Shown here in pieces: positions 1 to 64,000 of a DNA stretch of 64,000 bases. How positions within the stretch are numbered: the first letter of the stretch is position 1; each line of letters opens with the position of its first letter. A model generated the notes under the pieces. The model was given only the letters and a program-made list of their open reading frames with translations, ran no database searches and was not told the DNA's origin. Position numbers and translations under genes: made by a program. This DNA is from Spartobacteria bacterium (GTDB lineage Bacteria > Verrucomicrobiota > Verrucomicrobiia > Chthoniobacterales > UBA10450): the NCBI GenBank assembly GCA_003167555.1, contig PMSN01000023.1, forward strand, positions 62,001-126,000. The letters run 5' to 3'.

Positions 1-169
1 TCGCTTGCGTGAGGTTTCAAAGTTTTAGCGCCGAAGGCGCGGTGGATTACAGCCCGGAGTGCAGCGCAGCAAACTCCGGGAATAGGTTGCAAATGTTCTC
101 AAACCCCTGCCAAGGGGTGACGGAGAATGGGTTCACATCGAACCGCAGGGTACCTGCAGGACATATGAA
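1..169. repeat. Upstream intergenic stretch with hairpin repeat
   Basis: No gene is visible. An 8-bp perfect inverted repeat (CCCGGAGT at 53-60 and ACTCCGGG at 73-80) encloses a 12-nt loop, in a layout that resembles the short dispersed hairpin repeats between genes in Verrucomicrobia and Planctomycetes. It lies just upstream of the first operon and could end an upstream transcript or be a mobile repeat. Confidence 0.45.
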
Positions 170-289
170 ATGACCGAACACGATCACCCTCCGTTTTTCG
201 CGACCTGGCGCAAGGCCTATTGGTTCGCCATCGCTCTCTTCGCGCTTGAAGTCGCGTTGCTTTACGCCTTCACTCTGCGGTTTTCGTGA
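170..289 (+). CDS. 39-residue single-pass membrane peptide
   Basis: ATG at 170 opens a 39-codon frame ending at TGA 287-289. It has a short acidic and histidine-containing start (MTEHDHPPFF), an Arg/Lys stretch, and one hydrophobic helix of about 20 residues near the C-terminus (FAIALFALEVALLYAF). Its stop overlaps the GTG start of the symporter in the sequence GTGA, so the two are probably translationally coupled. Some Na+/solute symporters have a small membrane subunit encoded directly upstream (for example the DUF4212 type). This peptide is shorter than that family and I cannot assign it, so an accessory role for the symporter is inferred from position only. Confidence 0.55.
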   Translation: MTEHDHPPFFATWRKAYWFAIALFALEVALLYAFTLRFS

Positions 290-1983
290 ACCGGCTCGAT
301 TACATCGTCCTGCTTGCGACGATCATCGCCATTCCACTCTACGGACTTTGGCGCACCTATGATCACCCAAACCTTCGCCAATATCTCAAGGGCGACGCGA
401 GCATTCGCTGGGGAACCATCGGCCTTTCCGTTCTCGCAACCCAAGCCGGCCCGATCACTTTCCTCTCCATGCCGGGACAGGCCTACGAAAGCGGGATCGG
501 ATTCATCCAAAATTATTTCGGCCAACCCTTCGCGCTCGTTGTCGTCTGCGCGATTTTCGTTCCGATTTATCAGCGGCTGAAAGTTTTCACCGCTTACGAA
601 TATCTCGGCCAGCGCTTCGATCAAAAAACGCGGCTGCTCGGCGCGTTCCTCTTCCTCATCCAACGCGGCATCGCCGCCGGCATCACGATCTACGCGCCCG
701 CCATTATTCTTTCCGCATTGCTCGGCTGGGACTTGAATCTCACCATCTGGCTCGCGGGCGGATTCGTCATCGCCTACACGGTTGTCGGCGGCACGAAGAT
801 CGTCAGCCTCACGCAACGCTACCAGATCATGGTCATCCTCATCGGCATGGCTCTGGCCTTCGGCATCGCCGTGCATCGCCTCCCCGATGACTTGTCGTTC
901 ACGAGCGCGCTCTCCATTGCGGGCAAAATGGGGAAACTCCAGGCGGTCGATTTTTCCCTCGACCCGTCCCGGCGCTACACTTTCTGGTCGGGGATTCTCG
1001 GCGGCTTCTTTCTTTCGCTCTCGTATTTCGGCGCCGACCAATCGCAGGTGCAGCGTTATCTCGCCGGCGGTTCGTTGCGCGCGAGCCGGATCGGTCTGCT
1101 CTTCAACGCGATCGTGAAAGTGCCGATGCAGTTTCTCATCCTGCTCCTCGGCGCGATGGTTTTTCTTTTCTATCAATTCGAAAAACCGCCCATGTTTTTC
1201 AATCAGCCGACGTATCAGCGCGCGATTGAGCGCGGCTACGGCCCGCAACTCACGGTGTTGCAGTCGCAGTTCGACGATGTCTTCGCGCAGAAGCGCGACG
1301 CCATGCACGCGATGTCCGCACCTTCCGCGGAGAATTCGCCGGCCCTCACCGCGCAAGTCCGCGAGCTCGACGCCAAGGCGCGCGGCATTCGCGACGACAC
1401 CAAAAAAATCCTCGAACAGGCCGGTGCGAGTCCGAAGAGCAAGGACTCCGATTACGTTTTCATCACGTTTGTCCTGCATCATTTGCCGCATGGCGTCGTG
1501 GGCCTGCTCGTGGCGGTGATTTTTTGCGCAACGATGTCGGCAACTTCCGCGGTCTTGAACGCACTCGGTTCCACGACCGCCATCGATCTCTACCGCCCGC
1601 TCATCCGGCCGAAGGCAAGCGACCATCACTACGTCGTCGCGACACGATGGCTGACGGCGGCGTGGGGATTGGTGGCTATCGCGGTCGCCTCGTTCGCGAG
1701 CCTGGTCGAAAATCTCATCGAAGCCGGCAACATCCTCGGCTCAGTTTTTTACGGCAGCATTCTCGGGCTTTTCCTGGTCGCGTTCTTCATGCGCAAGGTG
1801 CGCGGCACAGCGGTTTTCTTTGCCGCCGTCATCGCGCAAACGCTCGTGCTCGTTCTCTTCTTCACCTCCAGCATCGGTTATCTTTGGTATAATGTGATCG
1901 GCTGCACGGCGGTGCTGTTGTTTGCCTGGATCCTGCAACTAACGCTCTTCCGGAATACGCAGCCGGCTACCATTCCATCGTGA
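286..1983 (+). CDS. Sodium/solute symporter (SSS family)
   Basis: 565 residues, mostly hydrophobic helices, matching the SSS (LeuT-fold) symporters that couple Na+ entry to uptake of a small solute. Recognisable parts are the early stretch with TQAGPITFLSMPG and YFGQPFAL, then YEYLGQRF, the QRYL-AGG segment after SYFGADQSQVQ, and a late helix with FCATMSATSA. An unusually polar insertion at about residues 300-375 (LTVLQSQFDDVF to KILEQAG) sits between helices and should be a soluble loop. The start is GTG at 286, overlapping the preceding stop. The end overlaps the next gene. The substrate cannot be read from sequence; its place ahead of thiol-synthesis genes suggests a linked metabolite, which is inference. 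Confidence 0.88.
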   Translation: MNRLDYIVLLATIIAIPLYGLWRTYDHPNLRQYLKGDASIRWGTIGLSVLATQAGPITFLSMPGQAYESGIGFIQNYFGQPFALVVVCAIFVPIYQRLKVFTAYEYLGQRFDQKTRLLGAFLFLIQRGIAAGITIYAPAIILSALLGWDLNLTIWLAGGFVIAYTVVGGTKIVSLTQRYQIMVILIGMALAFGIAVHRLPDDLSFTSALSIAGKMGKLQAVDFSLDPSRRYTFWSGILGGFFLSLSYFGADQSQVQRYLAGGSLRASRIGLLFNAIVKVPMQFLILLLGAMVFLFYQFEKPPMFFNQPTYQRAIERGYGPQLTVLQSQFDDVFAQKRDAMHAMSAPSAENSPALTAQVRELDAKARGIRDDTKKILEQAGASPKSKDSDYVFITFVLHHLPHGVVGLLVAVIFCATMSATSAVLNALGSTTAIDLYRPLIRPKASDHHYVVATRWLTAAWGLVAIAVASFASLVENLIEAGNILGSVFYGSILGLFLVAFFMRKVRGTAVFFAAVIAQTLVLVLFFTSSIGYLWYNVIGCTAVLLFAWILQLTLFRNTQPATIPS

Positions 1984-2750
1984 TGGGCGCGCCGATCATT
2001 TGCTTCGGACAACAGCCGTGCGGCTTTTTTCCCAAGCGATTTCTCTACGCAAAAATTCTGGGAGCGCGCCGGCTGCAAAAGGAGATTGGCGGCGAGATCG
2101 TCTTCTTCTTTCACGACAGCGATCACGATCCGCGCGAAACCAGCACGCTGTTGCGCGAGCGAAAGACGGGACGCGAAGACGCGTTGAACTTCGAGTTCGC
2201 GAACAAAGTGCAGAAGCAGTTTTCTCCCTTGTATACGAAACGCGTCCTGCCGGAATGGCAGACGAAAACTGCGCGGCAGTTGCCGAACTACGTCGAGCCG
2301 GAGTTGGTCGAACACTTCAAAGCAGTCGCGGCTGCAAACGTCGCCGAGTTCTGCCGCGACCTGTATGCGCGCATGGGATTGCTCGACGGAATTCGGGTTG
2401 AACGCTCGAGCCATCCCGAGTTCAGGAAGCGCGCAGTTCCGATCGACGATTATTTCGTGGACGTGCGGTGGGAAGGCGAAATTGTTCGTGCCCGCTATCG
2501 CGACGGAAAACTCCTTCTGCACAAAGGCGCTGACCGTTACCACGAGCTTCCGCCTCAGCAGATCGATGCGACCCAGATCAGTCCGGCACGCGACACGCGT
2601 CTGCGCTGGATGCAATCGGTCATTCACTGCACCCATTACGTTGCGGGCGCCGGCGAGCGCCAATATTTGAATGAAGCTGATGCGCCGGGCGTGACGTTCG
2701 TTTCGCGCGAAGAGATCTCCGATCCAAATCACGCGTATATTGGCGAGTGA
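1983..2750 (+). CDS. Short BshC-like protein (putative cysteine-adding enzyme homologue)
   Basis: 255 residues from ATG 1983 (TGATG overlap with the symporter stop; GTG 1980 is an alternative). The N-terminus has FGQQP-GFF, then LYAKILGARRLQ, then VFFFHDSDHDPRET. This order matches the BshC signature of a GQQ-G-F turn, a K-helix and an EDHDF-E-like motif. BshC adds cysteine to glucosaminyl-malate in bacillithiol synthesis and is usually about 540 residues, so this protein is less than half length and lacks the C-terminal coiled-coil part. BshA follows directly with overlapping start and stop. I read it as a divergent or minimal BshC relative. Its catalytic role is inferred. Confidence 0.6.
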   Translation: MGAPIICFGQQPCGFFPKRFLYAKILGARRLQKEIGGEIVFFFHDSDHDPRETSTLLRERKTGREDALNFEFANKVQKQFSPLYTKRVLPEWQTKTARQLPNYVEPELVEHFKAVAAANVAEFCRDLYARMGLLDGIRVERSSHPEFRKRAVPIDDYFVDVRWEGEIVRARYRDGKLLLHKGADRYHELPPQQIDATQISPARDTRLRWMQSVIHCTHYVAGAGERQYLNEADAPGVTFVSREEISDPNHAYIGE

Positions 2751-3874
2751 TGGAAACGCGACCGCTCAAGATCGGGATCACCTGCTTTCCATTGATCGGC
2801 GGCAGTGGAATTCTCGCGACGGCTCTCGGCGCCGAACTCGCGACGCGCGGACACACGGTTCATTTCTTCAGCTACGCGAAACCAGTGCGGCTCGATCTCT
2901 CGACGCCACGCATTTTTTTTCACGAAGTCGCGGTCGGCGAAAGCAGTTTGTTTCCGTGTCCGGATTACACGCTGCCGCTGGCGGTTAAGATGGCCGAGAT
3001 CGGCCGCGCGCAGGGTCTCGATGTTTTCCATGTTCACTACGCCGTGCCGCACGCGATCGCCGCCTTTCTCGCCACGGAAATGATCGGCGAGAGAGCGCCA
3101 AAGATCGTGACGACGCTGCACGGGACCGACACGACTTTGCTCGGTCCCAATCCTCAATACCGCGCGGCAATCGAACACGCGCTGAATCATTCCGATGCGG
3201 TCACGACCGTTTCGGAAAGTCTGCGGCGCCAAACGCAGGAGATGTTCCAGCTCGCCCGGGAAATCCAGGTCGTTCCAAATTTCTTCACGCCAACACCGCC
3301 AACAAAGAGCCGCGCGGAAATCCGGCGCGAGCTGGGAATTTCCGACAACGAATTTCTCGTCGTCCACATGTCGAATCTCCGGCCGGTGAAACGCATCGAT
3401 CTGCTCTTGCGCGTCATCGCGGCGAGTTCGCGCCGCGATCGGATTCGATTGCTCGTCCTGGCAGGCGGTCCGTTCAGTCCCTACGAATCATTGTTGGATG
3501 AGCTGAAGTTGCGACAGCAGGTGATCGTGAGAGAACAGGCCGCGACCGTTGAAGATTATCTTCCCGCCGCCGATGCCGGGCTCTACACCTCGGAGAAGGA
3601 AAGCTTCGGTCTCAGTATTCTTGAAACAATGTTTTTCGGAAAGCCAGTTGTCGCGTTTCGCATCGGCGGAATTCCGGAGGTAGTGGGAGATGCCGCTTAT
3701 CTGCACGAGTTCGAAGACATCGCCGGCATGGCTTCATCGCTCGATGCGCTGGTCGACTCACCCGACACCGCTCGACAACTTGGCGAACGCGGCCGCGCGC
3801 GCGCCGAACAATATTTCTCCGCCGCGCACATCGTGCCTCGCTACGAAGCAGTCTATCGCGAAGTGATCCGATAA
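2750..3874 (+). CDS. bshA: N-acetyl-alpha-D-glucosaminyl L-malate synthase (BshA-type GT4 glycosyltransferase)
   Basis: 374 residues from ATG 2750, which shares its A with the upstream TGA. BshA transfers GlcNAc from UDP-GlcNAc to L-malate, the first step of bacillithiol synthesis in the cytoplasm. The N-terminal Rossmann domain shows FPLIGGSGILATALG, FFHEVAVGE, DVFHVHYAVPHA and TLHGTDTTLLG, then VTTVSESLR, all BshA hallmarks. The C-terminal nucleotide-sugar domain has SNLRPVKRIDLL and the E-x7-E motif region SEKESFGLSILE followed by GGIPEVVGD. Length fits the family. A bshB deacetylase is not in the window. Confidence 0.88.
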   Translation: METRPLKIGITCFPLIGGSGILATALGAELATRGHTVHFFSYAKPVRLDLSTPRIFFHEVAVGESSLFPCPDYTLPLAVKMAEIGRAQGLDVFHVHYAVPHAIAAFLATEMIGERAPKIVTTLHGTDTTLLGPNPQYRAAIEHALNHSDAVTTVSESLRRQTQEMFQLAREIQVVPNFFTPTPPTKSRAEIRRELGISDNEFLVVHMSNLRPVKRIDLLLRVIAASSRRDRIRLLVLAGGPFSPYESLLDELKLRQQVIVREQAATVEDYLPAADAGLYTSEKESFGLSILETMFFGKPVVAFRIGGIPEVVGDAAYLHEFEDIAGMASSLDALVDSPDTARQLGERGRARAEQYFSAAHIVPRYEAVYREVIR

Positions 3875-3918
3875 CAGCGCTTGAGACGCCGCGCCGAAAC
3901 GATCATGATCGTTTCTTC

Positions 3919-4832
3919 GTGACGCCGGATGATCCAAGCTCTTCCGATCCCATTCCGGAGCCGGTTCCGCGCATGGGTCGCCCGATTTTCGGCGATTACC
4001 AGGTCGAAGGCGAACTGGGCCGCGGCGGGATGGGCGTCGTTTTTCGCGCTCGCCAAAAAAAACTGAATCGCCTCGTCGCGCCGAAGATGCTCACCGGCCA
4101 TTACGGCGCGGATGAATTGACGCGATTCCTCGCGGAAGCAGAAACAGCCGCGAGCCTGCATCACACGAACATCGTCCAGATTTACGAGGTCGGAGAAGAT
4201 AAGGGCGCGCCGTTTTTCTCGATGGAATATGTCGAGAGCGGTTCGCTTGCGGACCGGCTCCGCACCGGGATGATGCCGCCGCGCGAAGCGGCGCAGTTGT
4301 TGATCAGTGTCGCGCGCGCTGCATTTCGCGCATCAGAACGGCGTCGTCCATCGCGACATGAAGCCGGCGAATGTGCTCCTCGATCCCGAAGGCGTGCCGA
4401 AGGTGACCGATTTCGGAATTGCGAAACGCCTCAAGAGCGACACCTCGCTCACCCTTTCGGGAGCGGTCATCGGCACGCCCACTTACATGGCGCCGGGAGC
4501 AGGCGAAAGGAACGAGCCGCGACGTCGGCGCCGCGGCGGATGTGTATGCGCTCGGCGCCATTCTTTACGAAATGATCTCGGGCCGTCCGCTGTTCCTACC
4601 CGAAGACAGCGAGACCGCCGTCACCGTGCGGGTCATCACGGAAGATCCCGTTTCGCCGGCCTTTTATCGACCGGGAATCCCACGCGATCTCGAGACGATC
4701 TGCATGAAGTGTCTCGAGAAAGAACCGCGCGACCGCTATGCAAGCGCGGCGGCGTTCACGGAAGATCTACGCCGCTTTCTCGATGATGAATCGCCGCCCA
4801 CCACCAGGCGGACAAGAACCGTCGCTGGATGA
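3919..4832 (+). pseudogene. Ser/Thr protein kinase, broken by two frameshifts
   Basis: Three reading frames together rebuild one PknB-type kinase domain. The first frame (GTG 3919) holds the glycine loop GELGRGGMGVVF, the Lys in VAPKMLTG, and MEYVESGSL. Near 4305-4316 the frame changes and continues with [30 protein letters not shown] and GTPTYMAP. Near 4494-4497 it changes again to EQAKG, then [19 protein letters not shown] and [14 protein letters not shown] single extra base explains the second break. Translation ends at 4832 with no TM, WD40 or TPR part, so it is also short for this class. Either a decayed gene or indel errors in the assembly. Confidence 0.8.
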
Positions 4833-5146
4833 GCATTAGTTCCGAGCAGCAGGCGCATCGCCAGAATTTCCTATGGCCAGAAGAACCAATCGAGTTCATG
4901 TTGTTTAGAGGTAGCGAAATGACTATTCGCTCAATAGTCGCGCCTCGCAAGTGACTTGACACCTCGATGTACTCTTAGCCGTTAGTGAATGACGCCAACG
5001 CTTCGAAGATCCCGAGTACGAGTCGGACCTAAGTTTCAGGTGTATGACAAAATGGGGCCGGAGGGGATTCGACCCTCGAGAAAGTCACGGTCTCAAAGCG
5101 CGATTTCGCCGCGTTTTGAAGCGCAGATGACAAAAGGGGAACGGAG
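4833..5146. other. Gene-free stretch after the kinase relic
   Basis: No supported coding region. The only recognisable item is the tRNA-like T-arm fragment at 5053-5077, listed separately. The right edge at 5147 is the exact start of the duplicated 394-bp repeat. Confidence 0.4.
5053..5077 (-). other. Possible tRNA 3'-end fragment (T-arm plus acceptor)
   Basis: Read on the minus strand, GAGGG-TCGAATC-CCCTC forms a 5-bp stem with a 7-nt loop, followed by CGGCCCC-A, the layout of a T-arm, acceptor 3' half and discriminator base. The loop lacks the usual second T of TTC, and no matching D-arm, anticodon arm or GGGGCCG 5' acceptor half is present upstream. It is at most a fragment, such as the scar of an element that integrated at a tRNA 3' end. 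The motif may also be chance. Confidence 0.25.
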
Positions 5147-5540
5147 TTCATCAATCTCTCCGCGTCACGCCCGCAATGGAAGCGGGCGTTTCCGATCACG
5201 TTTGGAGTATCGACGAAGTGATTGCGCTATTGAACTCGTAATGTGGGGGCGATGCGGTCAGCCTGTTGCGCATGAACAAACCTGAAACAAAAGTGAGGAT
5301 GCCTAGAGGAAGGATGCTTCCACCAGCGCGCATTAAAAAGTCCACGACCCCTGCCAGGTCGGGAAAGTCCGGAACAACACCGGCACGCAAGGGTGCGAAA
5401 CGTGCGGCAGGCACGGTACCCGCGTTTCGGGGTAAAGCTGAGGCCGATAAGTCGAGTGCGCCCCGGCGGCCGGTCAAACATCTTTACATGGGAGTTCCCA
5501 ATTCTGCCAAGCTTTAGCCGACGCACACTGTACCACCACC
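5147..5540 (+). repeat. 394-bp dispersed repeat, copy A (IS1-like transposase tail plus downstream segment)
   Basis: Nearly identical to 24191-24584, with about five base differences, at a constant offset of 19044. The first 95 bp (5147-5241) encode the last residues of an IS1-like transposase (IHQSLRVTPAMEAGV, then ALLNS and stop). The remaining 299 bp hold an open frame of 81-83 codons. Similarity begins and ends abruptly (5147 and 5540), so this is probably the right-hand part of a mobile element moved or left behind twice. Confidence 0.85.
5272..5517 (+). CDS. Small basic proline-rich ORF within the repeat, copy A
   Basis: 81 codons from ATG 5272 (TTG 5266 possible), starting 31 bp after the transposase stop. 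The product would be rich in Lys, Arg, Pro and Ala (RMPRGRMLPPAR, KSTTPARSGKSG), with no recognised domain. The second copy at 24316-24561 stays open. Of the four base differences inside the ORF, three change a residue, so there is no sign of protein-level constraint. A minus-strand ORF also crosses the same bases. Probably a passenger or a non-coding element end. Confidence 0.25.
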   Translation: MNKPETKVRMPRGRMLPPARIKKSTTPARSGKSGTTPARKGAKRAAGTVPAFRGKAEADKSSAPRRPVKHLYMGVPNSAKL

Positions 5541-5833
5541 TGCAGGTTATAGGCCTCGACGACGGGCCAGCGTCTTGATAAGCGTGTAACGGCCAAAAAG
5601 CTTCTGTCCGCCAGGGAATTCTCGCAGGGTAGCATCGAGCCCGTTGCCCGAAGTTTCGCCACTCACGTCCGGAGGTTAGCGACCTCGAATACTCGGCTAA
5701 AGCACAAAATAGCGACCTGCGGGTTTGAGAACGAGGACATCTTGGGTTTTGAGCTTCAGCAGGCAATCGGGATATTTTCCAAAACCAGACGTTGCAGCCT
5801 TTTCTTTTCCGGCAATTCCATTAGAACGCTGGG
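5541..5833. other. Gene-free stretch between the repeat and the cyclase
   Basis: No start-to-stop frame here resembles a known protein, and no clear hairpin or promoter is seen. The FHA-cyclase start at 5834 follows directly. Confidence 0.35.
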
Positions 5834-6691
5834 ATGGATTTGGATGAAGCAGGCGCCTGGCTCGAGTCGCCAGGTCGCGAACGCGTCCAGATTCGCGGCA
5901 ACTGTTCGATAGGCCGATCGCCCAAGAGCGCCGTGGTCCTCGATTCGCCTAAGGTCTCGCGCCGCCATGCCATCATCAATCTGCAAAACGTCGGTGAATT
6001 CTGGCTCATCGATCTGGGCAGCAGCAACGGAACTTCCCTGAACAAGCGCCGCGTGCATCAGCCCGTCCGGCTTTGCGACATGGACCAGATCACTGTCGGC
6101 GACGTGGCCTTCACGTTTCGGCAGCCCGAGGAGATTACCAATGAGATGCGCACGACGATGGCCCAGCAAACGATTCGCGAGACCGCGAACATTCCCTGCT
6201 GGCTCCTCGTGGCCGATATCGAAAATTTCACGCCGCTCAGCCGGAGCATGGTGAGCGACAAGCTGGCCACGCTCGTCGGCGTCTGGGTCGCGACCTGTAA
6301 GAACATCGTCGAAGAGCAGCACGGCGAGATCGACAAGTATCTTGGCGACGGCTTCCTCGCCTACTGGCACGACGACGAGAAGGGCGCGGAAAATCTCGCG
6401 ACCGCGCTGCAGAAGCTGAAGGAGATACAGAAGACGGAACCACGCTTCCGGTTGGCGTTGCACTTCGGGCTCGTCTCGAGCGGCGGCCTGCGCTCGATGG
6501 GCGAGGAGAGCTTGATCGGCCGCGAGGTCATCTTTGTTTTCCGGATGGAAAAACTGGCCGGATTGTTAGGTGTTAATCTCCTTGCCAGCGAACCTGCGCG
6601 GACAAAGCTAGGCACACTGGTCCAATGCGAGCCGGCTGGGTCTTATGACTTAAAAGGCTTCGAAGGGCCCTTCGATTTCTTCAAGTGCTGA
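5834..6691 (+). CDS. FHA domain-class III adenylate/guanylate cyclase
   Basis: 285 residues, soluble. The N-terminal FHA domain (about 15-100) shows CSIGRSPKSAVV, the SRRHA phosphothreonine-binding core and DLGSSNGTSLN. The C-terminal class III nucleotidyl cyclase domain (about 120-275) has the metal-binding segment LVADIENFTPLS and the second Asp in EIDKYLGDGFLAYW, with Lys just before it as often seen in cyclases. FHA binds phosphothreonine, so a Ser/Thr kinase may control cyclic nucleotide production. A broken kinase lies 1 kb upstream, and truncated cyclic-nucleotide-binding sequence occurs at 15.3 kb. Such links are inferred. The start at 5834 leaves a complete FHA domain. Confidence 0.82.
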   Translation: MDLDEAGAWLESPGRERVQIRGNCSIGRSPKSAVVLDSPKVSRRHAIINLQNVGEFWLIDLGSSNGTSLNKRRVHQPVRLCDMDQITVGDVAFTFRQPEEITNEMRTTMAQQTIRETANIPCWLLVADIENFTPLSRSMVSDKLATLVGVWVATCKNIVEEQHGEIDKYLGDGFLAYWHDDEKGAENLATALQKLKEIQKTEPRFRLALHFGLVSSGGLRSMGEESLIGREVIFVFRMEKLAGLLGVNLLASEPARTKLGTLVQCEPAGSYDLKGFEGPFDFFKC

Positions 6692-6699
6692 CCTGTAGC

Positions 6700-6716
6700 G
6701 GCGGTCTCTGACCGCC
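6700..6716 (+). terminator. Hairpin after the cyclase gene
   Basis: Perfect 7-bp stem GGCGGTC-TCT-GACCGCC beginning 9 bp after the cyclase stop. There is no T-run, so it may be a dispersed hairpin repeat or stabiliser instead of a true intrinsic terminator. Between here and 6899 there is only a short open stretch ending at a TAG near 6854 (containing EVLRNGQHVRIEGF), perhaps the tail of a lost gene. Confidence 0.4.
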
Positions 6717-6899
6717 CATGTTTGTAACGAGACGCATTCGGCGGTCATAGGATCGAAGTGTTGCGCAACGGCCAACACGTCCGCATCGAAGGCTTCACCG
6801 TCGACTCGCTCGGGATCGTACTCGAAGACCACTCGCCGACCACGAAGCAATAGTTGCGGACTTGAAAGTTTTGATTGGCAGGCTCACACTTTGCCAAGC

Positions 6900-7607
6900 A
6901 TGGAACCACTCGACTGCTCCAGCCGCAGAAAATTCATCAAGGCCGGTGGCATTGTCATCGCCTCTTCCATGCTTGCGAGCACGCGAAATCTGATGGGAAA
7001 AGAAGAAGAAAAGAAAAAAGAGAACGAAGTCGCACCGCCCGAAGATCTGATGCGCGAGCATGGTTTGCTCAAGCGTATCCTGCTCGTCTACGGCGAAGCG
7101 CTCCGCCGTATCGATGCGAAGGCAGATTTGCCGCCGGAGCCAATCCAGGAATCGGCGAAGATCATCCGCAGTTTCATCGAGGATTATCACGAGAAACTGG
7201 AGGAGGACTTTCTTTTCCCCCGTTTCAAGAAAGCGAACAAGCTGGTTGATCTGGTGGACGTGCTTTTGCAACAGCACCAGGGCGGGCGCCGGCTCACCGA
7301 CATCACGATGCAGTTCGCCACTAATCAAGGCGTGAAAAATCCGGATGATCGCCGGAAGCTCGCAGACTCGATGCGCCAGTTCATTCGCATGTACAGTCCG
7401 CATGAAGCGCGTGAAGATACGGTCCTCTTTCCGGCCTTTCGCGGGATTGTCAGCGCGCACGAGTTCGATTCGTTAGGCGAAGATTTCGAGAAAAAAGAAG
7501 AAGAGCTTTTCGGCGATGACGGGTTCGAAAAGATGGTCGACAAGGTGGCCGGCATCGAGAAGCAGTTCGGCATCTACGATCTCGCGCAGTTCACGCCCAA
7601 ATTCTGA
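6900..7607 (+). CDS. Tat-exported hemerythrin-domain protein
   Basis: 235 residues from ATG 6900 (TTG 6891 is possible). A twin-arginine signal SRRKFIK with hydrophobic GGIVIASSMLA is at residues 8-25, then a charged linker. The four-helix HHE/hemerythrin domain supplies the expected di-iron ligands: His54 (REHGLL), His97 and Glu101 (DYHEKLEE), His126 (QQHQGG), and His168 and Asp173 (SPHEARED). Such proteins bind O2, NO or iron. Export by Tat would fit a cofactor-loaded protein in the periplasm. A DoxX membrane protein follows after 2 bp, forming a pair that recurs at 12.6 kb (relic) and 15.8 kb (chimera). Confidence 0.88.
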   Translation: MEPLDCSSRRKFIKAGGIVIASSMLASTRNLMGKEEEKKKENEVAPPEDLMREHGLLKRILLVYGEALRRIDAKADLPPEPIQESAKIIRSFIEDYHEKLEEDFLFPRFKKANKLVDLVDVLLQQHQGGRRLTDITMQFATNQGVKNPDDRRKLADSMRQFIRMYSPHEAREDTVLFPAFRGIVSAHEFDSLGEDFEKKEEELFGDDGFEKMVDKVAGIEKQFGIYDLAQFTPKF

Positions 7608-7609
7608 CA

Positions 7610-8092
7610 ATGCGCCGGCTGCTCATAACAAGCGCTCCGCCGGCCACCGTTCTTATTCGCCTGGTGGTCGGCACCGTGTTTTTCTTTGAAGGGATTCTCA
7701 AATTCCTCTACCCCGAAGAACTCGGGGCCGGCCGGTTCGCGAAGATCGGCGTTCCTTCGCCCGAGGTCATGGGACCGTTTGTCGGCGGGGCGGAGATCGT
7801 CTGCGGCGGGTTGCTAATTATCGGGCTGCTCACGCGCGTCGGGGCCGTTGTCCTGCTCATCGACATCACCGTGGCGATTGTCTCGACTAAGATTCCTATT
7901 CTGCTCGGCTCCGGCTTCTGGGGCTTCTCCCTCACCAAATTGCCGCGCTACGGATTCCTGACCATGATTCACGAAGCGCGGACCGATCTCGCGATGTGGT
8001 TTGGTTTGTTATTTCTCCTCATCGTCGGCGCGGGCAGGAAATGGTCCCTGGACGAAAAGCTGGCCGCTCCGCGCCAGACTGATCGCGGATAG
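7610..8092 (+). CDS. DoxX-family membrane protein, copy 1
   Basis: 160 residues with four hydrophobic helices. The family pattern is present: ATVLIRLVVGTVFFFEGILKFLYP at the start (RxxxG...EG..K), then PEVMGPFVGGAEIVCGGLLIIGL, LLIDITVAIVSTK, and a last helix ending in GAGRKWSLD. DoxX proteins sit in the inner membrane and take part in redox or thiol stress functions in several bacteria; the exact reaction here is unknown. Start ATG 7610 is 2 bp after the hemerythrin stop, so co-expression is very likely. Confidence 0.85.
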   Translation: MRRLLITSAPPATVLIRLVVGTVFFFEGILKFLYPEELGAGRFAKIGVPSPEVMGPFVGGAEIVCGGLLIIGLLTRVGAVVLLIDITVAIVSTKIPILLGSGFWGFSLTKLPRYGFLTMIHEARTDLAMWFGLLFLLIVGAGRKWSLDEKLAAPRQTDRG

Positions 8093-8114
8093 GAGCTCTC
8101 TGCGGTCTCTGACC

Positions 8115-8900
8115 ATGACGGCACTCCGCCTGACAATTTGCCTTTGTCTGGTGGCGAGCATCGCGGCCGGGCAAACGGCGGATTCGCCGACCCGTCGTGA
8201 CGCTTCGCAGCGGCCGGGGCCTCCGGCCACACCCGCCCCAAAAGTCACTTACAGTTCCGTTCACATCGCCGGTCCCTACGTCGCGATGACCTTCGATGAT
8301 GGACCGCACGCGACGCTTACGCCGAAACTTCTCGACTTGCTCGCGCGAAAAAAAATCAAAGCAACCTTCTTCGTGCTCGGGGAAAACGCGGTGCAGCATC
8401 CTGAGATCTTGAAACGCGCCGTCGCCGAAGGGCACGAGATCGGCAATCATTCGTGGTCGCACCCAAACCTGGCCAAGCTTTCCAACGAGGCGTTGCGCAG
8501 CCAGCTTCAGCGGACGGACGACGTCATCTCGCAAGCAATCGGTTCGCATCCGAAACTCATGCGCCCTCCTTATGGCGAGCTGACGCCAAAACAGCGTCAA
8601 TGGGTCAATAACGAATTCGGCTACAAAGTAATCCTGTGGGACGTCGATCCGCTCGATTGGAAAGAACCCGGCCCATCGGTTGTCGCGCAGCGAATTATCA
8701 AGGAAACGAAACCCGGTTCGATCATGCTTTCGCACGATATCCACGCGCAGAGCATCACGGCCATGCCCGAGGTTTTCGATACGCTGCTCGCGAAGGGATT
8801 TAAGTTTGTCACTGTCTCCGAGCTGCTTTCGGTGGCTGCCCCTTCACCGCCGCCATCGCCCCCGGCGTCGTCTCCTGTGCAGACTCAAAATCCCGATTGA
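8115..8900 (+). CDS. Secreted polysaccharide deacetylase (NodB/CE4)
   Basis: 261 residues from ATG 8115, chosen because it begins a signal peptide (LRLTICLCLVASIAAG). The CE4 catalytic motifs are all present: TFDDGPH (base Asp and metal Asp), HSWSHPNL (metal His pair), RPPYGE, WDVDPLDW and LSHDIH. The family removes acetyl groups from chitin, peptidoglycan or related N-acetyl sugars. The C-terminus is a Pro/Ser tail (PSPPPSPPASSP). Length is typical. It follows DoxX by 22 bp and precedes the MFS gene by 4 bp, so a common transcript is plausible. Confidence 0.87.
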   Translation: MTALRLTICLCLVASIAAGQTADSPTRRDASQRPGPPATPAPKVTYSSVHIAGPYVAMTFDDGPHATLTPKLLDLLARKKIKATFFVLGENAVQHPEILKRAVAEGHEIGNHSWSHPNLAKLSNEALRSQLQRTDDVISQAIGSHPKLMRPPYGELTPKQRQWVNNEFGYKVILWDVDPLDWKEPGPSVVAQRIIKETKPGSIMLSHDIHAQSITAMPEVFDTLLAKGFKFVTVSELLSVAAPSPPPSPPASSPVQTQNPD

Positions 8901-8904
8901 TCCC

Positions 8905-10083
8905 GTGAAGCGCGACGGCAAAAAACTGCTTCCTGCGTCCAGCGCTTTCCGCTTTGTCCTGGTCCTCGGAATCGCGAACCTGTTTGCCGATCTCACCTAC
9001 GAAGGCGCGCGCAGCAGCACCGGCCAGTTTCTGGGGACGCTCGGCGCGAGCGCAGCGGTAGTGGGGTTCACCGCCGGACTTGGAGAACTCCTTGGTTACG
9101 CGTTGCGCTCCATCTCGGGTGTGATCAGCGATAAGACTGGAAAATATTGGATCGTCACGATTGTCGGCTACGTCATCAACATGCTGGCCGTGCCGGCTCT
9201 GGCGCTCGCAGGAAACTGGCCGCTCGCGGCGGGTCTGATCGTCGGGGAACGCACCGGCCGCGCGATCCGCAAACCCGCGACCGAAGCGATGCTTTCCTTT
9301 GCCGGAAAACAGATCGGGCATGGCTGGGTCTTCGGTCTAAACGAGGCGCTCGATCAATTCGGCGCGACGATCGGCCCTCTCGTCCTCGCCTTTATTCTGT
9401 TTCGTCACGAGAGCTATCAGAGCGGTTTCGCGCTTCTGCTGATTCCCGCGTTGCTCGCCATCGCAATTGTCCTGACCGCCCGCTTTTTCTTTCCACACCC
9501 GGAGCATCTCGAAGTGATCGAGTCGATCGCACCGGAGAAATTTCCGCCGGCCTTCTGGATTTATATCGCCGCGAATGCCTGCATCGGCGCGGGCTTTGCA
9601 GATTTCGCACTGATTGCTTTCCATTTCCAGAAAACAGGAGCCGTCGCGACGAACCTGATTCCGGTCTATTACGCGGTCGCGATGGCAATGGGCGCGATTG
9701 GCGCCCTCGTTTTTGGCAAATTGTTCGACAAGATCGGACTCGCTGTTGTTCTCGCGGTCTTCTTCCTTTCGTGATTCTTCGCGCCGCTCGTTTTTCTTGG
9801 GAGCGGCTGGATGGCATTGCTCGGAATGGCGCTTTGGGGAATCGGCATGGGCGCCCAAGGCTCCTTGCTCAACGCCCTCATCTCCGGCGTTATTCACGCG
9901 GGGAAACGCAGCACCGCTTTTGGGTTGTTCGACACCGGATTCGGCATCGCCTGGTTTCTGGGCAGTTGGCTAATGGGTCTGCTGTACCAAAGCTCGATCC
10001 TCGCCTTGATCATCTTCTCGGTGGCCATGCAACTCCTCGCGCTTCCGATTTTCCTGTTCGCAAAACGATCGGAGCGACATTAG
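8905..10083 (+). pseudogene. MFS transporter interrupted by one in-frame stop
   Basis: From GTG 8905 the frame encodes a 12-helix MFS protein (YEGARSSTGQFLGTLGASA, ERTGRAIRKPATEAMLSF, NEALDQFGATIGP). It stops at TGA 9772-9774 after FFLS. The same frame continues directly with FFAPLVFLGSGWMALL and GMGAQGSLLNALISG to TAG 10081-10083, so one substitution interrupts an otherwise complete gene of about 392 codons. The substrate is unknown. No stop-codon recoding signal is seen. Confidence 0.82.
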
Positions 10084-10113
10084 GAAACTTGCGCGGCAAC
10101 CGGCTGCATCCCT

Positions 10114-11475
10114 ATGCGCAAGAGTCTGATCATCCTTCTCGCACTGGCGCCCGCCTTGGGGCTGGCTGCGCCCGAACAGGAACCGCAGGTGAAAGAGAAC
10201 GCGCAGATCGCCGCGGTCCTCTCCGACATCTCCGCGAAGAATATCGAGGCGACAATTCGGAAACTTGTCAGCTTCGGCACGCGCCACACGCTCTCCGATA
10301 CGCAAAGTGACACCCGCGGCATTGGCGCGGCGCGGCGCTGGATTCAGGCGGAGTTCGAGCGATACAGCAAGGAGAACGGCGGCCGCCTCGAAGTGACTTT
10401 GGACGATTTCATCCAGCCGCCCGGCGAGCGGAACCCGCAGCCGGTCCAGGTCGTCAATGTGGTCGCCACCTTGCGCGGAACGCAGCCGGAATCACGCGAT
10501 CGTATCTACGTTGTGAGCGGTCATTACGATTCGCGCGTGACCGACGTGATGAATACCACCGCCGATGCCCCCGGCGCGGACGACGATGCCTCGGGCGTAG
10601 CCGCTGTGATGGAGACGGCGCGCGTCATGTCGAGGAAGAATTGGGATGCGACTCTGGTCTTCATTGCCGTTGCCGGCGAAGAACAGGGACTGTTTGGTTC
10701 GACCCACTGGGCGAAACTGGCGAAAGAGAAGAATTGGAACGTCGCCGGGATGATCACTAACGACATTATCGGCAGTTCGCACGCCGACGATGGCCGCGTG
10801 GTTAAAGATCACGTCCGGCTTTTCGCGGAGGGAGTTCCCCCATTGCGCGAAATGCCCGATCCCTTGCGGACGCTGGTACGCACCGGCGGCGAGAACGACA
10901 GCACGGCGCGCGAATTAGCGCGTTTCATCAAACCGGAGGCAGAAAAGCATGTGCACGGCATGACCGTGGACATCATTTACCGCCGCGACCGCTATCTGCG
11001 CGGCGGCGATCACAGCCCTTTTCTCGACGCCGGTTTTCCCGCCGTCCGAATGACGGAACCGAACGAGGATTTCCGCCATCAGCATCAGGATTTACGGAAA
11101 GAGAACGGCGTCCAGATCGGCGACCTGCCGGAGTTTTGCGATTTCGACTACATCGCGCAGGTCGCGCGCGTAAACGCAGCGGCGCTCGGCGCGCTCGCGC
11201 TCGCACCGGCCGTGCCGGCGAACGTCGAGGTCGAAACGAAGGAGCTGACGAACAGCACCACGCTGCAATGGAAACCGAACACCGAGGCCGACCTCGCCGG
11301 TTACGAAATTGTTTGGCGCGACACGACCTCACCTTTTTGGCAGCACACCATTGCGGCTGGCAACGTCAACCGATTCACCCTCCCGGTTTCAAAGGACAAC
11401 GTCCTCTTCGGCGTCCGCGCGATCGACAAGGAGTGGAACGCCAGCCCCGCCGCATATCCGTTTCCGCGACGGTAA
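10114..11475 (+). CDS. Secreted M28 zinc aminopeptidase with C-terminal FN3-like domain
   Basis: 453 residues. A signal peptide (KSLIILLALAPALGLAA) precedes an M28 peptidase domain with the two-zinc ligand series: His and Asp in SGHYDSR, bridging Asp in GADDDASG, Glu-Glu in AVAGEEQGLFG, Asp in ITNDIIG and His in EDFRHQHQ. M28 enzymes release N-terminal amino acids or dipeptides outside the cytoplasm. The last 90 residues (PANVEVETKEL, LQWKPN, LAGYEIVWRD) look like a fibronectin type III domain, often used for binding. It lies 30 bp after the MFS gene. Confidence 0.9.
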   Translation: MRKSLIILLALAPALGLAAPEQEPQVKENAQIAAVLSDISAKNIEATIRKLVSFGTRHTLSDTQSDTRGIGAARRWIQAEFERYSKENGGRLEVTLDDFIQPPGERNPQPVQVVNVVATLRGTQPESRDRIYVVSGHYDSRVTDVMNTTADAPGADDDASGVAAVMETARVMSRKNWDATLVFIAVAGEEQGLFGSTHWAKLAKEKNWNVAGMITNDIIGSSHADDGRVVKDHVRLFAEGVPPLREMPDPLRTLVRTGGENDSTARELARFIKPEAEKHVHGMTVDIIYRRDRYLRGGDHSPFLDAGFPAVRMTEPNEDFRHQHQDLRKENGVQIGDLPEFCDFDYIAQVARVNAAALGALALAPAVPANVEVETKELTNSTTLQWKPNTEADLAGYEIVWRDTTSPFWQHTIAAGNVNRFTLPVSKDNVLFGVRAIDKEWNASPAAYPFPRR

Positions 11476-11533
11476 GCCCGCTCAGCTTGACTCCTGTCTC
11501 GACTGCTACCCCAGAACCCGCGCCGTCCTGATC

Positions 11534-12416
11534 TCAGGACCACAGCCCAGTCCAGCGGGTGAGGAGGAAGACATAGCCCGCGATCAGCACGCAGAAGGAA
11601 CCGATAACAAATCGGCGTCCGTGGCGACGCAGCTTCTCGTCGCGCGAGATCTCCTTCGGTTTCAACCCGAGATCCCTAAAAATGAAAACCGTTTCGTAGA
11701 GGCGGATGACGACGACCCAGGTGAGGAACGGACCCGTGAGCATTCCGAGCCCGGGTAGCCAGCCATTCGCGAGTTCGGCGGACGGCGGGTTGCCGCCATC
11801 GTGCAATCCACCACGCCACCCACGCGTGGCTCCATTTCATAACGTAGACGTGAATCCCCGCGAAGAGGATAAGAAACCGAAGTCCCCACCGATGGAGAAA
11901 CCACCACCGGTTCCTGAGCAGATCGACCGCCTTCTGAGACGTGATAAGCAAGAGAAAGACGGCAACGATGGTCGCGGCCAGTCCCGCGCTGTAGATCACG
12001 CCGGTGAAGTCCATGTCGGATCGCGGATATTTGAGCGGAAGCCACAAGTAAGAGCCGACTGCGTGAACGAGCGCAAAATATCCGCCGATGATGCCAATTT
12101 CCTTCCGATAACGAACCATTTGGTGGAAGACATTGAAGTAGCGCGCGAGTGGACTGATGAGAAAGGTGAAGGCGAGCATGCTTAGGCCGGTCGCGATGAT
12201 TATCTTATTGGGGACAAAGAATGGATCGGCCGTCGGCGGAGCGTTGAAGAGATAGCCGCGTCGGTATACATCATAGACTCCGAAGAAAAGAGTAAGTCCC
12301 AAAGCGATCCCGATCGCCACGGCATAGTCGTGAAAGCTGAACGGTTTGGCGCGACCGCGTTTCGCTGCGGCGCCTGCGGGAGCAACTGCTTGTGGAATAA
12401 TATTTTGATCAGCCAT
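11534..12416 (-). pseudogene. Ferric-reductase-like (MsrQ/YedZ-type) membrane protein, frameshifted copy
   Basis: Starts at ATG 12416 (MADQNIIPQAV). It parallels the intact protein at 17901-18785 segment by segment: KRGRAKPFSFHDYAV, YRKEIGIIGGYFALVH, NRWWFLHRWGLRFL and the C-terminal VVVIRLYETVF then FRDLGLKPK. The frame breaks at about 11795-11812, after the fourth His-containing helix. Histidines in the helices (ALVH, FLHR, GIHV) suit haem coordination as in ferric-reductase-like domains. It is convergent with the M28 gene. One indel separates it from an intact gene, so an assembly error is possible. Confidence 0.72.
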
Positions 12417-12565
12417 GATGTCTCCTGTCCCGGATGCTGCCAAAAAAAATCCGAATGCAAGATGATCCATCGCGAATTGAACTCCCATGAATGTTCTGCG
12501 CGTTCGCTGGAAAATCCATAATCTTGGCTGAGCAAAGAAATCAACTCGGCGCCGGTCAGTCCTGA

Positions 12566-12690
12566 GACGGAAATTGAAGGCATGGTCGACAAGGTCGCAG
12601 GGCATCGAGAGAAAACTCGGGATGTATGCGGAATATTTCTTACGGAAGGCATCCAGAAATTCCTTTATCCCGCCGACCTCGGACAACGCA
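12566..12690 (+). pseudogene. Relic of the hemerythrin-DoxX gene pair
   Basis: The DNA matches the hemerythrin 3' end (MVDKVAG, then a shifted frame equivalent to IEK-x-LG) and then jumps, after loss of some 75 bp, to the DoxX start region (IFLTEGIQKFLYPADLG). Both neighbouring copies of the pair have these two segments in the same order (7530-7710 and 15900-16110). The relic lies 150 bp upstream of the broken ferric-reductase-like gene. Nothing else is recognisable from 12417 to 12913. Confidence 0.7.
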
Positions 12691-12913
12691 ATTCTCAAGA
12701 AGTTCCCATTTACTTCTGGTCCGCTAGAGGAAACGGTGAGGCTCTAGTCTACTTTTTCTCGTTCGGATTTCGTGGCGAAAGCGAGGGCCACAACATACGC
12801 GCGGAAGAGCCTCATCGAGATCACCTTGCTAGGTTTACCTTAGGTTGCGCAAAGTTACCCCGCGCGAAATACTCCCGTAAATCTGAACCTAGTCCTCTTG
12901 CTCGACCTGGCCA

Positions 12914-14131
12914 TCACGGCCGCAATCTCATTCCTTGTCGCCCGGGACCTCTGTTATTTTGGGAAGGCTTGGTATTCTCTTGGCGAAAAATCGACGAGAA
13001 GTAAGAAAGCGCGACGAGAACGATAAAGAATGAACCCACGCCAGCCGCTCCGATTAATACAGCCGACCGTATTCCCTTGTTACGGCGATCTGCCACGACG
13101 GACACGGCGCCGCCGCTTCCCAGGCTCAGGTAAATGCCCGTCACAAAAAATCCCCACTCCTTTAAGCCCCCCAGGTTCCAAAGGAGAAAGGCGATTGACA
13201 TGATCAGCCCACCTGCAATCGCCACTACGAGCAAGCGCAACCATCTGCTCGCGGGAACCCCCCAGCCGACTCGGAAAAAAATGCCCATCTGACAAAGAGT
13301 TAATCCCATCAGACAAGCGAGGAGCGCACCAAAACCAACTTCCTTCAAAACCCCCGCGGCCACGACATTCAGCACGGCGAGTAAGAAGATGCCCAGGATG
13401 GTTTCTTGCCATCGAGCACGGAGGCCGTCAGAAACAAGGGATCGAATATTTCGAGCGATTTTATTCGCCGAAAGACGGAGACTGTCTGTTGGGGACGAAG
13501 CAGGCGACGGCGGGGGCGGTGGGCCACCGCGCGGATCACGTTCAGCTTCCCAAGCATCTGCTGGCACCCGGAGCTGTGGGGCGGTAGCTGTAATGATCGT
13601 TTGCGATGGAGACGGGATTGAAGCATCTGGCGGCACTCGGAACTGAGCGGCCGTCGGCTTGGCGATTGTTTGGGACTTAGGGGCCGGGCTCTCCGCAGCC
13701 AATCGGGTCGCGGATTCTAAGACCGACGGTGGCAACAACAAGGCTTTCACTCGTTTCGCCACAGTGTCCAAGTGTTGCTCGAGCGGTGGCGTCATGGCGT
13801 CGAGCCAGTGAACGGGGCCAAGATAGTATTCTAAAGTTCCGGTCGGCTCCACGTTCTCCACCCGAAACGGAATCACCGTCAAATTCTTCTCGAAAGCCCT
13901 TTGGACTTCGCGGAGAACGTGCCGTGAATTATTCGCCTTAAGCGAAAAGATCAGCACCATTATCCGGCACCCACCTATGGCTTCGATAATCGCCGCACCC
14001 CAGTCCACGCCAGGCTCTACGTCTCGCGACCCGATCCAACAGCGCACGCCCGTAGATTCCAGCTTGTTACAGAGCGCGACAGCGATGAGTTTGTCGTCCT
14101 TGGAATGGCTAATGAAGACGTCGTGCGTCAT
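12914..14131 (-). CDS. Membrane-anchored TIR-domain protein
   Basis: 405 residues. The N-terminal TIR domain (1-125) starts HDVFISHSKDDKLIAVALCNKL and continues with GVRCWIGSRDVEPGVDWG, IMVLIFS and LREVQRAFEKNLTVIPFRV, typical of bacterial TIR_2. A Pro/Ser-rich linker (about 140-215) holds an internal duplication, SQTI...RVPPDA and SQTI...RVPADA. The C-terminal half has about five hydrophobic helices (ETILGIFLLAVLNVVAAG, LLVVAIAGGLIMSIAFLLW, GAAGVGSFFIVLVALSYF). TIR proteins cleave NAD+ or make signalling nucleotides, often in antiviral defence. No partner effector lies beside it, so a defence role is only inferred. Confidence 0.85.
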   Translation of the reverse strand: MTHDVFISHSKDDKLIAVALCNKLESTGVRCWIGSRDVEPGVDWGAAIIEAIGGCRIMVLIFSLKANNSRHVLREVQRAFEKNLTVIPFRVENVEPTGTLEYYLGPVHWLDAMTPPLEQHLDTVAKRVKALLLPPSVLESATRLAAESPAPKSQTIAKPTAAQFRVPPDASIPSPSQTIITATAPQLRVPADAWEAERDPRGGPPPPPSPASSPTDSLRLSANKIARNIRSLVSDGLRARWQETILGIFLLAVLNVVAAGVLKEVGFGALLACLMGLTLCQMGIFFRVGWGVPASRWLRLLVVAIAGGLIMSIAFLLWNLGGLKEWGFFVTGIYLSLGSGGAVSVVADRRNKGIRSAVLIGAAGVGSFFIVLVALSYFSSIFRQENTKPSQNNRGPGRQGMRLRP

Positions 14132-14293
14132 AGGCGGGCACCGGCTTCTCGGCCCGGGCGCTCTTCCCTTCTAGGGGGCTAATGACCCCTTGTCCATCCT
14201 CGAATTGCCCCCCTCTGGCGGGCGACGATTGTGGTGGAGAATGTTACAATGTTGATCTACAAGCGGCCTTGCGCTTAATGAAACTACCCGCTC

Positions 14294-14800
14294 GTGAATC
14301 TCCCTGCTAACGTGCCCCGCTCCGAGAATTCTCGTCGTGCTGCGTTCGCGATCGGACTCTGTCTTGTTGTCGTCTTCAAACTCTGGCTGGTCCACACCGA
14401 AGAAATCTACGGGAGCGCCACTGAGTTCGACGCCCTTTGGTACCTGAATGGGGCTCCGAATACAGTTGGACCGCATTCGCCCGGCCATCGGCTTATCCGT
14501 TGTTCGTGGCTTTCGTTCACCTTTGCGGGATCCGCTGAGGATCGGTATCGAACTTATGCAGGTGGCGGATACCTGGCCTTGGTTGCCGGGCTCCGAAAAG
14601 CCGGCGTTCCTCGATCAGCTTGCCTCGCAAGCTATGCTGTCATGGTTCTTCATCCGGGAGTTTCCAGCAGAACAACTACACAATGGCGGATAGCTTCTAT
14701 TCCGCTCTTTTACCACTGGTTCTCGGGGGACTTCTCCGGACTCTTCTGACCGGAAAGCTCACGCATCCTGCCTAGACTGGGATAGCTCTTGCTCTCCTCT
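14294..14800 (+). pseudogene. Polytopic membrane glycosyltransferase-like relic
   Basis: Pieces of one membrane protein appear in shifting frames: AAFAIGLCLVVVFKLWLVHTEEIYGSATEFDALWYLN, written here by its position near 14330-14450, then LRIGIELMQVA in a second frame, LALVAGLRKAGVPRSACLAS in the first, and MADSFYSALLPLVLGGLL in another near 14683. At least three frameshifts and early termination make it non-functional. The style resembles ArnT/PMT-like sugar transferases with a DALWYLN-type loop, but the assignment is weak. Confidence 0.5.
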
Positions 14801-15317
14801 GGAAAACTCGCGAGGAAAGCTTTCTCATTCAGATAAGCCTCATTGGCATTTCACCCTGTGCACAGACACGGTAACCCACAATCTGTTAACGCCGTTTCGA
14901 TCGTTTTGAACGCTTTTTGCAGGCTGCCCTGTGCCAGTCTTTCGGATTTCGGCGCTGATGTCCCGTGACGTTCCCACGCGGAAGAGCGCTGACTCGTGGC
15001 CGGCGAAGACCGGTTCTGGCAAGATGTGTCCAGAAGAGTCCAGACCAGAGCGCGTCGGATCTGCGAATGGTGAATCTCATGCATGCGCGATGTCACCAGC
15101 ACCCTGCTCAAATGCGTTCGAAGCCGATAGGCAGTTGCAGATTGCTATGGTGAAATAGCACCTCGGCCTGAAAGGCCAGTTGATAAACCGCATACATTCG
15201 GGCGTCCTGCTCAGGCCGCCACCAAGATGCAAGGCTGGCAAAAGCTTGCCGTCGAAATAACTTCTCGCCTGGTGGATCACGTCGGATCATGCGCGGCGTT
15301 AGCTTTGAGCGCTAAAC
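14801..15317. other. Gene-free stretch before the chimera
   Basis: Only short overlapping ORFs on the minus strand, none with a recognisable family. No hairpin or tRNA is evident. It probably carries degraded sequence from the membrane relic and the start region of the next gene. Confidence 0.35.
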
Positions 15318-15986
15318 ATGGAAGAGACAGAGGCTAAATTATCCGGTGGCGAGCCTCTCAGTATCGATCAGTTGATCGAATACCTGCCGCCACTCAAGGA
15401 AGTTCCCCGGGCTCAGTTGGAAAGATGGGGGAAAGGCGCCGCTGTTCTTCACAGCTACGGCGAAGGCGAAACGGTCTGCAGGGGAGGCGAGTTCGGCTCC
15501 ACCGCGTATTACATCATCTCGGGTTCAGTGGATATTTTCATCCAAAATCCACTCACCCACCTTCGGACAAAGCCCAGCCGGGGGTTTCTGGGGCGGAGCG
15601 TCGCGCGGATGAAGAGTTTTCTGGTGGACGACCATCAGGACCGGCGCGCTGAGGCTCACCAAAGAAAATTCATCGGCATCGACGCGAACATCGATCTGCC
15701 GGTAAATACGCCAATCGCCCAACTCGGCGCGGGCGAGCTTTTCGGCGAAATGAGCTGCCGAACGTTTCAGTATAATCCGCATGAAGCGCGCGAGGACACG
15801 GTCCTCTTCCCGGCCTTTCGCGGCATTGTCAGCGCGCACGAGTTCGATTCGCTCGGTGAAGATTTTGAGAAGAAAGAAGACGAACTCTTCGGGGACGACG
15901 GCTTCGAGAAAATGGTGGACAAAGTCGCTCAGATCGAAAAGAATCTCGGCATCTACGAACTGGCCCAGTTCACCCCGAAAATGTGA
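15318..15986 (+). CDS. Chimera: truncated cyclic-nucleotide-binding domain joined to hemerythrin tail
   Basis: 222 residues. Residues 1-150 look like the start of a cyclic-nucleotide-binding protein: a leader with IEYLPPLKEVPRAQLERWGKG, then GETVCRGGEFGSTAYYIISG and finally GAGELFGEMSC, the first half of the phosphate-binding cassette, cut before its Arg. From NPHEARED at about 152 the sequence switches to the last 70 residues of hemerythrin, almost identical to the gene at 6900. Only one of the di-iron ligand pairs (HEARED) remains. Frame is kept across the joint and the ORF overlaps the DoxX start. It probably arose by recombination, and function is doubtful. Confidence 0.75.
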   Translation: MEETEAKLSGGEPLSIDQLIEYLPPLKEVPRAQLERWGKGAAVLHSYGEGETVCRGGEFGSTAYYIISGSVDIFIQNPLTHLRTKPSRGFLGRSVARMKSFLVDDHQDRRAEAHQRKFIGIDANIDLPVNTPIAQLGAGELFGEMSCRTFQYNPHEAREDTVLFPAFRGIVSAHEFDSLGEDFEKKEDELFGDDGFEKMVDKVAQIEKNLGIYELAQFTPKM

Positions 15987-16477
15987 TGATGCGACGATTT
16001 TTAGAAACTCGAGCGCCCGCTGCGACGGTCCTAATCCGGATCGTCGTTGGCGCCGTATTTCTCACGGAAGGAATCCAAAAATTCCTCTATCCCGCTGATC
16101 TCGGCGCGGGCCGCTTCGCTAAAATCGGCATTCCTTCGCCGGATGTCATGGGACCGTTTGTCGGCGGCGTGGAAATCGTTTGCGGCGCGCTGGTAATTAT
16201 CGGTCTGCTCACGCGCCTCGCGTCTTTGGCGCTGCTGATCGACATCACCGTGGCGATTGTCTCAACCAAGATTCCCATTCTGCTTGGAGCCGGTTTCTGG
16301 GGCTTTTCGCTCACAAAACTGCCGCGCTACGGATTCCTGAGCATGATGCACGAAGCGCGGACCGATTTGGCGATGTGGTTCTGTTTGCTGTTCCTAATCA
16401 TTGTGGGTGCCGGGAAAACCTGGTCGCTGGATTCGAAGCTCGCTTCTTCGGACGCAGCTCCAGCTCCGAGACGATAA
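15986..16477 (+). CDS. DoxX-family membrane protein, copy 2
   Basis: 163 residues from ATG 15986, overlapping the chimera stop (TGATG); ATG 15989 is also possible. Four helices with the same landmarks as copy 1: ATVLIRIVVGAVFLTEGIQKFLYP, PDVMGPFVGGVEIVCGALVI, LLIDITVAIVSTK and LPRYGFLSMMHEARTDLAMWF. The C-terminal 12 residues differ (SSDAAPAPRR). It is complete, unlike its upstream partner, so DoxX may be the part under selection. Confidence 0.85.
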   Translation: MMRRFLETRAPAATVLIRIVVGAVFLTEGIQKFLYPADLGAGRFAKIGIPSPDVMGPFVGGVEIVCGALVIIGLLTRLASLALLIDITVAIVSTKIPILLGAGFWGFSLTKLPRYGFLSMMHEARTDLAMWFCLLFLIIVGAGKTWSLDSKLASSDAAPAPRR

Positions 16478-16598
16478 GACTTGTCGCGCCCGTGGCGCTC
16501 TTCCAGACCACCTGTTTTTTTGCTTGCCTCGCGAGGGGTTTACTGAAAACACTCACGGTGCCGATGCTTCAATTTGGATTTTTGACGGAGGACCCGAG

Positions 16599-17108
16599 AT
16601 GAAATTGACAATGGAGGGATGGTGGACGGTGCTGCACGGGTTTGTGCTAGGACTGGTGTTCCTGCTGGCGTTTGCCGGTGCCCTGATGAACTTGGGTACG
16701 CTGCGCCACGAGTGGACGCCGCCAGAATTCGCCCGGGTGTTGCGGCGCTTGAAGATCCGCGTGTGGGCCATGGCCGTATCGGCGTGGCTAATGGTGATTA
16801 CCGGCACCTACATCAGTTACCCGTGGTATCGGGCGTCGTCGCCGGCTAGTCCGAAATCAAAGTTGCTCGCCGTCCACGATCTTGCCGCGTTGCACACGTT
16901 CGCAATGGAGTGGAAGGAACACGTTGCGTGGGCGGCCCCGATTCTAGCGACCGCCCTAGGTTTCATCGTGACCTACTACAGCGCCGAATTGGCCGCGCGT
17001 AACGAACTGCGTCGAGCGGCGATGGTGCTCTTAGTCCTGTCGTTTGTGGCGTCGGTGATCGGTGGCGTGCTCGGCTTCCTCATCTACAAGGCCGTGCCGA
17101 TCTTATAG
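16599..17108 (+). CDS. Four-helix membrane protein of unknown function
   Basis: 169 residues from ATG 16599, chosen for the GGAGG-type ribosome site at about 16587-16591 (gacggaggac); the longer upstream frame runs into DoxX. Four hydrophobic segments: LHGFVLGLVFLLAFAGALM, IRVWAMAVSAWLMVITGTYI, VAWAAPILATALGFIVTYY and AMVLLVLSFVASVIGGVLGF. Histidines at the membrane edges (LHG, LRHEW, VHDLAALH, KEHVAW) could bind haem or metal. I do not recognise the family. It is followed after 8 bp by another small membrane protein. Confidence 0.7.
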   Translation: MKLTMEGWWTVLHGFVLGLVFLLAFAGALMNLGTLRHEWTPPEFARVLRRLKIRVWAMAVSAWLMVITGTYISYPWYRASSPASPKSKLLAVHDLAALHTFAMEWKEHVAWAAPILATALGFIVTYYSAELAARNELRRAAMVLLVLSFVASVIGGVLGFLIYKAVPIL

Positions 17109-17116
17109 GAAATATC

Positions 17117-17452
17117 ATGACAACAGTTCCAATTGAAAAACCCAACGGCCCGGCCCTGGCGGCGATTGTCGCAGCTAGCTTCGGGGTATTCGTGTTAGGC
17201 CTGTGCACGTTCTTGGCCGAGCTGAGCGCCGGTATCCTAAAGGCGTTGAACTGGTGGCCGCCCGCGGGGCCGCTTGTCGGCAAGACCAGCATCGCCGTCA
17301 TCGCGTGGCTCGTGGCGTGGGCCGCGCTCCATCCGGCATGGGGGCGGCGGGAACTTTCCTTCCGCGTGTGGTGGCGCGTCGCGTTAGCGCTGATTGTGAT
17401 CGGCTTCTTGCTGACGTTCCCTCCCATTTTTCAGATTCCTCGGGGACAGTGA
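17117..17452 (+). CDS. Small three-helix membrane protein
   Basis: 111 residues with three hydrophobic helices (LAAIVAASFGVFVLGLCTFLA, SIAVIAWLVAWAALHPAW, WWRVALALIVIGFLLTFP). It has a short polar N-terminus and starts 8 bp after the preceding membrane gene with an AGGAAAT ribosome site, so the two are co-expressed and may form one complex. The family is not recognised. The position between DoxX and the ferric-reductase-like gene suggests electron transfer or oxygen handling, by context only. Confidence 0.65.
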   Translation: MTTVPIEKPNGPALAAIVAASFGVFVLGLCTFLAELSAGILKALNWWPPAGPLVGKTSIAVIAWLVAWAALHPAWGRRELSFRVWWRVALALIVIGFLLTFPPIFQIPRGQ

Positions 17453-17900
17453 TAAGAGCGCGGACGGTGCCGCTGGAGAACTGGGCATGATGTGCGCGTC
17501 GTCGTCGGCCGGTCAGCTTCCGCGAGAAACCCGCAGTTGAGGTACGCGCCCAACGTGCCGCGGGCGGGTCTCCGCGAGGGTAGCTCAACGCTTGAACCTT
17601 GATATGAGGCGAGTGCTATCGAGGAAAAGGAAAAATGGGTAGTGTCCCAGCTTGGAAACGACTTTGCCCTAGACATTGACAAAATGCCCAAGTTCCTCGT
17701 GGACTTTCAACCGCTGCTCCTGCGCTAACCTGAAAGAGCGGAAAATGGAAGTGGCTTCTCGTATCCGTTTCCGCTTTGGTCATCCGATCGTCAGCGCTGT
17801 CGACGGCTATGGCTTTGAAGAAGACATTCGTGTCGGTCCCGCCGACCTGAACGTTGTCTACCAAAGACAGGCACGGCTGCCAGCCGATAGACCTCCAGAA
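17453..17900. other. Gene-poor stretch with a possible 3' gene fragment
   Basis: No complete gene. Around 17610-17728 a plus-strand frame reads like a protein C-terminus (WVVSQLGNDFALDIDKMPKF, ending QPLLLR and TAA at 17726-17728). No start or upstream domain is present, so it could be the tail of a lost gene. The rest shows nothing recognisable. The minus-strand gene at 17901 ends here. Confidence 0.3.
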
Positions 17901-18785
17901 CTAGCGTATGCTGAAGTAGTACATCCAGCGGCCGAATACGAAGACATTGCACGCGATCAGCACCCAGAAGGAATAGATGAAAAACCGGCGTCCGCGAAGA
18001 CGCAGGTTCGCGTCGGGTGCGATCGGCTTAGGCTTCAACCCCAAATCCCTGTAGAGGAAAACCGTTTCATAAAGGCGGACGATGACGACCCAGACGACGA
18101 ACAAGCCCGCAAAGGTTGTGGGTTCGGGCATCCAAGGGTACAGCAGTTCGGCGGACGGCTTGACGGCACTTTGCGTCAGCCACTGCACCCAGGTGTTCCA
18201 TTCTATGCAGAAGAAGTGGATCACCGCGACGAGGATGACCAGCCGCAGCCCAAAGCGGTGGAGAAACCACCACCGGTTCGCCCCGAGGAGAATGACTGCA
18301 TTCTGAAACGAGATGAAGATGAGAAAAATGACAACCAGGGACCCGGCCAGTCCCGCGCCGTACGTGACTGAAGTTAGGGGAATTTCGGATTGGGGAAATG
18401 TCAACGGAAGAAAGAAATATGCGACGAGCGGATGAAAGAGCGCGAAAAATCCGCCGACAATGCCGATCTCCTTCCGATACTGGATCAGATAATCGAAGGC
18501 ATTGAAGTAGCGATAGATCGGACCGATGAGAAAGGTGAAGGCGAGAAGTATCATGCCGACCACGGCGATCACTTTGTCAGGGACATAGAATGGGTCGATG
18601 CCCGGCGGAGCGTTGAAGAAATAGGTGCGTTGGATCAGGTAATACCCCCCGTAAAAAACAGTGAGTACCAAAGCGATCAGGATCGACACCACATAGTCGT
18701 GAAAGCTGAACGGTTTGGGGCGACCGCGTTTCGCTGCGGCGCCAGCGGGACCGACCGCCTGCGGTGTAACATCATGAACTGCCAT
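17901..18785 (-). CDS. Ferric-reductase-like (MsrQ/YedZ-type) membrane protein, intact copy
   Basis: 294 residues from ATG 18785, with AGGAGGA nine bases upstream on the minus strand. Seven or so hydrophobic helices carry the pattern of ferric-reductase-like transmembrane domains: YRKEIGIVGGFFALFHPLVAYF, NRWWFLHRFGLRLVILVAVIHFF and VWVVIVRLYETVFLYRDLGL. Histidines in ALFHP, FLHR and AVIHF could hold haem. MsrQ/YedZ proteins pass electrons across the inner membrane. The N-terminus has a conserved basic segment (GAAAKRGRPKPFSFHDY) shared with the broken copy at 11.5-12.4 kb. The family match is by pattern, not alignment. Confidence 0.68.
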   Translation of the reverse strand: MAVHDVTPQAVGPAGAAAKRGRPKPFSFHDYVVSILIALVLTVFYGGYYLIQRTYFFNAPPGIDPFYVPDKVIAVVGMILLAFTFLIGPIYRYFNAFDYLIQYRKEIGIVGGFFALFHPLVAYFFLPLTFPQSEIPLTSVTYGAGLAGSLVVIFLIFISFQNAVILLGANRWWFLHRFGLRLVILVAVIHFFCIEWNTWVQWLTQSAVKPSAELLYPWMPEPTTFAGLFVVWVVIVRLYETVFLYRDLGLKPKPIAPDANLRLRGRRFFIYSFWVLIACNVFVFGRWMYYFSIR

Positions 18786-18939
18786 GGTGTTTCCTCCTAT
18801 TGTGGATGGTTGCCCAAAACAGTTCGGATGGAATATGGGTTACGAATTAATGTCAAGCCTGCGTATTTAGATAATTTTTTGCTTGTATGGCGGGCTGCAC
18901 TCATGCCAAATCGCCGGGTTAAGTGAGAGGGCAACAACT

Positions 18940-20337
18940 ATGAAACTCGCGTTTACCCGTTGGAATCTTACCCGCAGCGTGCTCGTGCTCAGCTTGTGGG
19001 CGGCAGTCGGCATCCCTTTTACGCGCGCGGCTGAAACTGAATCCGAGCGGCTGGCCAAACTCGAAGCGGCAGTTAAAGCGCTCCAAGAACAGAATACGGC
19101 CCTAAAGCGCGAAGTCTCCGATCTGAAAGGCGCCTCGCCGAAAAAGGAGGTGTCGCGCAAATCCACCTCCGATGGGAAAACCTACGTCGAAACGACGGAA
19201 ACGGAGAAGAAGCCGGTTTATGTCACTCCGGGTGCAAGCGAGATAAAACTCGTGCTCGGCGGGTTCATCCAGGGCCAGTTCGAAGCGGGCGATGTCAATG
19301 CCTACGATGGCCGGTTTCCCGGGACAATCACGGCAAAGACGAAAGACCGGTTCCGGATGCGCCGGGCGCGCATCACCGTGAGCGGCGATTTCGCGGAGCA
19401 GTTCGATTTCAAACTGGAAGGAGAATTCAACCAGGCCGACGGCATCACCGGCCGCACGGCGTTTTCGACGACCGATGCATTCGTAAATTGGCATCGCTTT
19501 CCCGAAGCGCAAATCAAGCTCGGTCAGTACAAAGCGCCCTTTGGGTTGGAACAGGTAACTTCCGATACGAAACTCTTCACCATCGAACGCAGTCAAGTCA
19601 CGGAAGCGCTCACCCCCGAACGGCAAATCGGACTTCAACTTTGGGGCAAGCCGTTCGCCAACGTATGGCCGGAGCAAAAGGACGTTCTGACCTACTGGGC
19701 CGGAGTCTTCAACGGGAACGGCCGCAACACCACCGTAAATGACAACAATGAATATATGTATGTTGCGCGCCTTGAGGCGCAGTTGTTCGCGGGCAAGCTC
19801 GCCGGGCAGGACGCCAGCCTCAAACTAGGCGGCAATTATCTTAGCAGCCGGGACGAGAAAGGAACCAATATCTCGCAAACCGGGAACCTGATTGTCGGCG
19901 GCGACGGATCTCTTTCACCCTTCGTCTTGCCATCGGCTGACCAGCGCGAGGCCTATGGCGTGGATGCTTCGTTCCACTTCGGGCCGTTCGATCTTATCGG
20001 CGAGTACCTCGACGAGCGAATCCGGCCACGAATCGTCGGGGGTGTGGCGCCAGCGTTTGCCGGCTTTGACGCCAGCGGCTATTACATCACCGCCGGTTAC
20101 TTTGTCGTTCCGAAGAAACTCCAGCTTGTCGCGAAGTGGGAGAGCTTTGATCCCGGACAAGTCGCCAACGATAATCTTCATTCCATCACCGGTGGCGTGA
20201 ATTATTACATCCACGGAGATGATCTGAAGCTGATGCTAGGTTACATCCACACCTGGTCGGACTTCCGCAATAATCGTCCGGTGTTCGGTGACGATCAGTT
20301 CGACGAAGTTCTTCTTCGCCTGCAAGTGTTGTTCTAA
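18940..20337 (+). CDS. Phosphate-selective porin O/P-like outer-membrane porin
   Basis: 465 residues from ATG 18940, chosen for a signal peptide (SVLVLSLWAAVGIPFTRAA) and the GAGAGGG ribosome site just upstream. A short coiled-coil follows (LAKLEAAVKALQEQNTALKREV), then an OprP/OprO-type barrel: LGGFIQGQFEAG, RFRMRRARITVSGDF, FKLEGEFNQADG, IKLGQYKAPFGLEQ, YVARLEAQLF, ending in LLRLQVLF with the terminal Phe expected of outer-membrane barrels. OprP-type porins take up phosphate or pyrophosphate, but the substrate here is not fixed by sequence. It is divergent from the ferric-reductase-like gene. Confidence 0.85.
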   Translation: MKLAFTRWNLTRSVLVLSLWAAVGIPFTRAAETESERLAKLEAAVKALQEQNTALKREVSDLKGASPKKEVSRKSTSDGKTYVETTETEKKPVYVTPGASEIKLVLGGFIQGQFEAGDVNAYDGRFPGTITAKTKDRFRMRRARITVSGDFAEQFDFKLEGEFNQADGITGRTAFSTTDAFVNWHRFPEAQIKLGQYKAPFGLEQVTSDTKLFTIERSQVTEALTPERQIGLQLWGKPFANVWPEQKDVLTYWAGVFNGNGRNTTVNDNNEYMYVARLEAQLFAGKLAGQDASLKLGGNYLSSRDEKGTNISQTGNLIVGGDGSLSPFVLPSADQREAYGVDASFHFGPFDLIGEYLDERIRPRIVGGVAPAFAGFDASGYYITAGYFVVPKKLQLVAKWESFDPGQVANDNLHSITGGVNYYIHGDDLKLMLGYIHTWSDFRNNRPVFGDDQFDEVLLRLQVLF

Positions 20338-20521
20338 CCGTAGTCACTGACCCTTGGCATGCTCGTCGCGAACGCGATCGGCCGGAATCATTCTCGCGGG
20401 GGAAAGTCAGCGCTCTAACGATCCCGAGCACTCATCACGTTCCGGCGCTATCTTGCTTTTGGTCTGCGCTTCTCCTCTTTTACGCCGTCTCCTTCAGCAT
20501 CGTCCGTTAACTCGTTAGGCC

Positions 20522-21001
20522 ATGCCCGAGAAACATCCTGAGGCGCCGCGCCAATCGTTCCTCGGCGATATCGGAGTCGTCTGGGCGCGCCGCAAAGAGC
20601 TGTGGAAGCTCCGTCCCGCCGACAAACTCGGTTTCGGCTCGGCCGTGGTCATCACCTGCGCCGCTTCCTACATTCAAATCCAAATCGCTGTTCTGCTCGG
20701 CGATTTTTTTGATCGCGTCTTGAAGCTGGGAAACCAGCCCGCGGCCCTGACGAATTTTGTCACGAAAGCGCTCGCCCTTTTGGCGATCTATTACGTTTTT
20801 AAGGAATCGCTCCAATTGCTCTGGCGCTGGCTCGTGACTCGCACCGCCGCGCGGATCGAAAGCGAGATGACGGTGCGCTTGGTCGGTCATCTCCTGAAGA
20901 TCGATCTCGGCGCGCTCGCAACCGAGCGGATCGGATCGTTGTACGGCCGGATCTTAGGCAACGTCGCGGGCTTCCGCCTTAGAACCGATTTAGCCTCGTG
21001 A
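20522..21001 (+). pseudogene. Truncated ABC transporter transmembrane domain
   Basis: 159 codons from ATG 20522. The N-terminal transmembrane domain of a type I ABC exporter is visible (helix VVITCAASYIQIQIAVLLG, LALLAIYYVFKESLQLLWRWL, and the coupling-helix start IESEMTVRLVGHLLKID). It stops at residue 159, with no nucleotide-binding domain downstream in any frame up to 21290. It is a truncated gene, not a half-size protein of known type. Confidence 0.75.
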
Positions 21002-21290
21002 ACACGCTTCGACTCGAATAATTGTTAAGGTCATCCCGTGCTCCGTGTACTCGCGAGGCTCGTAAAGAACGGAGTAGACATATAATGGTGTGCGTGCAAC
21101 TCAGCCGCCTCTGTCGCGTGATCGCCGCCGGCTGGGGCGTCCGGCGGACGGTTGGCGGGTATACCTATCGACCGTTCCAAGCTCCAGCTCAGGAGGTTTT
21201 TTGCGTACAGCATAGAGCGCATGAGGTCAGTTCCGGCCCAACTCACGAAGAAATTTGGAGGTAGAAAGAAGTTCTCGGAACAGCTCCGCG
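21002..21290. other. Gene-free stretch
   Basis: No supported gene. A short plus-strand ORF near 21085-21260 (VQLSRLCRVIAAGWGVRRTVGG) and its minus-strand counterpart read like the small overlapping ORFs often called in degraded Verrucomicrobial sequence, without a family. Confidence 0.3.
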
Positions 21291-21677
21291 TTAGCGCGTG
21301 GAGAACTTGCTTCCACATGGAGGCCCCCGCGTGGCAGCTCGAAGATCGTTATTTGCCGGATTACTTTGCTCAAAACAAACACGGCATTCTTCGCCTTTCT
21401 GGTACCACCAGTTCTTTTCGGATATACCTTCAACCCATTCGTTACCTGCTCTAAAACGGTAGCGTACTCGATAACCGGTTCGCTCCAGCCTGTGGGTGCG
21501 TCCGACCCATGAACCGCCTTCGGAGAATTGGACGAACTCAGCGGCGATGATCTGCGCGGGCGCGGTTGCAGTTCGTTTCGCTAGTTCCTGATCCGGCCAT
21601 AATCCAATGAATGCGCCAACGAAGATTAGCACCACAACCAATGCAACTGAGCCAATCTTTACTAGAAGCGGTTTCAT
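21291..21677 (-). CDS. DUF3592-like small membrane-anchored protein
   Basis: 128 residues from ATG 21677. One N-terminal helix (VKIGSVALVVVLIFVGAFIGL) anchors a soluble beta-rich part with SWVGRTHRLERTGYRVRYRF, WVEGISEKNWWYQKGEECRVCF and NPANNDLR, a layout typical of DUF3592 proteins. The role of that family is unknown. The last 12 residues run into degraded sequence and may not be original. Distinct from its gene-poor neighbourhood and open over its full length. Confidence 0.55.
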   Translation of the reverse strand: MKPLLVKIGSVALVVVLIFVGAFIGLWPDQELAKRTATAPAQIIAAEFVQFSEGGSWVGRTHRLERTGYRVRYRFRAGNEWVEGISEKNWWYQKGEECRVCFEQSNPANNDLRAATRGPPCGSKFSTR

Positions 21678-22065
21678 TATTCCGCATTTTGCGACGACAA
21701 AGTCTCAAAAGTCAATGCATGAGCGGGTTCGTGAGACGTTGATTTTGAGACTCGTTTTGGGCCCAAATCGGTGTTCTTTGGAAGGTCAAACCGGTGACAA
21801 GGGCCGAGTCTTCACAACGAGCGTATATGGCGCGCAAGGTCACTAAAGGGGGAAAAACCGTGCATGGCCTACCGTACCGGCCAAGGAGTTTACGGTCTTG
21901 CAACCGGTTCTATTGGCTTGCCAGCTTGCAGTGTTTCGCGGCAAGATGCTCCTGTGCGACGAGAAATAGATTGCAGATTGCGGTCCAATTCTCGCTAGGC
22001 GTTTGCTCCGCAGGTATATTGCACGCAATCCTCAGAATCCTTTTGTCCCGATGTTTCCAGCAACA
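21678..22065. other. Gene-free stretch upstream of the Nramp gene
   Basis: No supported gene on either strand. Weak ORFs only. The Nramp start may be as early as ATG 22051. No riboswitch of the manganese type could be recognised by eye. Confidence 0.3.
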
Positions 22066-23349
22066 ATGAAGGAACAATCGTCGATCACGGCGCCGAAAAG
22101 AGCGAATTTCATGCAGCGGTTCTTTCGAGCCCTCGGCCCGGGCGTGATCACGGGAGCTGCCGATGATGATCCTTCCGGCATAGCGACGTACTCGGTCGCT
22201 GGAGCGCAACTTGGCACCTCCCTTCTTTGGACGGCGTTACTGACATGGCCGCTGATGAGCATGGTCCAGATGATGTGCGCGCGCGTTGGGATGGTGACGG
22301 GACGCGGATTGGCCGGAGCGTTACGCCGCAGGTTTGACCGAAGGCTCGTGTTGATCGGCGCCCTTGCTCTTCTGGGAGCCAATACAATCAACATCGGCGC
22401 CGATCTCGCGGGGATGGCCGACGCGGCTGAGATGTTGACCGGAATTAACTCGCACTGGCTCGTGGTCGGTTTCGGCATTGCCATCGCTTCCGCAACCGTT
22501 TGGCTTCGCTATTACCAAATTGCGAACACCCTCAAATGGCTGTGCCTCGTTTTGTTCGCGTACGTCATCACGGCTTTCATCGTTCACCCGAACTGGTCAG
22601 CGGCGATTCACGACACGTTTTCGCCTTCATGGCCAAAAGGGCACATCGCGTGGCAGACGTTGGTCGCGATCCTCGGCACGACGATTAGCCCTTATTTGTT
22701 TTTCTGGCAGGCTTCCCAAGAGGTTGAGGAGGAAAAAGCGCAAGGCCGACGGATGTGCAGGGAACGGCAGGGCGCAACCAAGCGTGAGATCATTAACCGG
22801 AAGTTGGACGTTGGTTTGGGCGCCTTTTTCGCGGTGCTGATCATGTATTTCATCATGCTAACTACGGCGTCGACTCTGCACCGCCACGGCGTCACAAACA
22901 TTGAAACCTCGCGGCAAGCTGCCGAGGTTTTGGGGCCTCTTGCAGGTCGATTCGCTTCTATGATCTACACTCTCGGCATTCTTGGCGTAGGCTTCCTCGC
23001 AATCCCGACTCTCTCGGGATCGGCGGGTTACGCGCTAGCTGAAACCTTGAGCTGGAAAGAGGGTCTCGACGAGAAACTGAAATCGGCGCGCGCGTTTTAT
23101 GGCGTCATCATCGCGTCCACGCTTGCCGGGATTACCCTCGATTTCGCGAACATCAATCCAGTGAAAGCGCTTTTCTGGACCGCCGTGATTAACGGCCTTC
23201 TCGCGCCGTTTCTACTCGTAGGAATTCTTATCGTGGCTTCAGACAAAACGATCATGATGGGGCAGCCAAGTTCTATATTGAGCCGCATTTTAGTCGGCCT
23301 CACCGCACTGATCATGTTCGGAGCAGCGTTCGGGATGTTCGTGCTTTAA
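22066..23349 (+). CDS. Divergent Nramp-family divalent metal transporter
   Basis: 427 residues from ATG 22066 (22051 also possible). Eleven or so helices. Helix 1 carries GPGVITGAADDDPSGIA, where classical Nramps have DPGN. Helix 6 carries LGTTISPYLFFWQASQEVEEE, where classical Nramps have MPHN. So the Asp is kept (residue 35 in DPSG), while the usual Asn and Met metal ligands are missing. This resembles the Nramp-related branches that move hard ions such as Mg2+ or other substrates in place of Mn2+/Fe2+; the ion is not determined. A 61-residue membrane protein follows 7 bp later. Confidence 0.85.
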   Translation: MKEQSSITAPKRANFMQRFFRALGPGVITGAADDDPSGIATYSVAGAQLGTSLLWTALLTWPLMSMVQMMCARVGMVTGRGLAGALRRRFDRRLVLIGALALLGANTINIGADLAGMADAAEMLTGINSHWLVVGFGIAIASATVWLRYYQIANTLKWLCLVLFAYVITAFIVHPNWSAAIHDTFSPSWPKGHIAWQTLVAILGTTISPYLFFWQASQEVEEEKAQGRRMCRERQGATKREIINRKLDVGLGAFFAVLIMYFIMLTTASTLHRHGVTNIETSRQAAEVLGPLAGRFASMIYTLGILGVGFLAIPTLSGSAGYALAETLSWKEGLDEKLKSARAFYGVIIASTLAGITLDFANINPVKALFWTAVINGLLAPFLLVGILIVASDKTIMMGQPSSILSRILVGLTALIMFGAAFGMFVL

Positions 23350-23356
23350 TCAATCG

Positions 23357-23542
23357 ATGCGCCATAGCGGCAAAGGAACGGATGCGGCGCCCCTCGCAAA
23401 TTTTCTCCTTGTAGGAGCGCTGCTCATCGCAGGCAACGTGTTTTGGGGCTTGGCTGCGTCATGGCACTCCATTGCCATGGGTATTCCAGCAGTAGTCAGC
23501 CTCATAATGGTTGTCCTGCTCGTGGTTGTACGGATAAAGTAG
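23357..23542 (+). CDS. 61-residue two-helix membrane protein
   Basis: Starts 7 bp after the Nramp stop at ATG 23357. Short basic N-terminus (MRHSGKGTD), then two hydrophobic segments (LANFLLVGALLIAGNVFWGLA and IPAVVSLIMVVLLVVV), ending in RIK. No known family. Close spacing suggests co-translation with the transporter. Confidence 0.55.
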   Translation: MRHSGKGTDAAPLANFLLVGALLIAGNVFWGLAASWHSIAMGIPAVVSLIMVVLLVVVRIK

Positions 23543-23911
23543 GAGAGGACTCGACGAGCATTGCTAAAGAACATATCGCAGCTCTCGGAAATGTTGGAGC
23601 AAAAGCGACAAGATTATATGAAGCGATCCACTGCTCATCAAAAGAGAGCCGTTCCCCAAAATCGGCAAACGAAGTCCGATGGCGACGAATGTTAGCAAAG
23701 TTAACTGGCACCGCTCAGTTGCACCGCTGCGACTTCTATTTCGCATCCACCATCACTCACGATTTGTGCTTCCTTGATCGGGCGGCTAGTTCGCCCTGTC
23801 CCTCACGCGGGCATTTCGCTAGCCCTCGCTCGATTCAATCAACGCGCAAAATTCCGCCACGGCTTTGCCACGCCCGGAAGCTTTTCGCCAGCGCCTGAGA
23901 TTCGATTCGAG
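23543..23911. other. Gene-free stretch
   Basis: No supported gene, repeat or RNA. Sequence between the small membrane gene and the transposase relic contains only short ORFs without a family. Confidence 0.3.
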
Positions 23912-24285
23912 ATTGATTTTGCGATGCTGCAAAAGATTTACGGCGCTGCGCCAGAGAGGGTCCGCAAGTGCGCTACAGCCCCGCAATCTGCATGGACGCT
24001 CGCAAAGCGGTCATCCCCAGCGGCACACCTGATTACAAACACATTTCCACGAGTTATGTCGAGCGCCAGAATCTCACGATGCGCATGTCCATGCGGCGCT
24101 CCACTCGGCTGACAAACGGCTTTTCAAAAAAGGTCGAGAACCTGGAAGCGCCGGTCGCGCTGCATTACATGCACTCCAATTTTTGCCGGATTCATCAATC
24201 TCTCCGCGTCACGCCCGCAATGGAAGCGGGCGTTTCCGATCACGTTTGGAGTATCGACGAAGTGATTGCGCTATTGAACTCGTAA
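23912..24285 (+). pseudogene. IS1-like transposase, 3' half with frameshift
   Basis: The first frame reads IDFAMLQKIYGAAPE near 23912-23956. A frameshift at about 23958-23968 leads into [65 protein letters not shown] and ALLNS, stop at 24283-24285. This is the C-terminal half of the IS1-type DDE transposases common in soil bacteria. The N-terminal helix-turn-helix and first catalytic Asp are missing. The last 95 bp also belong to the 394-bp repeat. Confidence 0.85.
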
Positions 24286-24584
24286 TGTGGGGGCGATGCG
24301 GTCAGCCTGTTGCGCATGAACAAACCTGAAACAAAAGTGAGGATGCCTAGAGGAAGGATGCTTCCACCAGCGCGCCTTAACAAGTCCACGACCCCTGCCA
24401 GGTCGGGAAAGTCCGGAACAACACCGGCACACAAGGGTGCGAAACGTGCGGCAGGCACGGTACCCGCGTTTCGGGGTAAAGCTGAGGCCGATAAGTCGAG
24501 TGCGCCGCGGCGGCCGGTCAAACATCTTTACATGGGAGTTCCCAATTCTGCCAAGCTTTAGCCGACGCAAACTGTACCACCACC
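24191..24584 (+). repeat. 394-bp dispersed repeat, copy B
   Basis: Partner of 5147-5540. Here the repeat continues leftward into the longer transposase relic, so copy B keeps more of the source element, and copy A is the shorter piece. Both end at the same base after GTACCACCACC, which may mark the element's right end. Confidence 0.85.
24316..24561 (+). CDS. Small basic proline-rich ORF within the repeat, copy B
   Basis: 81 codons from ATG 24316 (TTG 24310 possible). Identical to copy A apart from three residues (LNK for IKK, and His for Arg at PAHKGAK). No domain found. It sits between the transposase stop and the repeat end, a place where IS passengers can lie, but coding is unproven. Confidence 0.25.
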   Translation: MNKPETKVRMPRGRMLPPARLNKSTTPARSGKSGTTPAHKGAKRAAGTVPAFRGKAEADKSSAPRRPVKHLYMGVPNSAKL

Positions 24585-24588
24585 GGCT

Positions 24589-24786
24589 TTGGCGAGGACG
24601 GTCGTGGTGACCTCCGCTCCCGGCGCTGTTGGCGATGTTCTCGCGCTGAAAGCTCAGATGCGGAATGCTGACAATGCCAGGGCGCCTATCCGGTTCGATC
24701 GCATCACCTTTGCCTGCGATCTTACCGGACGCTATAACCCTTATCCGATGGTCGAGCCGATCGTGAAGGAGACAAAGTTCTGTTAG
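24589..24786 (+). other. Open frame, probable 3' gene fragment
   Basis: A 65-codon frame (TSAPGAVGDVLALKAQMRN, then RFDRITFACDLTGRYNPYP) ends at TAG 24784-24786. It starts immediately after the repeat end, so it may be the remaining tail of a gene cut by the mobile element. No family recognised. Confidence 0.3.
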
Positions 24787-24797
24787 GGGACCCTGGT

Positions 24798-24818
24798 GGA
24801 CGAGCAGAAAGCTCGTCC
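24798..24818 (+). terminator. Hairpin repeat upstream of the SRPBCC gene
   Basis: Perfect 8-bp stem GGACGAGC-AGAAA-GCTCGTCC, 14 bp before the next ATG. There is no T-run. It resembles the short dispersed hairpins elsewhere in this window and may block read-through from the fragment upstream. Confidence 0.4.
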
Positions 24819-24832
24819 GCCCGCTGGCACTG

Positions 24833-25786
24833 ATGACTGATATTTCCCCGACCGTCAAGCCGGCGCGGCCTATTCTGACTCTCGTCATAGGGATGCTTGT
24901 CGCCAACCTTGCCGGCGACGTTCTGCTCTTCGGAGTCACCGCGCTCGTTTCGCGCTTTAAGGGTGACACGCAGGGCGTGTTGGCGCTGCCCAGCTTTCTT
25001 CTACTGCCATTCATAGTGGGAGTGGTCGCGGCGTGGTTTTATCGACGCCTGAACCGCAGCATCGGAATAACTTTTCTTGATGCGCTTTGGGTATCCTTAG
25101 TGGGAGTTGTCGCGGCCTGGATCGTCCTTCGGGAAGGTGTTGTTTGTTTGATCATCGTTTTCCCGGCGCTTTATCTTCTGGTGGCAGCCGGGTTACTTCT
25201 TGGCCGTCTCTGGTTCCGGCCGAACTACACGAAATTGCAACTAAGCATCTTTCCCTTGCTGTTGCTGGCCACGGTGACTGATGCGTTCTATGGCTCGGGT
25301 GAACGTGTAATGGTTACCGATGAGATACTCATCCACGCCACTCCCGATAAAGTCTGGCCACATGTCCTGGCCTTTCCGGACATACCCGATCGTCCCGACT
25401 ACTGGATCTTCCGCTTGGGTCTCCCTTATCCCACTCAGACAACCAACAGCGGCAACTTCGTCGGCGCCGACCGGCAATGCATGTTCAGTAACGGCATCGT
25501 CATCCAGGAAAAGGTAGCGGAGTTCGTTCCGCGCGAGAAACTCACCTTCGACATTGTCGAGCAGCCGACTCACCCCGAGGCCTACGGACACATCACCTTG
25601 CACCGGGGACAATTCGTCCTGCGCGATAACCACGACGGGACGACTACCTTGTTCGGATCGAGCTGGTATACGCTGCACGTCCGTCCGCTCTGGTATTTCG
25701 ACATCTGGACGCGCGACATGACAAGCGCCGTCCACCAACGAGTCATGAACCACGTGCGACACCTAGCCGAAGCAGAAAAGCTTTGA
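24833..25786 (+). CDS. Membrane protein with C-terminal SRPBCC domain
   Basis: 317 residues. Residues 12-155 form four or five helices (LTLVIGMLVANLAGDVLLFGV, LLPFIVGVVAAWFYRRL, ALWVSLVGVVAAWIVL, FPLLLLATVTDAFYG). Residues 165-310 form a START/SRPBCC lipid- or ligand-binding fold: DEILIHATPDKVWPHVLAF, PREKLTFDIVEQP and FVLRDNHDGTTTLFGSSWYTL, ending with MNHVRHLAEAE. The ligand is unknown. It converges with the efflux pump gene, 9 bp away. Confidence 0.7.
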   Translation: MTDISPTVKPARPILTLVIGMLVANLAGDVLLFGVTALVSRFKGDTQGVLALPSFLLLPFIVGVVAAWFYRRLNRSIGITFLDALWVSLVGVVAAWIVLREGVVCLIIVFPALYLLVAAGLLLGRLWFRPNYTKLQLSIFPLLLLATVTDAFYGSGERVMVTDEILIHATPDKVWPHVLAFPDIPDRPDYWIFRLGLPYPTQTTNSGNFVGADRQCMFSNGIVIQEKVAEFVPREKLTFDIVEQPTHPEAYGHITLHRGQFVLRDNHDGTTTLFGSSWYTLHVRPLWYFDIWTRDMTSAVHQRVMNHVRHLAEAEKL

Positions 25787-25795
25787 CGCATTGCC

Positions 25796-27391
25796 TTACG
25801 ATCCATTCGCAGCTGGCACGGATGACGGATGCGGGTGGATCAAGAGCAAGGCGGTAACTGCGCTCCCGAGGGCAAGAGCTGCTCCTATCAGCATAACGTA
25901 ACGAAACCCATCGACGAAGGAACCATCGATGGCATCGGTCAATAGCACTCGGGTTTCTGGGGAGATCGCTTCCGGGAGTTCAATCCCGGCAAGCCTGCTT
26001 CGCTGAGCGTAGAGAGATTGTTTCACTGAAGGAGAGGCCTCGAGCTTCGCCAATCGGCCATCGAGGGATCGATCAAAGATGTGCAACATAACAATGCCAA
26101 GCACCGCAATCGAGAGCAGGCCCGCGGTCCGGGAAACGGCGTTGTTAATTCCAGATGCTACTCCGGCTCGATCGCCTGCCACGGAACTCATGACGGTTGT
26201 GGTGAGTGGAGCGACGCTCGCGGCCATGCCGATTCCGAGCACAACGAGAGCGGGAAAAAATGTGGTCCAGTAAGCGCCGCCGACAGCCGGCCGCGCGAAG
26301 AGCGCGAAGCCCGCGGCCGCGATAAGTGGTCCAATAACAAGTGGGAGCTTCGCGCCGCAACGTTGCACGAGAGCGCCCGACCACCGCGAAAGGAGAAAGA
26401 TGATCAAGATCAACGGCAGCAAGGCGGCGCCGGCCGCAGTGGGACTGTATCGTTGCACCTGAATTAAATTCAACGGCAAGAAAAACAGCGTCCCGCCGAG
26501 CGCACCGTAGAGAAGGAACGTGAGCAGGTTCGCTCCGGCAAAGGTGCGCGACCGGAAAAGCGCGAGTGGCAGCATAGGATTTCGGATGCGCGCTTCCACG
26601 ATGACAAAGACGGCGAGTAGAACGATCGCGGTTGTCAGCGTGGAAATGACGGCGACATGCGCGAAGCCGCATGAAGACGATTCGATCAAACCGTAAACGA
26701 GCGCGCCCAAACCGAGCGTGGCTAGAATGGCGCCCGACCAGTCCAAGCGTCCCTTTGCGGCATTCGAACTTTCCGGCACGTGCCGGAGTGAGATGACGAT
26801 GACCAGAATCGCCAGCGGGATGTTGATGAAAAACACGGCGCGCCACGAAATGGTTTCGACCAACCATCCTCCAAGCACAGGACCGATCGCCGCGGTGATC
26901 GCGCTGAAGCCGGACCACGTTCCGATGGCTTTGCCGCGCTCTTCCTCGGAAAACGAATTGCTGATGATCGCGAGGCTTCCCGGAACCAACAAGGCCGCGC
27001 CGATTCCCTGGACCGCCCGCGCAGCGATCAGTTGTCCGATGCCGGAAGCGAAACCGCACCACGCCGAGGCCGCCGCGAAAACCGTCACGCCGATAACGAA
27101 TATCCTTCGTCTCCCGTAACGATCACCCATCGAACCCCCGACCAGCAGAAGCGCGGCGAGCAGAAGCGAATATGCTTCGATGACCCATTGCACGCCGACG
27201 ACCGTGGCGTTCAAATCACGCTGGAGCGCCGGCAACGCGACGTTCACCACAGTGCCGTCGATGAAAGCCAGGCTCGAACCGAGGATAGTCGCGGCGAGCA
27301 CCCACTTGCCGGATGATTTTGCACACGGGCTTGCGGAAAGCCCCGACCGAATCACGCCGTCGTCACACGGTTCGCGGATCAGTGTTGTCAT
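25796..27391 (-). CDS. DHA2-family MFS drug efflux transporter (EmrB/QacA type)
   Basis: 531 residues with 14 helices. Motifs of the DHA2 family: LGSSLAFIDGTVVNVALPALQ in helix 1, VVGVQWVIEAYSLLLAALLLVGG, GDRYGRRRIFVIGVTVFAAAS after helix 2, ARAVQGIGAALLVPGSLAII in helix 4 and GPVLGGWLVETISWRAVFFINIP in helix 5 (antiporter motif). Such pumps exchange H+ for drugs or metabolites. It is divergent from the HAD gene. The 130-bp gap between them must hold both promoters. Confidence 0.9.
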   Translation of the reverse strand: MTTLIREPCDDGVIRSGLSASPCAKSSGKWVLAATILGSSLAFIDGTVVNVALPALQRDLNATVVGVQWVIEAYSLLLAALLLVGGSMGDRYGRRRIFVIGVTVFAAASAWCGFASGIGQLIAARAVQGIGAALLVPGSLAIISNSFSEEERGKAIGTWSGFSAITAAIGPVLGGWLVETISWRAVFFINIPLAILVIVISLRHVPESSNAAKGRLDWSGAILATLGLGALVYGLIESSSCGFAHVAVISTLTTAIVLLAVFVIVEARIRNPMLPLALFRSRTFAGANLLTFLLYGALGGTLFFLPLNLIQVQRYSPTAAGAALLPLILIIFLLSRWSGALVQRCGAKLPLVIGPLIAAAGFALFARPAVGGAYWTTFFPALVVLGIGMAASVAPLTTTVMSSVAGDRAGVASGINNAVSRTAGLLSIAVLGIVMLHIFDRSLDGRLAKLEASPSVKQSLYAQRSRLAGIELPEAISPETRVLLTDAIDGSFVDGFRYVMLIGAALALGSAVTALLLIHPHPSSVPAANGS

Positions 27392-27523
27392 CGTAGGTTA
27401 TGCGGCTAGACCGGGAACATTCTTGCGCAACCACGAACGCGCGCCGAGTTCCTTTTGTAAGCGACATTTCGTTCAAGAAAGAATAGGCGTCTGAACCGCG
27501 AGTAGTGCGTTGCTCGCAACGTT

Positions 27524-28372
27524 ATGCCGATAAAGCTTCTTCTCGCCGATGTCGATGGCACGCTCGTCACAAGAGAGAAAGTGCTCACGCCGCGCGCCCT
27601 GGCGAGCGTGCAGGCGTTGGCGAGAGCAGACATCGCCTTCGCGATCACGAGCGGTCGGCCCCCGCGCGGAATGCAGATGCTCATCGAACCGCTCGGACTC
27701 GCCACGCCCATCGCCGCGTTCAACGGCGGCCTTTTCGTCCGGCCGGATCTCAGTGTCATCGAACAGCGCGTCCTTCAGCACGAAGTTGTCGAGCCGGCGA
27801 TCGCAATCATCCGGGCGCACAAGCTCGATGTCTGGATCTATCGCGGGATCGATTGGTTCGTGCCCGAACGTCATGGCCCGCACGTGGATCGCGAGAAATG
27901 GACGGTGAAATTTCCGCCGACGGTCGTGCCGGACTTTACCGGCAAGACGGATGATGTCGCGAAAATCGTGGGCGTGAGCGACGACCTCGAGGCCGTGGCG
28001 AAATGTGAAGAAGCTGTGCGCGCGCAGTTCGTCGGCGCCGTTCATTCGAAGCCATCCAATCCACAGCGCGAGCCGGGAAGTCAGGTGTCGGCGGCGCGCT
28101 CGCAGCCTTATTACCTCGACGTGACGCATCCCGCTGCCAATAAAGGCGCGGTGGTGTTGGCCCTCGCGAAGATGCTTGCGATTCCGGTGGAGCAAATCGC
28201 CACGATTGGTGATATGCCTAACGACACGACCATGTTTGCGAAGAGCGGCCTCAGCATTGCGATGGGACAATCCAGCGATGAAGTGAAAGGCGCCGCGACT
28301 TACGTGACCACTTCTTCAGAGGAGGAAGGCTTTGCGAATGCCGTGGACCGTTACATTTTCGGGAATGACTGA
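27524..28372 (+). CDS. Cof-type HAD-IIB phosphatase
   Basis: 282 residues. HAD motifs: LLLADVDGTLVT (nucleophile Asp and following Asp), FAITSGRPPRGM (motif II), the Lys in PAANKGAVVLALA (motif III), and GDMPNDTTMFAKSG (motif IV). The cap lies between residues 85 and 200, as in type IIB enzymes that act on sugar phosphates or similar small phosphates. The 6-phosphogluconate dehydrogenase gene follows after 46 bp, hinting at a carbohydrate role. Confidence 0.87.
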   Translation: MPIKLLLADVDGTLVTREKVLTPRALASVQALARADIAFAITSGRPPRGMQMLIEPLGLATPIAAFNGGLFVRPDLSVIEQRVLQHEVVEPAIAIIRAHKLDVWIYRGIDWFVPERHGPHVDREKWTVKFPPTVVPDFTGKTDDVAKIVGVSDDLEAVAKCEEAVRAQFVGAVHSKPSNPQREPGSQVSAARSQPYYLDVTHPAANKGAVVLALAKMLAIPVEQIATIGDMPNDTTMFAKSGLSIAMGQSSDEVKGAATYVTTSSEEEGFANAVDRYIFGND

Positions 28373-28418
28373 AAGCTGAGAGTGTGATTACAATGAGATC
28401 CAACTTCGGAGATTAATT

Positions 28419-29420
28419 ATGCAAATTGGAATGATTGGCTTGGGCCGGATGGGTGCGAACATGGCGCGCCGCTTGACGAAGGGCGGACATCAATGCGTCG
28501 TCTACGATCGCAACGCGGAGACCGTGGACGCCCTCGCCAAAGAAGGCCCGACGGGTGCGCATTCACTCGAGGAAGTTGTCGGGAAACTCAACGCGCCTCG
28601 AGCCGTCTGGGTCATGCTTCCCTCGGGTGCGCCCACGGAAGAAACGGTCGTGGCACTTTCCAAACTGTTGAGCGCGGGCGACGCGATAATCGACGGCGGA
28701 AACTCATTCTACAAAGACGACGTGCGCCGCTGCACGATGCTCAAGCCGGCCGGCATCCATTACCTCGATGCGGGAACGAGCGGTGGCGTCTGGGGATTGG
28801 AGCGCGGTTACTGCATGATGATCGGCGGCGATCAAGCCACGGCCCAGCGGCTCGATCCCATCTTCGCCACCCTCGCGCCAGGTCCGGGCACCATCCCGAA
28901 GACGCCGGGCCGGGAGCAAACAAAGAGCACCGCCGAGCAAGGCTATCTTTACTGTGGCCCGTCCGGCGCCGGACACTTTGTGAAGATGATTCACAACGGA
29001 ATCGAATACGGCCTCATGCAGGCTTATGCCGAGGGGTTCGACATTATGCGGGGAGCTAATTCGGATAACCTTCCCGCCGGACTTTCTTACGATCTGAATC
29101 TCACCGACATCGCGGAGCTGTGGCGGCGAGGGAGCGTGATTTCCTCCTGGCTGCTTGATCTCACTTCGATTGCCCTGGCGAGCGACGGCAAACTCGACGC
29201 CTACTCGGGCCACGTCGAAGATTCGGGGGAAGGCCGCTGGACAATTCAGGCCGCGCTCGAAGAAGGCGTCTCGGCCGAGGTCCTTTCCACCGCGCTCTAC
29301 ACCCGCTTCCGTTCGCGCCAGGAGCACACCTTTGCCGAGAAGATCCTGTCCGCGATGCGCAAAGGATTCGGTGGCCACGTCGAGCGTCCACCGGCGCTTA
29401 AGATGAAGCAGGGGCTTTAA
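28419..29420 (+). CDS. gnd: 6-phosphogluconate dehydrogenase, decarboxylating (short GndA/YqeC type)
   Basis: 333 residues, shorter than the classical Gnd of about 470. It oxidises and decarboxylates 6-phosphogluconate to ribulose 5-phosphate with NAD(P)+. The Rossmann start is [19 protein letters not shown]. Next come [47 protein letters not shown] (substrate Ser-Gly-Gly) and [19 protein letters not shown], with the catalytic Lys and the His-Asn pair. Start ATG 28419 has CGGAG upstream. It is the last gene before a strong hairpin at 29440. Confidence 0.9.
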
Positions 29421-29439
29421 GAAAGAAGTGTTCACCGCA

Positions 29440-29460
29440 CCGCTCTTTTTAAAAGAGCGG
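29440..29460 (+). terminator. gnd: Terminator-like hairpin after gnd
   Basis: CCGCTCTTTT-T-AAAAGAGCGG is a perfect 10-bp inverted repeat 20 bp after the gnd stop. A second hairpin (GGCCGGAC-AACCAA-GTCCGACC region, 29462-29484) follows directly. The T-run lies inside the stem, so it could act on both strands. Confidence 0.6.
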
Positions 29461-29659
29461 CGGCCGGACAACCAAGTCCGACCGCCAAACCTAACTTATC
29501 AATGGGATACTAATCCGGGGTTAGTATCAGCGACCGCAAACGGGCGGCCCCGCAATCATTCTGCAGTCAGGCGCAACTAACCGTTAGGACTTCGAACAGA
29601 CAGTTTGAGACTTGGGGAGACTAAAATCCATCGATTCCGGACTCGACTGAAATGCTCTG
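29461..29659. repeat. Dispersed intergenic repeat, unit 1
   Basis: Shares several short blocks with 34231-34422: GACCGCCAAACCTAAC at 29479-29495, the following GCGGCC-rich part, and ACTAAAATCC...ATTCCGGACTC near 29610-29645. The blocks come in a different order in the second unit. No gene in this stretch. Confidence 0.5.
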
Positions 29660-29881
29660 GTGACCAGGATAATTGGACAGGACATTGATCCTACAATTTC
29701 AGACCCGAAAGAGCGGCAACGTGTCGAGGCTTATTTCCGCTCTTTCCGCCGCTTCTTAAATGCCAGAGATTATGCAGCGCTTCAGAAGGCGGGCATGACT
29801 ATTGGGCTGCGCTTCACGCGCTCACTGAAACAATCGCGCCCACACCTCTTGCAGCCAGGCGAGGCGAGCGCGTGCCATTAA
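29660..29881 (+). CDS. Small hypothetical protein or gene fragment
   Basis: 73 codons from GTG 29660 (IIGQDIDPTISDPKERQRVEAY, FRSFRRFLNARDYAALQKAG). The charged middle looks protein-like, but the last 20 codons overlap the end of the PadR gene on the other strand. No family and no clear ribosome site. Could be the relic of a longer gene. Confidence 0.3.
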   Translation: MTRIIGQDIDPTISDPKERQRVEAYFRSFRRFLNARDYAALQKAGMTIGLRFTRSLKQSRPHLLQPGEASACH

Positions 29882-30361
29882 GAGCGCGCCGCGGGCCGTG
29901 AGATGGAGATAGTCATCGTGAGAGGATGATGTTTGGTGGCAATCGGCCTCGATCTTTTCAACCTCTTCCGTCATTTTGCGAATCATGGTGGCAACGAAAC
30001 GACGTTGTTCAGCTACTTTCAGCGCTGGGAGAAAGCGAAATCGAAGGCGGAGCAGATCCGAGATGCCAACGAGTTTTTCATGTTCCGCTTCTAGAATCCA
30101 AGAGCGCAGAACTTTGCGACCGGAGGCGGTGATGTTGTATTTAAGTCCGCGCCGCTTGCCGGTGGCATGGGCGCGGCCCGAGAGCAGCCGATTGCGTGCG
30201 AGCCGCTCGACAAGAGGGTAAATCGAGCCTGCGCTGCCGCTCCAATGTGGATTGGGTGAGCGCTCAAACACCTTGCGGATTTGGTAAGGGGTAACTGGCT
30301 CGTACAATGACGTGACTCCAAGAACGGCGCCTTCAAGTTCGCTCAATTTTCGCATTGACAT
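29822..30361 (-). CDS. PadR-family transcriptional regulator
   Basis: 179 residues from ATG 30361; ATG 30355 has AGGATG just upstream and may be the true start. The N-terminal winged helix has LSELEGAVLGVTSLYEPVTPYQIRKVF, then GSIYPLVERLARNRLL and LKYNITASGRKVLRSW, as in PadR. A long C-terminal helical part (EHEKLVGISDLLRL to LAWLQEVWARLF) should dimerise. PadR proteins repress nearby genes in response to phenolics, drugs or other ligands. It is divergent from the aspartic-protease-like gene, with only 46 bp between starts, so it probably controls it. Confidence 0.85.
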   Translation of the reverse strand: MSMRKLSELEGAVLGVTSLYEPVTPYQIRKVFERSPNPHWSGSAGSIYPLVERLARNRLLSGRAHATGKRRGLKYNITASGRKVLRSWILEAEHEKLVGISDLLRLRFRFLPALKVAEQRRFVATMIRKMTEEVEKIEADCHQTSSSHDDYLHLTARGALLMARARLAWLQEVWARLFQ

Positions 30362-30407
30362 CCTGTGGCCCGCAGTGTTTCGTCTGTCAAATAATACGAA
30401 TCGGACT

Positions 30408-31313
30408 ATGCATAACTCTTTCTCTTCTTCCTCATTTCGGCTTCATGCAACTCTTGCCGCAATAACGTGTGCGACCTCTATAAATGCCTATGGCCAGCAT
30501 TCGCTTCCTCCGCCCGACAAAATTGAGCTAAGCGCCCCTACGTCGGTGGCGATGGAATCATCGAACGATCTTCCCGTAGTATCGGCGCGCATCAATGGCC
30601 AGGGACCGTATAAATTCATCATAGACACCGGCGCCATGCATTCGGTCTTCGCGGAAACTCTGGCGCGTGAGGTTGGTTTGCCCTCCCTTGCACACGCGGC
30701 GATGGGAAGGCCGGGAAGCACCAAACCGCTGGAGGCCACAGTAACGCGCGTCGCAAAAATCGAGATTGGCGGCCTAACGATTGAAGGTGTGTCGGCAGTC
30801 TTCGCCGATCTGTCCGCTGTATTCTTGAAGAAGGTGCCGGACGTACAGGGCGTATTGAGCGCCACGATGGTTCCGGGGTTGCTGGTCACTTACAACTTCC
30901 CCGCAAAGAAAATTGAATTCAGGCGGGGCGAACTTCCGAGCGAAGATGGCCAGACGATATTTGCTTGGGCCGCCGGGAGCTTGCCGAGTCTTACGGTTGA
31001 TCTTGCCGGTCAGAGCGTGCGAATGGATGTCGATACCGGTGCGATTTCCGGGTTCGTAGTCGATACAGCGGTCGCAAACAAAGTGCAATGGCTCGAAGCG
31101 CCATCGGAAGGAAAGAAGATTCGCACGGTCGATATGGAAACGAAATCCTTTGAGGGCCGGATGAAGGGGGTCATCCGCGTCGGGAAATTCTCATTCGAAA
31201 ACCCGCGCCTGGTCTACCATGATGGGTTCAATAATCTTGGGTCAGCTGTGCTCAAGGACTTCGTTGTCACGCTCGATCCGAAGAATCGGCGGCTCGAACT
31301 AAAACGCGACTAA
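30408..31313 (+). CDS. Secreted two-lobed aspartyl-protease-like (retropepsin-type) protein
   Basis: 301 residues from ATG 30408, chosen because it begins a signal peptide (LHATLAAITCATSINAYG). Two DTG motifs are present: Asp73 in FIIDTGAMHSVF and Asp209 in RMDVDTGAISGFVVD, about 136 residues apart. Each lies in a beta-rich half with similar surroundings (INGQGPYKF, LAGQSVRMD). Bacterial relatives with an internal duplication occur in Verrucomicrobia and Bacteroidetes; activity is untested for most. The secreted protein at 31320 follows after 6 bp. Confidence 0.75.
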   Translation: MHNSFSSSSFRLHATLAAITCATSINAYGQHSLPPPDKIELSAPTSVAMESSNDLPVVSARINGQGPYKFIIDTGAMHSVFAETLAREVGLPSLAHAAMGRPGSTKPLEATVTRVAKIEIGGLTIEGVSAVFADLSAVFLKKVPDVQGVLSATMVPGLLVTYNFPAKKIEFRRGELPSEDGQTIFAWAAGSLPSLTVDLAGQSVRMDVDTGAISGFVVDTAVANKVQWLEAPSEGKKIRTVDMETKSFEGRMKGVIRVGKFSFENPRLVYHDGFNNLGSAVLKDFVVTLDPKNRRLELKRD

Positions 31314-31319
31314 AGGACT

Positions 31320-31838
31320 ATGAAATTCTGGCTTTCCGCGCGACTTCTCCTCCTCCTCCTCTCCCTTCTACTTCCGGTCGGTCCAATTTCCGCGGCTTCC
31401 GACCAAAGCGTCGGCTTCTTTGACCGTCTGAAGACTTTCTTCCATGGCGCACCGCCTCCTCCACTTCCTCCGGAAGTCAAGGCGGCTGGCGTTGCCTATG
31501 CTCAAGGTGTTACTCCGGACAAACAGATCCTCGACTTCACCGAAGCGCTTCGGAGCCATGACGGCGCGCCAATGAAATCACGTCTCTCGGACAAATACAC
31601 CGTGGAGAACATGATGGGAAACGGTTCGGCAAGCGACTTTTTCATGCAGGCGATCGGCCGAGTACGAGGTCCCGAAGAAATCGTCATAAAATCGGTAAAG
31701 AAAGAGGGCGATGTTCGCGTTGTGAAAATGGATTTTGAATTCAAAGACCATCCTACCAAGCAACGGACCTTTAAGTTTGATTCGGCCGGGAAATTGCTTA
31801 GCGCCAATTTCTTTGTCATCCTGGCACGCGGCGCGTGA
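31320..31838 (+). CDS. Secreted protein of unknown function
   Basis: 172 residues with a clear signal peptide (LSARLLLLLLSLLLPVGPISA). The mature part has a Pro-rich stretch (HGAPPPPLPPEV) and a globular end with DKQILDFTEALRSHDG, VENMMGNGSASDFFMQAIGR, VVKMDFEFKDHPTKQRTFKF, which could be a cystatin- or NTF2-like fold. No family recognised. It is 6 bp after the aspartic-protease-like gene, so the two should be co-expressed; it could be a substrate or inhibitor (speculative). Confidence 0.6.
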   Translation: MKFWLSARLLLLLLSLLLPVGPISAASDQSVGFFDRLKTFFHGAPPPPLPPEVKAAGVAYAQGVTPDKQILDFTEALRSHDGAPMKSRLSDKYTVENMMGNGSASDFFMQAIGRVRGPEEIVIKSVKKEGDVRVVKMDFEFKDHPTKQRTFKFDSAGKLLSANFFVILARGA

Positions 31839-31907
31839 CTGCTCATCCGCCGTTCCTAACCGATCGAACGAACGATCTGTTTATGTCAACAACTCTCATC
31901 TTGCCCG

Positions 31908-32622
31908 GTGGTTGATGCTCCTGCTGTCATCAAGCTGAAGGGCGTGACGAAATCCTATATGCCACGCGGAGGCCAACCATTCCAGGCACTTCGCGGCATC
32001 AATTTGGACGTTTGTGAGGGAGAGTTCGTGGCCGTGCTAGGAAAATCAGGCAGTGGAAAATCGACTCTACTTAACGTTATCGCCGGGCTCGACCGCTCTA
32101 GTTCTGGTGAAGTCACCGCCGCGGGTGAAACCCTCAACCGATTAAATGAGAACTGCCTGGCTCTCTGGCGCGGCCGGAATGTTGGGGTCGTGTTCCAGTT
32201 CTTCCAGCTGCTGCCAACTTTAACGATCATCGAGAACATTCTTCTGGCGATGGACTTCGTCGACAAGGTGCCGGGAGCGGCACGCCGAGCGCGGGCGCAC
32301 GACTTATTGGAACTGGTGGGCTTGAGTGACCAAGCGGCAAAATTGCCGGCGACCTTGTCGGGAGGCCAGCAACAGCGCGCCGCCATCGCGCGCGCACTGG
32401 CTAACGATCCTCCAATTGTTCTTGCGGATGAACCTACCGGCAACCTCGATTCCGAGACGGCCGGCGCAGTCACGGAATTATTCCAGGGATTGATCGAGCG
32501 AGGGAAGACGCTTATCATTGTGACGCACGACGATAATCTCGCGCGACGCGCGCATCGCATCATTCCAGCTCAAGGATGGTGTCATTGTCGCGGACGAGAG
32601 CAAGGACGCTCTCCTCCTGTGA
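31908..32622 (+). pseudogene. MacB/LolD-type ABC transporter ATPase, frameshifted near its end
   Basis: GTG 31908. Walker A GKSGSGKST, Q-loop in VGVVFQFFQLLPT, signature LSGGQQQRAAIARAL and Walker B VLADEPTGNLDS, then ITHDD-type VTHDDNLARRAHRII. At about 32563-32566 an extra C shifts the frame. The natural tail (QLKDGVIVADESKDALLL) continues in the next frame to TGA 32620-32622. A catalytically complete ATPase for extrusion or lipoprotein release, losing only its tail through the shift. Confidence 0.8.
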
Positions 32623-33008
32623 GTGCGCAGTGGCGCAAGGTCTCGGGAGATTTTCGCGAACATCGGCTGCAGATGTTTCTTATCGGTCTAGTCCTCGCAT
32701 TAGGGACGGCGAGCGTGGTGGCGGCGTTGAATGCGCGTGCCATCCTGCAACGCGAGATTGCGAAGAGCTACCGCAGCGCTCTCTCTGCGGATGTTGTCCT
32801 CTGGTTCGACAAGGTTGAACCGGAATTATTATCCAGGGTTCGCTCGCAGTCGCGGGTAGCGGCGGCGGACGCGCGACGGGTGGCCTTCACCCGCGTTGAA
32901 GGGAAGTCCGGCGCCTTGTTTCCAATGCAGTTGACGATCGTGCCCGATTTTGCAAACCGACAGGTGGGTCTGCTGCACCCTCATCAGACGGCGGCTTGGC
33001 CGCCGTAA
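32619..33008 (+). pseudogene. FtsX/MacB-like ABC permease, 5' part only
   Basis: Natural start GTG 32619, in a GTGA overlap with the ATPase stop. It encodes the cytoplasmic start, helix 1 (LQMFLIGLVLALGTASVVAAL) and the first part of the periplasmic core (YRSALSADVVLWFDKVEPE, LLSRVRSQSRVAAADARR, QLTIVPDFANRQVG). Homology ends at about 32968, where a piece of another gene is joined. Because of the ATPase frameshift, the permease is in frame with the ATPase, so an automated caller may report a false 366-residue fusion. Confidence 0.72.
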
Positions 33009-33060
33009 ATGGCAGAGGCCGCGAAGACGATGAGCACAACAAACAGGCCGCGGGTATTAT
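32984..33060 (-). pseudogene. Relic of a second carboxypeptidase-regulatory-like gene start
   Basis: The minus strand reads DNTRGLFVVLIVFAASAIYGGQAAV then stop. This repeats the signal-peptide region of the adjacent gene (TRGILLLLIVFSASAIYGGQPA). A tandem duplication was cut short and joined to the ABC permease end. Confidence 0.65.
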
Positions 33061-33668
33061 CGTCCGAACCCCTCTTGGTGCGGGTCGGGAGCCCTCATAT
33101 CCCGCATATCGTCCCTGCTGATTTGGACTTTGTTTAAAGCGGAGGCTTCCTTTGACCCTTCTTCCACCCAGTGCCCTGGTATATTGCTGCCGAGTGCGGG
33201 GCCTATCCAAACCATTTTCTTGATCGCACCCGCCAGGACCTGCCCGCGAATCTTCGCACCAGATACCACCTCAACCGGGATATCGACTCCACCCAGAAGT
33301 TTATTGCTGGTGAGGCCACTTTGATTCACCGGTCGTCTTGTTCCTTCGCTTTTGATCGAATACGAGCCGGCGACCGTGACTTTATTCGATGGGGTCCTTG
33401 TATCTTTCGCCTTCTGCGCGCGGAACGCAAGCGTGTAGGAGCCAGCTGGAAGGGCGTCGAGGATAAAGTTGCCGCGAGCATCCGTTACTGCGCGCTTAGT
33501 GGGGCTTTGTTTCACGACCACGTCCACTCCGGCAACTCCGAGAGCGGGCTGGCCACCGTAAATGGCAGAGGCAGAGAAAACGATGAGCAAAAGCAGAATA
33601 CCGCGGGTTATCTCGCGTGATCGCGGGTTCAAACGTCGGTGGATTGAAACCTGTTGTAGTGTCTTCAT
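33057..33668 (-). CDS. Secreted carboxypeptidase-regulatory-like (CarboxypepD_reg) protein
   Basis: 203 residues. Signal segment GILLLLIVFSASAIYGG, then a beta-sandwich domain with GVDVVVKQSPTKRAVTDARGNFILDALPAGSYTLAFRA, given here in positions 50-88, the hallmark of the CarboxypepD_reg family (often seen before TonB-dependent receptors). A second part has IRGQVLAGAIKKMVWIG and ends with RDDMRDMR. Ribosome site AGGAGA lies 13 bp before ATG 33668. It shares strand with the TonB and receptor genes upstream. Confidence 0.65.
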   Translation of the reverse strand: MKTLQQVSIHRRLNPRSREITRGILLLLIVFSASAIYGGQPALGVAGVDVVVKQSPTKRAVTDARGNFILDALPAGSYTLAFRAQKAKDTRTPSNKVTVAGSYSIKSEGTRRPVNQSGLTSNKLLGGVDIPVEVVSGAKIRGQVLAGAIKKMVWIGPALGSNIPGHWVEEGSKEASALNKVQISRDDMRDMRAPDPHQEGFGR

Positions 33669-33763
33669 CCGTTTGGTTTTTCTCCTATGAATTGAGATTT
33701 TTGGGACCTTTCGCTTTCATTCTTGCCGGTGCCTTCTTTCGCGGTCATCGAGAGGCCAGGCTC

Positions 33764-34159
33764 TTACCGCGCTAACTGCGCCCAATAAGGTTCGGCGCCG
33801 GGAAGAAGCATCTTCGGAGTAGACTCGTGGCGAAAAGTAACTAGCTCGACTCGTCCACTGGTGAGATCTGTAGGTAAGACTGAGTCCTTGCTTAAACGCC
33901 AATTCCGGGCCGCCGCCAGAGCCAGTTCATCCAAAGCGGGATGACCACTGCTTTTCAGAACGCGCGTGCCAGTTACCCGACCACTTTTATCGAGGACGAG
34001 AGAGAGCACCACTGAGCCCTGCAAACCTTGGTAGAACACGCCGAAGGGTAAATCCGGCTGGGGTTTCTCTAGCCATCTCGCCTCAGCCATAGAGAACGGC
34101 AAGACCAATGCTAAAGCGACCGCGATTGCAATTACTGCGACAGGAGTTGTTAGTTTCAT
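33764..34159 (-). CDS. Short TonB-family protein (C-terminal domain)
   Basis: 131 residues from ATG 34159; a longer frame adds 18 residues without better signals. N-terminal helix TPVAVIAIAVALALVLPFS, then a TonB C-terminal fold with GVFYQGLQGSVVLSLVLDKSGRVTGTRVLKSSGHPALDELALAAARNWRL, listed by position as residues 40-90. TonB passes proton-motive energy to outer-membrane receptors. The proline-rich spacer is nearly absent, so it is unusually short. The receptor gene lies 470 bp upstream on the same strand. Confidence 0.75.
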   Translation of the reverse strand: MKLTTPVAVIAIAVALALVLPFSMAEARWLEKPQPDLPFGVFYQGLQGSVVLSLVLDKSGRVTGTRVLKSSGHPALDELALAAARNWRLSKDSVLPTDLTSGRVELVTFRHESTPKMLLPGAEPYWAQLAR

Positions 34160-34230
34160 AGTATACCTTATCTGAGATAATCGTGAATTAGTTGTGGTAG
34201 CAATGCGAGCCATTTCCGACGGTTAGCGAG

Positions 34231-34422
34231 GACTAAAATCCGTCCATTCCGGACTCAATGGAATTGCGCTGGCAGCTTGGCGAATTGCAAGGCTTCAACT
34301 CGGTGCAAATTCCTGAGGCAAAAAGGCGGTCGGACTTGAAATCAAGCCCGACCGCCAAACCTAACGCACCAATGGATGCTACTCGAAGTTGCCCTCCAGT
34401 GAGGCCGCGAACAGGCGGCCTC
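34231..34422 (+). repeat. Dispersed intergenic repeat, unit 2
   Basis: Blocks ACTAAAATCC with ATTCCGGACTC (34231-34258), CGGTCGGACTTG with CAAGCCCGACCGCCAAACC (34327-34360), and a perfect 8-6-8 hairpin GAGGCCGC-GAACAG-GCGGCCTC (about 34400-34421). They match unit 1 at 29461-29659 in a changed order. Confidence 0.5.
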
Positions 34423-34572
34423 TATGCTATCCCATGTTTCGTTGCGTCCATTCTGCTGTTTCTCCCTCGAAGCAGGTAGGACTTATAACAAGTGTTTTAG
34501 GACACGGCGCGCGTTCTTTCTCATCGGGGCCTTGCCAGGCGCCAACGTCCACTAGACACTACTAGAGAAGGG

Positions 34573-34605
34573 AAACGGCCGGACTCACCGCGAGTCCGGC
34601 CGTTT
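34573..34605 (-). terminator. Intrinsic terminator of the TonB-dependent receptor gene
   Basis: A perfect 14-bp stem AAACGGCCGGACTC with GAGTCCGGCCGTTT around a 5-nt loop, 24 bp past the receptor stop on the minus strand, ending in TTT. A strong bidirectional-type terminator. Confidence 0.8.
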
Positions 34606-34629
34606 AACATTATGTTGTGAGGAGCAGCC

Positions 34630-37600
34630 TTAGAACTTCTTGGTCAAGCTCACGTACCAAAAGCGGTTCCGGAGCGTATAGAGCGAAGTGTCGTAGTTAT
34701 CATTGAACGCTCCGAGGACCGACGGGGGGTAGCGGTCGAACGCGTCATTCACCCCGACAGTGAGCTTGGTGCCCCAGAGCATCCGCATCCAGATCGAGGG
34801 CGTGGCCGCCTCGGTGACCGGCGCGTTCTTGCTGTCCTTCGAGTCCTTCGCGTAGGTCGGTGGGGCTTCAGCCGCAGGCTTCACCCACTCGTAGCTTAAC
34901 TGCATGTCGAGGGTGATGTAGCTAGGCACCGTCCGCTCGGTGATGGTGTTGAAGAAGTTCGCATCATCTCGAAAGTCTCCGGTGTAATTACCGGTGGCGA
35001 TGAAGTCGAAGTGTCTCCATTCCCATTCCCCGCGGATGAATGCCTTGTTCCAAGGAATGCCGCCAGGCGCCAGTGGTATCGTGCTGTTGTTGAACGTGCC
35101 AAGGAAATTATGTGATCCCGCACCCGTCACCGGCTCCGCTTTCCAGGTGAAGAAGTGATTGTAGCCGCCGGAGAATGTGAACTTGCCCCAGCGCTCTGTT
35201 GGAATCTCATAAGTTGCCGTGATGTCCAGGCCCTGCACCAGACGCTTGGCAGCGTTGGAGTTCAGAGAATCGATACAATCCAGAGTGCCGTCAGGGTTGC
35301 GGGTTACTCCAGTCGCTGCACCTCCAGGAGCAACTGCAGCCCCGGAGCCGCCCCCGCAACCATCCGGATCCACGAGGGCGGTGCCTCCACTCTGCCCGTT
35401 TATGGTCAGCGCCAACTGCGCGAAATCCGCCGCATTCAAGATTAGATCCTTGGTGTAAACCTGATACCAATCCATCGTCATCGTGAAGCCGGGAATGAAC
35501 TTGGGAGTCCAGACCAAGCCTGCTGAGTAGGCATCAGTTTTTTCGGGCTTTAATTCAGGGTTGCCGCCCTGCCAGACACCCCTGGGTGGCTGTAAGGTAT
35601 TATGCTTGAGCGGATCGAAGAGCTGCGGGAAATTCTGCGTCACCGGGAAAAATAGTTGGATCGGAGTAGGCGACAGGAACGATTGTCCCCAGGATGCGCG
35701 GAAGGTCAGGTCCGGGATCGGCTGATAGCGGAGTGACACACGTGGCGTGCCGCCGAAATTCTCGTCCTGGTTCACATTGTCAAAACTCGCGTGAGCGCGG
35801 TTCGGATCCAAAGGGGTCTGGTCCGTGTCTTTGAATTTCTCATAACGCCAGGCCAAGTCCATATCGAGCGAACGAACAAACGGAACGTTCATCGCTGACG
35901 TCACGATTGGAACACCAAGTTCGAGAAAGACGGAATCGACCTCCTGCAAAACCTTGGTATTAGGCGCCTGGTTAAAGCCGAGCTGATTACCCGCTGCCTG
36001 AACCGGATCGGGGATTGATTGTTGCTCGATGTTACGATGTTCGTAACCAACGGCCAGATCGACACCCCCGTTCCACAGTTTGGGGAAAAGATGAGCGTTG
36101 GCCTTCGCATCATAGAGATAATCGCGCTCCTTGAACATCGAGTGCCCAAGGTAGGAAGCTGCTATCGCACCGGCTGCGTTATTGTAACTAGCCGTACCCG
36201 TTTGCACGCCGTTCGTATACGTGGGAGCAGTGCCAATCACGGGCGCGCTCTGACCGATGAAGGGATCGAATACACCACTGGCAATCTGAGCGAGGAGGGC
36301 ACTGCGAGTCGCATCACCGCTGTCGATGCGCAATTGTTGGAAGCGCTCGTAAACGAAGCCGGAGTCATATCCGAAACGGCTAATAAAGTCGTTGTCCTTG
36401 AAGTTGAAGTCACCGTTTATGCCAGTGACGTAGCGGTAACTATCCTGGTCGAAAAAAGTTCTGCGAGGCCCTAAATCATTGACCAAGCGATAGGCCAGCG
36501 AACTGAGATCGTTGCCAGTTGGGTTCGCGGCTGTGACAGGCCGGTTGTTGGGAAACGGATTAAAAATTGAAGCTCTTACGACATTTATTCCGTTTGCCGC
36601 ATTCGTAATAGAGAACGGGGAGGCCGCCAGACCGTTATCCTGCTTGGTCTTGGAATACATAATATCTCCGTAGAGCTGGAGCCCATCGCCAAATATTTTG
36701 TAGCGACCCGTGACGTAGTACATGGCTTTCTCGATCGCGGGAATAGCGGGGGTAAAAGCGCGAAAATTGAAGCGAGACGGATCTGTGCCCGGGATGACGT
36801 CAAAAGCCCGATAGCTGGCTGGCGTTGGCGCATTGTTCGACAAATTAATCAGAACCTGGGCTCCTCCGGTGGAGGTGGAGACGCGCCCGGCGAAGGTCGG
36901 GCTGTTATTGTTGAAGCCACCCCATCCAAGACCAGTGGCGTCATTACTCGTGTCGCCCGTACCGGCAACCGCGGCGCGATCTCTCGAAAAAAGGTTAGCG
37001 CGGGAATAATATTCCCCCGCGGCCGCGATGGAGACTTTGCCATCCAGACCGGTAACGCCGCCTCGCAGATAGACCTGGCGAGTGTGTGCGTCCGTCTCGG
37101 TGGTATTTCCGTAGAGCGTAAAAAGTTCCGCTCCTTCGTACGGTTTTTCTCCTGGACCGTTGAGCATAATGAAGTTGACCACGCCCGCGACAGCGTCCGA
37201 ACCGTAGACGGCCGAGGCTCCGTCCTTCAATATCTCGGTCCGCGAGAGGCCGCCGATGGGAATGGCGTTGATATTGGCGAATTGAAATGCGCGACGCCCG
37301 TTGATGAGGGTGAGAACGTTAGCCGGCCCGAGAGCGCGAAGGTTGATAAAGGCCCTTCCGTTACCACCGTTCGAATCATTTTCCGATTGGCCGGTGTTAC
37401 CCCCAACGAAAGACGGGAGCTGACGTAGACCTTCGATTGGAGTGTTGGAGCCCTGCTTCGTGAGGACTTCCGCGGTATAAACAGTCACCGGCAGGGCCGA
37501 TTCTGTTTCCGCAGTTGGAATATATGAACCAGTCACAATGACTCGCTCGGTCGTGGCTTCGGTGGGCGCGGGGGTCGGCGCCTGTGCGTATGCGCTCGCG

Positions 37601-37680
37601 GCCATCATTAAAGGAAGTCCGACGCTGACTGCGAGAGCCGAGCGGAAGGATCCCACCGTGCTTAATACGTATCTTATCAT
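34630..37680 (-). CDS. TonB-dependent outer-membrane receptor
   Basis: 1016 residues from ATG 37680 (MIRYVLSTVG). I prefer it to ATG 37692, because the GGAG within that first codon pair lies 7-10 bases before it as a ribosome site. Signal peptide to AYAQA. Plug domain with a TonB-box region RVIVTGSYIPT, LTKQGSNTPIEGLRQLPSF, GRAFINLRALGPANVLTLIN, SRTEILKDGASAVYGSDAVAGVV. The barrel ends FWYVSLTKKF with the terminal Phe. It imports a ligand such as a siderophore or glycan that the sequence does not name. Confidence 0.92.
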   Translation of the reverse strand: MIRYVLSTVGSFRSALAVSVGLPLMMAASAYAQAPTPAPTEATTERVIVTGSYIPTAETESALPVTVYTAEVLTKQGSNTPIEGLRQLPSFVGGNTGQSENDSNGGNGRAFINLRALGPANVLTLINGRRAFQFANINAIPIGGLSRTEILKDGASAVYGSDAVAGVVNFIMLNGPGEKPYEGAELFTLYGNTTETDAHTRQVYLRGGVTGLDGKVSIAAAGEYYSRANLFSRDRAAVAGTGDTSNDATGLGWGGFNNNSPTFAGRVSTSTGGAQVLINLSNNAPTPASYRAFDVIPGTDPSRFNFRAFTPAIPAIEKAMYYVTGRYKIFGDGLQLYGDIMYSKTKQDNGLAASPFSITNAANGINVVRASIFNPFPNNRPVTAANPTGNDLSSLAYRLVNDLGPRRTFFDQDSYRYVTGINGDFNFKDNDFISRFGYDSGFVYERFQQLRIDSGDATRSALLAQIASGVFDPFIGQSAPVIGTAPTYTNGVQTGTASYNNAAGAIAASYLGHSMFKERDYLYDAKANAHLFPKLWNGGVDLAVGYEHRNIEQQSIPDPVQAAGNQLGFNQAPNTKVLQEVDSVFLELGVPIVTSAMNVPFVRSLDMDLAWRYEKFKDTDQTPLDPNRAHASFDNVNQDENFGGTPRVSLRYQPIPDLTFRASWGQSFLSPTPIQLFFPVTQNFPQLFDPLKHNTLQPPRGVWQGGNPELKPEKTDAYSAGLVWTPKFIPGFTMTMDWYQVYTKDLILNAADFAQLALTINGQSGGTALVDPDGCGGGSGAAVAPGGAATGVTRNPDGTLDCIDSLNSNAAKRLVQGLDITATYEIPTERWGKFTFSGGYNHFFTWKAEPVTGAGSHNFLGTFNNSTIPLAPGGIPWNKAFIRGEWEWRHFDFIATGNYTGDFRDDANFFNTITERTVPSYITLDMQLSYEWVKPAAEAPPTYAKDSKDSKNAPVTEAATPSIWMRMLWGTKLTVGVNDAFDRYPPSVLGAFNDNYDTSLYTLRNRFWYVSLTKKF

Positions 37681-37846
37681 TAGTTTCTCCATGCTTAGGT
37701 TGTAGTTAAGGATTGTTGTGCTGGCGGAGAGTCTTAGCGCCGATCGTTCAAAAGTAGTTAGGACTTAAAACAGGCAATTACGGACAAGTTCGAGGCCGGC
37801 ATTTGGGAGGAGGCAATACGCACTCATTGATGAAGGTGCTGTGGAC

Positions 37847-38977
37847 TTAGGAAGCTCGTGCCCCTCTCAACCTCAGCGAGCTTGCCCCATTCACGCTCTT
37901 ATGCCGTCCCCTGGCTTTTCGTGGCATAACGCTGATCATCGATGAATCGCGACCGGATGCGGTTTTGCCGGTGTCCACCACCACAGCGAAGCGTTGCCGG
38001 CGAAAGGTGGCGGGATTTACGCCCAGACGACGCTCGAAGGCGCGCCGGAATGAATCCGAGTCTTTGAAGCCCACCGCGGCGGCCACACTCTCGACGCTGG
38101 CGCGAGCAAGGAGCAATTGCCGCCGCGCCTCGTCTATTCTAAGTGTCTCGACAAAATTTGCGGGGGAGCTGCGGAAGGCACGTTTGAAAAGACGGCTAAA
38201 ATGGCGCGGACAGAGGCAGGCCCTTTCCGCCAGCACTTCGACTGAGAGGTCGTGGTTTAGATGGGCAGCAATCCAGGCAGGAAGTTCGGCCAGGCGATCG
38301 TTCGGTCCGCACTCGAACTGCGACAAATCAAGCGTGTTGGCATGATCTCCAAGGGGCCGGAGGCGCACACAAAGTTCGCGGGCGACCGCAAGAGCAACGC
38401 GAGAGCCATAATCTTCTTCGATGAGGGCGAGAGTTAGCTCTGTCGCCGCCGTCCCGCCCCCACAGGTATAGAAAGGCCCGTCCTTCAAAAATGACGCGGT
38501 GTAATCGACCCGGATTTTGGGAAACCGCCGCGCTACATCCTGCGCGTACTTCCAGTGCGTCGCGACCTTGCGGTTATCGAGTAATCCACTTTGAGCGAGA
38601 GGATAAATGCCGGCGCAGATCGAGACGACCCGGTTAAGATCAGCCGTGTGCGCTCCGAGCCATTCCGCGATCTTTCGTCCTGTTTCACCCTCTCGCATGC
38701 CCAGGCCCCCTGGGATGATAACGGTATCAAGGTCGGAAGCTCTTAAGAGGGTCTCTTTTGCGGTGAAGGCAAGGTTCGATGCAGAAACAAAGGTCTTGGC
38801 GTTGACGGCGATGATCCGCACGTCATAACACGCTCGAACTTTGTCCGCGTCCACATCCGTCCGTGCGGCGGCCAGGGCCTCCAGTGGACCGGCAAGATCC
38901 AAAACAGTCAGGCCGTCAAAGCCCAGGATGCCGATAGACTTGGTCTTGGTTGCCTTTCCGGCCGTCAGGTCCTTCAT
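37847..38977 (-). CDS. GlxA-type regulator: DJ-1/PfpI domain with AraC helix-turn-helix, copy 1
   Basis: 376 residues from ATG 38977 (GTG 38980 also open). N-terminal DJ-1/PfpI fold: IGILGFDGLTVLDLAGPLEAL, TVIIPGGLGMREG, VVSICAGIYPLAQSGLLD with the nucleophile-elbow Cys, and ATHWKYAQDVARRFP. C-terminal AraC domain: LSVEVLAERACLCPRHFSRLFKRAF and VESVAAAVGFKDSDSFRRAFERRLGVNPATFRRQ, listed at residues 245-330. A transcription factor that may sense a small metabolite. A second copy of this type lies at 40469. Extra basic tail. Confidence 0.9.
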   Translation of the reverse strand: MKDLTAGKATKTKSIGILGFDGLTVLDLAGPLEALAAARTDVDADKVRACYDVRIIAVNAKTFVSASNLAFTAKETLLRASDLDTVIIPGGLGMREGETGRKIAEWLGAHTADLNRVVSICAGIYPLAQSGLLDNRKVATHWKYAQDVARRFPKIRVDYTASFLKDGPFYTCGGGTAATELTLALIEEDYGSRVALAVARELCVRLRPLGDHANTLDLSQFECGPNDRLAELPAWIAAHLNHDLSVEVLAERACLCPRHFSRLFKRAFRSSPANFVETLRIDEARRQLLLARASVESVAAAVGFKDSDSFRRAFERRLGVNPATFRRQRFAVVVDTGKTASGRDSSMISVMPRKARGRHKSVNGASSLRLRGARAS

Positions 38978-39177
38978 CACCGTGACAACTCCTCCCGAAA
39001 GCTCGAATACGGGAGGACCTGTCGTTCAGGCACCGGTGGCCGAAATTCACGATTAGAAAATCTCTCCACACAGTGAAATGCAATATCGGCCCCGGAAAGG
39101 GCTCAAAGTATTTCGCGGTCGAGCAAACAATTCACCGTGGCTTCCTGCCAAACGCCACGATAATAAAAATCGCTGAT

Positions 39178-39633
39178 CTATTTTGCTGTCTGCGTCTGCT
39201 GGTAAAAGACGTTAAGCCAGTGATCGCCGCGCTTCATGTAAAGAGAGCTGACCCACACCGGGCTCGGCACAGGTTTGTCGTGGCAACTGGTATCCTGAGA
39301 AGCATGATAAGTCACCAAAGCGGTATTGCCGTCCAACAGCGCCACTTTGAATTGGTCGACAGAGTAACTCCGCACCACGCATGCGGGACTGGCTACGGTA
39401 GCCACCACATCAATTTTGTTGGCCGCCCCGTAGAATCCGATCTCCACATGATCATCGGAAAGGAACTCTTTAAAGAATTGCGCGTCCCGGTTTTTCCAAG
39501 CCTCCCACGATTGCTTCTCGAGCTTAATCAAGTTTTCCTTGGTTGCACTGTCGTCGGCTTGTGCGCGGAGTGACGCGCTTGGGACTAGGGCGACGAATGC
39601 TAGGAGCATGAATATTCTTATCGATTTGCTCAT
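39178..39633 (-). CDS. Secreted NTF2-like (DUF4440) protein
   Basis: 151 residues from ATG 39633, at the start of a signal peptide (IRIFMLLAFVALVPSASLRAQ). NTF2-like fold: LIKLEKQSWEAWKNRDAQFFKEFLSDDHVEIG, given as residues 33-65, then VALLDGNTALVTYHASQ and VWVSSLYMKRGDHWLNVFYQQT. Such domains bind small hydrophobic ligands or act as SnoaL-like enzymes. Two Cys (ACVV, SCHD). Unlinked in strand order from the receptor; it sits between the two GlxA regulators. Confidence 0.75.
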   Translation of the reverse strand: MSKSIRIFMLLAFVALVPSASLRAQADDSATKENLIKLEKQSWEAWKNRDAQFFKEFLSDDHVEIGFYGAANKIDVVATVASPACVVRSYSVDQFKVALLDGNTALVTYHASQDTSCHDKPVPSPVWVSSLYMKRGDHWLNVFYQQTQTAK

Positions 39634-39907
39634 TTTAAGGTAAGTTGTTGTTCTGCTACATGTGTCGCCGGCTTTGAACCAAATCCAAAACAAGAAACCT
39701 CTACACAGAGCTAAAGCAATGTTCGCGCTGAGAATGGCTCAAGAAAAACACTGTGGCCGCACTTAAATCCCCACTCCGTCTCATTCACGGCCATGCAACG
39801 CTTGTTTCGGACGTCGAGAACACGTCTACGACCGACGCCCTAGCCTAGAATTTGCGGATGCGCATAATCCCGGGCGAAGAGCAAATCCTCGGATTCGATC
39901 TAAGGTA

Positions 39908-40354
39908 TCATTGCCAGTAGGGGTTTCGCGCCCCCTTTTCCACATATTCTTGCAAGATCACAAAAAGATGACCCCACATTGTATTGCAGAAATGCCTCTC
40001 ATCGTCGCTCGCCTTCCAGCCAGCGTGCCGGAAGTCAAGAAAGATGCTTCCCGCGCTCTGTGGTTTCAATTCGAAGTCCAGCGTTGTCCCTATCCAGCCC
40101 GGCAGGGTGCCACCTTCACAACTCCACCGAACGTGGAATGGCCTGTCCAGTTTCTCAATGATCATACGAAGATGCCGTGCCCCGGACGCGAAAGTGAACA
40201 CTGCGTCTCCGCCCACGCGTTGAGATAAAATCACACCATCCGTCCACCAGCCTTTAATCCCTTCTTCTGTGGTTAACGCGAGATAAACGTTCTCGATCGA
40301 TGACCTAATCGAGATGTGATGCACTAACTCACAAGTATGACTACAATCCGCCAT
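39908..40354 (-). CDS. SRPBCC (AHSA1-like) domain protein
   Basis: 148 residues, soluble. Pattern of the AHSA1/START family: ISIRSSIENVYLALTTEEGIKGWWT, GGDAVFTFASGARHLRMIIEKL, RPFHVRWSCEGGTLPGW, STLDFELKP-like TTLDFELKP, and a last helix WGHLFVILQEYVEKG. These proteins bind hydrophobic ligands or act as co-chaperone parts. It lies 114 bp after the second GlxA gene on the same strand and could be in its unit. Confidence 0.75.
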   Translation of the reverse strand: MADCSHTCELVHHISIRSSIENVYLALTTEEGIKGWWTDGVILSQRVGGDAVFTFASGARHLRMIIEKLDRPFHVRWSCEGGTLPGWIGTTLDFELKPQSAGSIFLDFRHAGWKASDDERHFCNTMWGHLFVILQEYVEKGARNPYWQ

Positions 40355-40468
40355 CGACGATGATTGATCGAGGTATGCTCGCGACGCCTTCTTGACTACT
40401 TGGCGACCAGCTTAACTTCGGCTAAGAAATTCTTCTGCGTCCCGGTACACGAATGAAATTCCCACTCC

Positions 40469-41482
40469 CTAGCCAAGCACCGACTCTAACGCTTCGTTGC
40501 TCGCCCCTGCTACCGCGGATGGAAATGGCTCCAAATAACTGCCAGCCTTTACGCCAAATCGTCGTTGAAAGGCGCGGCGAAATGCACCGGAGTTCTTGAA
40601 GCCCACGGATGCGCCCACGCTTTGAAGGGTCTTGCTTCGCTTCGAGAGCCGGCGCCGCGCCTCGTTCAGGCGCAGGTTCTCGACAAAATCTGCCGGTGAG
40701 CTTCCAAAGATGGCTTTGAACGATCGATTGAAATGACTCGGGCACATGCACGCGCGTCGTGCGAGAGCTTCTACAGACAAGTCGGCTTCCAGATTTCTGA
40801 TGATCCACGCGACAAGATCCCCAAAGCGATCGGCCGGTCGGCTCTCGAATTCCCGGAGCGTGGCAGATTGTTCGTCTGTATCGCGACGCGCGAGATGCGT
40901 GACCAGCTCTCCCTGAGCGGCGCGAGCCACCTGCGGCCCGTAATCCTCTTCTACTATTTGGAGGGCGAGATCGATACCCGCGGAAAGACCGGTCGAAGTA
41001 TAGAACGGACCGTCTCTCACCAGCCGAGCCTTATGGTTTACCCGAAGCTGCGGGAATCTCCGGGCGACATCCCGCGCGAAACGCCAATGGGTTGTAACTT
41101 CCCGGCCGTCGAGTAGGCCCGTGGGGGCCAGGCCATATATTCCGGTGCAAACAGAAACAATGCGCCGGGTCTGGTTTACCCGAGTCAAAATCCAGCTCGA
41201 AACCTCGGTCGCGGTGTGTGGGTCACGAAGGCCGCTGCCGCCAGGAATAATAATCGTGTCAAGCGCGGGAGCGGTTTGGAAGGTCTCTTCCGGCGTAAAG
41301 ACAAGTCCGGATTCCGATCGGAAGGGACTGGAGGTCAGCCCGATAATGCACACTTCGTAACAGGCAATCTGGCCGCCGTAGCCATCGTCAAGCACCGCGG
41401 CCGCGAAGACATCAGCCGGCCCGGCTAGATGCAACGCAGTGATGCGGTCAAATCCGATAAGACCAATACGCTTCGGAGTCAT
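40469..41482 (-). CDS. GlxA-type regulator: DJ-1/PfpI domain with AraC helix-turn-helix, copy 2
   Basis: 337 residues from ATG 41482 (a longer frame to 41656 lacks support). Same layout as copy 1: IGLIGFDRITALHLAGPADVF, TIIIPGGSGLRDP, VSVCTGIYGLAPTGLLDG, TTHWRFARDVARRFPQL, then AraC core LSVEALARRACMCPSHFNRSFKAIF and FKNSGAFRRAFQRRFGVKAGSY. The two are clear paralogues but have diverged. Copy 2 precedes the SRPBCC gene at 39908, whereas copy 1 lies past it. Confidence 0.88.
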   Translation of the reverse strand: MTPKRIGLIGFDRITALHLAGPADVFAAAVLDDGYGGQIACYEVCIIGLTSSPFRSESGLVFTPEETFQTAPALDTIIIPGGSGLRDPHTATEVSSWILTRVNQTRRIVSVCTGIYGLAPTGLLDGREVTTHWRFARDVARRFPQLRVNHKARLVRDGPFYTSTGLSAGIDLALQIVEEDYGPQVARAAQGELVTHLARRDTDEQSATLREFESRPADRFGDLVAWIIRNLEADLSVEALARRACMCPSHFNRSFKAIFGSSPADFVENLRLNEARRRLSKRSKTLQSVGASVGFKNSGAFRRAFQRRFGVKAGSYLEPFPSAVAGASNEALESVLG

Positions 41483-41728
41483 AGCTAATGCCAGCAGCAC
41501 GTTGCCACCGTCCCCATGGGATGACCAAGGACATTGAGCCGTCAATTCCGGCTGTCTCCGCTTACCGTGAACGAGGTTTGCGATCGGACTTAAATCCGAC
41601 AATATAGGACACGCTTCATGATTCATCACTCGCGACAACAGCTCGCTAAATTGCATTTCTCTGCGACTCTCCCTTGCTGAGATAGCACTAATCTGAATGT
41701 TTTCTGAATCGACGAACTAGCCTGCATA

Positions 41729-42286
41729 ATGACTGAGGGCCTGGAGTCATCCACGGAGGGTGCGGCGTCGCCGAAGATCGACGCACAATCGCTGGAAGAG
41801 ATGATGCCCGAGGTGTATGAGGAACTACGCCGCCTGGCCGCAAACTATCTGCGCGGCGAGCGGTCGGAACACACCTTGCGGCGCACGGCATTAGTCCACG
41901 AAGCCTATCTGCGCCTCGTAAACCAAGGCGAAGTAACATGGCAGAACCGCGCTCATTTTCTGGGAATCTTCGCGCGCATCATGCGCCAGACGTTGACTAA
42001 CTACGCCGTAGCAAGGACGCGGCAAAAGCGCGGCGGCACGGATCCGCTGGAGGTTGCGCTCGAATTCTACGCCCAACGAAACATCGATGTAACTGCGCTG
42101 GACGCGGCTTTGAAGGACCTTGAGACTCTCGATCCGCGACAGGGACAGATCGTCGAGCTGCGCTTTTTTGCTGGCCTAACTGTGGCAGAGATCGCTGCGG
42201 TCTTGGAAATTTCAGCGGCAACAGTTAAGCGCGAATGGGCTCTTGCCAAAATTTGGCTTCGCCGGGAATTATCAAATGAATCTTGA
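41729..42286 (+). CDS. ECF sigma factor (SigK-like, kinase-linked type)
   Basis: 185 residues. Region 2 shows MMPEVYEELRRLAANYL and TALVHEAYLRL, WQNRAHFLGIFARIMRQ. Region 4 has LDPRQGQIVELRFFAGLTVAEIAAVLEISAATVKREWALAKIWLRREL, listed as residues 132-180, ending in the helix-turn-helix. The MRQ-L-N and Lys-Arg stretch (RTRQKRGG) is typical of ECF factors that lie next to Ser/Thr kinases in Planctomycetes and Verrucomicrobia. The kinase gene follows after 52 bp. The pair probably acts as one signalling unit. Confidence 0.9.
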   Translation: MTEGLESSTEGAASPKIDAQSLEEMMPEVYEELRRLAANYLRGERSEHTLRRTALVHEAYLRLVNQGEVTWQNRAHFLGIFARIMRQTLTNYAVARTRQKRGGTDPLEVALEFYAQRNIDVTALDAALKDLETLDPRQGQIVELRFFAGLTVAEIAAVLEISAATVKREWALAKIWLRRELSNES

Positions 42287-42338
42287 CCGGCCGAGGTAAT
42301 GAAGTCTACATGCCCGAATAAGAACTCGCCGTAATGAT

Positions 42339-45254
42339 ATGATGGATCCGCTTCGATGGGAGCAACTGAAGTCAATCCTGGCTGATGCCCTCCAGCAGAA
42401 CTCGCCCGCAGCTCGGATTGCCATAGTCGAACGATCTTGCGCGGGTGATACCGACCTTCTCCATGAAGCCGAATCGCTCCTGGCGGAGGCTGAAGTTCTT
42501 CTTAGGGAGGCAAGCGATGACCTGGAGGCATGCGCGGACCGTGCTGGCACCACGATTCCGCGCGAGATTGTCTCCGAAGCCGGACGGCGGGTCGGAGCTT
42601 ACGTGATCATTTCTGAGATTGGCCGCGGGGGCATGGGAGCTGTTTATCTGGCCGCACGCGCAGATGGATACTTCGAAAAGCAGGTAGCCATCAAACTCTT
42701 AAGCCATGGACCTGACACGGCTGAGCTTGCTCGCCGCTTTCGATCGGAACGCGAGGTTCTCGCCCGCCTCGACCATCCGAACATTGCCAGGTTACTCGAT
42801 GCTGGCACGACCGGCGACGGTATCCCTTATATCGTCATGGAATATGTCGATGGGATGCCACTCACGCGTTTTATCGAGGAGAACCACTTGTCGATCCCGG
42901 CGCGGCTTGAGCTATTCTTAAAGGTCTGCGCCGCAGTAGAGGTAGCACATCGCCATTCCGTTGTGCACCGCGATCTAAAACCGAACAACATTCTCGTTAA
43001 TCACGAGGGAGAAGCCAAGTTGCTCGATTTTGGCATTGCCAAGCTCATCGGGCACGACGCAAGCCCTCTGGAGCTAACCGCTCTTGGCCAGGAACGGTTG
43101 ACGCCAATTTCCGCGTCGCCAGAACAAGCGCAAGGCGAGCTGGTAACCAAATCAAGCGATATTTACTCGTTAGGTGCCTTGCTTTATGAGATGCTGACGG
43201 GCGTCAGGCCACACCGTTTTCGGAGCCGGAATCCGTCGCGGGCGGAATTAATCAACGTCCTTTGCGAACAAGAACCTGCCGTGCCCAGTTCTCTCGCGCA
43301 CGAGACGCAGAAAAGGCGGCGGCTGCGCGGTAACCTAGACGCGATTTTACTTCGCGCCCTGCGGAAAGATCCAGGCAAACGTTATTCATCGGTAACCGAA
43401 TTTGCCGACGACATTCGGCGGCACCTCGCGGGAGACCTTGTCCTGGCCCGCTCGGCCGGCGCTGGCTCCCGTATTCTGCACAGAACATTGCACAAGCGGT
43501 GGGCCCAGTTTTCGCTCGTGGCCATCGGCGTCGCGCTGTTCTGTTGGGGCGGTCTGCTTCTAAGGAACACGCTGCGGCCGGCAGCCAGGCTGCAGGAAGT
43601 GAAGAATACTTCCAGTTCCTCGCAATCAAGCGATGTGGTATCCCCGCCGGAGAAGAGTATCGCCGTGCTTCCTTTTGTCAGTTTCAATTCCGACGGCGAC
43701 AACGGTTATTTTCTGGACGGCGTTCAGGACAATATCATTACCGACCTCGGCAAGGTGGCCGATCTGAAAGTAATCGGTCGCTCCAGTGTTGCCGGTTATC
43801 GTGGCGTGACTAAAGACGCGCGAGAAATTGGCCGGGCGCTAGGTGTTGCTTACGTGCTGGAGGGAAGCGCGCAGAAGTCCGGTGACCGGATTCGACTCAA
43901 CGCCCGGCTTATAGATTCCCGCACTAACGCGCAAGTTTGGGCGCAACGTTACGATAAGAACGAGGGAGATCTGTTTCTCCTGGAAAGCGAGCTTGCGCAG
44001 GAGATCGCTTCGCAACTCAAGGCCGCTCTTTCTCCCAATGAAAAGGCCGCCATCGAGCGGCAGCCCACGCGGGACATGGCCGCCTACGATCTCTATCTTC
44101 GCGCTCGGGAAGCTTTCTTCCAGTATGATTGCTCCAAGACCATCGAGCTGCTCGAAGCAGCGGTCGCGCGCGATTCGCGGTTTGCTCTAGCTTACTGTTT
44201 ATTAGCCGAGGCGCATCTCTACACCTACAGGTTTATGGAAATGCCACCTAGCCAGAAGCGCCTCGCTGCGGCCAAAGAGGCGGCGGACACTGCTACGAGA
44301 CTGGCGCCCGACCTCTCGGACTCCCACCTGGCCCAAGCCCAATACTACTACTATGGACTGCGCGACTTCAAGAGTGCGCAGAAAGAATTGGAAAGCACCC
44401 CCTTCCCCAGTGACAGAGCTCGGTTTCTCGATCTGGCCGCCCTGACCGAACGCCGGCTCGGGCGCTGGAAGGACTCGATCCGGGACGCTGAAAAGGCGGT
44501 TGAGCTCGATCCGCACAATCCTTTCGTTACCAATGAGCTTCTCGAAAGTTATCTCGCGGTTCGGAGATTCGCGGATGCCGGGCAATTCGCGGATCGCGCC
44601 ATCACGCGGCTTCCACCCAAAAGCGACGCGCTCTGGGGTTACAAGGCCGATGCCCTTCTGGGCCTGGGTAGACTGGACGAGGCACGCGCGGTTCTCGAGC
44701 AGCGTCCCGTCAGAACAAACGACGGTGACATGAGAAGGGCCCAGTTCGCGACCTTCGCGAAGGACTTTAGCAAAGCCTCTAGCATCGTAACAAGCCTCCC
44801 TCCGGAAGCTCGATATTTTCTTGAGGGCATGATCGCCCTGGGCCAGGGAGAAGAGGCCAAGGCGAAATCCAGCTTCCAAAATGCCCGGGCTTATTTCGAG
44901 AAACAGTTGATCGAGCACCCAAACGATCCCGCTTTATTGAGTGCCTTAAGTGTTGCAGATGCCGGAGCAGGACGGAAAGAGGATGCCTTGCGCGAGGCCA
45001 GATGGGTTGTCGAACTCGTTCCCGTGTCGCGCGACGCAGTGGATGGAGTGAGATGGGCGAACGAGTTGGCCCAGATCTGCGCGTGGGTGGGAGAAGGTGA
45101 GGCAGCTCTCGACCAGTTGGCCTATCTGGTCAAGCTACCCGGAGGACCGAATTACGGCGAATTACGTTTCGATCCTGTCTGGGAGAGGATCAGGACGGCG
45201 CCGAGATTTCAGGAAATCATGGCACAGGCGGCTCGGCCGCTTGAATACGAATAA
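42339..45254 (+). CDS. Membrane Ser/Thr kinase with TolB-like and TPR domains
   Basis: 971 residues (ATG 42339 or 42342). PknB-type kinase at about 85-345: GRGGMGAVYLA glycine loop, catalytic Lys in VAIKLLS, VVHRDLKPNNILV, DFGIAKLI, SASPEQAQGE and a complete C-lobe with SSDIYSLGALLYEML. A helix near 395 (FSLVAIGVALFCWGGLLL) crosses the membrane. Residues 440-570 form the FlgO/TolB-N-like domain: SIAVLPFVSFNSDGDN, FLDGVQDNIITDL. TPR repeats fill 580-960 (RFALAYCLLAEAHLY, GRWKDSIRDAEKAVELDP). It senses outside and may act through the ECF factor upstream. Confidence 0.92.
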   Translation: MMDPLRWEQLKSILADALQQNSPAARIAIVERSCAGDTDLLHEAESLLAEAEVLLREASDDLEACADRAGTTIPREIVSEAGRRVGAYVIISEIGRGGMGAVYLAARADGYFEKQVAIKLLSHGPDTAELARRFRSEREVLARLDHPNIARLLDAGTTGDGIPYIVMEYVDGMPLTRFIEENHLSIPARLELFLKVCAAVEVAHRHSVVHRDLKPNNILVNHEGEAKLLDFGIAKLIGHDASPLELTALGQERLTPISASPEQAQGELVTKSSDIYSLGALLYEMLTGVRPHRFRSRNPSRAELINVLCEQEPAVPSSLAHETQKRRRLRGNLDAILLRALRKDPGKRYSSVTEFADDIRRHLAGDLVLARSAGAGSRILHRTLHKRWAQFSLVAIGVALFCWGGLLLRNTLRPAARLQEVKNTSSSSQSSDVVSPPEKSIAVLPFVSFNSDGDNGYFLDGVQDNIITDLGKVADLKVIGRSSVAGYRGVTKDAREIGRALGVAYVLEGSAQKSGDRIRLNARLIDSRTNAQVWAQRYDKNEGDLFLLESELAQEIASQLKAALSPNEKAAIERQPTRDMAAYDLYLRAREAFFQYDCSKTIELLEAAVARDSRFALAYCLLAEAHLYTYRFMEMPPSQKRLAAAKEAADTATRLAPDLSDSHLAQAQYYYYGLRDFKSAQKELESTPFPSDRARFLDLAALTERRLGRWKDSIRDAEKAVELDPHNPFVTNELLESYLAVRRFADAGQFADRAITRLPPKSDALWGYKADALLGLGRLDEARAVLEQRPVRTNDGDMRRAQFATFAKDFSKASSIVTSLPPEARYFLEGMIALGQGEEAKAKSSFQNARAYFEKQLIEHPNDPALLSALSVADAGAGRKEDALREARWVVELVPVSRDAVDGVRWANELAQICAWVGEGEAALDQLAYLVKLPGGPNYGELRFDPVWERIRTAPRFQEIMAQAARPLEYE

Positions 45255-45309
45255 GCCCTTCTTCGCGTCCGCCGCGCTCGGGTTTGTTCTCTTCCCGCCG
45301 ACCTGAAAG

Positions 45310-48300
45310 TCAGATGCCGTCTGGTATCTTCTCAAGCCCGGCAGCCTCAAGGTCGCGGTTCAGCGCGGGAATGTCTTGCGAGACGAAGGTCTTCCAACGC
45401 TCCACAACCTCCTTTGCTCGACGCTCAACCTCCGCGCCGGCAGCAGTGAGCACGGGCGTCGGCGCGGCATCGACGTGTTGAACCCGGTCGAAGACAGTTT
45501 CGAGCTGGGCAAGGACTTCGAGAGTCACCGGCGCGCCCGGCCGGGAATTTGGAGGCGCGAACTCGCGCAACTTTTTGGTAAACGCGTCAAGTTTGTTCGC
45601 CACCTCTTTCTTTCCCGCGCGTTCCTTGAACTTAGCTATCGCTTCGCTGAGTGAGATGAGCTTCTTGCCTATCGGAACAAGACCAGGACGGAGTTGATAT
45701 AGCTTGTTCGCCAGCTCGAACTGAGCCGCAAGATCGGCGGGCGACGCTTTCACGCGCGGATCCATTTTTACGGTGAGCGGTTGGGTGAAGCTCTTGCCAT
45801 TTACACTTAGCACGACCGAATACTCTCCTGGCATGCACCAAGGTGAAGTCGATTGCGGTGCGGTGTCCTGGAAGACAGCCGACATCGGGTAACTCGGCTC
45901 GACAGCCGGGACAGGCGCATAGTGCAAGTCCCAGAGAAACCGATGCAGCCCAGCCTTTGCCGAAAGCGGTTGTGGCGGGCGCACCCAGTAGGCGGGAATC
46001 TTGAGCTGCTTTACATCCGGTAGAATGGGTGCCTCGGTGCTGGCGTAACGACGCACGACATTTCCACCTGGCTCCTTTATCTCTAGTGTAACCGGAGCCT
46101 GAAAGTCACTGCTTAAGTAGTAATCAATCATGGCTCCATCAGGCGGGTTTTCTCCGGCCGGCTCATCGGACGGCAGCGGCGTGTCCGTATTGAGGCTCCA
46201 ACGAACACGGAGAGCGGTTTGCGATTTAATTAGAGTCGTCTCATGCTTGCTGCCTGAAAGCTGTCGCAACGGCGTGATGTTATCGAGAATCCAGAAGCCG
46301 CGTCCGTGGGTGGCCACCGCAAGATCGTCGTCTTTGACGATCAAGTCGCGGATCGACGTCGCCGGCATGTTGAGTCGCAACGATTGCCAGTTATCTCCAT
46401 CGTCGAAGGAAACGTAGACGGCGCGTTCTGTTCCGGCAAAGAGCAGTCCTTTCCGCTGTGGATCTTCGCGCACAGCGTTCACCGTTTGCCCGTCGGGAAT
46501 TCCTTTCACGATCTCCTTCCAGGTCTTACCCGCGTCGCTTGTCCGATAAATGTGGGGGCGCGCGTCATCGAGTCGCAGCGTGTTCACGGCGGCATAGGCG
46601 GTGTTGGCATCAAAGTGTCCGGCATCAATCAAGGAGACCTTCTGCCAGGCCGTTAGCTGTGGCGGAGTTACATTCGCCCAGTTCTTGCCTCCATCGCTCG
46701 TCAAATGAATCAAGCCGTCATCTGTTCCCGCCCAGATTCGACTTACCTCCAATGGAGAAGGCGCCACGGTATAGATGACACCGCGCTGTTTCACGTCAGC
46801 CGTCGGGGAGCTGCGGTATTTGCCGATGGAAGGCGGCAACTCGTAGGTCTTACGCGACAAGTCGGGGCTGATCTGCTCCCAATTCTGCCCGCCGTCGCGC
46901 GTCTTCCAGAGTGTGTTTCCGGCAAAGAAGAGAAGGTGCGGATCGACGGACGAGAAGACCACCGGCTGAGTGCGGATCATGCGAAAATCAGGCGAACGCA
47001 ACGGCACCGGTAGAATGTTCTGGGCCTGTCCCGTGCGGCGATCATAGCGTGTCAGCTTTCCGCCGTAGATAATATCGGGATCCAGCGGGTCGGCGGTCAC
47101 GTAACCGTATTCTTCCGCTGCGACGGGATGCCAATCGCGGAAGGTAATTGCGCCGTCATTACCCCGACTCGCAATCCCGACCGACCCGCTCTCCTGTTGC
47201 CCGCTATAAAGACGATACGGAAACGCGTTATCCACGCTCACGTGGTAGAGCTGCGCGGTCGGCTGGTTATACCACGAGCTCCAGGTGTTACCGCCGTTGA
47301 CCGTGGCGATCGCGCCTTGATCGCTCCCGAGAAGAATCACGTTTGAGTCGTTCGGATTAATCCAGACGTTTTGATAATCATCGCCACCGGGTGCGCCACG
47401 CCAGCCATTCCAAGTCTTACCGCCGTCGGTTGACTTCCAGCACACAACACTCGCGGCGTAGACGATGTTAGGATCCTTGGGATCGAATCGCACCACGGGC
47501 AGATCGCCGCCGCCAATGCCGGCGCCCGGCCGGGGATCGTCAGTCGCCACCTTCCAGTTTTCGCCTCCATCTTCCGAGCGATACAGCTTTGAACCGCTCG
47601 GCGTGGCGACGGCGGCGAAGAGAGTTCCCGGCGAGCTGCGCGCGATCGCAAGGTTGGCCTGGACGATTCCATCGGGCAGACCTTTACTGAGTTGCTTCCA
47701 AGTCGTTCCCCCATCAACCGACTTGAAGATGCCGCCACCCGTCCCGTGCCAGCTGCTATTTTCCCAAGGCCCTTCGCGCGATTCCCAAAGCGACGCATAA
47801 ATCGTTTCCGGATTACCCGGATCGATTTGAACATCGGCGGCGCCGGTATTCTCGTCCTTGTATAGAACTTTCTCGAAGTTCTTGCCGCCGTCCATGGAAC
47901 GGAAGAGTCCGCGTTCCTCATTCGCTCCATAAGGATGTCCGGCAGCCGCGACAAAGATCCGGTCTGGATTACGCGGATCGATCGCAAGCTGCGCGATTTG
48001 CTGAGCGTCACGCAATCCGAGATGCGTCCAGGTCTTGCCCGCGTCGGCGGATTTGTAGACGCCGTCACCCACGGAGAGGTCCGGCCGATGCAAACCTTCG
48101 CCGCTCCCGACGTAGATCACGTTCGGATTCGAATCCGAAACTGCCAGGGCGCCCACTGAGCCGGTTGGTTGATCATCGAAAATCGGCCGCCAAATCCGCC
48201 CAGCGTCCGTCGTCTTGAACACGCCGCCATTCACCGGCGCCATGTAGAAGACGTTGGGTTGCGAAGGCACTCCGGCGACCGCGCGTGTCCGACCCCCGCG

Positions 48301-48456
48301 GAACGGCCCGACATTGCGCCATTTCAAAGCGCCACCGAAATCGAGATCACCTTGCGCATCGGCCAGCGGCGTCCCTGATACAACCGCGAGAAGGAAGACC
48401 CACGACGCGCGGCACAAAAAGCGAGAATCGAACTTCTTCAAAAAGCTTTGGATCAT
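45310..48456 (-). CDS. Secreted VPS10/sortilin-like beta-propeller protein
   Basis: 1048 residues from ATG 48456 (a longer frame to 48495 lacks signals). Signal peptide RASWVFLLAVVSGTPLADA. At least eight BNR/VPS10-type repeats with S/T-x-DGG/AG-x-x-W (KTTDAGRIWRP, KSADAGKTWTHL, RSMDGGKNFEKV, KSVDGGTTWKQL, KSTDGGKTWNGW). A C-terminal helical region (LAAQFELANKLYQLRPG, ANKLDAFTKKLREFA). Bacterial members are thought to bind glycans or act on peptides in the envelope; the function is unknown. Convergent with the kinase gene. Confidence 0.85.
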   Translation of the reverse strand: MIQSFLKKFDSRFLCRASWVFLLAVVSGTPLADAQGDLDFGGALKWRNVGPFRGGRTRAVAGVPSQPNVFYMAPVNGGVFKTTDAGRIWRPIFDDQPTGSVGALAVSDSNPNVIYVGSGEGLHRPDLSVGDGVYKSADAGKTWTHLGLRDAQQIAQLAIDPRNPDRIFVAAAGHPYGANEERGLFRSMDGGKNFEKVLYKDENTGAADVQIDPGNPETIYASLWESREGPWENSSWHGTGGGIFKSVDGGTTWKQLSKGLPDGIVQANLAIARSSPGTLFAAVATPSGSKLYRSEDGGENWKVATDDPRPGAGIGGGDLPVVRFDPKDPNIVYAASVVCWKSTDGGKTWNGWRGAPGGDDYQNVWINPNDSNVILLGSDQGAIATVNGGNTWSSWYNQPTAQLYHVSVDNAFPYRLYSGQQESGSVGIASRGNDGAITFRDWHPVAAEEYGYVTADPLDPDIIYGGKLTRYDRRTGQAQNILPVPLRSPDFRMIRTQPVVFSSVDPHLLFFAGNTLWKTRDGGQNWEQISPDLSRKTYELPPSIGKYRSSPTADVKQRGVIYTVAPSPLEVSRIWAGTDDGLIHLTSDGGKNWANVTPPQLTAWQKVSLIDAGHFDANTAYAAVNTLRLDDARPHIYRTSDAGKTWKEIVKGIPDGQTVNAVREDPQRKGLLFAGTERAVYVSFDDGDNWQSLRLNMPATSIRDLIVKDDDLAVATHGRGFWILDNITPLRQLSGSKHETTLIKSQTALRVRWSLNTDTPLPSDEPAGENPPDGAMIDYYLSSDFQAPVTLEIKEPGGNVVRRYASTEAPILPDVKQLKIPAYWVRPPQPLSAKAGLHRFLWDLHYAPVPAVEPSYPMSAVFQDTAPQSTSPWCMPGEYSVVLSVNGKSFTQPLTVKMDPRVKASPADLAAQFELANKLYQLRPGLVPIGKKLISLSEAIAKFKERAGKKEVANKLDAFTKKLREFAPPNSRPGAPVTLEVLAQLETVFDRVQHVDAAPTPVLTAAGAEVERRAKEVVERWKTFVSQDIPALNRDLEAAGLEKIPDGI

Positions 48457-48530
48457 AAGGTGCAAGAACTTGGCGAGGCCGCCCGCTATGAGCAAGCTCG
48501 CTCACCGCGACCGCTTCACCACCGAGCACC

Positions 48531-48950
48531 TCAGCGTCGAGGCGGCACCTTACGGACGAGTTGCGCCAGCGTCATGCCACTCAGGTGTTTTCTCACGGCC
48601 TGTTCCGTACTCTCGGCTACGCTGCTCATGATACTCTTCATGTTGCAGCTCACGCGGCACTGCTTTAACGCTTTCCGTTCGTTGACAGGGATCACCGGGC
48701 GACATTCGACGGCATCGTAAATGTCCAAAAGGGAAATGCGGTTCGGCTTTTTCCGCAGCCTGGCGCCGCCGTGTTTGCCGGTGAAGGTTTCGATCAGTCG
48801 AGCGCGGCGCAGCGCGAGGAGCAACCGGCGGACGACCACCGGATTGGTGTTTACGCTTGCGGCCAGCGTCTGAGAACCGATCACTCTCTCGGGCGAGAAA
48901 GCCAGCGCGGTCATGATGTGAACGGCGAAAGTAAATTGCTGGTTGACCAC
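48531..48950 (-). CDS. Rrf2-family transcriptional regulator
   Basis: 139 residues. Winged helix: FAVHIMTALAFSPERVIGSQTLA, NTNPVVVRRLLLALRRARLIETFTGKHGGARL, listed by positions 8-66, then ISLLDIYDAVE. It carries two Cys (KQCRVSC) in place of the three that bind an Fe-S cluster in IscR or NsrR, so it may respond to thiol or disulfide stress. Divergent from an SDR gene, with the inverted repeat at 48962-48980 between them. Confidence 0.85.
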   Translation of the reverse strand: MVNQQFTFAVHIMTALAFSPERVIGSQTLAASVNTNPVVVRRLLLALRRARLIETFTGKHGGARLRKKPNRISLLDIYDAVECRPVIPVNERKALKQCRVSCNMKSIMSSVAESTEQAVRKHLSGMTLAQLVRKVPPRR

Positions 48951-48961
48951 GTTGTCTTAAA

Positions 48962-48980
48962 TGTAATTGTATTAATTACA
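48962..48980. promoter_or_regulatory. Perfect inverted repeat, candidate operator of the Rrf2 regulator
   Basis: TGTAATT-GTATT-AATTACA, 7 bp arms around 5 bp, placed 11 bp before the Rrf2 ATG and 55 bp before the SDR ATG. Many Rrf2-type and other winged-helix regulators bind such AT-rich dyads, and this is the only strong dyad in the gap. Regulator-operator pairing is inferred from position. Confidence 0.6.
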
Positions 48981-49035
48981 GTTTGATTGATAATGACTCG
49001 ATTTCAACCTTTAAACGAAACCACTTGCGAACGAT

Positions 49036-49767
49036 ATGAGCAGCAAAAAAATCGCGCTGATTACTGGCGCCAACAAAGGCATCGGTTTAGAAACAGCCCG
49101 TCAACTCGGACAACAAGGCATCACGGTTCTGGCCGGCGCGCGGGATGAGACCAAGGCCAAGCAAGCGGCGGAGGAGCTGTGTAAGGCGGGGCTCGACGCC
49201 CACGGAATCGTCATCGACGTGAATAACGCCGATAGCATCCAAAGAGCGGCCGCCCGGATCGAACGCGACTACGGGCGCCTCGACATCCTCGTGAATAACG
49301 CGGGTGTGATGATCGACGATCACAAGAAGAAGCCGAGCGAGCAATCGCTCGAGGTGTGGCGGAAGACGTTCGAGACAAATTTGTTCGGCCTGATCGCGAC
49401 GACGCAGGCTTTGCTCCCGCTCCTGCGCAAAAGCGCCGCGGGACGAATCGTGAATCTCTCCAGCATTCTCGGCTCGATCCATTTCCACGCCACGCCCGGT
49501 TCGCCGGTCTACGATTTCAAACTGCCTGCCTACAACGTCTCCAAATCAGCCGTGAACGCCTACACGGTGCAGCTCGCCTATGAGTTGAAAGACACCACGA
49601 TCAAGGTGAACGCCGCGCATCCCGGCTGGGTGAAAACAGAGCTGGGAGGCGAGGGCGCGACGATGGATATTCCAGACGGCGCGAAAACCAGTGTCGCACT
49701 CGCGACCATCGGCGCGGACGGGCCGAACGGCGCTTACATGCACATGGGCGAAACACTGCCGTGGTAA
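49036..49767 (+). CDS. SDR-family oxidoreductase
   Basis: 243 residues. Classical SDR features: GANKGIGLETARQLG (NAD(P) loop), VIDVNNADSI, DILVNNAGVMIDD, IVNLSSILGS (Ser), then Tyr and Lys in the pattern YNVSKSAVNAY, and HPGWVKTELGG. Substrate unknown. The Lys after VLAGARDETK suggests NADPH preference. Under probable control of the Rrf2 regulator upstream. Its stop overlaps the start of the HtrA-like gene (TAATG). Confidence 0.9.
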   Translation: MSSKKIALITGANKGIGLETARQLGQQGITVLAGARDETKAKQAAEELCKAGLDAHGIVIDVNNADSIQRAAARIERDYGRLDILVNNAGVMIDDHKKKPSEQSLEVWRKTFETNLFGLIATTQALLPLLRKSAAGRIVNLSSILGSIHFHATPGSPVYDFKLPAYNVSKSAVNAYTVQLAYELKDTTIKVNAAHPGWVKTELGGEGATMDIPDGAKTSVALATIGADGPNGAYMHMGETLPW

Positions 49768-50720
49768 TGCAGGCTATGCCGAATCTCGAACTTTGTAGGG
49801 CGACCGCTCCGGTTGCCGGCGAAACCACGGCAGGCGATGCGCCTGCCCTACAATCGAGGGGCGAGAAATATCGCGACGAACAGCTTCTGGATTCGTATTC
49901 CAGAACGATCGCAGCGGTCGTAAATCGGGTCGCACCGACGGTCGTAAATATTCGCGTGCTCAGTGGGGAGCGCGGCCCAGGCGGCGGGTCGGGATTCATC
50001 ATTGCGCGCGACGGATTCATCCTGACGAATAGCCACGTGGTCCACGGCGCGCGCGAGCTCGAGGTAACGCTGCATGATTCGCGCGTCTTTCCTGCGTGGC
50101 CTGTTGGGACCGATCCCGAGACTGACCTGGCAGTCATTCGAATCGACGCGCCGGACATTCAGCATGCACGCCTCGCCGACTCGTCGAAGATTCGCGTTGG
50201 GCAAATCGCGGTGGCGGTGGGTTCGCCCTATGGATTCCAACAGACTGTGACGGCCGGAATCGTCAGCGCGCTTGGGCGCTCCATGCGCGCGGAGTCGGGC
50301 CGTTTGATGGATGAGATCATCCAAACTGATGCGGCGCTCAATCCCGGGAATTCCGGTGGCCCGCTTCTGAACAGCGCGGGCGAAGTGATCGGCGTGAATA
50401 CGGCCGTGATCCTGCCCGCTCAGGGCATTTGCTTTGCCATCGCGAGTAACACCGCGCGTTTCGTTACTGGGTGGCTGATCAAAGACGGCTACATCCGGCG
50501 CAGCTCAATTGGCGTGGCCGGCCAGAACGTGCCGCTGCATCCGCGAGTCGTTCGGTTCCACAAATTGCCTAACGACCGCGGGGTGCTGGTGATGGAAGTG
50601 GAACCGGGCAGCCCCGCGGCTGTCACGGGATTGCAGAAGGGCGACACCATTGTCGGCTTCAAAGGCCAGTCGATTGCGACCGTTGACGACCTTCACAAAA
50701 CCTCGTCGCTTCTGAAATAG
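49767..50720 (+). CDS. HtrA-like S1C serine protease with PDZ domain cut by a frameshift
   Basis: 317 residues from ATG 49767 (TAATG overlap). Trypsin-like domain with His in TNSHVVHG, Asp in ETDLAVIRID and Ser in GNSGGPLL, then AGEVIGVNTAV. A PDZ domain begins at about 250 (PNDRGVLVMEVEPGSPAAVTGLQKGDTIVGF) and stops at LHKTSSLLK. In another frame the DNA continues with LMFLRGTEKLFRMVVPWEL to TGA 50828-50830, the natural PDZ end, so a frameshift at about 50695-50705 removes the tail. No signal peptide is seen; the N-terminus contains a repeat. Confidence 0.85.
   Translation: MQAMPNLELCRATAPVAGETTAGDAPALQSRGEKYRDEQLLDSYSRTIAAVVNRVAPTVVNIRVLSGERGPGGGSGFIIARDGFILTNSHVVHGARELEVTLHDSRVFPAWPVGTDPETDLAVIRIDAPDIQHARLADSSKIRVGQIAVAVGSPYGFQQTVTAGIVSALGRSMRAESGRLMDEIIQTDAALNPGNSGGPLLNSAGEVIGVNTAVILPAQGICFAIASNTARFVTGWLIKDGYIRRSSIGVAGQNVPLHPRVVRFHKLPNDRGVLVMEVEPGSPAAVTGLQKGDTIVGFKGQSIATVDDLHKTSSLLK
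49793..49853 (+). repeat. Hairpin repeat inside the HtrA-like reading frame
   Basis: TTGTAGGGC at 49793-49801 pairs with GCCCTACAA at 49845-49853. An inner hairpin GGCAGGC with GCCTGCC lies within. Such elements are normally intergenic, but here the sequence is in frame and encodes residues near 10-28 of the protease, so it probably came in after the gene or the start is wrong. Confidence 0.65.
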
Positions 50721-50884
50721 GCGTGCCTTCGCCGCTCATGTTCCTCCGCGGAACCGAAAAGCTCTTCCGCATGGTTGTCCCATGGGAATTGCCGCCGGCA
50801 AGACCTCTTCGTCGCGAGAAACTAAACTGAGGAACATTCATGAACGAGTCCATCAACATCAACGAAGCCAGTGCAAGATCAGAC

Positions 50885-51175
50885 CTACAATGTCATTGTC
50901 GAGCTCGTAGTAGTTGAGATTTCGACGCCCTTTTGTGAACCCATAAATGGAAATGTTTGTGACGTGAATCGCGGCGTAGAGATTCCCGGCGCGCTCTCTT
51001 GCCGGTGGGGAAATACATAGCGATGATAGAATTTTACGACGTTCGGCTTGTTCGTGCGGAATCCCGTCAAGATGTCGATTCCTGAACCATTACGCCGCGA
51101 TTCGAAGCCCGCTTTCTGCAGCGCTTCATATTGCGCTTCAAATGGTCCAATAGAGTTGCTCCCGACACGAATCAA
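50885..51175 (-). CDS. Hypothetical protein, weakly supported
   Basis: 96 codons from ATG 51175 with a protein-like N-terminal half (IGPFEAQYEALQKAGFESRRNG, IDILTGFRTNKPNVVKFYHRY) and a Ser/Thr-rich end. No family known. No strong ribosome site. It might be a relic, and it lies alone between the HtrA-like and amidase genes. Confidence 0.35.
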   Translation of the reverse strand: MIRVGSNSIGPFEAQYEALQKAGFESRRNGSGIDILTGFRTNKPNVVKFYHRYVFPHRQESAPGISTPRFTSQTFPFMGSQKGVEISTTTSSTMTL

Positions 51176-51321
51176 AGTAATCGCGTTCTTCCGCGATGTC
51201 TTAGACGGAATAAGAAAGCATCGGAATTTCCCCGTTTAGTTTGGCTCAGGATCAGACGAGAGATCGGCGAGTAGACCAACATACGGATTGACGTTGGGCG
51301 GCAATATGATGCAATGATACA

Positions 51322-52614
51322 ATGAAAAATCGTCGCGGCGTCATTGCCCAATGTGTTCTTCCTGGGCTTTTGCTGCTGAGTTTTTTCAGTGGCTGCTCGG
51401 TTCTACAGAGGCACTCGCACACGGGCACTCCGGATCACGCGTTCATTGTTTACTGGCCGCCCCCTGAAAACAGCAAACAATTGCGCGTGGCAGTCAAAGA
51501 TCTTATCGACATGAAGGGTGTGGTTACCACTGCCGGCTCCGAATATGTTGCCGAGACCAGTCCACCGGCTTCGCAGGATGCGCAGTGCCTGGAGCTGGCA
51601 CGGGAACGGAACGTGCAGATTGTGGGGAAAACGAATCTCACTGAATTTGCGGTGACGGTTTCTGGGAGGAACAAATACTTTGGAACTCCGAGAAATCGTT
51701 TGGATGGCAAACACACATTTATTCCAGGAGGTTCGTCGAGCGGTTCGGCGGTGGCTGTCGAAACCGGAATGGCGGACGTTGCCTTTGGAACGGATACTGC
51801 CGGGTCCATTCGCATTCCCGCGGCTTGTTGCGGCATCTTGGGCTTGAAAACGACCTTCGGCCTCGTTCCGATCAAGGGCGTGTTTCCTATTTCACCAAAG
51901 CATTTGGATACCGTCGGACCTATGGCCAAAGACATGACCCACCTTGTGCAAGGCATGGACTTATTGCAGAGGGGGTTTGCGGCCCGATACGAAAGAGCCG
52001 TCGCAGCCAAACCTTCGGCCAAAGACATCAGAATTGGGCGGCTTTACCTTGACGGTACCGACCCCGCCATCGACAAAACGATCGATGATGCTCTCGGCGC
52101 AAAGCACTTTAAGGTCATAAAACTCGATCAAGCCTTCAAGGCGAAATGGGACCAGGCTCAGAAGGACGGGAAAACGGTGGCCTTTGCCGACGTCTGGCTC
52201 AACGATCAAAAATATACGGACAAAAAAGGAGTAAGCGGCACGGCGAAGACAGTCATCAATCTGGGCGCACTGGAATACCCGAACAATTACAAGGATGCTC
52301 TGAAGAGGCAGGCCGCGTGGCAACACGACCTCCGCAAGGTCTTTGAGAAGGTTGATTTCATTGCCCTGCCAACGCTTCAGAAGCTGCCGCCTAAATTTCC
52401 ATTCTTCGGCTCATCCGTCGTGTTTGAATTGCTGGTGTTCAACATGCAAAACACCACGGCAGTAAATTTTGCGGGGAATCCTGCGCTGGCGATGCCGATA
52501 CCGATGCCAGCGAAAGGGAAGACCGTTCCCGTCACCAGCCTGCAGCTTGTCGGACCGCGGTTGAGCGAGGCGGAACTTTTGAACGCGGGCCGGCTTATCG
52601 AATCCAAGCACTGA
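51322..52614 (+). CDS. Amidase-signature lipoprotein
   Basis: 430 residues. The N-terminus has a lipobox-like LLLLSFFSGCSV. The amidase signature follows: catalytic Lys in RVAVKDLIDMKG, cis-Ser in IPGGSSSGSAVAV and nucleophile Ser in FGTDTAGSIRIPAACCG, then LGLKTTFGLVP. It lacks the extra domain of GatA. It should hydrolyse an amide in the periplasm or at the membrane; the substrate is unknown. The C-terminus (FAGNPALAMPIPM) is complete. Confidence 0.88.
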   Translation: MKNRRGVIAQCVLPGLLLLSFFSGCSVLQRHSHTGTPDHAFIVYWPPPENSKQLRVAVKDLIDMKGVVTTAGSEYVAETSPPASQDAQCLELARERNVQIVGKTNLTEFAVTVSGRNKYFGTPRNRLDGKHTFIPGGSSSGSAVAVETGMADVAFGTDTAGSIRIPAACCGILGLKTTFGLVPIKGVFPISPKHLDTVGPMAKDMTHLVQGMDLLQRGFAARYERAVAAKPSAKDIRIGRLYLDGTDPAIDKTIDDALGAKHFKVIKLDQAFKAKWDQAQKDGKTVAFADVWLNDQKYTDKKGVSGTAKTVINLGALEYPNNYKDALKRQAAWQHDLRKVFEKVDFIALPTLQKLPPKFPFFGSSVVFELLVFNMQNTTAVNFAGNPALAMPIPMPAKGKTVPVTSLQLVGPRLSEAELLNAGRLIESKH

Positions 52615-52694
52615 CGACGAAATCGACCGCAACGGCTGTGGGGCTACCATCGGTGCAGCGAGTGGGAGGTGTCGCCCTAGCGATTTGCAAAACC

Positions 52695-53465
52695 ATGCGC
52701 CTTTCTTTTTCCATCAAAGCATTTTCTTTCGCCACGGCGCTGCTGCTGACCTGCGCGGCGAGCCGAGCTCAGTCCGCGGACGACCTCATTGAAAAGGGCG
52801 ATGTCTTCGCTCTAAAATTCAAGGCCGACGAGGCGCTCAAGGATTATCTACCGGCGGAAAAACTGGAGCCGAAGAACGTGCGCCTCCTCGTGCGGATCTC
52901 GCGCGAATATCGGCACCTGATGAGCGACGCCTCGAAGACAGAGGAGAAGCTTCGGCTCGGCGGGATCGCCGTTGACTATGCGAAGCGCGCCGCCGCCTTG
53001 GGGCCAAATGATCCGGAAGCGCAACTGGCAGTGGCGATCAGTTACGGCAAGCTGCAGCCGCTGGCGAGCACCAAGGAGAAGGTGGAGACCGCGCGCATCA
53101 TCAAGAGTGAGGCAGACAAAGCGATCAAACTCGACCCACGCAGCGATTTAGCCTGGCATGTCCTGGGACGCTGGAACATGGGGTATGCCGAGATCACGGG
53201 CGTGAAGCGGACGTTCGCGGAACTGGTTTACGGCAAGCTGCCGGCGACGACTTACGAGGACGCAGCCAAATGTTTTGAGAAAGCGATCGAACTGAAGCCC
53301 GACCGACTCATTCACTACATCGAGCTGGGTGCGGTTTATTCTCACATGGGCCGAACGGCCGATGCCCGGCGTGTTATCACCAAAGGACTGGCGATGAAGG
53401 AGACGGATAAGGACGATCCCGAAAACAAGCAGCGCGGACGCGAAACGCTGGCGAAGCTTCGCTAA
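52695..53465 (+). CDS. Secreted TPR protein of the RMDN-like type
   Basis: 256 residues from ATG 52695, at the head of a signal peptide (IKAFSFATALLLTCAASRAQ). TPR-like helices: LIEKGDVFALKFKADEALKDYLPAEKLEP, YAKRAAALGPNDPEAQLAVAISYGKL, then WHVLGRWNMGYAEI and YEDAAKCFEKAIELKPDRL. The central LGRW helix and ATTYEDA pattern resemble regulator-of-microtubule-dynamics (RMDN)-like bacterial homologues. Role unknown, probably a periplasmic scaffold. Confidence 0.75.
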   Translation: MRLSFSIKAFSFATALLLTCAASRAQSADDLIEKGDVFALKFKADEALKDYLPAEKLEPKNVRLLVRISREYRHLMSDASKTEEKLRLGGIAVDYAKRAAALGPNDPEAQLAVAISYGKLQPLASTKEKVETARIIKSEADKAIKLDPRSDLAWHVLGRWNMGYAEITGVKRTFAELVYGKLPATTYEDAAKCFEKAIELKPDRLIHYIELGAVYSHMGRTADARRVITKGLAMKETDKDDPENKQRGRETLAKLR

Positions 53466-53483
53466 CCAACTAACTAAACCCGG

Positions 53484-55481
53484 TCAAACCTGCGGTGCTG
53501 CCTTCGCTGCCGCGGCGAGGCCCGTCCACGTGGGCAAGTCCGACAACGCGCCGTCGATGAACAGGTGATGCCAGAGTTGCGTCGCCACGACAGCCACGAG
53601 TCCCATTTCCACCGAGAGACGCGGCAGTGAACCGGCCCGCATTTGGCGAAAGGCTTTCCGCCAGTGGTGCACCGCCCCGACATCGAAGTAGCCCGTGCGC
53701 CGCAGCGAGTCTTCGCTCAAGAGCTGGCCGACAAATGGAGGCTCGGGGTCCATGTGGAAACTGTCCAGCGGAGCGCGAAAGATGACCTTGTGGCGCCGGG
53801 CAATCTCTGGCGGCAGCCAGCGCTCCGCCACGAGGCGCAGCAGATGTTTGTCGCGGAATCCGCGCAGCTTCCAGCGGGGGTGCAGTCTGGCGGTGAAGGC
53901 AAAGACATCCTCATCGAGGAACGGATAGCGCACCTCCACCGAGGAGTGCATCGAGACACGGTCCCCCTTGGCCTGGAGAAGGTGCCCGGCCAGAGTAACG
54001 CGGGCTGCGACCCAGATGCCACGGTTCAGTGGATGCCAGCGCCTGGCACGCTCCAGGTTGAGTCCTAGCTCTGCCCAAGGATGAGTCTTCTCCAGCACTT
54101 CCCGCATCGGCGCGGCATAGAAGCGAAGCTTGGAGAGCCCGAGCAGTCCGTAGGCATCAATCCATGCGTTGGGGCCACCGATGGATTCCTCCACGCCGTG
54201 TCTCATCTCAGGTGGATATTGGGGCACATGATTGAGCCGGAAATACGCGCGTCGCGCCGTGTCGCTCAGCCGCATCCCCGGCACGAGATCCAGAACACCT
54301 AGCACCTTGGCGATCTTATACCAAGGATAGCCAGCCAGCCACTCGTCAGCCCCTTCCCCAGTGAGGACCACCTTCTGCCCGCAGGCATGAACGCGCCGCG
54401 CCAACTGCAGCAAAGCCGCGCACGAGGTATCAATCACCGGCGACTCGGCGGCCTGGATCAGCTCCGGATAAGTCTCCAGCGCGTCGCTGGCGCGGAACAC
54501 CTGCACGATGGGCGGCTTGGTGCCGATATGCCGGGCCGAAAGGGTGGCCGCGCTGAGTTCGTCGAGAGCGGGATCGTCAACGCGAATGGTGTAAGTGTTG
54601 ATCGCCGGACCTTTGAGCTTACAGGCCATGGCCACGATCATGCTCGAATCCAGACCACCCGAGAGATAAGCGCCCACCGGCACGTCGGCCCGTAGCCGCA
54701 TCCCCACCGCCTTTAGCAACACCTGCTCGAACTCATCCACCAGCTTGCGCTGATCTGCTCCCGGATCTTCATCGCCCTCATCCGGGAAGTCCATCTCCCA
54801 GTAAGTGCGCTCGTTGATGACGGGTGCCGCACCGCCTTCGTTCCCCGGATTGATCTGCAGATAATGGCCGGGAGGCAAGAGCCGCACACCTTCAAAACAG
54901 GTAATCGGCCCCGGCATGGCGGTAAACGTAAACATGTGATCAATGCCGCGCCGGTCGGGTTTGGCCGGCACCAGGCCAGAGGCCAGAAGGCCCTTGATTT
55001 CGGAGGCGAACAGGAGCCAGTCCCCTTGTCGCGTCCAGTAAAGCGGACAGATGCCGAAGCGGTCCCGTCCAAGAATCAATTGACGCCGGCGCACGTCCCA
55101 CAAGGCCACGGCGAACTGGCCGCGGAGTCGCTTGAACATGCCTTCCTGATTCTCTTCCCACATGTGTGGAATGATTTCCGTGTCGCAGTGCGTGACCAGG
55201 CGATGTCCTCGCGATGTAAGCTCCGCATGCTTCTCGGGGTAATCGAACAACTCGCCGTTGAAGACCACAAACACGCTCCGGTCTTCATTGGCGACCGGCT
55301 GCTGGCCATCCGCCAGGCCGACAATGCTCAGCCGCCGGGAGGCCAGCGCCAATCCAGGACGGTGGAGGTAACCTTCTTCGTCCGGGCCGCGATGCACCAG
55401 CGCCTGGGCCATCCGTTGGACGATGCCCTCCGGCACCATTCGCAGCCCGGCCAGATCCAGCACACCCGCAATGCCACACAT
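53484..55481 (-). CDS. asnB: Asparagine synthase (glutamine-hydrolysing)
   Basis: 665 residues. N-terminal glutaminase (1-225) starts MCGIAGVLD with the nucleophile Cys2, then HRGPDEEGY, RRLSIVGL, VVFNGELFDY, and RFGICPLYW. C-terminal synthetase with the P-loop-like pyrophosphatase motif YLSGGLDSSMIVA, EGADEWLAGYPWYK and VRYPFLDEDVF. It makes Asn from Asp, Gln and ATP, or acts as an amidotransferase in other pathways. Ribosome site AAAGGA before ATG 55481. It converges on the TPR gene and lies 2.4 kb from the polyketide synthase. Confidence 0.92.
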   Translation of the reverse strand: MCGIAGVLDLAGLRMVPEGIVQRMAQALVHRGPDEEGYLHRPGLALASRRLSIVGLADGQQPVANEDRSVFVVFNGELFDYPEKHAELTSRGHRLVTHCDTEIIPHMWEENQEGMFKRLRGQFAVALWDVRRRQLILGRDRFGICPLYWTRQGDWLLFASEIKGLLASGLVPAKPDRRGIDHMFTFTAMPGPITCFEGVRLLPPGHYLQINPGNEGGAAPVINERTYWEMDFPDEGDEDPGADQRKLVDEFEQVLLKAVGMRLRADVPVGAYLSGGLDSSMIVAMACKLKGPAINTYTIRVDDPALDELSAATLSARHIGTKPPIVQVFRASDALETYPELIQAAESPVIDTSCAALLQLARRVHACGQKVVLTGEGADEWLAGYPWYKIAKVLGVLDLVPGMRLSDTARRAYFRLNHVPQYPPEMRHGVEESIGGPNAWIDAYGLLGLSKLRFYAAPMREVLEKTHPWAELGLNLERARRWHPLNRGIWVAARVTLAGHLLQAKGDRVSMHSSVEVRYPFLDEDVFAFTARLHPRWKLRGFRDKHLLRLVAERWLPPEIARRHKVIFRAPLDSFHMDPEPPFVGQLLSEDSLRRTGYFDVGAVHHWRKAFRQMRAGSLPRLSVEMGLVAVVATQLWHHLFIDGALSDLPTWTGLAAAAKAAPQV

Positions 55482-55735
55482 TTGGCAATCCTTTAGTTCA
55501 GACTACCCGCCAGGCAATCGTTTTCTCAAAACATTCCCCGTTGCTCGAAAAGCAGCTAAGGACGAGTAGAAACAGGTAGCGTCCTAATTTGGTTTTTTTG
55601 AGCAGGGGAAAATCGATGTGCTCAAGAAAGATCGAGATTCACAGACTGATCCCAGTTCTGCTGACCCTCTCTGATCCGCTGCGCAGAGGATTACCTCGCA
55701 TGAGATGTCAATCTTGCGGCGATGAAGCTGGCCAA
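55482..55735. other. Gene-free stretch before the repeat tract
   Basis: No supported gene. An ORF from 55589 on the plus strand runs into the 21-bp repeat and takes its repetitive residues from it. Confidence 0.35.
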
Positions 55736-56045
55736 ACAGGGCTGCTCGGTCATTTTGCAGCGCTGTTTCGCGATTTTGACGCGCGACATTGCGACCAAGC
55801 TTACCTGTTTGGTTTCAAAGCAGCGCTGTTTCGTCGTTTTACAGCGCTGCTCCATCGCTTTGCTTACATGTTTCGTCACTCAACATCGCTGTTTCGTCGC
55901 TTCGCTTACATGTTTAGCCGCTAAACAGCGCTGCTTGGTTGTTGTACCGCGCAGCTAAATCACCAAGCATCCATGTTTCGTCATGAAACAGCGCTGCGTC
56001 GCAGCGTTGTAACACGCTTGGGCGCAAAACAGCGCTGCTTAGCCA
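55736..56045. repeat. Degenerate 21-bp-period tandem repeat tract
   Basis: The palindrome CAGCGCTG (or CATCGCTG once) starts at 55758, 55821, 55842, 55884, 55926 and 55989. All of these are congruent modulo 21. A further copy at 56030 is one base out of phase. Read on the minus strand, units of seven codons alternate between a KQRC-like form and a KHVS-like form, with at least two stop codons in the tract. Roughly 13 units are visible. It is not a CRISPR: units are contiguous, imperfect and have no spacers. Confidence 0.75.
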
Positions 56046-56092
56046 CCGAACAACCTTACAAAATCACTGCACCAACCAGCGAAACGCGGTAT

Positions 56093-56305
56093 TTAATACT
56101 CGGCTTTGGTGAACTCGAACGTTTCCGTGATTGCGCCCGCTCCATCGAGCACGCGAATCTCGCACCGGCCAAACTTCGCTCGCTCCTTTCCGTAACCAAG
56201 CACCTGCTCTTTGGCGACGTTACCCACCCAGAACGGTTCCACCGCCGGCCCTTCGAAACACTGCCAGCCATTCCGGTATGGTCGAATTTCAATGATCCTG
56301 CTCAT
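56093..56305 (-). CDS. DUF2188-like small protein
   Basis: 70 residues. The pattern MSRIIEIRPYRNGWQCFEGPAVEPFWVG, given here as positions 1-28, followed by EQVLGYGKERAK and GEIRVLD-like CEIRVLDGAGAI, matches short Verrucomicrobial proteins of the DUF2188 kind (a small fold with a conserved N-terminal strand). Its role is unknown. It lies between the repeat tract and the HEPN gene, on the opposite strand. Confidence 0.6.
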   Translation of the reverse strand: MSRIIEIRPYRNGWQCFEGPAVEPFWVGNVAKEQVLGYGKERAKFGRCEIRVLDGAGAITETFEFTKAEY

Positions 56306-56428
56306 GTCTGCATGCTACGTGCCGTCCACGTTCCTTGTCCAAAATCGAATCCACGCGCGACAAATGAAAGCTTTCGGCCTATCGAGCTTGTCCTGAAAAC
56401 AAAGACGAAGTATTTTCCGCGCAGTAAC

Positions 56429-57001
56429 ATGTTAGTGCGCATCAAAGTCGCGCGAACATTCGCGCCGCATGTGCTGCTTCTCAGAGCGGCGTCCAGAGCG
56501 CTCGAATCCGCTAGGGCAAAGACAGAAGGTCGCTGGTGGGATTGGCTGGCTTCTATCATTTACTCTTCGCTGAGCATCGAAGCGATCGGGAACACGTATG
56601 GCGAGACGTTCATCGCTCAATGGAAGAAATTTAAGTCCTCGCCCCCGCTTAAAAAGATACGGTTGGTCGCCGAGCACTGTAAGCTTCAGCCGGACTTTGG
56701 CTCAGAGCCGTGGTCCATCGTCCCCGAATTAATCAGTTTCAGAAATGAGATCGCCCACCCAAAACTAAAGAAGCTGAGTGTGAACAAGACGTACTCACAA
56801 GAGGAGTACGAGAAATATCTTTACTCCAAACCGGAATCGAAGCTCGAGTCGAAGGTGACGGAGCACTTTGCGCAGCGAAGCCAAGACTGCATCAACGAGA
56901 TCCTTCGGCTTTTAGGGCGGAGCCTTCCGGAAGATGCTGTTATGCAAATTGAGACTGAGTCATGGGAGGGCGGCGCAGAGATCGATCAATCGCAGCAATA
57001 A
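56429..57001 (+). CDS. HEPN-like protein
   Basis: 190 residues from ATG 56429; the longer frame from 55973 only adds repeat-derived and other non-conserved residues. Helical protein with SSLSIEAIGNTYGETFIAQW and the HEPN motif R-x4-H: Arg105-Asn-Glu-Ile-Ala-His110 in SFRNEIAHPKL. HEPN proteins are often metal-independent RNases in toxin-antitoxin, CRISPR or restriction systems. A DNA methyltransferase fragment begins 15 bp later, so it may belong to the lost restriction locus. Confidence 0.65.
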   Translation: MLVRIKVARTFAPHVLLLRAASRALESARAKTEGRWWDWLASIIYSSLSIEAIGNTYGETFIAQWKKFKSSPPLKKIRLVAEHCKLQPDFGSEPWSIVPELISFRNEIAHPKLKKLSVNKTYSQEEYEKYLYSKPESKLESKVTEHFAQRSQDCINEILRLLGRSLPEDAVMQIETESWEGGAEIDQSQQ

Positions 57002-57016
57002 GGTTTTTCACGGCCA

Positions 57017-57205
57017 TTGAACCAGCTTTACTACGGCGATAATTTGCAGGTGCTGCGCGAGCACATTGCGGATGAGTCGGTTGATCTGATTTATCTCAAT
57101 CCGCCGTTTAACTCGAAGCGCGATTACAACCTGCTCGTCAAGGCAACCGAAAGATATTGGAGCGGCCGAACATCAAAGCAACTGATGGTTAATGCTGGAT
57201 CTTAA
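57017..57205 (+). pseudogene. DNA methyltransferase, N-terminal fragment
   Basis: 62 codons from TTG 57017. Contains LYYGDNLQVLREHIADESVDLIYLNPPFNSKRDYNLL, with the catalytic NPPF motif (D/N-P-P-F/Y) at 57100-57112, as in beta-class N4/N6 methyltransferases. It stops at 57205, and the rest of the enzyme (SAM-binding motif, target domain) is missing. Confidence 0.75.
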
Positions 57206-57230
57206 CGCCTTAGCCGGGTAGATCCGGCGC

Positions 57231-57563
57231 GTGGCGCTTAGCGATCTTCCTAATTTCATTCGCAAAAACTACGCGGTTCACGAATGGCGACATGCATCCG
57301 CCGTGTTACGAACCGATTTTCGTGCGGAGTGGGACGACATCGTCGCGGTGCTAAATGCCTTTCGTCTTTTGAAAAGTCACATCAGCGTCGGAGGGGGCGG
57401 CAAGAGCAAGGTATCTGGATCGATTGATAGCGAATTTACAAAGCGCGGTTGGCGCGAACGGAAATTCGAAACACAAATTCGAGTCGATGAGAGCGTGATC
57501 GACAGTCCCACTCACAAGGTCGCGACGTGCACTTTTTTTTCGCGCGCGAGGTTTGGCGTGTAA
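57231..57563 (+). pseudogene. BglII-like restriction endonuclease fragment
   Basis: From GTG 57231: LPNFIRKNYAVHEWRHASAVLRTDFRAEWDDIVAVLNAFRL (positions 5-45), then GWRERKFETQIRVDE and DSPTHKV. This is the N-terminal part of BglII-type enzymes. After HKV the frame reads unrelated residues, so the catalytic Asp, Glu and Gln of the core are gone. Partner of the methyltransferase fragment upstream. Confidence 0.7.
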
Positions 57564-57667
57564 TCGAGGTCGCATTCCTCACTCGGGTTTTCCAGATTCA
57601 TCGTCGGCGGAATCACGGAATCTCGAATGGCAAGCGCGCACGCGGCCATTTCCACGGCACCGGCGCC

Positions 57668-57736
57668 GAGCGCCAAAATTTAACGATGCGCATGTCGATG
57701 CGCCGCTTCACACGGCTGACGAATGGATTCTCAAAG
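57668..57736 (+). pseudogene. IS1-like transposase relic
   Basis: 23 codons of the motif [23 protein letters not shown], equivalent to residues in the 23912-24285 relic. After FSK the similarity ends (GFTQLHWAGAS). Probably the insertion that broke the restriction gene, then itself decayed. Confidence 0.7.
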
Positions 57737-57903
57737 GGTTTCACCCAATTGCATTGGGCGGGCGCATCATGTAATTTTGATTCTCTCAAACGCTCCAAAA
57801 TGAGCAGCGGAGATCTCTTCATGCACGGAACCGTGAACCTATTTTCCGATAAAATCATTCGCCTTCGAATACTCCGTTCCGTTGCTCTGTCTCATTGCCT
57901 GCT

Positions 57904-60900
57904 ATGAACAAAGAGGGAATTGCCATCATCGGGATCGGCTGCCGCTTCCCCGGTGGCGTGAACGACACGGAATCGTTTTGGAAACTTCTCGTGGAAGGCC
58001 GTGAGGCGGTTTCTGACGTGCCTCCCGACCGCTGGAACGTAGAGCGGTTTTACGACGCTGAGCCTGGACTGGCTGGAAAGACCATCGCCAGGCGCGGAGG
58101 ATTTGTGGAGGGGATTGACAAGTTTGATCCGCAGTTTTTCGGCATCTCGCTGCGGGAAGCGCCCTACGTGGATCCGCTGCACCGGCTGCTGCTAGAGACG
58201 GCTTGGGAGGCGATTGAGGATGCAGGCCTGGTTTTGGACATGGAAAAGGGCACGGACATCGGCGTGTTCGTCGGGATCTCCCACAGTGACTACCAGGGGA
58301 TTCAGCACACTCCCACGGACCGTGCCGGCATCAGCGCGCACACATCCACAGGCACCGCGCACAGCATCGCAGCCAACCGCATTTCCTACTGCCTGAATCT
58401 GCGCGGCCCGAGCATCGCGATGGACACTGCATGTTCGTCCGCGCTGACGGCGGTGCATCTAGCTTGCGAGCAAATTTTGGCGGGGCGTTGCAAAGTGGCC
58501 ATCGCCGGCGGCGCGACCGTGCTGATTATGCCGGATGGGTTCATTGGATTTTCCCAGGCCGGGATGCTGTCGCCCGAAGGTAAATGCAGGGCGTTCGACG
58601 CCTCGGCTAACGGCTTTGTGCGCAGCGAAGGTGCGGGCATGGTGCTGATGAAGCGGCTTTCCGACGCCCTTGCGGACGGCGATCCGATCTACGCGGTCAT
58701 CGCTGGATCGGCCGTGAATCAGGACGGCCACACCAATGGCATTTCTCTTCCCAGTACGGAGGCTCAGGCGCGGCTCGTGCGCGAGGCGTGTGCGAACGCA
58801 GGGATCATCCCATCGCAAATCGGCTATGTCGAGGCGCATGGCACGGGAACGGCAGTGGGCGACCCCATTGAAGCTCATGCACTGGCTGAAGCACTCTGCG
58901 CAGGGCGAACAGATGAGACCGCACTAGTCATTGGATCAGCCAAGACGAATCTTGGCCACTTGGAAACCGCGGCAGGTGTGGCCGGACTGGTCAAGGCGGC
59001 CCTGGTGCTGAAGCACCGGCTCATTCCCGCCAGCCTTCATTTTGACACGCCCAATCCAAACATCGACTTCGCTTCCTTGAAACTCCGGGTGCCCGTGGTG
59101 AGCGAACCGTTTCCGGACACGGGTGGTGTTCACATGGCGGGCGTCAATTCGTTTGGGTTTGGCGGTGCCAATGCGCACGTGATCCTGACGGAAGCGCCGT
59201 TACGTCCGCAGCCGGCGCCTTCCGCCGTTGACGCGGAACGCGCATGGCCCTTGTTGGTTTCCGCCCGTTCCGAGGAAGCGCTGCGGGCCGCAGCCTCGCA
59301 GTTGAGCGCATGGCTGGAGGATCATTCGAAGTTGAATGGCAGTTCGTCGCCTCTGCTGCCGGACCTGACTTACATGCTCGGAGCGCGGCGCAATCACCAC
59401 TCGCATCGGCTCACCATGACCGCGCGCTCGGTGTCCGAGTTTGCGCAGGAACTCAGCGCTTTCTCAACCGGACAACCGGGACCGAAGGTGCACACGGCCT
59501 TCACGCCGCGGCATGAGAAAACGACACGCGTCGTCTTCGTCATGAGCGGCCAGGGCCCTCAGTGGTGGGGCATGGGACGCGAACTCATGCGGCACGAACC
59601 GGTGTTCCGTCGGATGATTGAGGCTTGTGATGAGGCCATGGGGCCGTGGGCGCGGTTTTCGCTGATGGAGGAACTCGCGCGCCCGGAAGCCGACTCGCAA
59701 ATACAGCGGACGGAGATCTCGCAGCCTGCCATCTTCGCCATGCAGATGGCGCTCGCGGACCTTTGGAAATCGTGGGGCGTGCAGCCTGCAGCCGTCGTGG
59801 GTCACAGTGTTGGCGAAGATGCGGCGGCGTGCGTGGCGGGCATCCTTAGCCTGGAACAAGCAGCAAAGATCATCGTGCTTCGCGGGCGTTTCATGCATGA
59901 GTGCGCACCGTCGGGTGGAGCCATGCTCGCAGTCGACATGAACGCGGACGAAGCGCGGGCGGTGATCGCCAGGCATGACCGCACGGTGAGCATCGCCGCG
60001 TTCAACGGCCCTCGTTCGCTGACGCTGTCGGGGTTGAAGACTTCACTGGAGGTCATCGCCGCCGAGCTGGAGTCGCAAGGCATTTTTGCCCGGTTCCTGC
60101 AATCGAGTTATCCCTTCCATCATGCGATGATGCAACCCGCCGCGGATGCGCTGAAGGCAGCGCTCGGCGATCTCACAACAAACGCGGAATCGATTCCGTT
60201 CTTCAGCACGGTCACGGGTCAGCGTCTCGATGGAGCGTCCTGCGATGCCGATTACTGGGCGCGCGGCGTGCGGGAGCCCGTGGAATTTGCTTCAGCTATC
60301 GCCGCGCTATCGGAGTTCGGCGTCGATGCGTGGCTCGAAATCGGTGCACATCCTGCCTTGGTGCGTTCGATTCAGGAATGCCTCGCAGAGCATGGGTCCA
60401 AGGCTCCCATCCTGGCCTCAGCGCGGCGCGAACGCGAACACGAGTCATTGTTGGAAACGGCGATGGATCTGCATCTCGCAGGTGTAATGCTTGACTTCAC
60501 AGCACTCACGCCGTCGCGGCGGCATCTTGATCTGCCAGCTTACGCATGGGACAAGAGCCGGTGGTGGCATGAGTCCAGCGACATGCGCGAAGGTCGTCTG
60601 GCACCGGGTGGTCGCGGACTGCTCGATGTCCGGCTGTCTCGGGCCACCCCGACGTGGGTCACTCGGCTTGATGGTCGACACATGGCTTTCCTGAAGGACC
60701 ACCGCGTCGAGAATCTTATCGTGTTTCCTGCCGCGGGCTTCGTCGAAATGGTGCTCGAGGCAGGAACGCAATTGTTCGAGGGAAAATCGTTCGTCGTGGA
60801 GGATTTCGAAATCCGCAAGCCTCTCATCCTGCCGGACCCGCCCTCCGGGCTGCTGCTGGAGTTGACCTACGATCCTAATGAACGCACGTTTGCCATCCAG

Positions 60901-63900
60901 AGCCGGTTTGAAAATGGAGCCTCGTGGTCGGTGCATGTCGTGGGATCGATGCGTGGTGAACGCACCGAATCAGCGTTTGCGGCATCGGTGTGGGAGACCG
61001 CTCAGGCGCCTGGTTTGGAAGCCGTGGAGCTCGACACCTTCTATGGCCACATGAGCGATCTGGGACTCTGCTACGGTGAGGAGTTCCGGCCCATCCGCGA
61101 ATTGTCGGCGGGCGCGGGCAGATCGGCGGGCAGAGTGTCGTTGTCCGATGCGATTGCGCATCGTGCGGGAGAGTATCCGCTGCACCCGGTTCTCTTTGAT
61201 GGCGCACTGCAAATCTTTTCCGCCGGGGCTGCGACGATTGAAGGACGCACCGCCGGGCTGAGGCTCCCCGTGCGCTTCGCCAGAATTTTGTTTCTTCGCT
61301 CTCCTGGAGCCTCCAGCTTCGTGCGGGCCAGTGTGAAGCAGGCCAACGACGAATTCTTCGAAGGCGGCATCGATTTATATGATGAGGCGGGCAGGCCCTG
61401 TGTCCGCATCGATGGCTTCCGTGCGATCAGCGTGGAGGGCACACGTCGCGCCGGCAAAACAGGAAAAGGTCGCGACCTTATCTATCACGTCGCGTGGGAC
61501 AAAACAGCAGCGGCTGCAAAACGAGCGCATCAAGCGCCGGTGCCTTTGATCCGCCTGCATGACGTGGCGAAGCATGCCTTGGATGAAGTCCTCGAGATGC
61601 GGGGGCGCCGCGATCTACAAGCCGCCAGTGCAGCCGGAGATGAACTGACAGCGGCGCGGGTCGCCCACGGCTTACGGGAGATGGGCGCAGGGACTAGCCA
61701 GGACGGAATATTTACGGCGGACTCGCTCGGCGTGGCAGAACCAATGCAACCTGCGTTCGCGCAGTTGATGGCCAGCCTTGTGCAAGACAACCTGTTAATC
61801 AAAGAAGGTGATGGATATAGACCAACGGCGGCGTTTCTGCTTGCTGCGGACTCCGCGCCAGAGTTGTTTCGCTCGGGCCTTGCAACATATCCAGGCCATC
61901 TGCCAGAGGGATTGCTTTGCGCGGCAACCTGCGCGGATCTCGGTCCCATCCTGCGTGGCGAGAAGGATGCTGTCCATGTCCTCTTCGCCAGCGGCGGGCC
62001 GGAACTTCTGGATCAGTTTTACGGAGACGGGCTCGTCACCAGTCCATGGCTCGCGGCCATCGCCTGTGCAGTGGAGGAAGTCGCACGACATCTTCCCGAG
62101 GGGCGCGGATTGCGTATCCTGGAGGTTGGTGCCGGCACAGGTGGACTTGCATCGCAGGTGCTGCCACTGATCGAGCGCGGCTTACACTCCTATGTGTTCA
62201 GTGATGTGTCCGCGGCGTTCTTTCCCGCAGCGAAACAGAAGCTGGCGGCCTTCCCGGAAGTCGAATGCAAAGTCTTTGATCTCGAGAAATCGGGTGCGGA
62301 GCAGGATTTCGAGCTTGGCACGTTCGACATAATTCTCGGCACAAACGTGGTGCATGCGGTGAGCGACGTGCGGGTCGCGCTGCGCAACATCCATGACCTT
62401 CTTGTACCCGGTGGGAGTTTGTTGTTCGTCGATGTGGCCACACCGCATTTGTGGTTGAACGCGGTCTTCGGTCTGACAAGCGGATGGTGGCGTTTCACCG
62501 ATCGCGATCTGCGTCCCACCCATCCACTGCTCCAGCGGTCGCAATGGGAAAAAGCGCTGCGCGATTCGGGATTCAGTGAGACGGCTTCCCTGTCTGGACT
62601 GGTCCACTCGCAAGGCGGCGAAAGCCTTATTGGCTTGATGGCGCGCAAGGCATGGATCGAGCCGGAAGCGATGGCGCCGGCTGCAGTGGAGACGCCTGCG
62701 GAAAAGTCATGGATCGTGTTTGCGGATGCGTCCGGGCTCGGTGACCAACTCGCTGTCCAGCTCCGTGCCATCGGGGTTCGTTGTCGTGTGGCTCATCGTG
62801 GCAGCGCATTCACGACTGAAGGAACTGACGCGTTCGCGCTTCGTGCCGAGGTACCCGAGGATTGGAAGCAACTTCTTCAGACATGCGCTGATGAAGCTCC
62901 GGAGCGTTTCGTCTTCTTGTGGAGTTTGGACGAGTCCAAGCCTGGCAAAGACGCAGCCTTACTAGGCACCGATGCTTTGTTGCATCTGGCCCAGGCACTC
63001 GAAGCCTTAAGTCCCGCGGCAAAGCTGCGCATAGATCTGGTGACGCGTGGAGCGCAGCCTGTCGGACGACAGAACGCGGTGGCGATAGGGCAAGGGCCTG
63101 CAATCGGCTTGATGCGCGTGATAGCCAACGAGTATCCGAACCTAACTTGCCGCGCCATTGACCTCCCGCATGCCGCATCGGTGGAGGACAACGTCATGCT
63201 TTGGGAAGAGCTGTTACAGGGAGACTCCGAACGCGAGGTCGCCTTTCGGGCAGAGGCACGCTATGTCCGGCGCATCGGTCGCGGTCTGTCGCCACGAGAG
63301 CAGGTGCTTGATCGCACGGTGCCGGTTCGACTTGAATCTCGCGAGCGCGGCCTGCTCAGCTCGCTCCGCCTGGTGCCCTTCGCCCTGCCGCCCTGCGGCG
63401 CGGGTCAGGTGGTGATCGAAGTGAAAGCCGCTGGCATGAATTTTCGTGATGTGCTCAAGGCGCTTGCCCTTTATCCCGCGGAAACGGCGGACGCCCGGAT
63501 CTTCGGCGACGAAATGGCCGGCGTGGTGACGGCCGTTGGAAGTGGAGTCACCCATCTGGCGCCGGGAGACCGGGTGTTTGGCCTCGCTGTGTTTGGCCTT
63601 GCGACCTATGCGATGGCGCGTGCCGGCGACGTGCGCATCATCCCGGACGGATTATCCTTTGAAGAAGCAGCGACCCTGCCGGTGGTCTTCATGACCTCTT
63701 GGCACGCGCTAAAAGCTGTGGCGCAGCTGAAGGCGGGCGAACTCGTCCTCGTTCATGCTGGCGCGGGCGGTGTGGGCATGGCAGCGATCCAGATCGCACA
63801 CCACCTTGGAGCGGAAGTGATCGCCAGTGCCGGCAGTCCGGCCAAGCGCGCGCTGCTTAAAGCCCTCGGAGTTGAGCATGTCGTTGACTCGCGTCGTGCA

Positions 63901-64000
63901 GACTTTGCCGAAGAGGTCATGGAACTCACCGGCGGCAAGGGCGTGGATGTGGTGCTGAACGCACTCGCCGCCGAAGCGATCCCGATGGGGCTTTCCTGTC
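57904..64000 (+). CDS. Type I polyketide synthase (KS-AT-DH-MT-KR-like-ER), open past the window
   Basis: 2032 codons from ATG 57904, no stop up to the edge. KS at 1-425: Cys177 in DTACSSALT, His312 in EAHGTGT, His352 in KTNLGHLET. AT at about 540-860: FVMSGQGPQWWGMG and Ser635 in GHSVGEDAA. DH at 925-1190: His933 in DHRVENLIVFP (usual HxxxG replaced by Asn) and Asp1099 in HPVLFDGALQ. C-methyltransferase at about 1390-1560 with LEVGAGTGGLASQVL. A KR-like stretch (1620-1810), then ER from 1820 with AGMNFRDVLKAL and HAGAGGVGMAAIQIA. An ACP is not reached. Highly reducing, probably iterative; product unknown. Confidence 0.92.
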   Translation, partial: MNKEGIAIIGIGCRFPGGVNDTESFWKLLVEGREAVSDVPPDRWNVERFYDAEPGLAGKTIARRGGFVEGIDKFDPQFFGISLREAPYVDPLHRLLLETAWEAIEDAGLVLDMEKGTDIGVFVGISHSDYQGIQHTPTDRAGISAHTSTGTAHSIAANRISYCLNLRGPSIAMDTACSSALTAVHLACEQILAGRCKVAIAGGATVLIMPDGFIGFSQAGMLSPEGKCRAFDASANGFVRSEGAGMVLMKRLSDALADGDPIYAVIAGSAVNQDGHTNGISLPSTEAQARLVREACANAGIIPSQIGYVEAHGTGTAVGDPIEAHALAEALCAGRTDETALVIGSAKTNLGHLETAAGVAGLVKAALVLKHRLIPASLHFDTPNPNIDFASLKLRVPVVSEPFPDTGGVHMAGVNSFGFGGANAHVILTEAPLRPQPAPSAVDAERAWPLLVSARSEEALRAAASQLSAWLEDHSKLNGSSSPLLPDLTYMLGARRNHHSHRLTMTARSVSEFAQELSAFSTGQPGPKVHTAFTPRHEKTTRVVFVMSGQGPQWWGMGRELMRHEPVFRRMIEACDEAMGPWARFSLMEELARPEADSQIQRTEISQPAIFAMQMALADLWKSWGVQPAAVVGHSVGEDAAACVAGILSLEQAAKIIVLRGRFMHECAPSGGAMLAVDMNADEARAVIARHDRTVSIAAFNGPRSLTLSGLKTSLEVIAAELESQGIFARFLQSSYPFHHAMMQPAADALKAALGDLTTNAESIPFFSTVTGQRLDGASCDADYWARGVREPVEFASAIAALSEFGVDAWLEIGAHPALVRSIQECLAEHGSKAPILASARREREHESLLETAMDLHLAGVMLDFTALTPSRRHLDLPAYAWDKSRWWHESSDMREGRLAPGGRGLLDVRLSRATPTWVTRLDGRHMAFLKDHRVENLIVFPAAGFVEMVLEAGTQLFEGKSFVVEDFEIRKPLILPDPPSGLLLELTYDPNERTFAIQSRFENGASWSVHVVGSMRGERTESAFAASVWETAQAPGLEAVELDTFYGHMSDLGLCYGEEFRPIRELSAGAGRSAGRVSLSDAIAHRAGEYPLHPVLFDGALQIFSAGAATIEGRTAGLRLPVRFARILFLRSPGASSFVRASVKQANDEFFEGGIDLYDEAGRPCVRIDGFRAISVEGTRRAGKTGKGRDLIYHVAWDKTAAAAKRAHQAPVPLIRLHDVAKHALDEVLEMRGRRDLQAASAAGDELTAARVAHGLREMGAGTSQDGIFTADSLGVAEPMQPAFAQLMASLVQDNLLIKEGDGYRPTAAFLLAADSAPELFRSGLATYPGHLPEGLLCAATCADLGPILRGEKDAVHVLFASGGPELLDQFYGDGLVTSPWLAAIACAVEEVARHLPEGRGLRILEVGAGTGGLASQVLPLIERGLHSYVFSDVSAAFFPAAKQKLAAFPEVECKVFDLEKSGAEQDFELGTFDIILGTNVVHAVSDVRVALRNIHDLLVPGGSLLFVDVATPHLWLNAVFGLTSGWWRFTDRDLRPTHPLLQRSQWEKALRDSGFSETASLSGLVHSQGGESLIGLMARKAWIEPEAMAPAAVETPAEKSWIVFADASGLGDQLAVQLRAIGVRCRVAHRGSAFTTEGTDAFALRAEVPEDWKQLLQTCADEAPERFVFLWSLDESKPGKDAALLGTDALLHLAQALEALSPAAKLRIDLVTRGAQPVGRQNAVAIGQGPAIGLMRVIANEYPNLTCRAIDLPHAASVEDNVMLWEELLQGDSEREVAFRAEARYVRRIGRGLSPREQVLDRTVPVRLESRERGLLSSLRLVPFALPPCGAGQVVIEVKAAGMNFRDVLKALALYPAETADARIFGDEMAGVVTAVGSGVTHLAPGDRVFGLAVFGLATYAMARAGDVRIIPDGLSFEEAATLPVVFMTSWHALKAVAQLKAGELVLVHAGAGGVGMAAIQIAHHLGAEVIASAGSPAKRALLKALGVEHVVDSRRADFAEEVMELTGGKGVDVVLNALAAEAIPMGLSC

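Follow-up and report, generated by a model that had tools for sequence, protein, structure and literature searches.

The question raised by this locus is why a short intergenic tract should carry much the same palindrome again and again at a spacing of exactly 21 bp, a distance that corresponds both to seven codons and to two turns of the DNA helix. The tract lies between genes in a window of 64,000 nucleotides from a Verrucomicrobiota bacterium, by which is meant the whole stretch of DNA that was analysed. A reading of the sequence alone had offered three explanations for it: a structure at the level of the DNA, an array of binding sites, or a heptad-repeat gene that has decayed. The answer preferred here, with a probability of about two in three, is that the array is a degenerate, non-coding minisatellite, probably without function.

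Extent and order of the 21-bp array

The array occupies positions 55731-56045 and comprises about 14 copies, namely 13 units of 21 bp in one register and a further unit shifted by 1 bp, and its parts are as follows.

55731..56003, no strand assigned: tandem run of 13 units of 21 bp, all in register, with a consensus close to RCYAARCAGCGCTGYTTCGTC (seen by autocorrelation, by the unit profile and in pairwise identities)
55758, 55821, 55842, 55884, 55926 and 55989: in-register palindromes CAGCGCTG or CATCGCTG
56024..56045, no strand assigned: final recognisable unit, shifted by 1 bp (profile score 21.2 at 56024, register 20)
56030: seventh palindrome, one base off the 21-bp register
55794, 55857, 55899 and 55962: B-type units (CTTACATG-like), at spacings of 63, 42 and 63 bp
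55815..56003, no strand assigned: section with the clearest higher-order arrangement, at a lag of 105 bp or five units (identity 0.70 at that lag)

Six of the seven palindromes share one register and span 231 bp, exactly as the sequence-only reading had described them. The periodicity extends well beyond them. Autocorrelation over 55731-56045 is 0.469, 0.458, 0.516 and 0.481 at lags of 21, 42, 63 and 84 bp, set against a mean over these lags of 0.255 (sd 0.014, maximum 0.306) in 1000 dinucleotide shuffles, the comparison with shuffled sequence that the earlier reading had called for. That reading would have been abandoned if the 21-bp signal had fallen to background outside the palindromes; with the palindromes masked, identity at lags 21-84 still stands at 0.42-0.48. 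A leave-one-out unit profile places unit starts from 55731 to 55983 and at 56024, with none beyond, and in the 20 bases ahead of the final unit (56004-56023) the unit pattern is eroded beyond recognition. The 21-bp repeat is thus real and the array worn: the units are about 50% identical to one another, and the core is lost in four of the 13. Their constant length and head-to-tail arrangement place them among tandem repeats of the 10-100 bp minisatellite class.

Two kinds of unit had been thought to alternate strictly, giving a 42-bp super-period, and this part of the earlier description did not hold. The B-type units are unevenly spaced, identity at lag 42 over the whole tract is no higher than at lags 21 and 84, and the strongest higher-order lag is 105 bp, with 0.625 over the whole tract and the higher value given above within 55815-56003.

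The surrounding insert and the coding capacity of the tract

The array sits in an insert between an asparagine-synthase-like gene and a polyketide synthase gene, the latter represented in the closest sister genome (G002) by an orthologous ORF of 2660 aa with polyketide-synthase-like sequence.

53484..55481, minus strand: asparagine-synthase-like gene flanking the insert (PF00733, E 7.6e-71)
55527..57786, no strand assigned: lineage-specific insert that holds the array, between the asparagine-synthase-like and polyketide-synthase genes (blastn against four congeners)
56093..56305, minus strand: 70-aa ORF adjoining the array; its homologues elsewhere in the genus are not accompanied by an array
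56432..57001, plus strand: 189-aa ORF, at most weakly Swt1-type HEPN-like (PF18731, E 0.15, below the cut-off)
57017..57205, plus strand: N-terminal piece of a type II DNA methyltransferase, matching PADLOC MTase_II along 42 residues (E 5.1e-7)
57231..57563, plus strand: piece of a BglII-family restriction endonuclease, matching positions 1-74 of the 163 in the PF09195 profile (E 5.6e-9)

In three congeners the orthologous site is a short spacer of a few hundred bases with no array. The sister G002, whose synthase is 96% identical at the protein level, has another insert there, about 2.1 kb long (L011 10260-12390), with other ORFs and two short stretches related to the insert of the window. 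On these comparisons the spacer between the two synthase genes is a variable, decaying insertion site. A 32-bp stretch at the insert edge (55529-55560) is also found in G002 (L011 12360-12391), in the opposite orientation relative to the flanking gene. The 189-aa ORF has one distant relative within the genus, and no replication, partition or regulator gene was recognised among the searched ORFs of the insert. A connection between AGCGCT sites and the BglII-type remnant was considered and set aside, as AGCGCT, with 172 occurrences in the genome sample, is near its Markov expectation of 195 and so lends it no support.

Since its period is divisible by three, the array could be what is left of a gene for a seven-residue protein repeat, later interrupted by stops and a shift of frame. 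None of the six frames runs through the 13 units without a stop. The KQRC-like heptads noticed in a minus frame do exist there, with two stops, and are not peculiar to it: plus frame 1 gives AKQRCFV-type heptads with a single stop in 13 units and is open for 78 codons (55722-55958). The strand symmetry of the consensus unit accounts for heptads of this kind in both orientations. What speaks most for a former gene is that the synonymous share of single differences is highest in plus frame 1 (0.38, against 0.18-0.33 in the other frames). In addition, many of the 21-bp arrays that one and the same pattern picks out in other genomes are coding heptads. Against this, the third-position signal is not significant (P 0.22), and plus frame 1 scores 0.029 per codon for codon usage, where true genes score 0.229 +/- 0.124 and off-frame readings -0.048 +/- 0.169. 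The best score, 0.136, belongs to a minus frame with three stops, the scores not being decisive between gene and non-gene, and no frame of the tract is both open and gene-like in its codon usage. Protein searches with plus frame 1 gave no credible relative in phages, plasmids or viral contigs, and there was no Pfam match; the best plasmid match, to an unannotated stretch at the end of a Stanieria plasmid (49 aa, 44.9%, E 5e-3), was not regarded as credible. Moreover, a coding heptad would not be expected to show the dyad symmetry described below. In the absence of any convincing coding signal, a decayed heptad-repeat gene is an improbable source for the tract.

Dyad symmetry, binding and folding

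The consensus unit is a dyad centred between CAGC and GCTG, and this strand symmetry favours the view, already put forward from the sequence, that the repeat belongs to the DNA level. At the palindrome axis, unit-to-unit identity is 10.46 of 20 when one unit is inverted and 10.92 of 20 in direct comparison, with 2-7 at other axes; for the 12 flank bases beyond the 8-bp core the matches are 5.45 inverted and 5.81 direct, about 3 being expected. The consensus contains a perfect palindrome of 14 bp, for which P is about 0.001 in a random 21-mer of the same composition, in a test picked post hoc when the palindromes had already been seen. No single unit has all 14 palindrome bases together, and columns 5 and 14 hold the non-complementary pairs A.C or G.T in 12 of the 14 units. 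Pairing of the arms beyond the core is 0.440 within units and 0.452 when arms are re-dealt among units, that is, there is no gain, and no compensatory pairing was found in the flank columns of the 14 units. Within the core, arm pairing reaches 0.786 compared with 0.639 re-dealt (P 0.001), an excess that may simply reflect the differing cores of A and B units. In-place inversion of units was also tested and gained no support: the remaining flank columns do not follow the split at columns 5 and 14 (P 0.31, or 0.04 when the core is counted in).

A dyad consensus whose inverted identity equals its direct identity, repeated in exact 21-bp phase, is what one would look for in a helically phased binding array, in which a dimeric protein on the dyad AARCAGCGCTGYTT would occupy one face of the DNA at two-turn spacing and bind cooperatively, as in operator, iteron and centromere arrays. 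Iterons of 17-22 bp are known in which cooperativity varies with helical phase (PMC4980987), and plasmid iterons resemble the array in that both consist of helically phased direct repeats about 20 bp long; an array of similar phase and identical core also exists at another locus, in Verrucomicrobiaceae. The array differs from iterons in the number and state of its units, 14 and worn here against 3-7 and conserved there, and no replication-initiator gene was recognised nearby among the searched ORFs of the insert. The losses of the core and the non-complementary columns also speak against a binding array. The suggestion of such an array is possible in principle and finds no positive support, given that no cognate gene was recognised, that relatives lack the array at this locus and that the genome holds a single copy; it is the main rival of the minisatellite reading, and on balance unlikely.

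Folding z-scores of -6.6 for one strand and -5.0 for the other when dinucleotide shuffles are the reference, and of -4.0 against column-permuted arrays, could be taken as a sign of a structured RNA or a REP-like hairpin acting at the RNA level as a terminator or stabiliser. However, any tandem array of palindromes should fold strongly on both strands, and the flanks show no compensatory pairing. In Rfam no match came near its threshold, the top one scoring 18.1 bits where the gathering score is 110.5, and terminator-like sites are no commoner than in shuffles. REP and BIME elements share with the array imperfect palindromes of about 20 bp in intergenic positions; REPs are high-copy elements (PMC3733652), whereas a search of the genome gave one match, the array itself, and no dispersed copies. 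An RNA-level element is accordingly very unlikely.

Look-alike arrays and the origin of the tract

The unit was sought in other genomes, as had been proposed. No second copy was found in the genome itself, and in a 369-kb genome sample a search for 21-bp signals independent of sequence returned a Pro-rich coding repeat as the sole comparable case. A coding repeat of 63 bp, SPGITKPGTTPGQSPTVAQTP-like, was noted in an ORF of 931 aa (L081 9738-12533), and the same genome as the array has, around position 11161 of L087 (contig C21), a strong short-period repeat with lags of 12, 18, 24 and 36, which outscores the array at other lags. No related array was found by DNA search in 57 relatives, by pattern across the order, or in class and phylum samples, where the array-like matches L061 and L063 proved to be coding heptads; a DNA search of phages and plasmids with the tract likewise gave no credible relative. 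More worn relatives could escape the pattern searches because these demand near-exact adjacent cores. A sequence model built from the four 42-bp B-A pairs and run on ten sequence sources gave, outside the window, one short match (L032, 18.2 bits), all others lying near noise.

When a collection of 84,980 species genomes was scanned with the pattern CAGCGCTGYTT-N10-CAGCGCTG, 34 stretches came back. Clear arrays of 21-bp period make up two of these, L016 from a Verrucomicrobiaceae MAG and L046 from Gordonia; two others, L045 and L038, have mild lag-21 signals. The array in Gordonia sp. OPL2 (L046, reverse strand, 5265-5474) is nearly uniform (SGCGCTGTTTCGGT), with about ten units, and is young, its units being identical at 18.6 of 20 positions with little dyad symmetry outside the core. 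The Verrucomicrobiaceae look-alike proved to be present at the same place in two more of the 68 genomes of that family, upstream of queA, as recognised from the sequence of that gene.

L016 3440-3810: degenerate 21-bp CAGCGCTG array upstream of queA, about 15-16 units
L100 1305-1577: the same, about 13 units
L101 1228-1332: the same, about 5 units

The queA array is like that of the window in its 21-bp period, CAGCGCTG core, intergenic position, degeneracy and inverted similarity at the core axis (10.49 of 20 at its own axis in L016, mostly within the core). It differs in its locus and flanks and in being kept in place across three genomes. Since the search was keyed to the core, the comparison cannot tell whether the two share an origin. 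Variation in unit number between genomes is seen for the queA look-alike only, the window array being known from one genome, and corresponds to the copy-number behaviour of a minisatellite.

For the array of the window, the minisatellite reading is supported by the graded decay and block structure, the single locus, the absence from relatives, the lack of compensatory pairing in the flanks and the copy-number variation at queA. The array would have begun as a near-palindromic segment of roughly 20 bp, with the core CAGCGCTG, that was duplicated in tandem many times through replication slippage or unequal exchange, including duplications of multi-unit blocks. It would have grown in a variable intergenic insert that also bears restriction-modification fragments, and later substitutions and a 1-bp shift would have eroded it. 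On such a course the exact 21-bp phase would be a trace of tandem duplication for which selection is not needed, and the repeated palindromes would be one palindrome copied; both the slippage and the absence of a present function are what we infer. Prokaryotic non-coding satellites found once per genome are known and have been ascribed to replication anomalies (PMC6749651), and such minisatellites or VNTRs share with the array head-to-tail units of constant length, an intergenic position and a single locus. The array differs from typical examples in being more decayed and in having a dyad as its consensus unit. Template-switch mutation is known to concentrate at quasipalindromes (PMC7202029) and may add to such arrays. 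Counting against a minisatellite are the length of the consensus palindrome, greater than a random 21-mer gives, a period of two helical turns, as a binding array would show, and the paired arms of the core.

There is also a more speculative view, in which phased dyads of about 20 bp with the CAGCGCTG core, spaced at exactly 21 bp, would be a recurrent and overlooked intergenic element of the Verrucomicrobiota, bound on one face by a putative dimeric nucleoid or regulatory protein. Its candidate loci are the site beside the asparagine-synthase gene in the window and that upstream of queA in Verrucomicrobiaceae; the literature search found nothing specific on 21-bp arrays, and the idea is a long shot. 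If the phased dyads were bound sites, they would point to a new array-binding protein in the Verrucomicrobiota. Should it be no more than a minisatellite, the array neatly shows how palindromes in tandem can pass for a heptad-repeat gene and for a binding array alike, and it illustrates a variable spot next to a gene for a polyketide synthase.
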